64,000 bases of DNA, taken from Xylogone sp. PMI_703. Lineage: Eukaryota; Ascomycota; Leotiomycetes. Location of the stretch: assembly GCA_021399445.1 (NCBI GenBank), contig JAJTUQ010000004.1, forward strand, positions 1,550,001 through 1,614,000. The letters are read 5' to 3'. The first letter of the stretch is position 1. The number at the start of each line of letters is the position of its first letter. The translations under genes and the position numbers were made by a program. Shown here one piece after another: positions 1 through 64,000 of this stretch. The notes beneath the pieces are model-generated. The model had not been told where the DNA came from. It saw only the letters and a program-made list of their open reading frames with translations, and searched no databases.

Positions 1-126
1 GGAGGATTGCTCGGGGAAGAAGTACGAAGATGGTTAGAGCGTGATTACTCAGCTGCGCATAGTTCTCTCAACTCTCGTCGCTTGAGCTCGCTATCTATTT
101 CCTAAACTGGCAGCGCGTGTCATTCG

Positions 127-1223
127 ATGGCCTTGACAATCCAACGTGTGAGTCTTCTTCTAGCTTAACGTATATCTAAGACAGTGTAAAATACAGTAAG
201 AATAACTAGCTTTTGTAGCTCTTCATATATCCTATCAAGTCACTCTTGCCCATTGAGTTGTCGGCTGTAGAGCTTACGAACGAGGGCCTTCGGTTTGATC
301 GAAGCTTTGTGCTGGTTACTCCTCCACAGGACTCAACTGATGGCGTTGCTAAACATTTGACTATTAAGACGACCTTCCAACTTTGTCTATTCCAACCTGC
401 TATTGATGATTCCTGGACGAACCTCACCATCAGTCATATCCTTGCAAACCCGCCATCGTCAATAACAGTTCCCCTTACCCCTTCGCCTCTGTCGCTTCTT
501 AAATCGGAGACATTTCATGTGAGCATATTCGGAACCACTGCAATTGGAGTTGATTTAGGCGATGGACCGGCGGCCTTCTTTTCCGACCATCTTAACCAAC
601 TTGTTAGACTTCTCTTTATTGGCGGTGCAGGTCGCAGGGAGATTCCGGGAGCAGCTTATATACCAAGACAACTTAATGCACTATCGCTAGCAGATCAAGA
701 GGGACTACACCCACAGCGCATACGATTTGCAGATGCAGCACCACTACTAGTTACCTCAACAGCTTCAGAGGCAGATGCTCGGTTACGCTATCCTGAGGAC
801 TGCCGAAACGAAGATATTATCCTTCGATTTCGGCCAAATATACACATAGACGTACAAGAGGTTCTCCCACCATATGATGAAGATAACTGGGACACTCTCG
901 TGGTGAAGCCAAAATCCAAAGGATCGTCCGAGGTTGTGATCAGGTGTATCTTCAGGTGCGTTCGTTGTCTTAGCTTGAATGCCGATCCAGAGACCGGGAC
1001 CATGGCCCCCAGAAATCGACAATTGTATGGGCTACTGGCTAGAGACAGACGAGTGAACGATAAATTTCCACGTAGGCTTCCCAATAATATTTATCAGGTA
1101 CCGTTGCCGATACATGGTTAACAAGCAGCAGACAAACCTGTTTTTGGACAGTACGCTTTTGCCGGCCCGTCAGGAGCAATATTACGAGTAGGAGATCAAA
1201 TAGACATTACCGAGCGACGATAA
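127..1223 (+). CDS. MOSC domain protein (molybdenum-cofactor sulfurase C-terminal family)
   Basis: Three exons are proposed: 127-147, 219-1071 and 1132-1223. The first intron starts GTGAGT at 148 and the second ends CAGCAG before 1132; both keep the frame. The protein starts MALTIQR then LFIYPIKSL, the usual MOSC N-terminal beta-barrel opening. Next comes VELTNEGLRFDRSFVL, and near the end CVRCLSLNADPETG followed by KPVFGQYAFAGPSGA, the conserved cysteine/FG region of the MOSC domain. Family members bind sulfur or molybdenum cofactor and act in sulfur transfer or in N-hydroxylated substrate reduction (mARC type); which applies here is unknown. Length is about 320 residues, normal for stand-alone fungal MOSC proteins. 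The last exon has a decayed copy at 9022-9123. Confidence 0.85.
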
Positions 1224-1562
1224 TATAGAAATATTACTAGGAATTTAGTTACGAATATCCAGATCAGTGTTCCATGGCGTGTACTCAAGCATATACAGTA
1301 TTGTGATAAGAGTGTCTTTATCATACCACAACTGATTTTTAGTTATACAGGCGATTACGATTATAATATGGTCGTATAAGTTATTATTATTATTCTTACT
1401 TGGAGATACTCTACTCTAACAGAGAATTAATAATACAAGCCGCGCTCATTTTCATCTAAGATTATAGGCCCCGCCATATATTCGTCCTGACTTGATTCGA
1501 CATACTCGGGGATTATCCAAATCATTCATCCTGTTTCCGATTGCATTCGTCTATTAGGCTTG
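1224..1562. other. intergenic, nothing recognised
   Basis: AT-rich spacer downstream of the MOSC gene with short runs such as ttattattatt near 1380. I see no gene, RNA or clear repeat in it. Confidence 0.4.
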
Positions 1563-2035
1563 CTACTCGGGCACTACCCTCCCTCTAAGCCTTGCCCGAG
1601 GCCATAAAGTTGCAGCAAATCCAGTTACCAGAGTGGTTGCTTTGTTACTGCTGCTGCTACCGCTATTGACAATAGCAACAGAGATTTTATTTGATCTTTC
1701 ATCCTCTATTTCCTCTTGCTCGGGAAACCTGACATCGGTTTTAGCAAAATGGACAGGCCAAGAAGAAGGCCACATCGCAAAGGCATTTCGGCCCCTGCTC
1801 TTTTGGGATTGATTTCTTAGTAATTGAGACTTTATCACTGCATATTTTAACGGCGTGGTTCGACAATAGGGTGTTTGCCTGGTCGCCGCTGTGACTCCAG
1901 CACTCATTCATGGAATGCTCTAACCGCAATTTTATATTTCTATATTTAGAGAAGTTAAGCCTTTTATTTATCAAATTATGCCGAGTAAGAGATATTGTAC
2001 TAACGAACCAAAAACCATCAGATATGAACACGGAC

Positions 2036-2299
2036 TTACTTCGCGCGACGTCTCTCTGGTCGAATGCAATCAACTCCATCTTGGCTACAGTTAAAGCATG
2101 GTGGCCCAGATATAGCGACATTACATCTAACTTTTCGTATTCTGCATACCATACAAGCCCAGCCTGCTCTTTTTGGCTGTCGTCTCTTGTGTATAGCACT
2201 GTGAGTAGTTGTGATGGTGTCTACGCTAGTGGCTTGGGAAAGTGAGAATGTTTCGACTGTTTCTAAGGGAAGGAACTCTTCTAGTGTAGCTGTGTCCAT
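2036..2299 (-). CDS. Zn2Cys6 transcription-factor fragment (DNA-binding exon)
   Basis: The first exon, read on the minus strand from 2299, encodes an N-terminal tail and then a Zn2Cys6 binuclear cluster: CMVCRIRKVRC, a loop, CFNCSQDGVDC, then basic PERRRAK. Spacing is C-x2-C-x6-C-x8-C-x2-C-x6-C, typical of fungal regulators. A good splice donor (GTAAGT, minus strand, 2039-2034) ends the exon at 2040. Downstream minus-strand reading frames reach about 1563 but show no fungal transcription-factor domain, and I cannot place the acceptor. The gene is far shorter than usual regulators (500-900 residues), so it is either a short DNA-binding protein or a truncated relic. Confidence 0.6.
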   Translation of the reverse strand: MDTATLEEFLPLETVETFSLSQATSVDTITTTHSAIHKRRQPKRAGWACMVCRIRKVRCNVAISGPPCFNCSQDGVDCIRPERRRAK

Positions 2300-2602
2300 C
2301 TCTTTATTCTGTTTGATCTCAAAGCTCTAAAAAAAATCGAGCAATGGTTTCTGCGTAGTCTTAAGGTTTGGGTCACGGTCATCAATTCCCCTGATAGAGC
2401 CCCTATTTCAAAAGGGTAGCCGCTTAGCGACTCGACTAGCTGACATCTTCTCGCTGACTCAGTGAATCGAGCAGCCTAGCAGAACCTTATCGGCTTCCGC
2501 AATCCTAGGAAAATATCACTCTGCCTTCATCTTATCTTCATCGTTTTAATAAGCCTAGGCATTCCGTCTCAACTAGTACTCATCCCAAGCCACAGTCGTC
2601 AC

Positions 2603-3215
2603 ATGACCCTACATCAATACAACATGCTTTCTGGTGAGCAGATAAAGGTTAATGGGTATGACGGTTCTTCTGTTTCTACATATGGAGACCACTTCAGCTA
2701 TGACCCAACTCGAAGGCATCTACATGTCCTAGTGGTGGGCGCAGGCCCTTCAGGTATTGCAATGTCAATTGAGCTGCAGAAAATTTCAAATGTCACATTC
2801 GAGTGACAAGAATCCAGACGTCGGTGGTACATGGTTTGAAAATAGATATCCCGGAGCAGCCTGTGATGTTGCAAGCCACGCGTATCAGTACACATTCGCA
2901 CCAAAATATGACTGGAGTTCCCAGTAAGCAGACTTTGAAATCATAGCGCCAAACTAGGTTTAATGCGATTCAGTTTCTCTCCTGCTCCAGAGATACATGG
3001 ATATTTCCGGGATATCGCTGAACAATTTGGAGTGCTTCAGCATGTCCCACTTGATTCCAGAATCACATCTGCTTCTTGGGATACAGAAAGAAGTAAATGG
3101 ATAGTCTACATTTCTCGAGCGGGAGAGAAGGAAAAGAAGGTAGAAGGTGACGTGCTTATCAATGCTGCAGGTATTCTAAACCAGTGGAAGTGGCCAGATA
3201 TATCAACTCTGATGC
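2603..3215 (+). pseudogene. Baeyer-Villiger monooxygenase, N-terminal half (broken)
   Basis: The reading starts with an FAD-binding Rossmann segment ([20 protein letters not shown]). It shifts by one base near 2804, then continues [19 protein letters not shown], the BVMO/FMO signature region. An intron 2924-2973 (GTAAGC..TTCAG) is followed by FSPAPEIHGYFRDIAEQFG and NAAGILNQWKWPDI. Homology stops at about 3210, where intact enzymes go on with a further NADPH-binding part. The C-terminal half lies inverted at 4498-5340, with roughly 200 residues missing between the halves. The shift and the break make it non-functional as a flavin monooxygenase. Confidence 0.8.
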
Positions 3216-4357
3216 CAATGCTCTGCGGGACTGGTGGGGACTTACACTTGATGATGTAGCAGCCACGGATTCCGTAGATTATACGGCTTCTGATGTACCG
3301 CTATGGGCAAACAGCTTCTTTACTGTTGGCTCCTTTTCTCCATTTGAGCAACTTCGTGACCTCGGAAGTCCTTTAACCCCAGGCTCTATCAGAGCTCAGC
3401 AAGACGAAACTATCATCCTGCCTTCACAGTTTTCAGAATTTTGTACGTCGGATGCTAGGACGGTCATGCTGGATACGTGTGTATCTGAGGGCACTCAAGT
3501 GCATGCCAGTTGCAATCAAGATATACCGCTCCACACTACTCCTCAAGAGGAAGAATCAGGCATTGCCGAGCACGAGGACACAAATGAAACTGAATCACCT
3601 GGCAGTACCAAGAGGACCAAGTTCGAAGTCCAAATACATCGCTCCTTCTCACACGTCTTGATGCCTCCACGGCCCCAAGACATGTATGTCCACGAAATCA
3701 TCGAGAGAGCAAGATCAAACGCCTTATCGAGGCGCATGCTCTTGGATGCGCCAACCCTCGCCGAATTCTTAGTCGATAACCCAACAAACGTCCTCTCAGC
3801 CGACCTGAAGAAATATCTCGAGTCAGTACGGCGACTGAGACGGACGGCAGAGTACCTTGGAACTTACTGGGTGTCCTACTTGCTTTTGCGCGTAAGTTTA
3901 GGGAGTTGCTTGCTCCAGTCCATTTCACACACCACATAGTAATCGAAAATAGTGGCAAGTTAACCAGAGTGCGGAATCATACGAAAGGATTCCCCCGTGG
4001 TTCCGGCCAACGGATCTCCAGATGCATGTTGCGCACCCCATAGCAGTTGACTTCATACCTTGGTGACGATTCTCCTCACTGTCGTGTCTCTTCTCGTTTG
4101 CTTTCTTTTTCTTTTTTTAATATCTACTAATACTAACGGATCTCAGGCCACAATTACGTGAGGAGGTGCTAAGACTCTCGCAGACTGACCCTGACAAAGT
4201 CTACGAGGTTATGACAGACATCGGGGTTTACTTGGAATTGAACCTTGAATCAACAATCGCAAAGAGTCTGAATAACGAAGAAGTCCTTGACTCTGCCGTC
4301 CGTGACTTGAGAAACTGGAAGCTAAGGGATGGGTTTTTTGGTGTGTATCCGCAATAG
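3184..4357 (+). CDS. DUF3425 protein, 5'-truncated (bZIP-type regulator C-terminal region)
   Basis: Three exons fit: up to 3891, 3953-4062 and 4147-4357. Introns 3892-3952 (GTAAGT..ATAG) and 4063-4146 (GTGACG..CTCAG) restore a continuous DUF3425 region. It reads VLMPPRPQDMYVHEIIERAR, LGTYWVSYLLLRWQV, YERIPPWFRPTDLQMHVAHP and DFIPWPQLREEVLR. DUF3425 is the C-terminal domain of many fungal bZIP-like regulators. No ATG or basic/leucine-zipper region precedes it: the frame runs straight back into the broken monooxygenase at about 3210. The N-terminus has probably been lost by the rearrangement, so expression is doubtful. Confidence 0.7.
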
Positions 4358-4497
4358 AAAGGGATATGTGATCCACCAGCGACAGTGACTGTATGATGTG
4401 TATAATAATGCACGATCAGCGAACTAGAATACACGTGTAATCTATCCGGAGAATAGATGAACATGTGGTACACAGTTTTGTATGCTATTTACATCAA

Positions 4498-5340
4498 TCA
4501 ATGCGCCAAGAGCTTGGCATTTACATGCTCCTCCTCCAGATAATACGCGAGATCACCTCCATCAACTTCTAGTTTAGTAAACCTATTGCCCATGAACTTG
4601 AACCGGTTGATGCTCCGATATTTCAGGTCATAATCCTCGTATCTCGGTTCCTGCAACATATCTCTCCAATGCACAAGAGAGCCCGGATACTGTGCTGTGA
4701 CTTTCCCGTCGGGCTTGCCCTGGTTATACCATGATCTGCAGCCTGCAGTCCAGACCCTGTTGTAAGGAACTATTAATAAAGAAGATCATGTGCAGAATGA
4801 GATATACGAACGTTCGTTCCAGCCACCTGTGGACGTGCTGATTATATTCCTTCACCACATCCTTCTTTACATCAATGGAAAGAATATTCTCTGTTTGAAG
4901 CTTTCTGATCACTTTGCAGATGTAATTCTGTGCTGACTCAAGAACTGTGACGAAGGAGCCGTAGCCAGCTGGGCAGTTAGGCCCTAGGGAACCAACTGTG
5001 CTTCCAAATCAGTATAGAAATTCAGTTTCAGTGGAGAGCATGAGGCTTCCTTACTGAAGAAATTTGGGAATCCATGAGCAGCCATTGCCAGATAAGCTTC
5101 CGGATTCGGAGTCCACTGCTCCGCAAGAGTCTTGCCATCTCGTCCGATGATAGGGAAGTACGGGCGAAAGCTGACATCAAAGCCCGTGGCACATATTATC
5201 ACATCGAATTCGTATTCTGTTCCATCCTGACATCTAATTCCCCTTTCCGTAAAAGATGCGGCGTCAGAGTCTGTAGTGAATGAATACCCTCTAAATTTAG
5301 GAATTGGTATAGGCACAACATGAATGGTCCAGAGACTAAC
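4498..5340 (-). pseudogene. Baeyer-Villiger monooxygenase, C-terminal half (inverted)
   Basis: Read on the minus strand, the sequence gives VVPIPIPKFRGYSF and then EFDVIICATGFDVSFRPYF, the conserved ATGF motif of BVMOs. EAYLAMAAHGFPNFF follows. After an intron starting GTAAGG, it continues GSLGPNCPAGYGSFVTVLE, VIRKLQTENI and finally CRSWYNQGKPDGKV and the C-terminus ending at 4498. The order and motifs match the second half of the enzyme whose first half lies on the opposite strand at 2603-3215. No start codon or FAD domain is attached, so it is a relic. Confidence 0.8.
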
Positions 5341-6322
5341 GGAATGCCTCCATCGAAACGCCGTTATTCTCCTAGATTATTCTCCAGGATTGATTAAGAG
5401 TTTTATGCAACTCGGCTCTTTGTGTTGTCTTCATCGCCAGCGTAGGAAGTTGGTATGTCGAAGATTCGTCGGTTTTTACACTTGCACGCATTTTTTATGT
5501 ACTCTTAATGTCTCAAGATGTAGCTAAACGTCCCATATAATCTTTAAATTGCGTTCTGTATAGTGAACTGAACCCATGAGTCGTGACTGCGGCTTGACCC
5601 AGGCAAGGGATATGAAGGCCAAGAAAGCTTCGAAAGCTTATCTCCACACCATTCTCAGGCACGCCCCGCATGCACACTGCTTGATCACAACACGACTATG
5701 CATAAGCTTTTCTCGCAGCGGGTTCTTTAAAGATCAGTAAGAAAATGAGCAGCAATTACTAGGACCGGATCCCCCGAAACAGATGATTCGATCAATTACA
5801 AGGCTTCAATTATGCACGTGTTTCACCACTGCTCACCATCTGCGCGACTCGGGACAACGTACCAATCCGGCCCTGGTTGAGCGTCACTGGTACCTTTGCT
5901 TGTTAGGGAGTTTTCACATCCCCAAATCTTCACACCTTCGGAGTTCTGGGAGCATCATACTTGTTGTCAAAGGCTATCCCGCGCTGGTGCAACACGTGAG
6001 GACACCTCAAGAGTTGATAAGTCTTCCAGCATATTCACCGGCCGCCACAGTTGCTCCAAGGCTTGCCCGACTACTTGATATGGAAGTGTTTATGCAGCCT
6101 AGAATGTCACTCTACAAATGAGCCAGTAAATCTATCTAGTTTTGACGAGCAAGGATATGGAGGATTTGGACTGGGATGAAGTATTTATGCTTGTTACTTT
6201 CCTGCCCTATTTTTCTCTACTGGTTTGGTAAGATAGCTCCCTCCATTCGATAGAGCTCAATTAGTGTTGGATTGATCAGTATTGGCAAAACTTTTCTTCA
6301 TTTCCTCTTTAATTTGACAACT
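5341..6322. other. intergenic / rearrangement border, nothing recognised
   Basis: The stretch follows the inverted monooxygenase half. Open frames such as 5783-6121 show no family resemblance. I looked on the minus strand for the missing bZIP part of the DUF3425 gene and did not find a convincing basic region. It includes the promoter of the phosphatase gene. Confidence 0.4.
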
Positions 6323-7817
6323 ATGGTCGGGATCAATTTTCTCGCGGTTGTTGCTGTGGCCGGGCTGTTGCCTTCAACATTGGCAGCAAAAAATTCACTC
6401 ACAGCCCCCGAGGGTGCCAAGGTGCTCACAGTCGGTGTTATCGGAGGTAAGTGGAGGAGCAAACGATCCACATGACTTAACATCCTAGCTCTATTTACTA
6501 AATTATTTTTGTGTTATCAATATAGATTACGGCTGGACAGGATGGACTCCTTCCCCGGATCACTTCTGTCTAGAGGTCATGCCAGAACTCATCGCTGCCA
6601 ATATCACTATTCCCAACGAAGTCAAAAATGACTGCGACCCAGGTGATAAACAATATGTTGGAAATGCAACGGCCCTGCAATGTGAGTAACTTTAATAAAG
6701 ATTAATAACGATTAAAGCGCATGGTAACTAACGAGCTAATAATAGTGGACACTGCCTCGTATGTTGGACAAGTTTGCGCTATAAAGAACTGTTCGGCGTT
6801 TATTTCAGTGGGCGACAACTTCTATGACAGTGGTCTCGATTTCAGTACCGGATCAATTCTACGTTTTGAGGCCTCATGGGTTAACATGTATACACAAGGA
6901 GTTTTCCGCAAGGCTCCATGGTATCAATGTCTTGGAAACCATGATGTCGTTCGCGGACAAGGCGGTGTAGATTTTGAGACAAAGGTTGCTCCTATATATG
7001 ATGATCGCTGGTACTTTGTATGGTTTATTAGTAATTAAGCCTAGCTATACTGCATTTTTACTGACTTATCATAGGGAACTGAAGGTCTTCCTTATTACAC
7101 GTATGATCTCGAAGGAAAAGACTGGACTGCAACTTTCGTGGTTGTGGATTCCGACTGCTTCTTGAGTTCTTACCAAAAGGTATATCTTGGCTTCTATTTG
7201 AGTATGAAATCAAATTGGATACATCAGCTCACCATTCTTTTTGATAGAGCTCTTCTGTCTACTATAATGAATATACACAAGCATGTCATAAGACAACTCA
7301 ACAGCAGATAGATTTCCTTGCTGAAAGTTTTAAAAACTCGAAAGCAGACTGGAAATTTCTTCAGCTTCACCATCCATACATGTCGGTCGCTACTAACGAG
7401 ACCGATCTTCAACCCCTCATCGATATTGTTGTGGAACATAAAGGAATCGTTCTAAACGGCCACGATCATTGCCTTGGCCACTATTTTTATAACAACACTA
7501 ATTTCATTCTTAGCGGCGCTGCTGGTTACCCTCAGGGGGGTGATTGTAACAATGGTGTTTCTCTAGGCCCGTACGTCAAGTATCTTGGTGCAAATAACGA
7601 GACAGGTAAGTACAAATATTACTCTCGAAATATCATTTCATTACTAATAGTACTTTCACCAGCGGCAAATGGTTTTGTTACTATGGATATCAGTAAGGAG
7701 TCTGTCGTAGTTGAGTGGTATGCGCGTGATATGACCTTCTCCAACGGTGATATGTTCCCTGTCAGCTGTGATTTGCAACCTAGTCATTCTGTGACAATTA
7801 AGGAAAAGGCTAAATAG
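6323..7817 (+). CDS. secreted purple-acid-phosphatase-type metallophosphoesterase
   Basis: Six exons are proposed: 6323-6446, 6526-6681, 6746-7017, 7075-7179, 7248-7605 and 7663-7817, giving 389 residues in frame. The start gives a signal peptide (MVGINFLAVVAVAGLLPSTLA). Metallophosphoesterase motifs appear in order: VGVIGDYGW, ISVGDNFYDSG, CLGNHDVV, FLQLHHPYM and LNGHDHCLGHYF. These supply the Asp, Asn and His metal ligands, and the Tyr in GDNFYDSG is the position that gives purple acid phosphatases their colour. The single-domain layout resembles tartrate-resistant (ACP5-like) enzymes rather than the long plant type. It likely releases phosphate from organic esters outside the cell. All expected ligands are present and no break is seen. 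Confidence 0.88.
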
Positions 7818-9021
7818 AGAGCCAAAACTAGAGTAGTATAGAGTAAATTATTGACCTAGGGGTAGTGATATACAAATTTTGCTTGCATCTTTGCAGCAAT
7901 ATACCAGATTCATAATAAAGTTGGGATTACGAGTCTAATGAGAAACAGATACTAGAGAATGAACTTCATCTTTAAATAACTCAACAACCACTTTATTATG
8001 TGTAGTCAAATTTTGTAATCTAGTTGTATTATTACTATGGAATAGGCTTGTAAATTTCAGTGCAGTCGCTATTTGTGGGTTAAGCTATACAAAATAATAG
8101 ACGAGGATTTAGAGTCTCAAAACAAGTCTAATCATATTATGGTACTTTGAGGAATTAAAAAGTTGATAGCTATAATTCCTATAATATTATTAATTAGTTC
8201 ACAAGATATTATTATATAATACTTCCTGGTTGTTGAGTTATTCAAAGATGATTTCGCTCGATTTTGCGCTGTCCGGTTGACTGATGGATACTGGTAGTTA
8301 ACTTAGTTAGGTCACAACTCCAGGGGCTAACACCCAGTAAAATTTAGAGAGGTTATACGACTTACCATTTATAGAATTCCTAGATGTAAATCCCAAGAGT
8401 ACATCTAGGAAGATTTTGCGATGGGTCTTAAAGGATAGGGCCGCTAAAGCTAAAATGCGCAATGTCAGAGGGGTTGGAGGTTGTAAACTTAAATGCCAAA
8501 AGTTGTCTATATTCCTCGGTTTCCATATGCGTAATCTCACTCCTACGATATCAGTTTAAGTGAGTTGTGTGAACTTCTTAATCTGGGATATGAGCTGTCC
8601 TAATTGTTCCGGCGATAGCCATCATCTCCGGGCCCAATTTGAAGACCTGCTGCTGGCGATTAATCAAGCTTATTTAAGGTTCTAGAACCACGCTCTTCTC
8701 TTACTTCACCACTTCTCTTACCTTATCCGGAACTGATGCACTGGGTTGGTAGCCTCGCTTTAGTGATGTGCATGTGTATGAGGTAAGACTCTTTTACAGT
8801 GGGAACACATCTCACCCTTGGGCCGGATCAAACCCAGAAAGAGGCATTATGAGTACAGAATACATTCAGAGCATATTTCAAGAGATTTATTTTGTTGGGA
8901 TACTTACAAGTACAATATCTTATTCAATGGTATTGACTTATAACTTCATGGAATGTGTAACATATCCTTGCAAACTCGTCGATAACTGTTCTTTTATCTT
9001 TTCGATTTTTTAATAACACAC
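7818..9021. other. AT-rich intergenic with repeat traces
   Basis: Very AT-rich DNA without a supported gene. At 8269-8296 there is a sequence (CTGTCCGGTTG and the bases after it) that recurs at 56821, see the repeat entries. A plus-strand frame from about 8340 to 8540 could be an old transposase remnant, but I cannot assign a family. Confidence 0.4.
8269..8296 (+). repeat. dispersed repeat end (CTGTCCGGTTG family)
   Basis: The 11-base core CTGTCCGGTTG and about 17 following bases match the copy at 56821-56848. The differences are almost all transitions. It lies in an AT-rich stretch and may be the end of a decayed transposable element. Confidence 0.4.
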
Positions 9022-9123
9022 GGTTAACAAGTCACAGACAAATCTGTTTTTGGATAATGTGTTTTTGTTGGTGCGTCAGGAGCAATATTACGAGTGGAGG
9101 ACCAAGTCACTATTACTGAGTGA
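9022..9123 (+). pseudogene. decayed copy of the MOSC last exon
   Basis: The segment aligns base by base with the end of the second intron and the last exon of the gene at 127-1223, including the shared GGTTAAC branch site. In the matching frame it reads KSVFG, a stop in place of Gln, then VGASGAILRVEDQVTITE and a stop. The nonsense codon arises from CAG to TAA, and many other changes are C-to-T or G-to-A. The rest of the gene is absent. It is a duplicated fragment, probably damaged by repeat-induced point mutation or plain decay. Confidence 0.75.
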
Positions 9124-9219
9124 ATACAATAAAAACAATATTAAAAATTCAATTTGGACTACCCAAACCAGTATTCATGCATGCTCATACATGCGTGGTA
9201 TTTAGATAAAGTATCTTCA

Positions 9220-11057
9220 TCACACTACCGGTAATATTCGGCGACCTTCGGTCGAGGCGCACTCCACTGAGATTATAGCTTCATCATATAATCTGCTACC
9301 GCCCTCGGGGAGAGGATATTCAATCCTAAAGCAGAAATGATAAATACGAGACGGGTTATTTCTGTCCGGGATGGATAGACTCCGCGGTAACTCCATCGTA
9401 ACCTGCTCTGATATGCTCGGATATTTCTCAAAGAAATAATTCCAGACTCTCTTCTCGTCCAGGCCATCATACATCCAAGAGTACCCAACTTTCGGCTTGT
9501 CACGAAGCCGAGGACCTTTTACAGCATTTCCAGCTTGCTTCAGTTCGATCTCAGTAACAAGGACTGCCCATAGCCTATTCGATGCACCTTGAATTCCCCA
9601 TACGAGTGCTGGATGCGAGACGAGATTTGGAGGCCATAGTTTAGAGGGAGCGAATTCCCATCTAATGTAGTTTTCAAGGGGCCTAAGAAATGTTTGTCTA
9701 GTTGTTATCGGGTCCTTGGGGGACCCAGCTGCCTGGCTATTCAAGCTGTAATATTTTATAGTGACTGATGTTCCTTTATAGTTTTGAGTATCCTTAAAGC
9801 TTAAATCTCTGGAAATGTAGATAGTGTGATTGGCAAAATATTCCGAGCCGTCGAGCTCGGTACGATTAGGAAAATGGTACAATCGACCAGGTGACACTCG
9901 CACATAGGCTGGTCCTATTGGCATAATATATATTCCCAGCCATCTAGGCTTCAAAGACACTCTTTCAACGCAATCGAGGTCCAAGACCCGCAGATTATAA
10001 CGTTCCTCAATCGACATATTGTCCGCTTCAAAATGCTCCAAATGCAAAAGTTTTTGTTCAATTCTGAGACCTCTGTTGGTAGGGGAGAACTCTAACTCGT
10101 TATCAAAGTATGCTGGGCGTCTAAAAATATTGGCGCAGTTTCGAACTCCGAAGGGAAGTGTGCGAAGATACCACTGTATTTCAAACTTTTGCGAGGCTCT
10201 CTGCTTGACTGCCACGCAAATAGGCTGAGGTCGTTGCTTATCTTAACAACTTCCTCTTGAAGCCTGATGAACGCTTTATGCCCTTCTCCGTAGAGCAACG
10301 GCATGTTCACGTTGAGAATTCCGAGGAGCGAGTAGGCGTTGTCTTCAATTCTGGTAGTTACCCTCTTCGCAGCCCAAGATATCTTTCTCCCCACTGGAAT
10401 ATCTACAAGATGGCCGGTGTCCTCGAGAACACTAACATCAACTCCTGTGACTTTAGCCAAAATGGGGACATATCTGTGCTTGCTTCCCACAATACTCCAA
10501 GATGCGTTATAGAAGACAATGTTCCTCGGGGCGATTAGTTCCTGGAGAGTCCACCCTCGTGTGAACCACCTGCTCTTCCGCAAGTATTCCATCGGGCTAT
10601 GTGGATTATCTGCACTCTTCTCTTTTGCTGCTGCCGCAGACGTACCAGAGTGGTCTTCAGCTGGATCCGACGAAACATTAAGCCACTCACTACTAGCTTT
10701 CCAGCTCTCAAGCGTATCAGTCGGGACATCAGGTAGGTCGCACAGATAAGCATAGCAAATAGTAGATTGCTTATACCAATCATACATTGAGTTGATAGCC
10801 TCGGAAAGCTCAGCACTACTGCTCTTATCTATGCAACAGGTGTCTATCCATGCGTATTTCAAGCTTGCGTCCCGAGCAGTGTTACAAGTCATCTCAATTT
10901 TGTACCAACCAGACTTTTGGCGTGCTAGAGAGAGATTACTCATGTCCTGGTAGATGACTTCTTCTTTCTCCCATGTATGCGATAAAATCGCGTAACGCAC
11001 CTGATCCGGACCATGAAAGAACTCGAGACAGAAAGTGTCCACGTTGAGAAGCCACAT
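9220..11057 (-). pseudogene. HET-domain protein with one frameshift
   Basis: The first part (11057 to about 10125) is a classic HET domain: VRYAILSHTWEKEEV, YAWIDTCCIDKSSSAELSEA, INSMYDWYKQ, RGWTLQELIAPRNIVFY and IEDNAYSLLGILNVNMPLLYGEG. Such proteins trigger programmed cell death when genetically different hyphae fuse. At a run of five T (minus strand, about 10123-10127) the frame changes. The continuation NELEFSPTNRGLRIEQ, exactly what follows in intact relatives, is in another frame and runs on to 9220. One extra T would rejoin them into about 610 residues. It is either a real one-base loss or a homopolymer reading error. Confidence 0.8.
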
Positions 11058-11607
11058 TTTGTTAGGTCCTATTGAAGAATAATCTACATGAATAGAATCG
11101 CGGTTTCCTGGTGGAAGAAATTATACATACAGGTGTTGTTGGTAGTTTTTATTCTTCCGATTTAAGGATAAGGCTGCGCTGTTAATGCAGTCTCCTTTGC
11201 GCGGGGATTGGGCAGCCAATCGCGTTGATAATACTCTTGAACAAACGCATTTGGTCGGTAACATTGCCTTTGTGGCTGGATTGTAGGGAACCTCAAAAGC
11301 TGAAACACGTTTCACCTACGAACTAGATAAACACCAAAATAGCCATTTAGAACACGCAATTAATCTAGCGTATATTCAACAGAATTTATATATCTTATGA
11401 CATTTAGGCCTGTATTTCATTCAGTTATTCAATGGTAGCTTATAACTTCTATGGAATTTCCAACACCTGACAATTTAGATATATCTTAAATCTCTGTAGT
11501 CTATGCAAGTGTGGTTACAGGCTTCTCCGTGCTGCGGTCGTATATAGCAGACAACTTCCCACCCAAATCAGCTCTTCTTGATTCATATCGTCATTATAGA
11601 GTCGTAT
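11058..11607. other. intergenic, nothing recognised
   Basis: Lies between the start of the HET gene and the 3' end of the carrier gene. It should hold the HET promoter. No gene or repeat is recognised. Confidence 0.4.
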
Positions 11608-13141
11608 TTAGTTATATATCAATGTTTTCAAGCCCATCAAAACCTGATTTGTTTTGCTCTCCCACCTGAACGATCCAATTAGTCAATTTTCAACGCTAGC
11701 TTGGTCGAAGTGACACTTACAGATCCAGGAACAGCTTCCACAAAATTGAGAACAGAAGTCCTTGGAGACCGTTGCACAAGATACGGGTCTTGAGACCACG
11801 GCCAAATAAGCCCGTTATTCCATCCTGTATTATCACCAATCTCGCAGCCTCAGCTATAGAGAGTTAGTACTAATTATGTTATCCAACTTACAAGCAAACA
11901 CTTACTGTATGAGACTTTGGTATCATTAACCTGACGGTAGGTCTTTACAACCCTTAAGGAGTTGGAGACAGAGTCAGAGACGACGGATGCAACGAAACCT
12001 ATGAATGCCAGACGGAGTAACCATATGGCCAACGGGTGCTTCGCCGGTTCAGGAATATTTTCTGTTAAGAAGTTATACTGTAGCATAATTAGTATAGTAC
12101 TTATTTATTTAACAAGAATTTTAGTTTACCGTAGCAAACCAAGGGTAGTGGCCCACAAACGTGGCCGCAGCTGTAGCAATGGCGCCCCACCACAGGCTTC
12201 CTACTCCATCAGTCTTGATTCGGTGTCGAAGCAAACTGGTTCCACGAGCACCTTGTGCCTGAAGAGTTGTCTTCAGCGTGTCGATAGGAGTCAGAATCAT
12301 TCTAAAACAAGCAGCACTTAACATCACCGGGGGTTAGTATATAGCCAACCATTCGTTCAGCTTAAGAAAGACATTATATCTTACCAAAGTGAAGCAAAGA
12401 TAGTTTTCACGGGCGTAGGTAAATCCTTTAAGTAACCATTCGATTGAAGAAGTGCAAGGATTCCAGCGTTGGCGGCTGTGTCTCCAAATCTCGAGACAGG
12501 TCCTAGTTATCAAGATTTGAGTTTAACGGCACTTACGACGGTGGTTAGAACCATTCAAAGACCTACCCTGGATTAAAGCAGCACCGAGACCTTGATAGTA
12601 TCTTCCATAACCGCCGTCTTGGTACAGGGTCTGAGTTGCAGTGGTGAACGAAGATCCGAATCGATACTGGTAGTTCATAATGGTACGAAGCGGCTGTATC
12701 ATTTCTCAGCCTCCCCAGGAGCAAATGACATAAGAACATTCAGGAAATAATTACCATCAAAAGCAGAACCTGTAGAACCATAGCCGCGGCTCCACTCAGG
12801 CCTCCTCCTAGAGCGCGCTTGAGTGCGCCTTTGAGGTCGAACTATATGCAGCGCAACAGAGCTTTATTAGCCCAAACAGAGATCTTATTGACGGCGCGAC
12901 AGGAAACCATGGAACCTACATCGACATCGCCAGCATCTATCCAACCCTTGATAAAAATCGCCAAGACAACAATCGCGAGAATTGTCCAGGCCATTCTCCA
13001 GACATACCAGCTTATCGGCTTACGTTTACTGTCGTCCTCTACTAGTAAGACTGGCTCCGGCTGCTCTGATTCCTCGTTCCTAAGCAGCGGGGTTTGCTCA
13101 GTAGCATTTGTCTGGTTCTCCACATCGGCCTCTTGCGCCAT
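11608..13141 (-). CDS. mitochondrial-carrier-like (SLC25 fold) membrane protein
   Basis: About eight exons on the minus strand join in frame. Examples are 13141-12920, 12841-12755 and 12693 onward; the last short exon ends at 11608. The N-terminus is acidic and polar (TPLLRNEESEQPEPVLL), followed by one membrane segment (ISWYVWRMAWTILAIVVLAI). The body follows with LKRALGGGLSGAAAMVLQVL, LLLMPLRTIMNYQYRFG, ALIQGPVSRFGDTAANAGI and MILTPIDTLKTTLQAQG. The last is a carrier signature of the Px[D/E]xx[K/R] type. It then reads SLWWGAIATAAATFVGHYPW and GITGLFGRGLKTRILCNGLQ. The three-repeat layout fits the carrier family; substrate and organelle are unknown, and the extra N-terminal segment is unusual for mitochondrial members. 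Confidence 0.75.
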
Positions 13142-14057
13142 GATATCGGTTTATGATGGCTTTGAAGGGTGTTTTGAGAGGTGACGCGGAGAAGAAGAGT
13201 GGATGATTAATTGTCGGAGGTCGGTGAAATCTCGATTAGTCGATGCTGACTTGACAAACCCCATTTTTAACCCCTGCGCGGCTTTCTAATAACACACACT
13301 GATGGCGTGCTTCCGATCGTTGACCCGGATTAGATCTATGAGATCTCCATGAGGTTCGTACGTGGATCCGGGAACGACATAGTTAAGGTACTTCCATAAT
13401 GTGTAGTCCGTAGTCCGTCATGAATGGATTGGATGAGACTTACATGTAGTTTTCATCAGTATTCGCGCCTCCTTTCATGATTATTTCTTTATTCGAGGCT
13501 TAACTCTTAACTCCGCGGTCAACGCTTAGTACCTATAGGTTATTTCGCGCTTAAGCTTTATAAAATAATTAAGAGCTTGTGTAGATCTGGCCTAAGAGGT
13601 AAATCTAGACGCTCTTATAATTTTTTTGGCTGAGGTACTCTTATCGGTAGATTTTACCTCTGGTTAACAAAATTTCCCGTGGAAGACTTATTTTAAACAT
13701 GAGCTATATCTTTAAAATTTTATTATGTGTATTAAAAAGTGCATAAAGTTTGAAAATATATAGGGTTATTTCTTTTTTTTCCGCAGTGCTCTAGATATAG
13801 ATCGTTACACGATGACATGCCAAAAGGATCTGCTAATAAAGATGTCTAATTCAACAATTTAAAAGCGGACGATATACGGTGGTCTATGTCATTTGTGTAT
13901 ATTTTACGTTGGAATCTCAGAATATATCAATGTATTTGGCTGGTATCGGATATGTCTACCTGTGTTTGTCTACATCCACCCGCTCGCACTGGATAGAGGA
14001 TGGTTAGCTCCCCATCCTAAAGTTCCAACGGGCGCCTTGACATCATCTATTCTCATG
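13142..14057. other. AT-rich intergenic
   Basis: Contains the carrier promoter at the left and a long AT-rich tract. A small imperfect inverted repeat (agaggtaaatct near 13594, agattttacctct near 13651) is the only structure I see. Confidence 0.35.
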
Positions 14058-15695
14058 CTATGCGCTTGTAGGCGGGGATCTAGGTGTAGACTGTGGAATG
14101 GGCAGGTTATTTGAGTTCACGATGAGCCCATTCCAAGCTACGTTAGGAGTGCTTGGGGAATCCGGTCTCGTCTCGTCGAGCACACTCCTTTGATAACTCC
14201 AAAGCTGTATGAGGTTTGAAACAAATTCTGCAGTGCCGGCTACACCAGCTCTGGTTAGATATTGCTGGATATCCACATTTGGATGGCTAAGGATGTACGC
14301 CGCCAGCCCAGAGATGATGGAAGTCGCATACGATGTGCCCAGCTTCTCCCTATAACCAGTGGTACCAGCCATTGCAACCCAGTTAACCCCTTGCGCATAC
14401 GCCGTTATGCATGTGGCAGTTGTATCAGCCTCGTCGCATTTAGGAGTGAATGCAGATCGGAACCCCCTTTTGGCTCGGAGTCAGACACCCCATCTACCGA
14501 GCCCACGGATATCAGCCCAGGAATTGCTGCAGAATAACTAGCAGGGCGGATATTGGTGAAGAGGTTACCACTCGTTATTTCTCCTTCACCGTCCCCAAAG
14601 TTTCCAGCTGCGGCCACGAGCGTAATTCCGTTATTGATACACTGGAGCAAATCTCTGAGGAACCAATCATTTGTTGGGTCGTTTATGAAGGCACCAAATG
14701 ACATGTTAATAATGGCCTTCCCCTTCCTATCTGGATGCGTTGTTACAACATCGTTGTACGCCCAATGCAGTCCATCCCAAATAGCTGTTTCAGAACTCCA
14801 CTTGACTGTGACATCTACGAGGTTGGCATTAGTAGCGACTCCCAAAGTTGCACCCACAGCCATGGAAGCAACGGCAGTACCGTGAATGCCACTAGTATCT
14901 CCCGGGTTAACGTCCACAGCTATATAGCGGTCAATATTCCTGCCTTGGAATTCCTGTTCCAAACATCAGGTTCATGTACAAATCAAGGCGTCTGATCCAT
15001 GTGTGGGTTACTCACCGGATGATTGTGGTCAACTCCAGTGTCAACAACATATATAGTGACTCCAGCTCCTGCCGACTGTTCGTATGCATAATCTTGACCG
15101 TTGTAGCCATTACCAGAGTCATCAAACCATGTAGCTTTGAGCAATTCGAGATGGAAGTAATGTCGGGATCAATAGAAGGCGATCGCACAGTCAGCGGTGA
15201 ACCCGATTCTATCAGATCACTAAGGGCAGGGCTTAGCCGGTTAGGTAGGGCTCTTCTAATTATACCTGAGCTATTGTGCCCTATAAAATCCGAGGAAACG
15301 TCAGACTCCATCGAAGCATATCTCTTCTTCTTACTGTGGCATCTCTTTAGCTGGCTGCCGCTAGGAAAAGTTATTTCATTCCGAATCACAGTGCCAACAA
15401 CCTCACTCTTCTGAGCTATCTGAAACATTGTGTCATTCAATGTGGAGACGTGTGCGAATGCACCAATCGCAGGATAGGCCATGTCCAAGTCATCGTCGCT
15501 CTTGGGTAGGGTGTTGATAAAACTGTTAAAATCACTTTGAGCCACACCGCTTTCCGCTACTATCAAGTATCTAGTGGCTGTCGCTGTCTGTGAAGTTGTA
15601 GTCGTTGTTGTTGTGGCAGACGGCACGGAAGGCGTGGTTGGAGGTGGTGGTAGTGGTGATATGCTGCCTAATCCCAAAAGGACGACGATTGACAA
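14058..15695 (-). pseudogene. subtilisin-like serine protease (S8) with two frameshifts and no clear start
   Basis: Minus-strand frames together carry the subtilase triad. Asp is in VTIYVVDTGVDHNHP (about 15010-15060), His in GIHGTAVASMAVG, the oxyanion Asn in LVAAAGNFGDG, and Ser in KLGTSYATSIISGLAAYIL. An intron (GTGAGT..AACAG) sits just after the Asp block. Upstream is a Pro/Thr-rich segment (ISPLPPPPTTPSVPS) and an inhibitor-like propeptide region. The frame breaks at about 15131-15150, before WFDDSGNGYNG, and again at a five-G run (minus strand) at about 14463-14471, before RSAFTPKCDEADTT. No ATG precedes the hydrophobic N-terminal stretch near 15700. It would be a secreted endopeptidase if intact. 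Confidence 0.75.
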
Positions 15696-15710
15696 GACTA
15701 TAATAAAGGA

Positions 15711-17587
15711 ATGCGGATAAATATAAGTGTAATTCTAAATTTCACTTTATATGCATATATACAAAGAGGAACTAGCCACTTACAGATTCCAGTAGCCGCC
15801 CCAGCGCCAGCTACTACTACTCCAGGAACAGAGGGCCAGGCTTTCACTGTCAACCTATATACAGTTTATAGGGACTGTGTCAATGCTGGCGTATGCCAAG
15901 CACCGCCATCGGCCACCACCATCTCTCATTGCGGCATTGGACCAATTGATATCTTGACCGTGATTAATGCTCCAGTCACATTCTCCCAGGTGCCAGACCC
16001 TACTGGTGTTGCCTGCAGTGGTGTTGCAAGCTGTGATGCATCTGATTGCCAGGGGACGTTTTCTGGTCTAACAAAACTCCCTGCCTGTACAAATCCAACT
16101 AAGAAAGGTTGTCAGTGCATGGCAACCGGCACGACGTGCGGAGCCCATCAGAGCTGTGATCTCAACGGTTGTGCTGGAGAATTTAATGGACTGACCAAGT
16201 TTGCCCGGTGTACTGGCAACTTCGAGGGATGTGAATATACAGCAACCGATAATACCTGTGGCGTCCATCAAAGTTGCGACCTGAACGGCTGTGACGGATA
16301 GTTTAATGGATTGAACAAGTTTGCCCAGTGCACTGGCAATTTTGAAGGATGTGAGTGTGCGCAGACACCAAACACATGTGGACCTCTGCAGAGCTGTGAT
16401 CTCAATGGTTGCGATGGTGCTTTTGATCTATCCAACGGCAAGGCATTCTGTACCAACAACTTTGCCGGATGTCAGTGTACACCAACTGCAAAGAGATGTG
16501 GTAACGCACAGAGCTGTGACAACAACAATTGCGCTGGTGCTTTTGCTGGCTTGACGCCTTTCCCACAATGCACAAATTTCTTCAAAGGCTGTGACTGTGT
16601 AGCAACGTCAAATACCTGCGGGTCACCTCAAGACTGTGGACTGAATGGCTGTGATGGCGGTTTTGAGCTGTCCAACGGCGTGGCATTCTGTACCAACAAC
16701 TTTGTTGGCTGCCAGTGTACACCCAACTCGGCCACATGTGGGCCACCACAGAGCTGTGACCTCAATAACTGCGCTGGCATGTTTCAAGGCTCAGTACCTT
16801 TCCCAGAGTGCGCCGGTTTCTTCAAAGGTTGCCAATGTACGGCTACTTTGAACACCTGTGGCTCACCCCAAAGCTGTGACCTCAATGGATGTGAGGGAGC
16901 GTTTGATTCTTCAGGTACTGCTCATTGCCAAGGCAATTTCAAGGGCTGCCAGTGTAATCCCACCTCGGTAGGTTTTTCCTTTCTGTACGCCTGGTCCTGT
17001 ACATCGCTGACTGACTCTGCCTTATCCTAGGCCACGTGTGGTAATCCTCAGAGTTGCGACCTTAACGGCTGTAATGGCAAATTCCTCACCGGGCAGGGCC
17101 CTCCAACTTACACAGGCAACTTTCCCGGATGCCCATGTATTGCCACATCGGTACGTATAAGGACAGGCATGCGGTTGCTTTTCGTGATGCCCAATAACCT
17201 TGGCATATGTACAGAAATCTTCTCTTGATACTTTGCTAACCTTTGGTCTTGTTACAGAACACTTGTGGTCCCAAGAAGAGCTGTTCCGCGAGCGGCTGCC
17301 AGGGCGTCTTCAACGGTGGCAACCCCATCTGTACCGCTAACTTCTTTGGTTGCTCGTGTATTCCTGACCCCATCTGGACCCCACCGCCTCAAACTCCTAT
17401 AAGCATTCCAACGGCACCTACCAGTCCTCCACCTGCGATGCCAACCGTCGACTGGACCAAAGTCTGTGGTGGATATAAGCCTGACTGTTTGGAAAACTGT
17501 GGTCGACTCAGTGGACAACTTTGTCCATCATTCTGTTGCGCAGTGTGTCCCCCAAGCAGCATCTTAAACATTGACTGCAGTGTGTAA
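15711..17587 (+). CDS. cysteine-rich tandem-repeat protein, probably secreted, with an in-frame stop
   Basis: From about 15999 the product consists of ten units of 38-40 residues. Each follows the pattern CG..QSCDLNGC.G.F, a short loop with one Cys, then NF.GCxC. Introns 16968-17030 and 17151-17257 fall in phase 0 exactly between units 8/9 and 9/10. A Pro-rich linker and a Cys-rich tail (WTKVCGGYKPDCLENCG, CPSFCCAVC) end the protein at 17587. A TAG at 16299-16301 interrupts unit 3 where its neighbour has Glu, and unit 2 has Tyr for one Cys. The proposed ATG at 15711 gives no good signal peptide; a missing upstream exon is likely (ttacag acceptor at about 15785). Similar repeats occur attached to fungal secreted enzymes; the function is unknown. 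Confidence 0.65.
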
Positions 17588-19261
17588 GATGTGTAACTTG
17601 TCATCACGTAAAAGAAGAATAAAAAAATTCAACATGGATCGAGACTTAGCGATCTCCAGAATTCATACTCTTCTGTGCATATCGTGCAACTGCCTCTGGC
17701 CGGAGAGGCATGGCCTTGTTGGAAAGATTGCAGGTTGGCGTCCGAAAACAGATGTGATTATTTGGAAACTAGCCTCTAGTATTACATGGAGTTTCTAATT
17801 CTCTTTAGCCAATACCACTACACAATATACCCATTCTTAAAAAGACAAAATGATCATAAAGATATTATCGGTGGTCTCTGTAGCTCTCACATGATATTTC
17901 TGCTGTATTATATGGAAGTAAAGGTGATAGAAGAGTGAGATCTGAGAAAAATCTAAATAGCAAGTTTAGGTCTCGGACTATGAAGGACGCAATTTTCTAT
18001 AGAGTTTTCGGCGGAGCGACACCCTGTTTTATTACTAGAATATGGAAGAGTATTAAGATTGATTTAGGTTTTGATAAGTAGTCTATATGCTCTAAAAATT
18101 GTAGATTGCCTCGAATTAAAGGAAACTTAGACCAATTATTGGATATAGTAGGCTTTAAAGAATCTAAAGGCATTATACTGAATATCTAGTAGTTTCCTTC
18201 CTGTTGCCCATACTAATGTTCTAATTTACAGTTAGTGTATGCAAACACGAGAAGTTCAAGTGTAAACCATACAAGCTGACTAAAAATCACTTATTCCAAT
18301 GTAATCATGATCATTAAGCTTAGCTTAGTTGCATTGTTAGCTAAAATGCTAAGCAAAAGGTAAGAAAGGCGGCTTTTAAGGAAGGCTTCATTTCGCACAG
18401 TATAAGAGGCGATAGCAACCAGAACTTGAGGCGTCAGAACTCTAATCAGCTAATCTATAGGAGAGTTGGATCTTCGTAAGCCACCGTAGTAGAATCTGGA
18501 TAGTGAGGACTATTCTCCCGAAAATAAAGCTTTGCCGTACTGACCAAAGCCCTAGGGGCCAACTGAGGGGCGAGCTGAAAGCCCAGTCAGCGAATAAGAC
18601 GGTTGACATAGGTGTATATTCGTAAAACGTCTAGGCAAGTTACATCGTCGCGTTTCGAAGGATGTAATAATTTCCTTTTTCGTTTCCTGTGGGTCCCCAT
18701 CAGATGTTTGATAAACTTAAGTGCTAACTACTTACAGTAATTTTGCTTCGCAACAGAGTACGATCTTGATACCTCGATAACATCTTGTTCTCTTTCCCGG
18801 AGCGCATCTGCTTCCTTTCTATGAATTTTTTTAATCAAGTAGTTGTTATGACTGCTTCAATATCTTCAATCTTGATCCCACTTTTGATCCAAGCATATTT
18901 AAGCCTCGCCTCTTCCGCGCCGCAAGAGCCCCTGGGCGGGAGAGAAAGGTGAAAAGAGCTCTGCTGTTCAGCTCATGCCGACCGCTCATTGCTGATTGGC
19001 GAAACCGGCTATCAGCAGTTAAATTTATGGTTATAATTAGGTTGCTGCAGGGGCTCTTTAACCCTGAAGCTGTCAAATCCTGTGCTAGCTCAGATGCCTT
19101 CCCGGCCCAAAATTCTGTGACTTCAGCACTTGATAATTCTTTCATCCAATTCACCATCATTGACCGCATTCTCTATGGAGAGTTGCGCCGCGCAGCTCGT
19201 CCTGTTTTCGTGCGCTTTTCTGCTCTGTGGTGGTTGAGAAGAGCGACTGCAACACCTAAGC
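17588..19261. other. AT-rich intergenic, no gene recognised
   Basis: About 1.7 kb with many stops in all frames between the cysteine-rich gene and the DUF3433 gene. Frames at 18846-19335 lie on both strands and match nothing I know. The promoter of the next gene is at its right end. Confidence 0.4.
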
Positions 19262-22200
19262 ATGGACACCCGAATCCGCCGAAAGCCCGTTCCTTCGCAG
19301 GTATATATACCTCCAAGATCGGATCCTCTCAGTAATGCTACACAACATCGAGACAATACTGGCGGAGATCAACCGATTGAAGATATAATTAATTCTGAGG
19401 AACAATCTTTTGATGTCTCAGAGGCATTTATTCCGCGATCTCACGGTAATAACAGTGAAGAGAGGCTGAAAAAATCCTCTGCTGCCGTGGTTGTGTCTGG
19501 CTACTCCCCGACAGCAGGAGAGCCTCAAGTAGATGAGTTTCCACCGCACCACAAGCATGTATGGAATTCATTCTGGCTGCGATTGCCGGCGCTTGCAACA
19601 TTAAGCATTGCATTTGCATCTGTTGCTGCTGCCTCGTTGATCTTATATTTCGTATCGAAAGATCGCTCGGGTTTCCGCCCCATTACAACGAATCATTACA
19701 GCTGGACGTATGGGCCTACAGCCTGTGAGTTAACTTTTTGCTGCTGATGTTTACCTGGCTGTAACTAACGGATTATCAGTACTTGTTATTATCGCTGCGT
19801 TATGGAATCGGGTCAACTACCAAGTCAAATCCCTCGCTCCATGGTATAACCTACGACGAGCAGCATGCAAACCCGAAAGAAGCATATTGCTCGATTATGT
19901 CTCACCTCTTTCAATTCTGAGTATGTTCCGAGCCGCCAAACATAGGGACTGGGCTGTATTTGCTGTGACAAGTGTATCATTGCTGCTCAAACTTGCGGTA
20001 GGTAGTAACTCGCTGCCACTTCAACATTTAGGTCTGAGTATCAACGCTAATAGATTCGTTTAGACAATCATCTCTACGAGCTTTATCTCCCTCGAACCGA
20101 CTTTGATGATCAAGCAGAATAGCACCTTGCTGACAAAGCTTGCGTTTGATGCCAGCAACTTCACTATCAGAGCCGCAGACTCGAGCCCGGCATATATTTT
20201 CTATGGAGCTACCAACCTTGGACTGCCATATCCAAACGGGACTTTGGACAGTGTTATGGTTCCTCTTGCTCAACCACTGAAGTCTTATGGGTTCCCATCG
20301 AATTCTACTATTTCATGGCAAGCAGATGCGTTCTACCCGAGCTTCGACTGCCAGAAGGGCAGCTGGAATTTGACACAGCCTAATCCTCAAGATTATGCTC
20401 TTCAATTCAATGCTACGGTTTCAACCAATGACTGCCATGTGACAACCAAGCTCTCAGCCATTGATGGAACTCAGCTTTCGAAATTCCGTTCTAGTCAATC
20501 TTATCCGGGGAGAAACTTCGTTAGCACTATCCAAAGTATTACTTGCAACACCACAACCGACCCGAACCGATACTTGTTGACAGTTAGTCAAACTAACCAG
20601 AACCTCAAAGTAACCAATTTTAGTGCGGCAATCTGTGTCTCGGGATACCATCTTATGAATTCCGACGTCATTCTGGATGGCTCTATCATTGGCGGCAAGA
20701 ATGGATTGTCTGCCAACCCGGTTGATGGCTCCCCGAAATTTACTATTGATAACCTCACCTCTGGAAACTTAGGAGATGCAGTGATGAATGTCACGCAGAT
20801 GTTTTTCCTACGTGCTACTAACGCCCAAAATATATCTGAAAACGTAACCCCTTTCTTTGGTCTGATGACTTCACTGAGCCACCCCGCACCAGGCACGTCA
20901 ACGCTGGAGGCTTTCCTAGATACGGATGTCATGATGCGGGATGCACAGAATGCCTTCAATGGCGTTGCTGTTCAATTTGCCGCGAGGAATCTGCTGACTC
21001 CATCAGGTACCAATTCAACTGGTGTGGTATTGTTCCAGGAGAATCGTCTACACGTCCAGAGAGTATCTGCAGTTCTCATTGCTGTGATTCTCATCCTCGC
21101 ACTCTGCTTGAGCGTAGCTGTCAGTTTCTTTCGACCTTGGGATATCTTACCTCGTGATCCAAACACTATCACAGGAATCGCTGTATTGCTGCGATCAGGC
21201 ATAGAATTTAAAAGACTACTCTCCGGTACAGGGCGATTATCTCTTCCAGCTCTAGCGTCACACTTATCTGGTCAAGAGTTCAGGGGTATCATGACTTCAG
21301 AGACAGCGTTTTTGATTAAACCAATGGAACCTTCCAGGTACGAAACCGATAGAATCAATAAACCTGCGCGTTTAGACGACCAATCCATGGCTTGGTGGCG
21401 TCCTCTTGGTGCCCGACTATACATACGAGTCATCTCTTTGGTTCTCCCTTTAGTGGTTATTGCTATTCTTGAAGCCCTGCAACATAAATCCGACTATTCA
21501 GACGGCTTCGCCAATGTAGGATCAGACAATAAGTCAACAAAATATGCCATTGCTTGGCTTCCTGCGCTAGCTATGTTTGGTATCACGGCTCTCTACGGAA
21601 CGGTCAACTTTGCTGCCTGTGTTCTTGCTCCATACCACGCACTGTGGAAAGGCAGTCAACCGGCTGGTAAAAGTATTTCAGTAAACACCATCGGGAAATC
21701 ACCCGTTGTTTCATTTATTCACGCTGCTAAAGCTGGCTTTTGGGCCGTGTGTGCTACGGCCCTATCCGTCTTTCTTGCCAGCTTTTTGACTATCATTGTA
21801 TCCGGGTTATACACCATTGACAGGGTCACGACATCAACGAACATAACAGCATCTCAGTTGGATAACTTTGACTTCACATGGGCGAATAGTGCGAATAACG
21901 ATAGTGCGGCTGGATCTCTTACGGGTCTCATTCTTTGGTCGAATCTGAGCTATCCAATTTGGACATACAAAGATCTTGTCTTTCCATCTCTGGATATTGG
22001 ACCCCAAACTATTCTATCAACATCACAATCTCTAGATTCAGTGCTGACAACCACTATCCCTGCGATACGAGCAAGACTCAACTGCACAACAAGCGCTCCT
22101 GTATCCATAACAGCCTCATCGGAGTATTTTATATCAATGAATGCTACATATCTAGATACCTGCTCTGGAAATAAGTTAAAAACTGGTTATTTCCAGTTAT

Positions 22201-23240
22201 CTGTTCTGGCTAACTCGAATAACACGCAAATTATTGGCGGCATACAAGATCTGCATGTCTCCAGCTTTAATGGTACCTCGATTGCGAACACGGCTCAAAT
22301 TGGAAATGTCAATTACCCAAATAATCCAGAAGGTTGCCCTTCGCTAGTGTTCTACTTGGGACAGTTCTTTACTAGTCCACCGGATTTTTCAAATGACAAT
22401 GGCGATGAGGAGAGCTTGGAACGGGTCTCAATAGATGCGAATGTCTCGCTCCTTGTGTGCACGCAGGCTCTTCAACAAGTTCAAACGAGAACGACCTTTC
22501 TGATGCCCGACTTCGATATTGACCCAAGCAACCCACCCGAAACTGACGAATCGACCGCAGTCTATATCGCCAATGGCACTGAAGGTAGATTCATCCGGGA
22601 ATACCAAATCCTAAATAATATTGTGGCCGAGTTTCCGGATCAAAATATCGATGCTGTCGACTACAACCCGGGAGTATTTTATAGCGCCGCGATCTCCGGC
22701 AAAGATGGTGTCCCTGTCGAGGAACTTCTCGGAAGCGCAAACGTCGACAAATTCGTCAATGCAACAAGCAATATTTATTCGCAGTATATGGCTCAAGCCA
22801 TATCGCTCAACATGCGGGAAACTAATAGCGTAAACACTGTCAAGTCCCTTGCCGCAACCTTCCCTGCAACGCTATCTCAGCCATCGCACCTTAGACTTAA
22901 GCAGAACAAGGCTTCCAAGATAACACTCCAGGTCTTCCTCGGGGTCATGTTCCTATGTGGTGTGGCTGCCTGGCTACTTATGGATACAAGAGACTTGCTG
23001 ACGCATAATCCATGCTCGATTGCCGGAACCGCCAGCTTCTTGGCCGATAGCAAGATATGGGAAGATGATGGATTCTTCAGAGATGAGGAAGGAATTCAAA
23101 ATGTTGAGAATCGTGAGAACAAGGGGTTGCTCAAAGGAAAGCTGTTCAGTCTCGGTTGGTGGTCAGAGGAGAGAGAAGGGACGACGAGATTTGGAATCGA
23201 TGTCGGCAATGCTTTACGACGAATAGATTCCAAACGATGA
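19262..23240 (+). CDS. DUF3433 large membrane protein
   Basis: Exons 19262-19724, 19780-19997 and 20064-23240 join in frame to 1285 residues. The N-terminal 100 residues are polar. They are followed by SFWLRLPALATLSIAFASVA and several further membrane segments, including VSAVLIAVILILALCLSVAV, LYIRVISLVLPLVVIAILEA, FWAVCATALSVFLASFLTII and a last one near the C-terminus (LQVFLGVMFLCGVAAWLLM). Between them are two large outward-looking regions rich in Asn-x-Ser/Thr sites. The motif FRPWDILPRDPNTITGIAVL before the central part is typical of fungal DUF3433 proteins, which usually have two such modules and about 1200 residues. Their function is not known. The gene appears intact. Confidence 0.85.
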
Positions 23241-24568
23241 GCTGATCTGCATGAAAATTAATGAGTATAATAATGATAGATGGCAATGAATATTGTGTAT
23301 GTATATAATGCTTAGCTAATAAATCCGAAGAAAGAAAGGCTACGAGCCGTAAAATTTAAAGTTCCTTACGTAGCGTAAGATCTCCTTCATAAGCAGGTCT
23401 AATATAACCTCATCGATATCAATTCATCGAACAAAATCCCGAGGAACTATTATTCCTCCAATTACAAGATGAAAATGATACAGGAGATAACAATACACGT
23501 CAGCCAACATAGCTGCTGTTACACATGATCACTCATCAAGATCATACGGTACCGCAAAATCTCTCACGATTGGACAGAGACTGCCTAGCTAGGGATCAAT
23601 GCCACCTTACCGGTGTATCAGACTTATATATGGTATAGCTAGTTACTCGACTTTGCATTCTGATTGCTCGCCCGGATTATCATGGCCGGAGCCGAGGGCT
23701 CGGAAATAAACTGCTAGAGTACTTGGCGAATGGCGAATACCTCAAGTCCGAACCTTTGGTCTCAGCTAGATCGCCGGCCATCGCCGACAGCGGGCATTCA
23801 CTCGTATAAATGCTAAAATAAGGGAACACTCGTTGTGATTGTTAGATATCGCCGGTATCAGCGATAGGCGGCGATGCTACAAAGTCTTGGTGGTGGGATT
23901 TAGCGGCGCAGGCCATGCCATGAGCATTCTAACCTTAAAGTCTAAAATACGGCAGCAGAGCACGGTTCCAATGCTTGGCATCACGTGCCTTTTTGGTTTT
24001 TATACGAGCTTTAGCCTGAATGCCAAGGAAACAGAAATGAATTTCAGCGAGCGTTTCAACATATGGACAGAATGGACCAAAACATGTACACACAACACAA
24101 CACAACACAATATTGCTTGTATTATCAAGTTATCAGATTCTAGATAAAATATCGATGCGTTGGTTGGACAGGGGGGATCTGGCACGTGAAATACTGAGTC
24201 AGCAGTAAATAGGCCCTAGCGCAGAGCAAAGCGCGCTTATCCCGATTTGTTCTCGCTAAGAGTTTGCCCCCTCTCATTGGTTATAAAATTACCAGATCAG
24301 GATAATGAGCAGAAGCGCGTTGAGACAGTGGCTGACCGAAGCTTCCCGGCACTCATTGGCCCATCGAGGACCTCGTTCCACTCTGGGATACAGGCGCGCT
24401 TCAAATATACTGCTGCCACAGTCCAAGGAAACCCGGAGTATAAGACTACTCCTGATCAGTCATCCTCCTCAATGTCCAAATCCGTAAATTTTTGACTCTT
24501 ACCACACGTCCCATCATTTCCACCGTCGTTGGAGTTATATGCAGGAAGGCACTCGCCATTAGGTTACG
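23241..24568. other. intergenic, one weak nucleotide-binding-like remnant
   Basis: No supported gene. At about 23881-23925 a plus-strand frame reads YKVLVVGFSGAGHAMSI, vaguely like a dinucleotide-binding turn, but it has no continuation. A short (acaca)n run lies near 24090. Confidence 0.35.
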
Positions 24569-26417
24569 ATGCCACCGTCTCCATCCAATAGTATCGGCTC
24601 CGGCTCCAAGTCTCAATCATCCCAGCATCAACCGCTCGAGAAATTTCCCTTCTTGTCCATCAATGGCAGCTTGACGGGCGATGATGAAGCTGAAAAGTCC
24701 CGCAAGCTTTTCGTTCGGTCCTATGCCAAACGTGCCGCATTGGAGCAGCAGAGACTGTCTGCTAATGCCGCCGGTTCCTCTGAGAGCTCCAAAGGGGCTC
24801 TTCCAGCTGAAGCGGCGCCATTAGCCCAACACGTCACAAGATTCAGACTGGCTCCCCCCGCCAACAGGAAAGAAAAGGCCCTCAAGCCACGAGCAAGGCG
24901 TCGGAGAGATGGCTCCCAGGAGTCTCAGCACAGGGAATTGTCTCCTTCCCAGGCAGACAAGATGGCTGCGAAATCGTTGGATTTATCTCCTGGTCGAGGC
25001 CGGGTGGATGGTTTCGGTCTCTTCCCGGTTACGGTCGGCCTTCAGCAGCAGGAGCTGCTGTATTTTTGTAGGTTCTCCCTAACATGACACATTGACAATA
25101 ATTGTCCCCACAACAGTAACCAGCTCCGTGGACTAATGCTTTTAATAGACCAGGATTCTCTTGCAAAAACGTTTCTGAACTTCGATTCCCACTCCCAGCT
25201 TATTGAAAAGTCTGCCACGGACCCTGCGTGGCTTAATGCGACACTATCTCTTATTGCACTGTACCTAGACCTCTCTTTAGGAAGACAGATCTCGGCAGAA
25301 TGCCTTTATCACAGAGGAGAAGCTCTGCGACTTGTAAATGAGCGTCTAGCAAATAATTCGGGCGGTACCTATGACGTGGCAACCATTGCTGCGGTTGCAC
25401 TGCTTGCAAATTTTGATGTGAGAACGCACCTTGACCCCCATCTGAAGCACACTATACTTACACTGCTCCACTGAAAGATTACAATCGGCGCGCTAGACAA
25501 TGCTGCTATCCATATGGATGGCTTGCACGAACTCGTGAACTTGATAGGAGGCATACGTCAACTGAGAGATCCATTATTGACGGGTTTGATAACATGGTAA
25601 GCCTTACTTAATCCTCGCTACGGATGGTTAATTATCAAAGATTACCTGTGACAAGTTACTTTGTGCTAACTTATGAAACACCAGGGCCGACCTTCAGTAT
25701 GCCTCGATATGGCACACTCCTCCACGCTTCGAGTTTGCTCTCGCTGCTGTCGAAGAGGCACCAAGCCCCCTCTACGTCGACGACCTTAGCATATTCTTGT
25801 CGGAACTACGACATCCCCCTGACCCACGTATCTCACTGACACAGATAACCACGAAACTACGCAGTATCTCCGAGACCAAAGACCGCTCCATGATGGATCC
25901 CAACTTCGACGCTGAATTCAATAATTGTTTGTATCTTAGCGAGTACCGACTCCTTATCCGATGCGAGGGCCCTCTTCCGGAAAACAATGTGGAAAGAGTA
26001 TTCAGGACTAAGGTCCTCTCACTCTATCTCTACGTACACGTCGTTCTTCGAGGTCTTCCTATCGCTTCCATGTCCGCCCAAACACTTGCAGATCAATTGA
26101 GAGCGTCGCTAGGTCCCGACTTCCAGGAAGCTTATAACTTGTGGGATGAGAAGCAGGCCTTACTCTGGGCATTGTTCATGGGCTGGATTACCACAACTAA
26201 TGATGGCCATTCTGAGCATTTCGTGAACAGCGCAGCACATATTTGCTCCTCCTTGATGATCCAGGACTTGGAGACGTTCAAAGATATCTTGAAGGAGATC
26301 TTGTGGACAAAACATTTCTGTGAACCGAGGAGCGAGGAAATGTGGGCTGAGGTAGCAGGAAAGATGATGATTTTGAAGGATTATGAAATGGCAGGGCACG
26401 AGTTGCCAAGTATGTAA
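24569..26417 (+). CDS. fungal transcription-factor-domain protein without zinc cluster
   Basis: Exons 24569-25067, 25149-25417, 25478-25596 and 25685-26417 join in frame to 539 residues. The first junction is chosen because only the acceptor at 25147-25148 keeps the frame. The N-terminus is low-complexity (Ser/Pro) with FPFLSINGS and a basic RKLFVRSYAKRAALEQQR segment. The body has the helical pattern of the large fungal family related to the fungal transcription-factor domain: WLNATLSLIALYLDLSLG, YHRGEALRLVNERL, NAAIHMDGLHELVNLIGG and LYLYVHVVLRGLP. No Zn2Cys6 cluster is present, which is usual for this family. Role and targets are unknown. Confidence 0.72.
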
Positions 26418-27128
26418 TGACTATGCGTGTATGTTGGATGGAGTTCGGGTATGTATATGGAATGGTATGAACTTGCAGCTGTACGGGGCATTCTTGTCTA
26501 CAAATAGATTTAGATTATGGAAGATTGCTTACTGCTATATAGAAACGATATGGTAGATGATCATAACAATATATTACGATTTTATTTTACGCATGCTGAG
26601 CTAAAGTTTCCCCTTCTTTCTTCTGGCTTTAGAATTGGTTATATGTCTGTACAGTTACGAATATATACCCCTCCATCTTCAAGCGATGATTCATGTTCGT
26701 AGCGGTTATCATAGGATGTGTTTGACAGCAACAAATCGGTCTCCGTAACCTATTCTCCACTGCTTACTGCTCCCCGTATCGGCCTTCCGGAGTCAAGATA
26801 GGACACTTTGCGTACACTAGTACTAATCTAGAGTAGTTCCTCATTCCACATACTTCGTACGCTCTAAGCCTATTTCGTTATCCCCATAAAGTAAAGCCAC
26901 TTAAATCCGTACGCCTTTGCATTCGCCCACGTGACACGGTATCCGGTAAATTCAAAGTTACCGTATGGAGCTAGGAGGCGGTACAAGAGGTATCGTCATA
27001 CCAGTACCAGTGTATATATAAATTGCAGAGGATTGTCATCGTACTCTAGAGAATGTTATATCAATTTAAAATTTGTTGGTTATCCTTTTGTAGGATCCCT
27101 TTGTTTCCAAATATTCCAGCTTGACATC
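26418..27128. other. intergenic with aldo/keto reductase promoter
   Basis: No gene is recognised. The right end holds a TATA-like element (see 27012-27021) upstream of the reductase. Confidence 0.4.
27012..27021 (+). promoter_or_regulatory. TATA-like element
   Basis: The sequence gtatatataa lies about 110 bases before the proposed start codon at 27129, a reasonable distance for a fungal TATA box. Confidence 0.4.
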
Positions 27129-28169
27129 ATGGCGGCTACTATATGCGGCAAGCCAGTCGGACCAGTGGGCTATGGTAAGGAATTTTGGTCACAACTCATA
27201 TTTAAGATAATGAAATATTAATTAATGACAGGTCTGCTATTCAACAGCGATTACACAATTGAGAGCGCGGTCAAAGTTATGAAGACTGCTCTTGACAATG
27301 GTGCCAACTACTGGAATGGCGGCACATTTTACGGTCCTCCCGACAAGAACTCCCTCGTGCTCATAAACGCTTATTTCACCAAGTATCCTGAGGATAGAGA
27401 CAAAGTGGTGATCAATATCAAAGGAGGTGTCAACCTAGCAGCCTTCATCCCAGACAATAGCGAAGAAAACCTTAGGGAGACCATAGACCAGTGCCTCAAA
27501 GTGTTGGATGGAAAGCATAAACTTGACGTGTTTGAATGTGGAAGAGTTGATCCCAACGTTCCTATCGAGGACGAGATAAGGTTCCTTGCTTCACTGGTCA
27601 AAGAGGGTAAGATCGACGGAATTGGATTAAGTGAAGTCAATGCGAATACCATCCGTCGAGCTCACGCTATTCACCCCATTGCCAGTGTCGAAGTTGAGGC
27701 ATCACTCTGGACCCCTAATATATTCTCCAACGGTGTCGCTGCCACATGTGCAGAATTAGGAATTCCAGTTCTTGCTTACAGTCCACTGGGACATGGGGTA
27801 CTAACTGGTAAGTACAAGACCGTCGAGGACATCAAGGGCCACAGGTATTTGCCCAATAATCCGAGGTTTCAACCTGGAGTCTTCGAGAAGAATCTTGAAC
27901 TAGTAGATGCCATTATCAAATTATCGGAAAAGAAGGCTTGTACTCCTGCACAAATTGCGATCGGTTGGTTGAGGGCCCTGTCGGGGAAGAATGGAAATCC
28001 GATAATCATACCTATCCCGGGGAGCTCGAGGGAGGAGAGAGTTGTGGAGAATATGACAGATGTTAAATTAACTGATGAGGATATGAAAGAGATCCAGGTT
28101 ATTTTGGACACCTTTAAGATCACGGGAGAGCGTTATGGTGGACATCAAGAGCAGTTTCTAGATGGTTAG
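27129..28169 (+). CDS. aldo/keto reductase, pyridoxal-reductase-like
   Basis: Exon 27129-27174 joins exon 27232-28169 across an intron (GTAAGG..GACAG), giving 327 residues. The start gives MAATICGKPVGPVGYG, the usual opening of fungal pyridoxal reductases (Plr1 group). Then come ALDNGANYWNGGTFYGPPDKNS with the catalytic Tyr, VVINIKGG with the catalytic Lys, and FECGRVDPNVPIEDEI, where other AKRs carry His. SPLGHGVLTGKY and a C-terminal IPIPGSSREERVVEN cofactor loop follow. It probably uses NADPH to reduce pyridoxal or another aldehyde in the cytosol. It is tail to tail with a Zn2Cys6 gene, with only about 70 bases between stop codons. Confidence 0.88.
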
Positions 28170-28241
28170 GGGTTTTAAGGTCTGAAATAATATGCCAAGA
28201 GGCCATTAGCAAATGGCTGTAGATTTCTTGATTAGTTCTCT

Positions 28242-30316
28242 TCATAAATGCTCATTTTGCAGTGCTTCCCAAGATATAAAATCAAAGCCTTGAAGAATAT
28301 CATCAAATAACATAGGATCCGATGCTGTCAGCATCCCCTGATTACCCATGTGACTCTGTTCCTGTTCAATTCGATTCTCGTACGCCGTCTTGATACTAGT
28401 TATTCTTTTTATAAACGCCTGGAAGACATAATCACTCTCCGATATCGATGCTCTATTTCGAACCAATTTCTGAAAGTGGGTAATTTCGTAGTCGACTTTA
28501 GCCGGAATGCACAGCTGGTTTCGCACAAACGTGAGGTCCCATCCTGGACAAGTTGCAAAGCATAGCATGGCAGCTATATGAAGGAACATCCCGCCTTGGG
28601 TCCATATGTAGAAAGGGAACAGAGAGACATGTCGCTTATGTAGCGAGTAATAGATGTCGTAGAACTTTTTGATTGCATGTAGACAGTTTGAGAGAATGTC
28701 AAGGCGCTGGATGGGTTCCATTCCTTGCTCCTCCAGAGAGACACTGACATCCAGACCAACCTGATAAAGCATGATCTCTGCGGAATAATACTGGAATAGT
28801 ATGATTTCTATTTTGCGGCGGTGAGTAAGATTCTTCCATCAAGTTTCCGTAGTATCAAATCTACTGACTATTTTTGCAAAGACCGTGGGGAACTGATGTT
28901 TTAATTGCTTCAAGTTCCATCTGCAAAGCCTTTACACACATTATAGTAGCTGTCTTCGTACTTGCCATAGATCGGGGTTCATCGGAGGGAAATATTTGAT
29001 TAATCTTTTGGGAGACCTGCTGTATCCGAATGAGATGGACTGCTATACTATCGCTCGGATATTCATTCTTTTCTTCTAGAACTTTAAGACAATTCTGCAC
29101 GTATGATGAATAATGGATGGTATCTATCTTGCCATGCGATATAGGCCTCCTGTTCAAATTGTCAGACTACATGTCGCTAAATAATGACGGTGACTAACTT
29201 GAGAGCATCGAGGAACAAACATCCAAGAAGAGCTCGCCTTTCATCTGTTGAGCGTAGGAGCGCAGGGCAATTGGGATTTTCCGAGTCAATGTTGCCTTCA
29301 AAATAGAATCTCCGTCGTTCTGCTGATCCAGGCCATCGATCAATCCCCAAATTTGCAACAAGAGCTTTGGCTAGATGAATGAGATTTGTTATGTGCGGTC
29401 TAATTGTAAACTGATGATGCCTATATAACCCTGTCAGGATGGAAGTTGTATTATAATCAGCCTTGATACGGCGCTTACCAGGTTGTATACAGCAGAAGAG
29501 CCTGCAACAACTCAAAGCTATCCTCGGAATTTACTACTAAACGAGTGATGATCTCTTCCCTAACGCTCTTGCCGAGGGTTATTTGCAGCAGCGGAGATTG
29601 AATAGCTGCAATTATAACTATAACTTTCCATAGCAGTGGCTTTTGTGCCTCTAGAGATCGAGCGCTCGTCTGGAGAGGGATAATAATGAATGGGAAGTAT
29701 ACTGAGATTTCCTCGCGATAAATGCGTAGTAACTCTTCTGCATTGTGTCCGTATGAAGTGAAGTTATCCGCTGCTAAGGATCGTTAGAGTGGCCATTACA
29801 ATCAATGCACATTGGATTGACCTAGTATTTCTGTAGAAACTGGTTCATCTTGTGATTCAATATCGGCTTCGGAGTGCTGCATGTTAACCCCTAAATCCGA
29901 GGCATTGTTGATATGCGTTGGGCTTTGGTCAGAAGGTCGATCGACAGAAGTAGATACTTGTGACGATTCAATCATGGTCACTAAGCTCTCAACCTTCTTT
30001 TCTAGCTCTTCAACTCTACTACAGTTATCATCAGCTGACGCATTAACATAAAGAGAAACTTATATTTGCCATACCTCGTCGTAGCCAACGGCTTTCTGGT
30101 TTTTCTTGTCTTTGGTACCTGATTAGCGCAGGGTCTGTTTTGCTGCTGACATCTACGTATCGTTAGAATGGCTACAGCAATAGTTCAAGCTCAATGGTAT
30201 AATTACCGTTCACATTCCGAGCACCCAGCCCTCGTGACGCATTTCGCTTTCATCGAGGCACATGGAAGACAGGCCTTTCTGGCACGGCGTCGAATTCGTG
30301 ATGTAGGTTCCTCCAT
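28242..30316 (-). CDS. Zn2Cys6 transcription factor, multi-exon
   Basis: The start at 30316 gives MEEPTSRIRRRARKACLPC, then a zinc cluster split by an intron: CLPCASMKAKC, a loop, CERCQQQNRPC. The spacing is C-x2-C-x6-C-x8-C-x2-C-x6-C with one extra Cys. A basic stretch (PKTRKTRKPLATTR) and a short coiled coil (RVEELEKKVESLVTMIE) follow. The regulatory part includes DNFTSYGHNAEELLRIYREE, FELLQALLLYTTWLYRHHQF, ALVANLGIDRWPG and LDALK, the middle-homology pattern of fungal regulators. Several short introns are required. The C-terminus ends at 28242, close to the aldo/keto reductase stop, so it may control that gene or the nearby SDR; this is only suggested by position. Confidence 0.82.
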
Positions 30317-31252
30317 ATTACCACAGTAGCCGCATTGACTTGTAAATGATAGATATAATGAATCACAAATACAGTGGTTTCATAGTACACGTTGCGTACA
30401 GAATTGCTGCAGAGCTACGTCTAGGCTACCGAAGGTCGGCGTTACCCGTAGGCTAGGGCACAGCATATTGACCCACAGTAGTAAATTCCTTAGTAAGCTG
30501 GATATCCAACCCTCAATTACTATGTCAACAGAAGTGGCCACACGGTAGTTTGTAACTACTGAAGTATTCAAGTAGATATAAAGGTTGGAAATAGACATGT
30601 GGTAGCGATGATTTTACTGCTTGTCAGCTGTTATTGTTATAACTCGGCCAAAGAAACCGTAGCTTTAAGTATTAACAACACCACGTGACAAAGTTTAACC
30701 GGTTTACTTGTTTCAATTCATCGAATTCAAGGAGCTTGTTATTCGGAACCTTTAAAAATGAATTGAATATCAATTAAGTTGGGTTGTTGTAAACCTTAAC
30801 TGAATGTGTAACACCGGCAAGTACCCAGTACAGGTCCCGCTAGTTAACCAAGTCCATAGTTATTGCCCGGGGTTTTGACGGAATAAACAGATTCGGGATA
30901 AAAATTTCTTGCGGACAACATGAGTGCATAATGAAAATGAACGGACACTTGAAGAGGAAAAAGGGAATCGGCCGAATCAAATTCCTGATTGGGACTGTAA
31001 CGGATCTAATACTGCAGTTGGCTCGCTCGGTTGCTTGGAAAAAGCTTAGTTCGTTCTAAGCTCGGCCAAGTTATACGTAAACTACCCGCACCGACATGAG
31101 CTTAAACATCTCAATGCCGAAAACGTCAAGTAAAATCCGTTCTAGCTAGCTCCTAAAAACCTATCTCCGACTCAAAGATACATATAAAAGGTATAGCCAT
31201 TTAATCTGTAACTATAGCATTTACATAACGTATTGCGTCACACTCCACAAAC
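30317..31252. other. divergent promoter region
   Basis: About 0.9 kb between the Zn2Cys6 gene (leftward) and the SDR gene (rightward). No gene is recognised. It should hold both promoters. Confidence 0.45.
31183..31189 (+). promoter_or_regulatory. TATA-like element
   Basis: TATAAAA about 65 bases before the SDR start codon at 31253. Confidence 0.45.
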
Positions 31253-32100
31253 ATGGCTGCTAACACCATCCTCTTTATCACAGGTGCTAATACTGGACTC
31301 GGGCTGGAAACAGTCAAATCTTTATTTCGCTCCTCGAAATCATACACAGTACTACTCGGTGGTCGTAGCTTGGAAAAAGCAAACGCTGCCGCCGAAGAAG
31401 TTCGCTCGGAATTTCCCCAAAGTACCTCTTCAATAACTACGGTGCAAGTAAACGTCGAAGACGATGAATCCATTCAAAAGGCTTTCGACTTTATTTCCAA
31501 TCAACACGATAGACTAGATGTACTGATCAACAACGCCGGTAACAACTTTAGCCATTCGCTATCAAGCCTCAAGTACTGACGTGGGTAGGCGCGATGTTTG
31601 ACAACGACTTAGGCGCAGGGAAAGTAACCATGCGAGAGGCATGGAACAGGTCATGGGACGTCAATGTGACTGGAACCCACATACTCACTCATAAATTCGT
31701 GCCACTTCTCTTGAAATCCTCAGATCCCAGACTTCTCTTCATCGCAAGCGGCACTTCCACCCTGACTGGGAGCGAAGACCTTTCGCTCCGATACAATCAG
31801 TCTCCGCCGGCAGGCTGGCCGAAGCAAACGTACTCTATCGCATCTTACAGGTCCGCCAAAACTGGAATGAACATGATGATGCGAGAGTGGTATAAATTGC
31901 TGACGAATGATGGTGTTAAAGTCTGGGCTATTTCGCCTGGCTACCTTGCCACGGGTCTAGGGGGAGATCCGGAGCTTAATAAGAGGTTGGGCGCTCTAGA
32001 TCCTATCATAGGGGCTGATTTCACTCGCAGTGTTGCTGAGGGCGCGCGAGACCATGATGTTGGAAAGGTTATTCGCCGAAATGATGTTCAGCCGTGGTAG
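31253..32100 (+). CDS. short-chain dehydrogenase/reductase
   Basis: Exons 31253-31538 and 31589-32100 join across a 50-base intron (GTAACA..GGTAG) to 265 residues. The cofactor motif LFITGANTGLGLETV (TGxxxGxG) opens the protein, LDVLINNAGAMFDN gives the NNAG structural motif across the splice, and YSIASYRSAKTGMN supplies the catalytic YxxxK. VWAISPGYLATGL is the usual PG motif after the active site. Length is normal for a classical SDR. It probably acts as an NAD(P)-dependent alcohol or carbonyl oxidoreductase; the substrate cannot be told. Two Zn2Cys6 regulators flank it. Confidence 0.88.
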
Positions 32101-32700
32101 TTTATGAGATTTGAAGTAGCTTTCAGAGGCATGAATGTAATGATTTCAAACCCGAGTCCATTGTTGCAAATTTAAGCTTAAGGGCCTGTTGGAATCAAGT
32201 GTCAGTAATCGCTAACCCAAGTGATTGCTCCCTAGTAGATTTATTTCGACATAGCAACAACGATATTTCACTTTTTGTAATTATGCCATGACTGTTCAAA
32301 CCTTAGATTGTTGCATCAGAACTACTTGGATCAGATCTTGGATCTCAAATTTGTTCTATGGCATCAATTACTGGGGTTATCAATACGGCATATCTCTTCA
32401 AATCATATTTATTTACCATATATGAATTGTATATCGGCTTTCATATCGACTAAAAAAGGGAAAAACTAGAGCTCACGTCTTTGAAGAAGGCTGTATAATA
32501 ATATGACAACTAAAGCTCATATTCACATGCTTTCGTAAGCGGCTTTAACGCCTAAACCCCAGCCCGCGAGCCCGCTAATTATTAACTGCAGCCCTATCCA
32601 AGCTCCCCGTTGGATGATTAATAAATAATGACTGATAACCTAAAAACAAATGATCTCACGATAACAAATGTCCGAGATAGATTGATAAATTGACTACGAA
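32101..32700. other. intergenic, nothing recognised
   Basis: AT-rich spacer between the SDR gene and the next regulator. No gene or repeat is recognised. Confidence 0.4.
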
Positions 32701-34830
32701 ATGCCACCAGACTTCTCAAGCTTCACGGGTAGATTCCGCGCATTCAAAGACCACACACACGACTCATCTTCCGGAAGAGTCACAAAACGCCCGCGAGAGT
32801 CCCTCGTGTGCAACCAGTGTCGACGCTCAAAGCTTCGATGCGATCGCGGCCAACCGTGCGGTAGTTGCGTGAAGAGGGACGATGCCGCCTCTTGCTCTTA
32901 TCAGAGAGTTCCTCTCAGAGCAGAGAGCAATGGACACCATGCCGCTGCGGAGGACAGATTGGCGCATCTGGAGTCGCTTGTCAAGCAGTTGATGGAGAGC
33001 CAGAGCACGGAGCAGCAGCAGGAGAGCACTTCAACGTCATTATCAGATGTGAAAGTTGAGAGTTCACCGGAATTGTTACAGGAATCAATAGATGTTGTCG
33101 ATCAGGTCAAGAACGACAGAGATAGCGAGGAGAAGTACGTTGGGTTTACTCATTGGTCTGCGATACTTGATGACATCCAGGAATTAAAAGTCGTATTGTC
33201 CGAGTACACAAACACTCAACAAATAGACAAGACCAGTCCAACTCCTATTTTAGGTGACGAGATCATATTCGGTAGCTCCTCTAATAACTACACTATACCG
33301 GAAATCATCTCAGAGAGTCTCCCTCCAAAAGCCGACATCGACGAGTTGGTCGCTATCTACTTCGATAGAAAGCATTTCACGCTTCCGTTAATCCACAGGC
33401 GCCATTTCCAGCGCCAGTACGAAGACTTCTGGGGATCTCCTGATAGTGTGAATCCTCTCTGGCTCTCGATCCTGTTTTCTATGGCCTGTGTGGCGTCCCT
33501 GCTACGAGAAGCAAATTCAACATATTTTGCCCGGGAGAAATTGACCAAACGAAGCACTTTGTTCCATATAGCTGCGGGAAAGTGCCTGGTCGTGGGAAGG
33601 TACTACCGGCCTCAGGAATATGTGCTTGAAGCATTAACGCTGTATGCTCACTACGAAAACTTACAAAGTCTTGAGCCGTCGCGAGAGGCTGGGGTGATCT
33701 TCGGTATGACCATCCGTATGGCGTATGAGATGGGATATCATCGTGATCCCGACTCCTTTGGCTCTTTCACCGTATTTGAGGGCGAAATGCGAAGGAGGCT
33801 TTGGGCTGTCTGCAAGCAGATGGATCTGATGACTTCATTTCAGCTAGGTCTCCCCAGCAATATCTGTCTCGAGAACTGTGATACCAAGTCGCCGAGGAAT
33901 CTGTTAGATACGGACTTCGATGTAGATACCAAAGTCCTGCCACCTTCGCGCCCCGAAACCGAGGCCACGAGACTTCTTTGGTTTATTGTCAAGGACAGGC
34001 AGACGGGTAGTTTCAGCAAAGTATGCAAGGATGCCCTCTCCTTTCGCGAGAAAACAGAAGCGGAAATCCTTGAGCTGGATAAAGAGGTTCGAGAAATGCA
34101 TGCCACGGTTCCAAATAACCTTCGAACACGCCCTGTCGGCGAGTCCACAGCAGATCCGCCATTTCTAGTCATGACCAGACTCTACATAGAGTTCATTTAC
34201 CTGAAGAGCCTCTGCGTTCTTCACCGGAAGTATATGACTCGAGGGGACCTTTTTAGTACGCGCACTTGTATCGAAGCTGGTATGAGACTTGTCAGTCTAT
34301 TCATCGACATGTTCAAGCATTTCGCACCGGGCTGCCATTTACATAGCGAACGCTGGATGTTAACAAACTTTACTCTAAACGACTTTCTATTGGGGATCAT
34401 GGTGCTTTGTCTTGCGGTTCATATTCGCCGGAAAAAGGGATCACAGAACATGGCAATCGACTCAGCTACGGAGAAGGATATCATGCGACTGCTGGAACAG
34501 GCGCGGGTTGTGTGCATAGAATCGTGCAATAGTCGAGATGCACAACGAGTTTCACATGCAATTTCCATCATCTTGAGTGGATCCCAATTTCCCCGAATGT
34601 CGCCTACTCCCAATGGTGACCCACAGCTTCCACCTAGCAATGGAACAGAGATTGATCTGGCATCACTATCGATGCAACCTCAGAATGAATGGACCGAAGA
34701 GAATGGGAGATCGTATGGATGGCTCGACTCTTTCAGCTTTATGGGGAATGAGTTTGACAATATAGACTGGACAATGGACGATCCGCTCGTATCTAATCAA
34801 GGCGAAGGAGACGTAAATAGTTTCACTTGA
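32701..34830 (+). CDS. Zn2Cys6 transcription factor with fungal transcription-factor domain
   Basis: A single open frame of 709 residues starts at an ATG. The zinc cluster is at residues 37-65 (CNQCRRSKLRCDRGQPCGSC and then C after eight residues), C-x2-C-x6-C-x5-C-x2-C-x8-C. A linker with LAHLESLVKQLMES suggests a short dimerisation coil. The fungal-specific domain spans about residues 210-480, with YFDRKHFTLPLIHRRHFQRQ, TIRMAYEMGYHRDPDSFG and MRRRLWAVCKQMDLMTSFQL. The acidic C-terminus (DNIDWTMDDPLVSNQG) could activate transcription. No intron is needed. Targets are unknown; the neighbouring SDR is a candidate by position. Confidence 0.9.
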   Translation: MPPDFSSFTGRFRAFKDHTHDSSSGRVTKRPRESLVCNQCRRSKLRCDRGQPCGSCVKRDDAASCSYQRVPLRAESNGHHAAAEDRLAHLESLVKQLMESQSTEQQQESTSTSLSDVKVESSPELLQESIDVVDQVKNDRDSEEKYVGFTHWSAILDDIQELKVVLSEYTNTQQIDKTSPTPILGDEIIFGSSSNNYTIPEIISESLPPKADIDELVAIYFDRKHFTLPLIHRRHFQRQYEDFWGSPDSVNPLWLSILFSMACVASLLREANSTYFAREKLTKRSTLFHIAAGKCLVVGRYYRPQEYVLEALTLYAHYENLQSLEPSREAGVIFGMTIRMAYEMGYHRDPDSFGSFTVFEGEMRRRLWAVCKQMDLMTSFQLGLPSNICLENCDTKSPRNLLDTDFDVDTKVLPPSRPETEATRLLWFIVKDRQTGSFSKVCKDALSFREKTEAEILELDKEVREMHATVPNNLRTRPVGESTADPPFLVMTRLYIEFIYLKSLCVLHRKYMTRGDLFSTRTCIEAGMRLVSLFIDMFKHFAPGCHLHSERWMLTNFTLNDFLLGIMVLCLAVHIRRKKGSQNMAIDSATEKDIMRLLEQARVVCIESCNSRDAQRVSHAISIILSGSQFPRMSPTPNGDPQLPPSNGTEIDLASLSMQPQNEWTEENGRSYGWLDSFSFMGNEFDNIDWTMDDPLVSNQGEGDVNSFT

Positions 34831-36099
34831 TAGTGAATAACTCCAATTATAACACTGTGTTACTTCTGTAACGACAATTTCTCTTCGCCTTTGATTGCTT
34901 TGTACTTTGTTAACATCTCGAAACTGAACTCCAGCAATGGTTTGGTATTTCGTAATCATATGTCTATGATTTGCTCCAGCATAAATATTGGTTCTTGCAT
35001 GATATAATTTTTGGAAGTTACATAATCTGAATATCTCCAAAAACCCATGAAAGAAAAGAAAGTGTAACTCAAAGAAATTGCCAAATAACGACCATCTCGT
35101 ATAGGTAATCTCCTTGTGCATAAAGAATCATATGCATAAAAACACGAGCTAATAAATAACGTTTCGCGAGGAGAAATCGTCCAATTTCTCAAAAAAAGAT
35201 GAAACAATGAAAGAGTAGCAATAGGATTATTGCTTCAAATTACTTACTGATGTCATTTGTTTCGAAAGAGGGAATAGAACAATTCCCCAGAAATAGCACC
35301 CCTCGGCTTCACCCGCCATCGGTTTGGACCAAACCACACAGATGTATGGAACCGGGTCGGCAATTGCATGGCCGAAATCCACCTACCATATCACAGCCGT
35401 GTTCTAATTCTCATTCTATGATGTGTGTCCAGGAGGAAGACGAGATTCGAGTGTCCAATTCCTGACCGCATATTGTCATCTTCAGCATTGAATGTCGGTT
35501 GCCAAGCGATTCCCCACCATCACCGCCTCCTTTGAATGTCTTGGAGCAAACCCCATCATGACCACCACCGTTATAATTGCACACATTTTCCACGCAGACT
35601 CGTATACGCCAAGCAGACGACGGTGGCTGTGGCAAGCTTATGAGGGAGATATCGTCACAGCGAAGGAAAGAGTTCGTCAGATCGCGGGAGTTGGGGCATC
35701 CTCCGAAGCCACTTTGTTCCGTCGATCGGGCTCCATCGACATTTCCCGTTAAATCGCGCAAAGTCGCAGAGGGAGCGTTGTTGCCACCAGCAACAGGCTG
35801 GGAAACTGGGAAACTGCAGTCCTTCCAGTAACAGTCAGTTACTTCACCATTTGGTCAAATTCGCGCATGAATAAGCCCCCAGGACGGATCCATCGGGAGC
35901 TGGTTGTAAGCCGCTGTACCTGTCCGTAAAGGGGAGGGCAAAGGGTGGCTCGGGCCTGCCGAGGTCGCGAGTCAAGAAGCCCAGGCGCCGCGAATATATA
36001 TCGCTCAGCGTTGCTATCTTCGCCAGGTTGCCAGTTTGTTGCTGGAATCGCCCTCACGCGACACCATTGATGTAGGGGCGACGAAAGCGCAGAACTGAT
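34831..36099. other. intergenic, kinase 5' region
   Basis: About 1.3 kb. Several open frames on both strands (35250-36280) overlap each other and match no family I know. It likely holds the promoter and 5' leader of the kinase gene. Confidence 0.35.
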
Positions 36100-38280
36100 A
36101 TGAGCAATGAGTGGTGTTGTATAGTTGTCGGACGATGGATCAGGAAGAAAGGGAGGAAGAGGCTCGAGAAGCAGAAGAATGAGGAGGAAGACCAGCGGCC
36201 CAATCGCGTGCGGGAGCGCGGCTGGCGGCCACGGGCGGACGCTTTTGCCCAGCTGAGCAGCAGATTCGGCTCGTCCTACCACTTCGACGACTCAACCACC
36301 ACAGGTACGAGAGACGCAGCATAATTTTCATTATTATCCTTCCCAAGCATATCTTAGACTGTATTTTATGCCCAGGCCTTTCATATCTTCTCTATCTCTG
36401 TCTGTCTCTTCCTATGCTTGATGCCGCTCTGTGCTTCTCTTCCTTACACGCCGTCCAGGTAAAAGCTCGATGAAACGCGCGTCGAACAGACTCGACGATG
36501 ATGACGACCGCTCTCATGCGCCTGAGACCGAGGAAGACATCCCCACCGTGCCCAACACAGCGACCCCGGAGATAGTTCTCACGGAGGTCGAGCACGTGCT
36601 CAGAAGCGCCAGCACTTCGTTCAACGAGAAGGACGAGCATCATGGCGATTTTGCGCGGCTGGTTCCAGCGAACCGCCTGGCCAGGAGCGCTTTCAACGAG
36701 GTGGCCGAGACGCTGAAGAGCGATGGCTCCAAGTACCCTCATGCGCGCCAGTTCATCCACATCGACAGCACCCAGGTCGAGTTCTTCGCCGAGCTGAGCG
36801 CCAGTGATACCGAGAGTGAGCACAAGGTCACCCAGCGCTGGTGGACGGGCTACTATCGATTGAATATGAACATCACCCCGCTGGCCCCAGGCCTGGGCTG
36901 GATCGCCGGCACGGGACGTAAGGACCTTGAGCATGGCGGCGTGGATCTGCTCCTGGCACCGGGTAAGGGCCAAAACCACGTTGCTGGGCGACACGCTCGA
37001 TTTAAGCACAGCCAGTCGGGTACGTTGCTGCTCATCTCAGACACGCGCAAGGTAGTCATCAACGGAACCGATGAGTTCCGGAAAGACCAGAGAGCAATCA
37101 CCTCTGTGACCACGGGGATCACGTTCGGCGACCTGGCATATACGCTTGAGTTCACGAATCTAGACCCCAGAGTGTACAAATCCGAGCTCGAACGGGCCAG
37201 GAAAGCTGCGGGACATCTCCAGGAGCAGCCATCGTTCCTGAACCCCACGCCGTCTGGCTACGATTATGAGCTGAAGAACTATGCTGTCCAGGGAGTATTT
37301 GCGGAGGGATCCACGTGTACGGTGTCTGTGGGGGTAGATAGGAAGAACGGATCGCCTGTAGCCATCAAGAAGATGAAAAGAAACCGGTTCAACTTTGCGC
37401 GAGTGATGCACGAAGTGGACGTTCTCAAAGCCCTCGGCCATCATGTGAGATTTTTGAACTATTTCTCTACTTTCTCTACCTCTACATTCAGTCTAACGTA
37501 AAAACTCAACTGGGCTGGATCTTTCTCTAACATAAACCACAGGAACGGATCTGTAAGCTGCTTGAAGCCGTCTATCTCGGCGGCGACGAGAAACATACCG
37601 GACCTAATAATATCGACGAAGTATACTTAATCTATTCACCACTTGCCACCACATCCTTCCACGACCTCATCACTTCTTCAATGACCGTATCTGACCGCCT
37701 CACAATCCTCCACCAGTGTCTAGAAGGTCTCGCGTATATCCACGGCAAGGGCCTCATGCATCGAGATATCAAGCCTGGGAATCTCGTCATCGTATCCCGC
37801 ACACCTCCACGAGCAATGATTATCGACTTCGGGAGCGCAACGTGGAGCAAGACCTCCGAGGACCACGGCGTCGGCACGATCCCTTACTTAGCCCCTGAAG
37901 TGATCGGATTGAAGAGACACACGGTGTGGAAGCCCTACAGCAACAAAGTCGATATCTGGGGCATGGGACTCGCAGCTTACCAATTACTCTTCCGCAAAGA
38001 GTGGCTCTGGAAAGAAGTCACGCGGAAAGAGCACGAAAGCGTGATGAAGAATCTGGACTTCAACTCGACTGGAAATGGAAATGGAAATTCTGGGAAAGGA
38101 GGTGGGAATGGAAGTGGTAGCGGGAGCGGTGCAGTAACGAACGCTATGAAGACAGTGGTTGGCGCGGAACCTATTGAGCTGATCAAGCGGATGCTGTCGT
38201 GGGATCCGCTAACGAGGATTACGGCTGAAGATGCATTGCATGATGCTGCTTTTGAGCATATTTTGGAGCGGGAGACATAG
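36100..38280 (+). CDS. FHA-domain serine/threonine protein kinase
   Basis: Exons 36100-36304, 36459-37444 and 37543-38280 join in frame to 642 residues. An FHA-like phosphopeptide-binding domain lies at about residues 225-300 (GQNHVAGRHARFKHSQSG, LLLISDTRKVVINGTDEF). The kinase domain follows from about residue 345: a glycine loop (QGVFAEGSTCTVSVGV), VAIKKMKRN with the ATP Lys, HRDIKPGNLVIV catalytic loop, DFGSATW and IPYLAPEVIGL. A Gly/Asn/Ser-rich insert (38070-38130) interrupts the C-lobe. All catalytic residues are present. The FHA-then-kinase order recalls Rad53/Chk2-type signalling kinases, but the rest differs. The first exon is the least certain: an ATG at 36134 opens a short acidic frame (MDQEEREEEAREAEE) that would need a shift to join. 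Confidence 0.82.
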
Positions 38281-38783
38281 AACGGTTAAGAATAAACCAT
38301 TATTAGCACATTGTAGACGGGTGGGCTTTTATCTGCTCTTTTTAGACGAAAGGAAATTGCATAGTTAGCGGAATTTATCATGATTGATGACATTCTTCTT
38401 GAATCAGTAGCGAGTTTTAACTATTGTTTGTCTATATTTGTTCTTACATGTGGAAATTCATTCGTAGCATTCCGACAATATCGGAATGGTTACTCCACTG
38501 AGGCTTTACATCCCAGGAAGATTCACCTGCTAGACAGCCTCTTCTCCCCACCCATGCAGGAGATAGTTAATGGATTTACCATTGTAAAACTTTAATAAAA
38601 TCCGGGCCAATCATTAGAGTTCAAATCATTTCAAACGTTACGATGGCCTTGCCCTGTCATGCACGTACATGCAATCGTGTCAGCTGTTTTCCAAGCTTAT
38701 GCGATTTCATAGTAGTCAGAAAGTAGTTTTTGGTACTTCATTTTTTTTGGATAAATGATGTCTGATTTTTTATATTAAGTTAG
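38281..38783. other. intergenic between convergent genes
   Basis: Spacer holding the 3' ends of the kinase and the NLR-like gene. No gene is recognised. Confidence 0.4.
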
Positions 38784-41700
38784 CTAGGCATTGCCAAGTT
38801 TTTGAAGTAAAATCTTGACAATACGCCTATGTCTCATCTCTTTTGCCAAAGATAGTGCTGTATGGCCCTTATTACTTTCACATGTTACGTTAGCACCCTT
38901 CTTCAGTAAGGAGCCAACAATGGCTTCATGGCCTCTATCCACTGCATACATCAAAGCCGTACAGCCATTTTCGTCTTTTGATTCTATATCAGCACCTTTT
39001 TCTAGTAAAAGGTTAACAATCGCTTCATGACCCCAATCCGCTGCGATCATCAAGGGTGTACAGCCATGCACCTCTTTTGAATTTATACCAGCACCATTTT
39101 TTAATAAAATGTCAACAATAATTTTATGACCTTTATATGCTGCATACATCAAAGGCGTCCAATTCTCCTTATTTTTTGATTCTGTATTTGCACCATTTTT
39201 TAACAGAAGATTAACAATGGTTTCATGGCCTTTATACGCTGCGTGTATCAAAGCTGTATTGCCATTTTTATCTTTTGGTTCTGTATCAGCACCTTTGTTT
39301 AGAAGAAAGTCAACAACGGCTTCATGGCCCCTCTGCACCGCCCAGATCAAAGGTGTATTGCCCGTCTCATCTTTTGCTTCCACACCGGATTTAACATCTA
39401 ACTTTCCCGACACACAAAGGAAGTCAAGGATTTTCTCGCTACCCGACTTTGCAAGTTCAATAAAAATACTGCTGGCTTGTGAGAAAGCAAAATCACGGCT
39501 AAAGCTGGTGCCTCTACCTTTATTTTCGGAATACTGCTGACATAAATGGCGAAGTAAAGGCGTTTGTGGTTGCATTTCAATCTCGGCTTCCAAAAATGCG
39601 ATGACTGCCTCATGATTTCCAAGAGCCATCGCAGCAAATAATGGTAGTCCGTAACGTTCAGCTTCGATCTCTAAGTAAGAGTGCCTTTGGGGATGGATAT
39701 GAATAAGATCTGCCAAGTTATTCTCTGCAAGGATATATAGAGGGCTGGCTGATTTAGTGTATCGACGAACATGATATCTTTCCAGAGCATTATTGAGGAA
39801 TATCCACTTTTGAAAAGGGAAGTTAGTGAGAAATTCTTTTTGATCCAAAGAATTATGTTGAGCATAGTTAGCGTGGTAAAGGACATTAGAGACTGAATAT
39901 TCGAGAAACGGAAGCTTCAATGTAATGGTATCGCGCAATTGTGATAATTCGGAAGCTAGGGGTAAATGGTTTGGTATTTCAACATACTGGCATGCCTGGT
40001 TAATAAAAGCGTGGAGCTGAGACAAACAAGAGTCCCTTAAAAGTTCGTGACTATAGCCTACCAAGTTGTTGGAAGTCTCCAATAATTGGCCTTGATATTG
40101 ACCTAGTAAGGCATCTCGAACAGACTCGTGAATAAATTGAACTTCGGAGGCCTTGTTCCGTGTAATTTCGGCTAGACCCTTGGAAGAACTTCTCACGAAA
40201 GTCTTTATCTGGTCCAATTCTACATCTTCTTGATCCCAATAACCTGAGAATTCTTTGTCGAGGGAAAGATTAATTGCAAAGTAGAGTTCTTGCGGCTTAA
40301 GTGGTCGTGCCGCAAAGAGGATCAACTTTAAACAAACATGTAATTGTTCGAGATTGTCACCATGCTGAACAAGGATCATCTCAAACAAGTCTGTCAGTTT
40401 GGCTGGGATTTCCTTGAGACATTCACGCATTTTCTTGAGAGATATAGTGTTGTGGGCATATTCAGAATTGAGAATATCAAGAACCAAGACGACCCAGAGA
40501 AATATGTTGGAAGATTTCTCAAGAATTTCGGACCGAAGTGACTCGGCTTGCTTTGACTTGCCCAGTCTGGATTTTGACTCGATATATTGTTTGATATCTT
40601 CTATATGCCCTGTCTCATCCTCCAGAGTGACTTCGATTCCTCGCTGGATTACGACAGTTGGATAATGACGACTCGAGAAACAAATCTTCAATCGGACCTC
40701 CTTCTCTTTTGCACAATTGCACAACTCCTCAAAGAAACAGATCATATCTGTAACCTGATTTTGACGGCACTCATCTAGTGCATCAATGAATATTGTCAAT
40801 GACCGGTTCCCAAGCTTCTCAACAGCATGTAATAATGTCTGTTTCAACGCTCCCTCGTGCCACCCGTTCCGTAGAATAACCCTCGCACCATCAGTTGTCA
40901 TCCACTCCAAACTATCTTCTAGATCAACTGCCTTTTCAAAAAGTTGGTGTAGAGAGGAGCGGTAAAGGCCTATAGCCTGTGCAAGGAAAAAAAACGACAG
41001 TGTGATTTGTGAGGAATCGTGCTTCGTGTTAAGTTTAGTTTCCTCGAAGAGAAATTTCATTAGAGTTGACTTCCCAGTGCCGGGATTGCCCTTAATCCAA
41101 AGGAAGCCACCATGGTCTGATTGCGCAGTAGGATCATGCCAAGATATGTACTCCGCTTTAGCTAAAAACCAGCGACAGGTTGTGCCTTGAGCCGCTGTTA
41201 GATTTGTCAGACGCTCATCGATTTTGGTGAAGTAAAACTGGTTTATTAATAATCGTTTTGTGGCGGCATCGATACCATGATTAATGCTTGTGTTTGTCTC
41301 TGTTCTAGTATCCTCTAAGTTTTCTGATTATCAGACTGCAGTCAGTGCTTCGTTATTCTGACATATGAAACAAGTTTATACTTACCACTGTATATAGGAA
41401 ATTGAAGGGTAGAGGACGGCTCATTATTAGCAAAATTCGGGGCAAGATGAGAAGGAACGGAGTAAAGACTGGTATCCAGTGATTTATGACGGTTTGTAGG
41501 AGTGAAAGTGTCCGAGACAGACGATAATTCGCTGAGTTGGCGTGTTTTGGAACGTGTGTAAAGCTCATTACGAAGTCTCTCGAATGCTTTCTCCGCACCC
41601 TCACCATAAATAGTTGCCATAGATACATCAAAAATACCCAGTAATGAATAAGCTCTGTCTTCTGCACGTTTGGTCTGACGATTTGCTGTCCATGACATCT

Positions 41701-42289
41701 TATCCTTAACACTGAACCCAGATAAAGGCGCTCCCTGGAGAGCCGAAGTGGCAATTCCAGTGATATCGTGCAGTTGGCGTTCCAATGATTGCTTGTCGCC
41801 AAGTCGTTGGCCATTCGAGTCGAAAAACTCAACAGACAGTGGAGCAATAAGTTCTTGAAGCGTCCAGCCACGAGTAAACCATCGACTTCCTATAAAGGCT
41901 GGCTGCCACGACTGCAAGGAAAGGCGAACCCGATCATGGCCCATTGTCGAAACATCGGAAAGGTAAACGTAGCACTTATCTGCATCACGGTACCAGCGAA
42001 ACATTGAGTTGATCGCCTCTGCAAGCTCGGCATTATTTGTCTTATCAATGCAACACGTATCCACCCAAAAGAACTGCAAACCGTCGCGCCTGGCTTGTTT
42101 TCCACAGAAGCGGATCTTCTCATATCCCGACTTGTCCTTTCCAAGGTTATTTTTCAGATCTTCGAAGGTGACCTCTTCCTCATCCGGCCCCCATGTGTGC
42201 GAAAGGATGGCATATTTGGGAATCTGATCGGGAGGGAGGTCTCGGGTCAGTCTGAGCTGGCCGTTGCCGCTCCATTCTAGAAGCCGCAT
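38784..42289 (-). CDS. HET-NACHT-ankyrin NLR-like protein
   Basis: Exon 42289-41386 joins exon 41323-38784 across a 62-base intron (GTAAGT..ATCAG), giving 1147 residues. The N-terminal HET domain has KYAILSHTWGPDEEEVTFED, FFWVDTCCIDKTNNAELAEA, SRWFTRGWTLQELIAPLSVE and AEDRAYSLLGIFDVSMATIY. A NACHT-type NTPase follows: FLWIKGNPGTGKSTLMKF (Walker A, about residue 380) and LTIFIDALDECR (Walker B, about 478). The C-terminus (about 940-1147) holds six ankyrin repeats of the pattern NGNTALIHAAYKGHETIVNL. This is the fungal intracellular receptor plan: ankyrin repeats sense, NACHT oligomerises, and HET executes cell death in heterokaryon incompatibility or non-self response. No break is seen. Confidence 0.9.
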
Positions 42290-43293
42290 GAGCCTGACCG
42301 GATAGAGGGAGTGTTAGTGGAAAGAGTCCTTGGTAGTATATGCTACAGAATCGGCATGAATGCAAAATTACTTCTTGAGTCGAGAGGCAGCATTGGGTCG
42401 AGAGGGAGGTCGTCTCGACTCAGTGAAGCGGCAGCCTCGTCGTAGTAACGACGACGTCCTAGGTGTATGTGTATGGTAGCTGGGAGCACACAAACTCTAG
42501 GCAGATTATCGCACTGGGAGGTTAGAGTCTCCTAGCCTATTCAATACATAGGCGCGGTGCAATTATGCCTTTCTTTTATATTGCTGATACCGCAACTGAA
42601 GGGAAAAGAGATGGTTTGAGGCAAAGTAGCAAAGCCCTTGGGCAGGAACGCATCCGGTGATCAAACATGTTCCATATCTGGAATAACTTCCTCGTTAAGA
42701 AGCCAGTAAGATGTCGCGAACATATCTGTTGATTCAGGTACCTGACGAGTCGACGCAGCTGACCTTGGCCTTGGAGCTTGGGCGAGCCTGGCAAAATAAT
42801 ACATAGCAAATAATATATTCGATAATACTGTAAAGTGCAGAGAAAATCATGTGCTGGTCGAGGCACGCGTTAGGCCACTCACCCCGCTCTGATCATCTAT
42901 CATGAGAGCCCGTAAGAGCCTCACCGGGGTTTCGAAATGCTTGGGGAGAGTTAACTCAGCCGAGGATGATACGCGCCCGAGAAAGAGCAGCGAGCTTATT
43001 AACTGAACGTGAAGCACAGGACAGAAGGAATTACTTGATAATACCTTAGTATATCACGTAGCTTTAAGAGAAAAACTAGGGATAATTTGACAGTCTATGA
43101 CAGAAGCGGTAATAGAGAGGAAAAGGCATCAATAAGTGTTAGGTATTTATCTTATCTAATTTATAATAATCTACCAGAGATACACAAATCTCAAGTACGA
43201 CTAAATATTCTAATTTACAAAGTCATCATTGGGATATCTAAATTTACTCCAATACACCTAACCCGACCGTAAACTAACGGAAATATGGTACCC
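42290..43293. other. intergenic, nothing recognised
   Basis: About 1 kb upstream of the NLR-like gene. It must contain its promoter. Frames such as 42576-42866 match nothing I know. Confidence 0.4.
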
Positions 43294-44122
43294 CTAAGCA
43301 GACTCATCCGTAAAATACAACGATCGTTTGACTCCCCATGTAGTCGACGGGTTGAATCTCCACACACTCTGATGCTTCCTCTCGAACCAGTAATGAACAA
43401 CTCCTCGAATAAAGCCAGGCACCTCGGGCCAATCACCAGCGCCAGGGATGCTATTATCGTGAGTGCCGAAAACAAGTGGGAATAGTATGGACTAGTGAGA
43501 GATCATGTCAATGATTGATCCAGTGAAATAAAGCTGGTGAAATACAAAATCAGTGAGTTGATAACATCGGTGAACATACCTTATCCCCCTTCCTCATAGC
43601 CAAATCAAACTCAACCCACGTCTTCTTCACTTTCTTATCATCATACTTATCCAGCGCAAGCAGCGTCTCAATCTCATCCTTCAAATGCTGGGCCAAAACC
43701 GGCCCAACTCTATCCAACATCTCCCTGACCTCAACCCCATCATAATGATTAAGCCTCGTCTCCTTCGCATACCTTCCCACCTCCTCCAACCCGTCCTCAA
43801 ACGCGCGATGCTGAGCGATATTCGCCTCCATAAGCCCCTTCTCCCCCGAAAGTTCCTCAATCATGGGGAAAAAGATGGATTCCTCCCCGTCGTGGTGTTC
43901 GTGGATCCAGTCGTACCAGAATCGCATATACGTGAGCATGTCTTTGATGTCTTCGGGCTTTTTGACAAATGTGCATTGGTGGTAGATGGAGTTCAGGCAC
44001 CGGAGCATGCAGTTGTGGGCGCAGGCCATTTCTCGGGCGACCCAGATGGCGGAGTGCATGTTGGTGATGTCTTCTCTTGCGTGGGGGATTGGGATGAGGG
44101 TGAATGGGGTGTGGGCTATCAT
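43294..44122 (-). CDS. hemerythrin-like (HHE) domain protein
   Basis: Exon 44122-43580 joins exon 43491-43294 across an intron (GTATGT..CACTAG), giving 246 residues. The start at 44122 (MIAHTPFTLIPIPHARED) is preferred; the frame is open to 44221, but the added residues do not look conserved. His-containing motifs in order are TNMHSAIWVAREMACAHN, WYDWIHEHHDGEESIFFP, AQHRAFEDGL and LAQHLKDEIETLL, the ligand pattern of the HHE/hemerythrin four-helix bundle that binds a di-iron centre. The tail (FPLVFGTHDNS, VVHYWFERKHQSVWRFNP) is the usual extension in fungal members. Possible roles are oxygen, iron or nitric-oxide sensing; none is proved for this group. Confidence 0.85.
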
Positions 44123-44221
44123 TTTGAGTATGTGGATGAGGAATTGTAGATGTGTGAAGAAAGGTCGATGGAAAGGAAGTGGTAGAAGAGGTTTACCTAC
44201 ATATTTGAGATTAATATACAT

Positions 44222-46155
44222 ACTAGAAGCTGGACCTGCAGGAAGTGTATGGCCCCCCTGGTTGCTCTAACAAGGTTGGGCCTGCGGATGGCAATGTGAG
44301 AGTAGCGTCCCTCAGGGACAAACTTTAGGTAAGCACTAGGCCATCAGGTAAGCTGCGTTTGACCAACCAGATAGTATAGACCACCTCGTTCAGAGAACGG
44401 AACCAGGGTCTATCTTAGACTTTCTCTAATGGGAATGCTAGGAATAGCTGGATACGAAATTTCCCTACCTAAAATAAGCTTATAGTGGACTTACAGATGT
44501 GGATTTCGGAGCTGATGTAGTCTCATGGCTTATATCCGACTGGTATCTAGTTGGACGCCAACGTCTGCTACATGCCATCTAGTAGATTGGCTGAATTCCT
44601 AATGCGGATGAAAATTGCTAAAGGAGGATTTAAGTTGGGTTTAACTAGTAGATAATTCTAATTAAGGATATGGAAATCTGCTAATCTCACAAGCAGCGCA
44701 GTCCCTTAATATCATCCATACCGACACTTCAATAAAGATGAGGCTTTTGAATATATTATATGGCTCGATTGAAAGCCGAAGTGTCTGATCAGAGCTCAAC
44801 TTATATATATTCCAGAGATAAGTGATTATTTGGTATATAGCTAATTAACCTTGAGCTTTGAAGTATAGTTCCGTTTGATACATCAACTTTCATACCCTGA
44901 AGCGTATAGAAGACCATATAAAGACATAACAAAGCTGTTTTGAGGATTCCGACCAAATACGAACAATAACATTATGTCAGAAATTAGTTAAAAGTAAACA
45001 GTAATACCTTGTTCCCTTTTTGTCGAGCTGCGACGCTCTATTATGGCGGTGGCGTCGATCTGCTGAGAATATACGAGGGTCGTGATATCATTGGTCATCG
45101 CGCTTCATCAGCGGATGCAAAAAGGATAGGTTTTAACAGGTGGATACCGTACATGCAATGCTTACCTATAGATGTTATTCATTACTAATATTACTTTACT
45201 ACAAGCTCGATTAATCCTCCATTTGACGTCTGTGCTCTGTCGTGGAATTGTATGGATAAGTTCCTCTTCAAGTAATACTGCACAGATGTAGGGCGGGGGG
45301 TTAATAGGGCCTGAATGAAGTATTCAGCTATTTAACCTTATGCTGTCCATGGAATTACAGAAGACGTATTTTTTATTGGGGAAATATTGTGGCGAGCAAA
45401 TACATGAAGCTGCGATTAGTTCGATGCTTTATTGATTCTGCAGAGCTAATACCAGGCTGTATTAATATAGTCTATAGCTAAAATGGAGCGTACTTGCACT
45501 TTAGTATTATCAGGTTATCCATTCATACCGGTAGGTATTTCCAAACGGCAACTTAGTATTATTTAGAATAGATACAAATATAATGACAATCGTCGTAGTT
45601 TGCAAGCTCTGATGGATATACTGGACATTCCGACCAGTACGAGCGTAGACTGGGATAGGGTGAGGAATGGGTCCCATGCACGGACCCAGTGGTCTATGCA
45701 CAACAATATACAACGCTGTATGTAGGATTTCCTTTGCCTTAAAACAATCATAATTTGGATAAACAGCCATAGATTTTAGCAATGAAATAATTTCCAAAAT
45801 ATTATTTAATTCTATAAAGAACTGAGGGAGTGCACGAACCAATTGAGTACCCAGAGGTCCGTGCATGGGTGCCCATTCCTCACTCTAGACTCGGAATCAT
45901 TCCGTTACTTGAAGCTGGGGTGATAAATCGGGAATTATGTTGAATTAAATTAGTAATTAACCGTAAGGGATGATAAATCAGGGTGTCTAGCTTTATAGGG
46001 CTCTTGTTCCAATGCCTTTGAAATAGCATCTGCCTATTACTTACTGCTGCCGTTCTTGCACTGTACCTTTGCTGTTAATTAGAGTTGACAAAGGTTGGTT
46101 TATGCGTAAGTCTAATCTGCAAGTCCAATTTTGAGCCCTGAATAAAGAGCTAAAT
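44222..46155. other. AT-rich intergenic with an inverted-repeat element
   Basis: About 1.9 kb, no gene supported. It contains the inverted-repeat element at 45658-45885. The rest is AT-rich with no recognisable coding sequence. Confidence 0.45.
45658..45885. mobile_element. MITE-like inverted-repeat element
   Basis: Two arms are inverted copies: the left at 45658-45686 (gtgaggaatgggtcccatg then cacggacc) and the right at 45849-45885 (ggtccgtgcatgggtgccc then attcctcac). They match with one or two differences over about 27 bases and enclose about 160 AT-rich bases with no transposase. This fits a small non-autonomous DNA transposon. No clear target duplication is seen. Confidence 0.5.
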
Positions 46156-46548
46156 ATGATTGACAGTCTCATCATGTATACGGAAACTTACGAGGCGAAT
46201 GAGCTCTTTGAACAGACACGGAACGCTGGTCACTTCGTAAAAAGAGCCTATATCATCCGAAGTGAACCCGCTAACGCCGACATCTTTGACGATGTCATCG
46301 ATGAGCATCGTGAATACGTGGAAGAACTGGCCACAAAAGGCAAGCTTTTAGCTGCTGGACCTTTGATACCTGGTGGGCCAGAGAGTAAATACACTGGAGT
46401 TGGAATGATTGTTGTGTATGCCGATTCTGAAGATGAAGCTAGGCGCATAGGAGAGGAAGACCCAATGCATCGAAAAGGTGTGCGCAAGTTCACGGTTGAT
46501 TTCTGGCTTATCAAGCATGTTTCCTCCTCTCATAAGGAAATCCTATAA
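46156..46548 (+). CDS. YCII-related domain protein
   Basis: A single frame of 130 residues. The core EHREYVEELATKGKLLAAGP, then MIVVYADSEDEARRIGEEDP and RKGVRKFTVDFWLIK, is the YCII (ferredoxin-like) fold, with the His and Asp expected at its putative active site. Stand-alone members are about 95-110 residues; the extra N-terminal part up to SEPANADIFDDVI is long and the first Met is uncertain. The true start could be the internal Met at 46177 or lie in an upstream exon. The function of fungal YCII proteins is mostly unknown; some act in degradative pathways. Confidence 0.75.
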   Translation: MIDSLIMYTETYEANELFEQTRNAGHFVKRAYIIRSEPANADIFDDVIDEHREYVEELATKGKLLAAGPLIPGGPESKYTGVGMIVVYADSEDEARRIGEEDPMHRKGVRKFTVDFWLIKHVSSSHKEIL

Positions 46549-47514
46549 CATAGAAGAAGTGTGCTTAATTTGGTAATGGCGCCGGAAAATTTCTGCTATA
46601 AATCCTTAATTGAGAGCTGTGATGGATAGTGTGAACTTTTTCTAAATAGTTAACTAAAGTTAAGTAAATCCCTGTCCGCCGGGCCGTAGGAAATACTGCT
46701 GGAGGAGAAGCAAAAGTTAGGCATCATCACAGCCAATTGCAGTTGTAATAGTCAGACCACTATACTATTTGAAATGCCTGTAAGAATAATAATAGAAATT
46801 AACTTTACATTTATCTCTAGTTTTCTATGATTGTCCTCTTGTGAAGTGCTCCAGAGAAACCATCTATCCTCTAAATACTCCAGTTGGGGCTATGGCATAT
46901 CTGCATTATGTACAAATCAGTACATTACACTCAACTTTTAACCTACCAAGTAGGCTTAGTCAATGGTTCCTTGGTTACATGTGTAGTTTTTAAACGACTC
47001 TGTGACATGTCTAGCTTGTATTTATCTGATTGGGGCCACTGGGGTTAACTTAATCACACTGTGTTCTAGCCGGGGCTCGCATGGACCATACTTTAATTTT
47101 GCCATACAAAATTTTTCCTATCACATTGTGATTAAGGGAAACTAACGTTAGATATCTGAGAACATTGAAGATTGGGTCTTAGAAACGTCAATTCAAGGTA
47201 CCAAAGGCAATAAAAAAGATGGCATAGGAAAGAAGGGCATTCCAGTAATGGTTCTTAAAAGAGTGGTATTCGGGATATTTGCCATACAAAACCCTCCCAA
47301 TCTCGACATAATCGGAGAAACCCAACGTCAGCAAATAGACAGGTTATTCGCTAGTATTAACTCGTTTGTTCGGTACCAGGAAAGTGGAATGTGCTCTGGA
47401 TTTGTTGAAATATCTCCTGTTGCTGAGAACCACTAAGATCAGGCGTATTCGGGCCCTGTCCGGGAAAAAGACCGCAGACCTAGTGGGATTTAGTCGAGAT
47501 ATGCCTGGTAAATG
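46549..47514. other. intergenic with a diverged tandem duplication
   Basis: No gene is supported. Bases 47099-47160 and 47279-47340 are related copies (both begin ttgccatacaaaa), differing mainly by C/T changes. Confidence 0.4.
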
Positions 47515-50500
47515 TTAGATAGTTAGTTCACTTACCTCTTCACAGGCGGAAGTATTTGCCGCACTTGTATCACTACAGGCGCTAGATGAAGATGAAACGC
47601 AAGCACCATCGAGTTGCGAAAAACAATTAGACTGCAGAGTACCAGACATACCACAGCACCATGTAATGCCCTGAACACAAGCGCTAACGCAGTTTGTGAT
47701 TGTTGGAAGGGGCGGTTGAGGAGATGTGGGAGACGATGTGGTCTTGGTTGTGGTTGTCGAGGACGAGACTGGCGTGGTTGGGTCTGGGACCGGAGTCCGA
47801 GTGGGATCAATAATCGGAGGTACATCTGGGTCGGTCGAAGGGATATCTACCTCATCTTCCCCCCCGCTAGATGCTCCTCCACCTGGAAGGTTTGGAGGTC
47901 GAATCATGTCCGGGGGAAGTGGACCAGGCGGCAGGACGATCGGGACGGGAATAGGGAATCCCGTTGGGAAAATTATGCCGGGAGGCAGCGGGAAGTCTGG
48001 TGGGAAGGTGCGAGGGGGTATCATGAAAGGGACCGGGGATGTGAAGCCGGCAGAAATCACCACCGAACCATTTAGAGTCTGGCCAGGACTACAATCGAAA
48101 GGAGGAACGATGAAGGAGTCTGGCCCAGGCGGGACGAAGCTAGCACTGACAGAGACTGTGCCAGTAATAGAGACGCCAGCCGGAAATGTATCAGTACCAA
48201 TGTTAAGCGTATCTACAGGCGTGTAGCCGGGCTGCAAGACAACAGGCATTCCAATCGGCAAACCTGGAGGGAACATGCCGCCGGGGATGGTTATGGATGT
48301 TGGGCACTGGTAGCCGGCTGGGAGCTGGAAGGACACCGGAGCTGGCTCACCTGGCTGGAGTGTCATGGCCGGAATAGTCAGATTCGCGGTTGGCATATAG
48401 CTAGCAGGCAGTGGGAGCGGCAGCGGCAGCTGAACGCCTGGAATAAGAGCCACCGGATTGGCGATGGAGCCGCCTGAGCCGCAACATGTGCCAGTGATCT
48501 CGCGGAGCAGGTCGCAGCTCTCGGTGCATGGGGACGGGCCTGGAGGGTCGTTATTGTTGGACATGACGGGCAAGCCTGCGATCTCCGTAGCACAAGCCGC
48601 CGTCAAGGTGAAGGTGGCACTTGGCGCGAGGCTGGTGCATGTTAAGGGGATGATGGGTACGTCCGTAGGAGTAGGGTTGTCCTGGTCGTCAGTGCCAGTG
48701 GTGTTGCCAAAGTTGCCTGTCACATCACCAGATTCGAGATCAATAGCCCAGTCGGCTGTGCCTGCGAAGTTCAGGCTCTGGTAAAAGGCAGTGCGGCTTG
48801 CTTTTGTGGTCGGCGTCATATACGCGACCCAGGTGTTAGCATAGACAACGATGTCCGAGTCGCTGGGTTCATCGCGCGTTTGTACGCCGCCAATGCTAAT
48901 CAAGGCCTGGATCTCAGCATCCGCGAGGATCCCGGGGGTTTGAGTACATGGCCCAGGGAGAGCGTCTGATGAAGGTCCATCAAAAAAACATTCTACGCCT
49001 GTACAGCCTGGGGTGGTGATGCCAAAGGATCGCCCGTAGCTGCTCACGCCAACCGCAATCTTGTTGGTAGGGACGCCAGCCTTGGTGATCATGGAAAGTG
49101 CAAACTCAGTCTCAGTCAGGTTGATGCTGTATCCTGTCAGTGCCTGTTCCGCTAATGAGTTCTCAAAACTGTCGCATAATACTATATATAGAGGATTAGC
49201 AAAATACTAAAAAGAAGTCGTCTATAGTCTTCATCTTTTAAGTATTTTGCTAATCCTCTATATATAGTACTATGCGACAAAAGCCGACTTACTGCGAGCG
49301 TAGGCAATTTCCTGTGGGACAGCCCGGATTAGTGAACTGGTTGGCGTAGTCCCATTGGCCATGGAGGTCATATGTTAGATATACGATATAGTCAACCACC
49401 GGTTCCATTTCCGCAATGGGAAAGCCTACGAGATAGCTTGAGGTACACGCACAATTAGCATACTTTCAAGTGGCCAGACTTCAGGAACATACAAGAAGGA
49501 TGAAGGAGCTGTTATAGACAACGTTTTGCCCGCGGGAAGCATTGATCTCAATGTTTTCAGGAAGGCTAAATAGTTGGGACCATCCGTAGGACTCCCTTGA
49601 GGGACTCCTGGACCCGCAGGAGCCTAACAGAATCAGTACGTCTCAATCATGGCCAAGGAGCTGGCCGGTAAAATTCTTTTCTTAGTAGAAAAGAGGGTAC
49701 TTACATCGGGATATTCCCAATCAAAATCAATACCATCCAAATTATTATTGTTGATCAAATTAACTATACTCTGCGCAAAAGTTTCCCGATTTGCAGCACT
49801 AACACTAGCCCCAAAGATGGGAGCTGAGTCTTCATCCGTAGAAAAGGACCAGCCACCGAAAGAAACAATTTTCTTGAAGCCCGTAGTAGCAACAAAGTCT
49901 TGAAAGGCCGCTGGGGTAGCTGAATTATCGACCTGAAAATCTGGCGTAATTTCAGAAAATGAGTAATGGATATGAGTAAATCCTGCAGGGATCTGAGAAG
50001 CACTCATAGTCAAGCACGGTCGCTGAGAGTTAAAGGCCTCCCAATAGCCTATTTTCATGAAGGAAGATGGCCCCGTGCTGTTATTTACTATCCCAAATCC
50101 ACAATTCGATATACAGCCTGCAGTTCCAGGGGCTGATGTACCAGGAGCCCCAGTCAGAGAGGGACTGACTGTACAGAACTCTGGCGTGATACCACATTGC
50201 CCGAATATATCGCACTGCTCGATGATTAGTAGACAATTTGCATTTTCTCTAGCCGTGGATAATACTCACACAGCTATTCAAGGGACAGGGATTTAGATCA
50301 GCCAAGGTAGCGAAGTTTGAAGGAGGCTTAGTACCGGGAACCTGGGGCCCGCAAACAGCATTCGTAACAGGCGCAGGGAACGGCGGCGTGCCTCCAATGA
50401 GAAGTAAGTCATGGAGAATTGACAAGTATAACAAACATGAACTAGCTTACCAGTGCTCAAGCAGATAATCTGGCCTAGTTGGACATCGGTACAACCTTGC

Positions 50501-51594
50501 CATCCCCAGGTGTTATTGTTAAAGTTCATAATATCCGTGCTTGTAATAAAATGCGCTTCTGCGATCGAATCACAAAAGTCGCCTGCTTGTACAGTATACT
50601 CAAAGCATGCGCCATCTGGTCCTGGCTGTGGAGCAAAATTCGGAAGGGAGCCTGCACTACAGCAGACAAATTCACCAACTGCCAGCGTAGAACATAAAGT
50701 GGGACTCGGATTAAACATGGTGAACTCCGCCCCTGAGATACCACATTCGGTAGCTAGGGATGCACAGCTATCTCCTGACACTACTTGAACTGTTGAGCAG
50801 GTGGTACCTCGAGTTGCCAAGGCTCTTGGTCGTACTAATGGCTTGGTAAATATGGCGACAGGACTGGAAGTTGAACTGCTGTCCAGGCTATTAAAACAGG
50901 TTGCATTGCTCCAGGTTTGCAGCACTGTTTGAGCTAAGGCAAGGTCTCCATCTGTAGAGATAACGACGCCCACGGTATGATTGCCGTCAATTCCATCGCC
51001 ACAATGTTGCGCTATTGCTATGCTCCCTAGGCCATGGTTCACTGCTTGATTGCTGAGCGGTGTCAAGAGGCTACCGATACTGCTAGAGGCATCTACACTA
51101 CCTCCTGCATAAACCCCGACTATAGTGTCGTTCACCTGGCTGAAGAAGACTTTTGATCCGCATATAGGATTACCATTTTCCAACTGTGATTGGATAGGAC
51201 CAAGCAACTGATCCAGCCGAGTTTGGGTTAGAGAAGCACTGTTTCCAGACCAAGTAACCTCAACTGATGCATTGGTTGCCGTGAAGTTACCGCACTGAGG
51301 ATTGGGTGCGGTAGTTTTTGCAATGCTGGTGGAGGCATTATCGACAGTGCAGGCACGAATAGTTGTATGAGTTGCAGGATTTGTGATATTGTTGTAGATG
51401 TTTAGGTCAAAAATAGTAGTTTCCTTACAGCGGTTTAGTTTCTGTATGTCATGGATAACTGTCCAGTTGCTTGGGTCAGGCCCTGACACAGAGCAGATAT
51501 CAGGGCATGGCTTGAATTGAGAAAATAACTGGGAAGCCGAGGATATTGACCAAATAGTGGGCGATAGCGCCACGACCCAAGCAAACGTCAGCAT
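47515..51594 (-). CDS. GH18 chitinase with LysM and hevein-like modules (subgroup C type)
   Basis: Multi-exon secreted protein of roughly 1200 residues. From 51594 it has a signal peptide and a Cys-containing N-terminal region, then two LysM modules (VVSGDSCASLATECGISGAE and YTVQAGDFCDSIAEAHF). A hevein-type CBM18 piece follows (CPLNSC joined to CDIFGQCGITPEFC). The GH18 catalytic domain starts KIGYWEAFNSQRPC and carries NLDGIDFDWEYPD (DxxDxDxE, catalytic Glu), YIVYLTYDLHGQWDY and KIAVGVSSYGRSFG. A long Pro/Gly-rich tail with repeated PPG/LPPG blocks and a final Cys-rich part ends near 47515; an alternative 3' splice could give a slightly different end. It hydrolyses chitin outside the cell; this type resembles the alpha subunit of yeast killer toxins. 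Intron 49127-49292 carries a fold-back element. Confidence 0.88.
49170..49279. mobile_element. fold-back MITE inside a chitinase intron
   Basis: Left arm 49170-49214 (tgtcgcata, tactatatatagagg, attagcaaaatact) is repeated in inverted orientation at about 49235-49279 with two or three mismatches over about 45 bases, around a loop of about 20 bases. The element lies wholly within the intron 49127-49292. Removing its 110 bases leaves 56, a normal intron length for this genome. Confidence 0.7.
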
Positions 51595-53141
51595 AATGAA
51601 CTAACTTGCGATGGTAAAGCAGGATGAGAGAAGCATTTTTCGGAGCCTTGTCAGTCTTTATACTTCTGGTTGAACAAGTTCCGAAGATGCCTCCGTCTAA
51701 AAAATCGTTCCGGCAATAGTCGTTCGCGGGAACTTGGATGACAATGAAGCTTACCCTTTTGACTCCTCTTTACCTTCCGTCTTAGTGTTCCTGATTATCC
51801 ATGACTTCGGATAGCAGCCCCGCCACCAGTTTCCGTCATAAACATTTCGACTATATCCTTCTAATTATTTCGTACGTCCTCCGGGTTTATCCTCTACAAC
51901 ACTAGTGTAGGCGGATTTGAGACAATTCTAGGCCCTTGCCGGGCACGCTAGGAGGGGCTTAATTAATCACCTGTGAAATAATAGAAATAGGGTATAGGTA
52001 AATAGAAGTAGATAGGTAAGTGGCCTTTGACAGGCGCGTGACTGGGTGATTGGGCAACTACCATCACACTCCTGTCACTCGCACTTACGTTATACTCAAC
52101 CGATCTTGATTAGTCCAGACCACCCTATAGTGAGTAAAGTGACAGTTTCGCTCTTGCTGCCGGAAGCTTAACAACGAAGAAGTTGATATTGCCTCTTCTC
52201 CTGCCTTGTAAATGCATGCAGTAGTCCGAGATGCTCAGACTGAGGCGATGTTATGATGACTCGTTCCGGTCATACCTCCTATGATGGGTTAGTAGACAGC
52301 CACATGAAGTGTGACACTAGACTAGGGTACTAGTAACCAAATCAATCTTGTATTTTTAATCATAGTTAATACTTGGTAATACAGAGGTTAAATCCTACCC
52401 CACGGCTGCTATACTGAAAGATTATATGTAGGGTCGCGGCAAAATATCATGCAACTCCAAAGAGGCACTAACTTAAAAGTGCACGTGCCATTTGATTATG
52501 TAACATTAAAAAAATATCGCTCACAGGCTCTTTAGTGCTGATTGTGGCATAAACGGCGCTATAATTACGGGGCATTACAGGGCATTTATAGCCTGAAGCT
52601 CACCTGTAATTTACAGGCCGCCTACAGCGTAATACTCCATGTGTTGGCGTAATTTTACCGCTTACAATAAGCATTGTTGGAATGATTCCAAATTGAATAT
52701 GCTGCTAATTGCTCACCCATTACCAAAAATTGATATTGTACTCTGATCGTGCAAACAATAGTCTCGTACTAACACCGGAGACTCAGCAGTGCTGGAGTAA
52801 GCGTCTTGAGAGCCAGAGAGAATTTCAACTAAAAAAATTATTTCTCGGGTATATCGGATGAAAAGATGGCTTAGAGCACAAGGCTATATGTCACTCAATA
52901 GTAGTATATCTACATTAAGACTAGAGAAGCCGTCTAATCTAAGACAGCATGGATCCTTTTTTCTGGATATCAGTGGGCGGTATCCTGATTTTACTCGCAT
53001 GAAATGCTTTGTTCTATTTCTTGATCAAAGAGTGAAAAGGCTTTAACTATCTCTTGAACAACATCTTTCTTCGTTTGTCCAAATTTTTCGTCCAGTCTTT
53101 CCCTCTATTCAGGCATAAACTGATTTTTCGATTAGTCAAAG
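51595..53141. other. intergenic, nothing firm
   Basis: About 1.5 kb upstream of both the chitinase and the metallopeptidase, so it holds both promoters. A stretch near 52550-52690 with repeated acggggcattacagggc and cgtaat motifs may be a transposon remnant, but I could not define its ends. Confidence 0.35.
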
Positions 53142-54142
53142 ATGCGGCTCCTACGGTTTATTCTGCCTCTGGCAACAGTACAGCTTTTGGAAGCTAAAAT
53201 CCTCGACTTTTCCGAAATTGACGCCTCGTGCGGAACAGGTTCGGGCAGTAATGCTGCATATCTCAGGAATACGGTCGCTCCTGAAATCGAGAGCCTGATG
53301 GGTGTCGGTATAAAGGCTTTGTCAACCACATTTTCTTCATTACCGGCCAATCAACAAGCCTTCCAGCAGCTGCTATTCGGCACAGGAGACGACTTAGATC
53401 TCAGCAGACAAACAGCTCTCCGTAAGTGATTCAGTATATTAACGAAGCAAAATGGTACTAATAAATTTATGCACTCGTATAGAATTTCTTTCTGCAGCAC
53501 TGAGCAAGTCACAGCGCATATCTGATTCTATGCCACTTTATATTCAATGCGGGGAAAGATCACTTCGTGGGGTCGATCTCGCTACTTCAAAGCTCCCAAA
53601 CGGAGAACCTGGCCCACCTGTTCTTTATAACTTTCTTAATAAGTTTAAAATATCATCCACAAAGCTTACAATATGCACAGGTGGTACTGCCGCGTATACA
53701 TCTGGGAGCGTTATAGTCCTATGTCCAGTCATTTGGCAGCCACAGAGTACTAAAGGGAGTTCAAGACCAATTAGTACCCAAACGCTGAGTGAAATTATCA
53801 GTAGCAACCGCCTGTTAGGTCGTCGTGACCATGTTGATCGTATAGAGGATATTACCGGATTCAGTCTTCTTCACGAGTGGATGCATTGGAGCACAGGTAC
53901 CACCACCGGCACTAATCCCGTCATCGATGACAAAAACGGTTACACCTGGGAACAAATGATAGAGGGAAGTGGTTCTTCCCCGGAACTAACAGCCCAAACT
54001 TATTCTTATTTATGCTATGGTACGACTACCCTATTCCGGCCTCTTCTCGCTCTCTGCTAATTACGCAGGCACTATGCTCATGCAAAGCGGGTATAATTGG
54101 GGCTCTGATGGGATTATTACTGCAACTCCTCCGGCCTCATGA
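53142..54142 (+). CDS. secreted HExxH zinc metallopeptidase (M35-like)
   Basis: Exons 53142-53421, 53483-54019 and 54069-54142 join in frame to 296 residues. The N-terminus is a signal peptide (MRLLRFILPLATVQLLEA). The second exon carries GFSLLHEWMHWSTG, a HExxH zinc site with catalytic Glu, preceded by TAAYTSGSVIVLCPVIW, which resembles the region before the active site in fungal deuterolysin-like proteins. ELTAQTYSYLCYG follows. Cysteines are few. It probably degrades protein outside the cell. The third exon is inferred from a good intron (GTACGA..ACGCAG) and gives GTMLMQSGYNWGSDG. Downstream to about 54300 nothing further is coding. Confidence 0.78.
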
Positions 54143-56074
54143 CGTGGGAGCTTACCGTATCATATGAAATGGGTGAAAAGCGTAAGGAGAGGTCGAGGGG
54201 CGGTACCGGTGTTCAATATCGCGACAGTGGTATTCTAGAGCTTTTCTGGTTTCCTGCTTGTCTAGGTCTGCTGATCTGTAATCATCTTCATTCAATATGA
54301 TTCACAATATAAATGCTAGTTTAATGCCTAGTAAATTTTAGCAGATGTCTACGAGAGGAATTCTCAAGACTCAAAATACAAGGTTAAAGGCTATACGTGA
54401 TTAAAACTGCACCTCAAATCGCTTAATCTCCGACTCTCTGTAGATTAACTTTCATGAATCGAAGCGATCTATCAATCCTTGTCGCAATCATGGGGCTAAA
54501 GGTCCCCGTAGCGTTCTGAGCAGCCTCGTATGTAGCATGTACCACAGTAGTACAATTCTCTTACGACTACCACTACTGAATGGAAGTTAATGACTGTCAT
54601 ATATGACTGGCTGATGAGGCTGCTAGCGCATGTATCAACAGGGTATCACGAATTCCATATCCGGTAAAGCTTATGGTAAGAAATATGGGGTTAGCGTGAG
54701 CTCTCGGTCAGCACTTGAGAGGCCCGAAAATATGACCTCAGAAAGTACCGATTCCCACCAACGCATATTTCCTCTATGTGGCCTAGCTTTCATCACGATT
54801 CATATGCTTAAAGGGAGGATATCATACTAAATCTAGTGGACATGGGCTCTGAGCTGCGAAAATGCGAACTCCGAAATCATCAACCGGACGGCGGCATAGA
54901 ATTACTAAATGCCGTGGTCAACTTGCTTAGTCATCTATATATGGTCCGGTTGGTTCGGAACATAAAGTTTGTTAAAGGAGGCAGCCTCTATTCCGACTAA
55001 GAACCTGGGACAGACAGGAGCACTATGAATAGCGTTAATTCTACCAATTCGACATCAATCAATTCAATGTAAGGTCTTGATTGATCAATTCAATAGCGAG
55101 GTAGATGCTTTGACCGTCAATTCAATTCAACCAGGGTGTCTGATTGATTGATTAAACTGAGTTGATCGCCACCCTGATTGGTTGTATAGCCGTACCATTG
55201 AATGGAAAGAGAACCGGCTTTAGGAACAGCACGTTAGACCATTGGGTTCATATGTATTTACCTAGCTGTCAATCCTAGGGGAAGCGTTGGCAGCAATTCG
55301 TCTTTGCGTTAACGAGAAGGCACGAAATTTCCTAAAGGGGATCCTTGAAGAGATTTACAAAAAATCTTGACTAAATACTATAAAGTGACTAGGACTTCTG
55401 TCGATATCTTCATTGCATATAGAAGAACCTTAAGGTACTGTCATGTTGCCTTGGCTCGACCTAGCTTAGATAGCTGCTTTCTCAGATCAAGGCTAATTTA
55501 TTATGTTTAATTGAGGATCTAACCTGCTTAGAAATGCTGCAGTGAACCTTCAAGACTGACTAGAGAGCATATCTGAACTATATTAGTTGCCTAAATATAT
55601 TCTAAAGTGAATCATATGATGAAGTGTACAAGGCGTTCATTTTGGTCTTCTCAGGCTAAATCCACGCCGCCGATTAGGCTCTTATATTAGCCATAATCCC
55701 ATCCGGGAGTGCACAAGCTCGATGGATATTTCTACTGGCTGCATATCCTTGCTGCTGTGTTTCGAAAGTAGCGCACATTTCAACCTGAATACATATTACT
55801 ACGGAGATCGATAACAGGAAAGAAGGCTAATGCAAGGGGAAGCTGATGAAGTTTGTCATCTCTTCGAGGGGCATATTCTCCATGGCCTATTCTCTAACAT
55901 AGGAGAACATAGAATTAGAGAAGCGAATGTTTTCTATGTTAATGACGCTGTAGCAACCATCTGCATTTGTCTTGCACATCAGTGACAACCTAACTGTCGC
56001 TCCAGATCCATCCTCAGATGCTCCATAACCCTAAGAGAAAACACCCCCGATGAAATCGCTAATTCAACAACCTC
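54143..56074. other. AT-rich intergenic, no gene
   Basis: About 1.9 kb. It contains an inverted pair of CCGGTTG motifs (54881-54889 and 54944-54952) and, at 55040-55150, several copies of the word caattcaat. No gene is recognised. Confidence 0.4.
54881..54952. repeat. short inverted repeat pair (caaccggac / gtccggttg)
   Basis: Nine-base inverted copies 72 bases apart end to end. A similar pair with 74-base span lies at 56758-56831. The interiors do not match. Confidence 0.35.
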
Positions 56075-56427
56075 CTAAGGAAGCTGAAGCTCGCAAGGAA
56101 CGTTATCGGCGTTGGTGAGACCAGATCCAGAGCCTTCCAAGAATGTGAACAAAGAAGACAAGTCATAGAGGTCGACCTCAATATCGACTTGTCCATTGCT
56201 CTCAACGCAACTGAAGCCCCCTTCTGAAGTGGTAACGGACAAAGAAGGGTGGTTATCGTTGAAGAAGCCACAATAGGCAGCGTTAGATGCCCCAGAAGGC
56301 CCTGAAAAGTGGAGTTGAACGTCGACACCCTGTCCCCCAGTCAAAATAGCGGCGCACTTATTCAACGTAATGCCTGTGCTCTGAGCAAGGGCGCTCAAGG
56401 CAAGGCTGAAAGCGACAGCACACTGGA
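56075..56427 (-). CDS. small secreted protein, 5' exon not found
   Basis: After an acceptor (TTCTCTCCAG) near 56428 the frame reads CAVAFSLALSALAQS, like the end of a signal peptide. A 100-residue mature part follows: TGITLNKCAAILTGGQGVDV, GFSCVESNGQVDIEVDLYD, LTNADNVPCELQLP. It contains four Cys and ends at 56075. No ATG exon could be placed upstream before the repeat cluster starting at 56758, so the start may be in the 56440-56760 frame or lost. I do not recognise the family. Small secreted Cys-containing proteins of this size are often effector or cell-wall candidates, which is only a size-based guess. Confidence 0.5.
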
Positions 56428-56757
56428 GAGAACATGTTTATCGGTTAGGATTCTGTTAGATTTCGGAGAATAATATTTATGGTGCCAATTCCGTCGACGC
56501 AGCTATGAACTAGATATGTAGACTTGTCGCTCTTGAGGGAGGACTCCCATGGATTTATATAGGCAACATCTTGAGCCTGTGCCTCAGTTGATTTGTCACA
56601 CGAAAGCCCCTTACCAGCTGTGCTTTGTGCTACGAAATATCCATGCGTTCCTTCAGAAGGTCTTTTTCCTCTTTTTCTTTCGGTTACACTTCCTGCTCTA
56701 GTGTAAGAAAACGAGCAAAAAAGGCCGCACCCACAAGCGAGTCGATGGATATTTGTC

Positions 56758-56831
56758 AACCGGACAGTTCGCTGAAACCGGTAATATATGCTTTATTTTA
56801 TGGGGTGTCTGGATGAACGACTGTCCGGTTG
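56758..56831. repeat. inverted pair of the CTGTCCGGTTG repeat
   Basis: caaccggacag at 56758-56768 and its exact inverse ctgtccggttg at 56821-56831. The right copy continues like the sequence at 8269. Confidence 0.5.
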
Positions 56832-56901
56832 GCTAATAAATACTGGTGAGCTTATCGCCCACGGCAGCTAAGCTTTTCCTACGCCTTGTTTAGTAAATGT
56901 A

Positions 56902-57041
56902 CTGTGGTATTTGGATACTGTAAATAATTCGTGACCCTGTCATTCTCCTCGCTTCTCTTGATTGGCTAAAACCTTTTCAGTAGCCAATCAGAAAGCGAGA
57001 AGAATGACAGGGTCGCGAATTATTTATCCAAAGCACCACAG
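56902..57041. mobile_element. Tc1/mariner-like MITE with TA flanks
   Basis: Starts CTGTGGT and ends ACCACAG, flanked by TA on both sides (56900-56901 and 57042-57043). Both arms share an inverted sequence (aaataattcg, gaccctgtcattct, gattggcta) with a few differences, so nearly the whole 140 bases fold back with a loop of about 10 bases. There is no coding capacity. TA duplication is the rule for Tc1/mariner elements. Confidence 0.7.
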
Positions 57042-58199
57042 TACTCTCTTTGTAAAAGTAAGCCGGATATCGGTTCCCACCTTTTTCAAAGTAATTAAAA
57101 CGGATCTGTTCTTCCAACCCATGCCGGTTCTGCAAGTGACTGCCAGAACTGCTTTGAAACTTAACTGTGCTGAGAATTACAGTATCAGACCTTACAAATC
57201 AAAACAATGGATAGCGGCATCGGAAGGTTCATAGAAAATTCTACTGGTAGACGGTATATCTGGCATGGTTAGCTATTTTAAAGTAAAATACGCCGGGCAT
57301 CCATACCCCCTTTGAAGTTGTAAGGCCCCATACTGCATACATTTCCCAGCTCTAAAATATTACCGGTACCTCAACTTGACAAACTAGCCTAAAATAGGCT
57401 AATCAAATTTGTTTAACTCCATAACTTATTGTGTATTGTACGGAGTAGATAGTTGGGTCTACTTTCTAGTAGTTTTGACCGCATATCTTAGCGTCGCGCT
57501 AGCAAGCAACTTTGGAATCAAACTTTCCCATCATGTAAGCATCCACAAAATGTAAGCTTTTATCGCGTCAGGTAAGGTAATTACTACGGCAGCTAAGCTT
57601 TTACTACGCCTTGTTTGGCAAATTATTTATCCTTGCAACCAAGTTCATTGACCCAAAAATACATATTACCTCTATGCCCACTCAGCCTGACAAACTAGGT
57701 TAAAATAGGCTAATCAGATCTGTTCAGTGTCATAACTTATACCATAAACAGGAAATCTACTCCAAGTCTCTGCATATGCTAAAGACTTTTAATCTGACAA
57801 CGCTTCGTATCCGGTAGCTACCCAAAATATCACGATTAACCAGTTACCCTGTGACGCCTGTACGGAGATTAGCAATTACGTTATTACAATGGCCCTCAGT
57901 TAAGTTATTTTTACCCTTTAATATGTTATAATTACAAAGAATCTCTAAGCTGCAAACAGAGTATAATTATACCATACTGTTACGACTATGCCGGGCGCAA
58001 ACACCAAATACTGGCCTATGGGCCGGTCAGATAACCAACGGGCCAGGTTAGCCTATGGACCGGAACATATATGAATAAGCGTGTTGCTGGTTCTTTCTTC
58101 CGCTGCACCTGTTTGTGGCCGTGATATTGAAGTCCTGCATTGTACTGTACTGTACCTAGCCCGTCCTTCTATCTATATCCTTCATTTCACTCACGCACT
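57042..58199. other. AT-rich repeat-bearing intergenic
   Basis: Contains direct repeats: acggcagctaagctttt at 57586 repeats 56861 (31 bases, one mismatch), and the 57376-57430 block (ttgacaaactag, aaaataggctaatca, ataactta) repeats at 57687-57740. No gene. The right end is the promoter of the glycosidase gene. Confidence 0.45.
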
Positions 58200-59729
58200 A
58201 TGCGTGCTGCTGCCTCTTCCTCAATCCTGCTATTGCTCGGCACGGCTGTGGCCACATTGCCACGCAGCGAAAATTTCCCTCGAGCCACAAGCGCAATCGA
58301 TACTTCAACACTCAAGGGGAAGTGGCTGTATGGCTATCAAGGCTGGTTTCGCAAGCCTGGAAACGGCATTAACAACCACTGGGCGCCTACAAACCCGGGA
58401 CCCGGCGACGGTATGCATCATTTTGGAGGAGACGCAACCTCCTTTTTCTTTAACGTCCTGTTCTATAGGGCAACATACCTAGACATCGCACCGTTCTGCA
58501 CCGTGCATATATATCTAACAATACCACAGTGGAGATCGACTTCTTCCCGGACGTGAGCGAGTACCCCACGGAATGCCTTTTTGACACCGGCTTCATCCTG
58601 CCCGGCGGGGCCACAGCCCAGCTCTACGATAATACCTGCGAAGGTGTGGTGGACTTACACTTTAAGTGGATGCAGCAGGCTGGCGTTGACGGCGTCTTGG
58701 TGCAACGGTTCCTGGGCGCTTTCAAAGACGCAAGCTTTATCACGGTAAGTCCAAAAATGCCACCGCACAGCAGCTTGTCATGGTCGAATTTAAGAGAGCT
58801 AACACTTCGTAGATTCTTAATCAGGTCCAGGCAGCTGCTGAGAAGTATGGCCTCGGTTTTGTAGTGGAGTACGACGTCTCCGGCAGCAACTCATCACAGG
58901 GCAGCGTAGCCTTCGAGGTAACCAACGACTACAAAACCAATATCAAGCAGTACACTAGCTCGCCCGCATACATCCACGAGGGAGGTAGGCCTGTGGTCTT
59001 GACTTTCGGCATTGGGTACACATCCAGGGCGCTAACTGCCCTCGATGCCTTGAACATCGTCACTGGAATGAGAGGCCTCGGCGCCTACTTTGGAATTGGA
59101 ACGCCAACCAACTGGGCCGGCCTTCTCTCCGACGCCAACTGGGGCCCTGTTATGAGGGCCGCGGACCTGATCAGCCCGTGGACGGTGGGTGCGTATTCGA
59201 AGGGCGGTTACCCTAATTACTTTAAAACCCAGCAGTCTGATATGAAGTATGTTAGCTTTCATTCCCAACCTACTTTAAACCTGTTGTGAGCTAATCCACC
59301 TGATACCAGACTTCTTGCTCCCCTTGGGATAGGCTACGCCCCTGTTATCTGGCCTGGTACCTCAGCCGACCACCTGAATGGCGGCAACAACCCGGCCCAT
59401 TTGGACTATTTTCCTCGTTATAACGGCACATTCTATGAAACGCAAGCCACAAACGTGATGAGCCTAAATCCCACGTTTATCTATACCGCTATGTTTGACG
59501 AAGTCAACGAGGGTAAGTCTAATGAAATCCTGGATATTTGAGGAGACGTAACCACCTGTCTGCCTGGTCCTAACTCCATCACATAGGTACCGGCTCTTAT
59601 CCGTGTCTGAAAGTCAACCAACTCCCTACGAACGAAGTATTCGTGGGTATCGACAACGACTTTTCAGACACCAATCACTACCTTGAGCTTGGCGGACAGC
59701 TCGCCGCCACCTTCCACGCCATGCAGTGA
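58200..59729 (+). CDS. secreted GH71/GH99-like glycoside hydrolase
   Basis: Exons 58200-58410, 58530-58744, 58813-59246, 59310-59512 and 59587-59729 join in frame to 401 residues. A signal peptide (MRAAASSSILLLLGTAVATL) precedes KGKWLYGYQGWFRKPGNG and NNHWAP. These are typical of fungal proteins annotated as xylosidase/arabinosidase and of the GH71/GH99-like TIM-barrel group. Further motifs are EIDFFPDVSEYP, LHFKWMQQAGVDGVLVQRFL, LGFVVEYDVSG, SPWTVGAYSKGGYPNYF, GIGYAPVIWPGTSADHLNGG and FIYTAMFDEVNEG, which holds acidic residues near the expected active site. It likely acts on cell-wall polysaccharide; the exact linkage cannot be read from the sequence. No break is seen. Confidence 0.78.
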
Positions 59730-60563
59730 GATTTTAGAAGATCTAGTTCCTTGGTTTTCTGCATAGTATATGAATGCATGACAGTTTAGCTTGCGCATTT
59801 TTTGTCTGCGTAGGATCGGGAAATAATAGAAGCGGCTCATTCATATAGTGAAGTAACTTATAGAGCTAAACCTCGTCGCCTCTACATTTTATGAGTTAAA
59901 TATACAAATCCCAGCATTTGATTTGAATATTCAAGGAGCGGAGCAATTGAATAGACTAGTCAATTGACACTGAGGTACTGGTGCTTAAGTTATCACCCAC
60001 CCCGGGTTTACCGCGTGGTTACCCACACTTATGACCGCACTAGCCCTAAAGCAGCCAGCCGGATCACGTCAATAGGTAGGCCTCCTTTATTACTATCCCC
60101 CCCCCATAATACTTGTCACCCAATCCACAGGCCCCCTGGCCTGACACTCTCATTTGCTCGAACCCCCGTATACGAGGTCAGAAAAATCATCAGAATTACC
60201 CAATTCGGATTATAAGGTCCTTGCGTGCCTTGTCCAAATCTTACGCGGAGCCCGTGCTGAGGTTGCAATATTCTCCAGTTTTGCCCTTGTGGGTGACAAG
60301 TATTATGGGGGGTAGTATTAGTCGTTCTATCGTATGGTTAAAGAAGGTTATGCCGGCTCATAAGAAACGAGTACATTTACCAAATGTGGTATAGTAAAAG
60401 CTTACATCTTAGTCAGGCTTCACTGTAACAAGGATCTACCCGGCTGTATACCCTGCTGAAATTTGAATGCTTAAATAATGTATTCTTCTATGTAAACCAT
60501 CTCTTCGTTACAGTCGGTACACCACTACAGCGACAGTATCATACTTGATACAACTAAATCCCT
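59730..60563. other. intergenic with an inverted-repeat element
   Basis: About 0.8 kb between the 3' ends of the glycosidase and the repeat-peptide precursor. It holds the inverted-repeat element at 60091-60317 and no gene. Confidence 0.45.
60091..60317. mobile_element. MITE-like inverted-repeat element
   Basis: Left arm at 60091-60121 (tactatccccc then cataatacttgtcaccc) and right arm at 60291-60317 (gggtgacaagtattatggg then gggtagta) are inverted copies over about 27 bases, differing in the length of the C run. The 170-base interior has no transposase. It resembles a non-autonomous DNA transposon beside the peptide precursor gene. Confidence 0.55.
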
Positions 60564-60958
60564 TCACTGCTGGTCACGCTTGAAATCTCCAGCTCTGATA
60601 CCATCTTCGTCGCGCTTAAAATCCCCAGCCCTGATACCATCCTCGTCACGCTTGAAATCTCCAGCCCTGATACCATCCTCGTCGCGCTTGAAATCTCCAG
60701 CCCTGATACCATCTTCGTCGCGCTTGAAATCTCCAGCTCTGATACCATCTTCGTCGCGCTTAAAATCCCCAGCCCTGATACCATCTTCGTCACGCTTGAA
60801 ATCCCCAGCCCTGATGCCATCCTCGTCACGCTTGAAGACAGGTTAGTATCCCACGCAAATATACAGAATGGTCTTCTCACCATGCCTATTGGCCCAGCGA
60901 TCACCTGAGGCAGAGCTGCAACAGCGAGAAGAGCAAGAATACCGTGCACAGACTTCAT
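60564..60958 (-). CDS. Kex2-processed repeat peptide precursor (candidate dikaritin-type RiPP precursor)
   Basis: Exon 60958-60881 encodes a signal peptide, MKSVHGILALLAVAALPQVI, then AGPIGM. An intron 60880-60831 (GTGAGA, branch TACTAAC, TTCAAG) is followed by exon 60830-60564. That exon encodes RDEDGIRAGDFK and then further exact copies, seven units in all, ending RDQQ. Each unit is DEDGIRAGDFKR counted from the Lys-Arg site, where Kex2 would cut; Kex1-type trimming would leave the decapeptide DEDGIRAGDF. The total is 114 residues. Signal peptide plus identical KR-bounded cores is the layout of UstA-type precursors. A UstYa-like gene starts 870 bases away, divergently. Without the intron, the second part is read in a wrong frame. 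An alternative is a secreted signalling or pheromone-like peptide, but the nearby DUF3328 gene favours a RiPP. Confidence 0.82.
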
Positions 60959-61071
60959 ATTGGGTGATAGATGTATAAGATTGCCGAAGTTGAGATTGTA
61001 TGATTTTGATTAAGATAAAACAGACTGCCTGGGTTAACAATATCTTGCTCCCATGGGGTTGGATCTCGCAT

Positions 61072-61078
61072 TATATAG
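61072..61078 (-). promoter_or_regulatory. TATA-like element of the precursor gene
   Basis: TATATAA on the minus strand, about 115 bases before the precursor start codon at 60958. Confidence 0.4.
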
Positions 61079-61727
61079 CATATAGAGAGCTTCTTTCATA
61101 CTGACCGGTGATATCCCACTCTACTTGGCATGTCATTGAGTTCTTTAGCCAAGTATGCATCGACCAATAAACAACTTACTCTACCGGGATTCGATAATAG
61201 CGCATGAATATGATTCCAAATGGTTCCACAAAACTCTTAGAGGTCCTTCTTGCTCTTGCTTTTATAGGATAGAAGCCAAACAGATATCGGACCGAATAAT
61301 ACGAAGTCTACTGTGATATGCTTGCATCCTTGCTAAGAAGTATGACATTACAGAATTGAATGCCCCAATATCACAAATTCTTAATAGACCTTTGTAACTA
61401 CTTTATCTATAGGAAGTGTAGAGGATATTCTAGTCTTGTTTGATGTATCTATAGTATAAACACCACTCGTGGTAGTGAAATTATATAAGGTATAGATAGA
61501 TGAACTAAGAAAATCAGCAATAAGCTACAGGGCTTTTCTCAGCTTATTGAAGGACAAGTGTTGTCTAAGCCTGTCCACAAGGCTTACACATACTCTCTGG
61601 AGCCTCTAAGGAGGGTTACGTAAAAGGGGTTAAAGCTGCGAAATAGTTTTGTGCGTACGCTAACACGGTATGAGAACAACACGTGCACCTCTATCGATTT
61701 ATATCACATCCTTCGAGATAACTAAGG

Positions 61728-61736
61728 TATATAAAA
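61728..61736 (+). promoter_or_regulatory. TATA-like element of the UstYa-like gene
   Basis: TATATAAAA about 92 bases before the start codon at 61828. Confidence 0.45.
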
Positions 61737-61827
61737 ATTCCCTTTCCACCTTGACCCCGCAGATCAGCTACCGCAAGCAACCTTCCTACCGTTTCCCACC
61801 TGTGCATTGCAATACCTGCCTGGATCT

Positions 61828-62685
61828 ATGGCGACGAGTATAGACGAGGAGGAAAACTCTACTCTCCTTCTTTCCGAAATATCCAGGTTTACTTCTTCTA
61901 AACGTCCCCCAGGAATAGTCTCAAGGTAAGGGTAAAATCCTAAATAGGGCCTTGCTAATCTATTGAGTCAGGGCGAAATATATTCTATGGATATATTCTA
62001 TTAGCATTACAGTACTCCTAATCCTCTCATTCGTTTCAAAGCCACATAGTCGAGCCCACCACGACAAAGATTTTATGCTGTATTCATTTGGTTCAGACAA
62101 AAGGTACCAGAGCTTAGATCATCGTTACGATGATCTATGGAATATACTTAAATTTGAGGAGAGCGGATTTCTTCAAGTAGCGAATGAGGAGACTGGCCAA
62201 GCTGAACTGGGATCAATTACAATGTAGGTAGGATGGTTATACTAGCCAGTCGAAGTGCAAACAGGGCACACCTTCTAACTATGTAAATGGTATAGGTTTC
62301 ATCAACTACATTGTCTTGCATCGATCCGCACTGCTCTTCAGAAGGCATATGACGGTACCCCACCAGGTTTAGATTTCCACGCGGACCGGCACTGGCCACA
62401 TTGCCTAGACTACTTAGTACAGGTGAGTCGCTATTTATGGCTGCACGGACAGCTAAAGGGTATAAAGGCTACAAACTAAGTCATATCAATGGATAGACAT
62501 CCCTGTGTTTAGCAGATCCCACAGTTGAGCATGGAATACGGGTTAATGGGTCTACCTTGATCTCTGGGACACATGACATCAGGGTATGCAAGAGGCGGGA
62601 GCCGATCATTGATTTAGTCCATGAACATGGAACAGTAAGCAGCCGGAAAAATCTTCAGGATTTCATCGATATTGGTATTCTCTAG
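61828..62685 (+). CDS. UstYa-like (DUF3328) oxidative cyclase candidate
   Basis: Exons 61828-61925, 62005-62223, 62296-62422 and 62497-62685 join in frame to 210 residues. The N-terminus is acidic (MATSIDEEENSTLLLSEI), with a weak membrane segment after the first intron (ITVLLILSFVS). Then come YDDLWNILKFEESGFLQV and the two signature motifs of the family: MFHQLHCLASIRTALQ (HxxHC, split by intron 2) and DRHWPHCLDYLVQ (HxxHC). The tail has CLADPTVEHGIRV and HDIRVCKRREPIIDLVHEHG, matching the usual conserved Cys/Asp end. UstYa proteins catalyse oxidative cyclisation of dikaritin cores and are also found in cyclochlorotine-type clusters. The first intron donor (GTAAGG) and all frames are good. 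It most likely acts on the peptide from 60564-60958. Confidence 0.85.
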
Positions 62686-63783
62686 CTAGTGAAGGTGAGG
62701 GTCAGATTCCAGAATACGGCTGGATGATTCAAATTCCATTAAACCGTTAGTTGCCCGAAGAAAAGAGCGTTTAGGGCTTGTTCCTCAGCGTTTTCTGTAA
62801 ATCTTGGTTCAAGTTTTGATTACAAAATGATTGTCAGGGAAGTAGTGCTTCTAAACTATCATACAACTTCTGTGCTTGGTTCCAGTTCCACAGGAGTATA
62901 TAATTTACTAGCCATTAGCAGTAAATACCAATAAGTAGATGTCATACTGCAACTTTTGCTTATTTTAACATCGAAACAACTTGCTTGTGAACATTAGAAA
63001 CGTAGACAGATTAGTGTTGAAAAATACCTCAAGAAATGCGGGGGCAATTGAGTATATGCCATTGCTCATCTATTATTCTAAAGGGAATCGTAGCTCCATG
63101 ATAATGTGTCTCTTAATGACCTCCACCGTACACTCTAACTTTATAGGGACGAGGTCAAGACTCCAAGAATTAGATAAGATATGCCGAGCTTCGCCGAGCT
63201 TCCCTAGCTCTCGGCGCTGCAAACTAGACGGGTCGTCTGGCTCAGTGGTGATGTCTATATGCCTTCTAGTATCGATTGGCTTACCGTATGAATTCACATT
63301 TAAAATCGTTAAACTAAGGAGTGGGCCACCCCCTGTTGTCAGCAGCCATCAATACAACTCTACGGAAGGCCTTGAGGAGATCCCATACGAGACAGATGAG
63401 CTAAAAGAGGTAGTATTGTAGAGAGAATTAGAGTTAGTTACCCACAATTAATTCAAGCACCTTGGTTCGGCTAAACTCTATAGATATACGATCAACCGAA
63501 TCTTACAGAGCTAATCACGGATTCGGCTAGGCTAACAATGTTTCATACGGTATAGTACTGGTGGAAGGCTGCGTCCATCAACTCTATTGTGGATAAGTGA
63601 TAGTAATGGAATTAGACATCTATGTTACTAAGGTACGTTTATAGTGTGGTATCTTAGGTGAGCTTAGCTCACCAAGTACAAATTTAAGAGTTACCTCCGA
63701 ACCATTACTCTTTCTCGCCTATTTTGATATTTTATATACTACAACTCCTATCAATAACCAATACATACCATAGTGGAGCCACT
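62686..63783. other. AT-rich spacer inside the peptide cluster
   Basis: About 1.1 kb. Frames at 62981-63421 (plus) and 63073-63297 (minus, VPIKLECTVEVIKRHIIMEL) are not recognised and may be chance or relics. The right end is the promoter of the gene at 63784. Confidence 0.4.
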
Positions 63784-64000
63784 ATGAGTCCGAATCCTCT
63801 ATCAGAATACACAGAGCTTGAGAGGAGTGAGAGCGAAGAAGGAGAGGGGTTCCTGCCAGAACTGAAGTCCAATGCAGCATATAACAAAAGAGGTTGGCTT
63901 TCAATTCCATACGATCGAATCTGGGTCCTGTTAGTCATATCTAACGTTGCATGGACGCTCCTCTTCTTGGCTCTCTTTGCGGTGTTCAGAAGAGCTCATC
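63784..64000 (+). CDS. probable second UstYa-like (DUF3328) protein, cut by the window end
   Basis: An ATG at 63784 opens a frame to the last base: MSPNPLSEYTELERSESEEG, an acidic tail, GWLSIPYDRIWVLL, then a membrane segment VISNVAWTLLFLALFAVF and basic RRAH. Acidic N-terminus, one membrane span near residue 50-65 and a short basic stop is the usual head of DUF3328 proteins. The HxxHC motifs would lie beyond the window, so the call rests on layout and on its place next to the first UstYa-like gene. Confidence 0.5.
   Translation, partial: MSPNPLSEYTELERSESEEGEGFLPELKSNAAYNKRGWLSIPYDRIWVLLVISNVAWTLLFLALFAVFRRAH

Follow-up and report, generated by a model that had tools for sequence, protein, structure and literature searches.

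The locus studied here, in Xylogone sp. PMI_703 (Xylogone is a genus of Leotiomycetes), raises the question of what becomes of a repeated peptide, DEDGIRAGDF, that is encoded beside UstYa/DUF3328 genes and yet has no Tyr. Its lack of Tyr is notable, as rings of the dikaritin class are usually built on tyrosine. We analysed a window of 64,000 nucleotides (C20:1550001-1614000) in a 50.1-Mb genome assembled into 25 contigs, together with its right-hand extension. The results point to a probable three-gene dikaritin-type RiPP cluster, consisting of a precursor and two UstYa genes, whose peptide would be cyclised by oxidation.

A secreted-type precursor with seven identical units

In a spliced model built from the sequence, the precursor is a secreted-type protein of 114 aa encoded on the minus strand from 60958 to 60564, with the layout MKSVHGILALLAVAALPQVIAGPIGM, Arg, seven DEDGIRAGDF-KR units and DQQ. 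Exon 1 (60881..60958) carries the ATG and the signal peptide, the hydrophobic N-terminus being of the ER-directing kind as judged by hydropathy. A predicted 50-nt intron (60831..60880) has a GTGAGA donor, a TACTAAC branch site and an AAG acceptor; if it is retained, the frame yields a different repeat without KR-bounded units. Exon 2 (60564..60830) encodes the Arg, the seven units, DQQ and the stop at 60564. The original prediction of a signal-peptide precursor with seven identical KR-bounded units thus held for the coordinates, the intron and the number of units, but not for the boundary of unit 1, which after splicing follows Met-Arg rather than Lys-Arg. KR follows all seven units, and six lie strictly between KR sites. 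A published survey of repeat precursors defined them by at least three tandem repeats of at least eight residues between Kex2 sites (PMC7329392), a rule that these 10-residue units satisfy.

Tandem Repeats Finder reported three arrays in the window, one of them with a period of 36, and this array (60576..60827, minus strand) comprises seven 36-bp units that are identical in protein and differ only by synonymous third-position changes. The units vary at six DNA columns, each a third codon position, and comparing them pair by pair gives 62 codon differences, all 62 of them synonymous (P = 4.7e-4 for six randomly placed transition columns being all synonymous). This test alone cannot fix the strand, because one opposite-strand frame, with RLKSPALIPSSS units, is equally invariant between units; we chose the minus strand on account of the signal peptide, the intron, the Kex2 sites and the stop.

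The repeat has one match in the whole 25-contig assembly. Since no copy of the precursor turned up in the protein database among the 7,992 candidates scored (those with the most words in common), the gene appears to be unannotated in public data. The sole other match, a doubtful relative termed P0001 (101 aa, E 4.7e-3), carries repeats of the KSRVDEDGIRAM type, and inspection by eye showed neither a signal peptide nor KR pairs between units; we took its similarity as chance or convergence, which leaves no credible homologous precursor among the candidates scored. The letters of the core were absent from the literature searched (supplements to the survey, outside that search, might list it), and the matches listed there held nothing on Xylogone peptides.

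Two UstYa/DUF3328 genes beside the precursor

A gene carrying both HxxHC motifs of UstYa/DUF3328 had been predicted to diverge from the precursor, and it was found on the plus strand at 61828..62685. The 869-bp intergenic region between the two (60959..61827) is, by its position, possibly a shared promoter region. The spliced model of this first gene (exons 61828-61925, 61972-62223, 62296-62422 and 62497-62685) agrees at 221 of 221 residues with a public protein of Xylogone sp. PMI_703, F5884DRAFT_880842, and it contains a hydrophobic stretch at residues 37-55 and the motifs HQLHC (119) and HWPHC (149). A profile search, named beforehand as a possible refutation, placed the protein inside DUF3328 (PF11807, 63.4 bits against a curated cut-off of 25).

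The second gene suspected at the window edge proved to be real and to cross that edge. It begins on the plus strand at 63784, runs through 64000 and continues to about 64951 in window-equivalent numbering (3784-4951 of the adjoining region, L009), so that its end lies about 950 bases past the edge. Its spliced model scores 118 bits against PF11807, again above the cut-off of 25, and contains HTLHC (182) and HAEHC (209); it has 307 residues and the database protein 306, the one-residue difference falling at a splice junction. An ORF at 63180-63421 was considered as a third UstYa fragment and set aside: it has no Pfam match, and its similarity to UstYa proteins is unconvincing (best E 1.2).

Near its N-terminus each protein has a hydrophobic stretch, and each contains four cysteines and two copies of HxxHC. 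Every histidine and cysteine of the motifs is invariant across an alignment (13 of 13 proteins) that leaves out the short relative P0015 (176 aa), in which a pattern search recognises the first HxxHC but not the second; with P0015 added, one motif histidine falls to nearly invariant. At the limits used, UstYa had no sequence relatives among solved structures, and no solved UstYa structure was among the matches listed in the literature search. AlphaFold2 models of the two proteins are of low confidence (mean pLDDT 54.2 and 52.6) and weakly suggest helices bearing the HxxHC motifs, in line with the model of CctR, in which two HxxHC helices hold binuclear copper and alanine at motif residues abolishes activity (PMC12435403).

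The second gene has 12 database relatives besides itself (13 matches among 2,476 candidates), with 41-53% identity over 41-98% of the length, whereas for the first a search of 95 candidates, which detects only shared 5-residue words, returned the gene's own protein and no other. On this difference in sequence relatives, the second gene is a member of a widespread subfamily, while the first gene and the precursor look lineage-specific as far as the protein database shows. Within its own genome the first gene does have paralogue matches, the best being 60% over 45 residues at C19:4839830; a scan of that neighbourhood (L034) found no repeat precursor.

Surroundings of the three genes

The original prediction had suggested looking to the right of position 64000 for more DUF3328 genes, a tyrosinase or peptidase, a transporter and a regulator. 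The second DUF3328 gene and, further right, transporter genes were present there. No regulator, methyltransferase or peptidase family was found among the 20 ORFs or proteins of the neighbourhood that were run against Pfam, nor did this set contain identified halogenation genes, and the nearest tyrosinase match (PF00264) on the same contig lies about 2.4 Mb off at C20:4015808. One Kex2-type P-domain match occurs in the genome, on another contig than the cluster.

The genes further right (MFS transporters, an alpha/beta hydrolase, an SDR, a hydroxyisobutyrate-dehydrogenase-like gene and a PhyH-like oxygenase scoring below the cut-off) look like a separate catabolic set and were left out of the predicted cluster. 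Amid these transporters and dehydrogenases lie two ORFs that are alike by eye (L010 826-1880 and 5531-6682); the latter has a weak PhyH (dioxygenase) match below the cut-off and the former has no match. To the left, adjoining ORFs with LysM and glycosyl hydrolase 18 domains form a chitinase-like gene (49633-51600, minus strand).

An element of about 220 bp occurs in two copies that bracket the three genes, at 60090-60312 of the window and at L009 6575-6793 (window-equivalent 66575-66793). It has terminal inverted repeats and is MITE-like by eye, and its two copies, opposite in orientation, are 99% complementary over 180 nt. The best genome match of the left copy is the right copy (96%); 32 of its 54 matches, itself included, span at least 170 nt.

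Repeat precursors near other UstYa genes

PF11807 gave 108 exon-level matches in the genome, which a simple distance rule grouped into 62 neighbourhoods, some of them overlapping. We inspected 30 of the 62, 23 with about 10 kb of sequence (the DEDGIRAGDF locus, L014-L033, L034 and L035) and seven with about 3.5 kb (L001-L006 and L008), by a purpose-made search for repeats between dibasic sites. This small and uneven control contained six distinct repeat-precursor genes. Besides the DEDGIRAGDF gene (window 60564-60958, minus strand) they are a DFAEPLLGE-type gene (L014 from 2653, C1:1010570), a QTTGDKSPKYEDYEV-type gene (L020/L021), an EPEPQYRNADW gene (L023 at about 1242, minus strand), an EAEAQFSNKDW gene (L025 at about 9194, plus strand) and a weaker candidate with KK-bounded RDTDNVASYQW-type units (L002), which was found only with KK sites allowed and in which a second frame is also readable. 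Three of the six, DEDGIRAGDF included, have Tyr-free cores. The same type of scan found no further repeat precursor in the remainder of the window or in L010-L012.

The Tyr-free precursor in L014 has eleven KR-bounded DFAEPLLGE-type units and lies near UstYa matches. Those in L023 and L025 are similar to each other and pheromone-like, with EA/EP spacers and QYRNADW and QFSNKDW units, and in each a signal-peptide-like stretch lies upstream in a different frame; both lie near UstYa genes. The 2020 survey describes DUF3328 neighbours as almost absent for annotated pheromones (PMC7329392). Among the six best paralogues of the second UstYa gene, three (L014/L015, L023 and L025) have a repeat precursor at a distance of 4-9 kb, and two of the five inspected (L018 and L035) had none in the region scanned.

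The QTTGDKSPKYEDYEV-type locus (L020/L021, C1:8096533 to 8109283) combines a QTTGDKSPKYEDYEV(S/T) repeat precursor with UstYa matches and two tyrosinase matches, at C1:8096533 and 8102267, no more than 8 kb from it. The cluster contains EDYEV, which is close to EDYXI, a motif of the ustiloxins and phomopsins (PMC6339444). Judging by that motif and the two tyrosinase matches, the locus is likely a classical dikaritin cluster, and the genome therefore seems to hold a classical dikaritin too.

Class assignment and comparison with known systems

Dikaritins, in the UstYa-defined sense, are recognised by having a UstYa/DUF3328 protein nearby in which HxxHC occurs twice (PMC12048977). The signal peptide, the tandem KR-bounded repeats and the two neighbouring UstYa genes with both motifs support the predicted assignment of this locus to the class, as a Kex2-processed repeat precursor with UstYa proteins. 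The narrower marks of the ustiloxin/phomopsin type, a core Tyr and a clustered tyrosinase, are both missing. The cluster is one more example of a known, widespread kind, notable for its Tyr-free core.

How unusual is such a core? The survey covered 1,461 strains and 7,878 repeat precursors, 1,758 of them with DUF3328 neighbours; of all DUF3328 counts, 31.8% fell within 15 genes of a repeat precursor, versus 0.7% for MFS_1, a concentration of DUF3328 beside such precursors (PMC7329392). As reported there, Tyr is present in 65.6% of UstYa-associated precursor repeats (PMC7329392), and therefore about a third of such precursors are Tyr-free. The absence of Tyr was thus confirmed but is less special than had been suggested, with about a third of surveyed precursors and three of six in this genome sharing it.

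The victorin core is likewise not known to contain Tyr, and the victorin cluster contains UstYa genes. In victorin, from Cochliobolus victoriae, a multi-core precursor is likely cut by Kex2 and a C-terminal Phe is joined to an internal Leu (PMC9233826). The Xylogone precursor is likewise multi-core with a C-terminal Phe, and its core also has an internal Ile; it differs in core sequence and in forming a set of three genes without identified halogenation or peptidase neighbours (20 ORFs or proteins scanned). The gigA cluster for epichloecyclins is similarly very small and pairs a repeat precursor with a DUF3328 protein, but is described as having four genes, among them a kexin and a single DUF3328 gene, with 27-aa repeats that are imperfect (PMC7317419); in Xylogone there are two UstYa genes, the 12-aa units are perfect and the only Kex2-type P-domain match lies on another contig. 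The epichloecyclin ring, moreover, uses Tyr and Ile (PMC9233826), whereas the Xylogone core has no Tyr.

Ustiloxin and phomopsin systems share with this locus a signal peptide, Kex2-bounded repeats and more than one UstYa protein (PMC7329392), and the acidic ED before the core in their EDYXI motif resembles the Xylogone DED (PMC6339444); they differ from it in the core Tyr and the nearby tyrosinase that it lacks. The asperipin-2a cluster, as reported, is likewise without a tyrosinase gene, and has no peptidase gene (PMC12048977), but has one UstYa (PMC7329392) and a Tyr-based bicyclic ring (PMC9233826), where Xylogone has two UstYa genes and no Tyr.

Alternative explanations

The same genes could be read as encoding a small effector or a signalling peptide that is secreted in linear form, with DEDGIRAGDF released by Kex2 and acting unmodified and the UstYa genes belonging to another pathway. 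Such a reading accords with the survey's figures, in which 78% of repeat precursors have no DUF3328 neighbour and 22% have one, and with the want of Tyr, on which the rings of ustiloxin, phomopsin and asperipin are built (PMC7329392); chance adjacency is also possible because the UstYa family is so large in this genome (108 exon-level matches). However, two UstYa genes lie close by, one of them divergent from the precursor, and annotated mating-factor and pheromone precursors had, in the survey's account, no DUF3328 neighbour apart from three exceptions (PMC7329392). Alpha-type pheromone precursors carry XA/XP STE13 dipeptides after KR (PMC6339444), whereas the units here start with DED and have no such dipeptide, which sets the precursor apart from that type. 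We consider an unmodified linear peptide unlikely.

The locus might also be a decaying or silent RiPP locus, unexpressed and caught between transposon-like insertions, as the repeated element of about 220 bp on both sides and the failure of the protein database search to return the precursor itself could suggest; yet all three reading frames are intact as modelled and the units vary synonymously only, and decay seems to us quite improbable. It is harder still to believe that the repeat encodes something else, either the opposite-strand RLKSPALIPSSS frame or an untranslated tandem repeat. That frame is indeed open and invariant between units, but neither a signal peptide nor a KR-bounded pattern can be seen in it by eye, while the minus frame has a start, a signal peptide, a canonical intron, Kex2 sites and a stop in register.

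Proposed pathway

For the three-gene dikaritin-type cluster, the predicted signal peptide suggests that the precursor would enter the ER. In Kex2/Kex1 processing, a cut after KR is followed by carboxypeptidase trimming. By this biology, Kex2 would cleave after each KR and a carboxypeptidase would remove the KR, so that one precursor could release the same peptide as many as seven times. The two membrane-anchored UstYa proteins could then oxidise inert C-H bonds in the core, by analogy with the copper-dependent dimers of CctR, whose binuclear copper site lies at HxxHC(x)nHxxHC and whose C-H oxidation depends on copper and oxygen (PMC12435403).

The product is most likely a modified peptide and probably a ring. 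A ring is likely, yet not certain, because UstYa proteins can also desaturate residues, as in phomopsins (PMC10512285), or hydroxylate and chlorinate them; they also serve non-ribosomal-peptide and polyketide pathways (PMC12048977). The cross-link would most likely run from the side chain of the C-terminal Phe to an internal aliphatic residue, Ile, much as Phe is joined to Leu in victorin; we favour this bond because the core has no Tyr and there is no tyrosinase nearby. The three acidic residues DED probably serve as a spacer or for recognition, and the mature core may be GIRAGDF or a related trimmed form. Their resemblance to the ED found just before the ustiloxin/phomopsin core suggests that the mature peptide may be shorter than the decapeptide. 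The calculated [M+H]+ of DEDGIRAGDF is 1094.4749 for the linear peptide, 1092.4592 after loss of 2H and 1090.4436 after loss of 4H; for GIRAGDF the values are 735.3784 linear and 733.3627 after loss of 2H.

Five products of the dikaritin class had been reported by 2022 (PMC10512285). With this cluster, the class gains a RiPP precursor that lacks Tyr in its core and appears to be unannotated. The genome also allows an internal comparison among the six precursors near UstYa genes in the neighbourhoods inspected, one of which has a Tyr core and two tyrosinase matches, and because the DEDGIRAGDF set is small, with a single peptide and two candidate copper enzymes, UstYa action on Tyr-free peptides can be tested directly. 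Our more specific proposal, a Tyr-free macrocycle made without a tyrosinase in which the two UstYa copper enzymes bond Ile, or some other aliphatic carbon, to the Phe at the C-terminus (or to the Arg), is tentative and may well prove wrong; if true, it would represent a second natural victorin-type route, with a bond possibly undescribed for fungal RiPPs.
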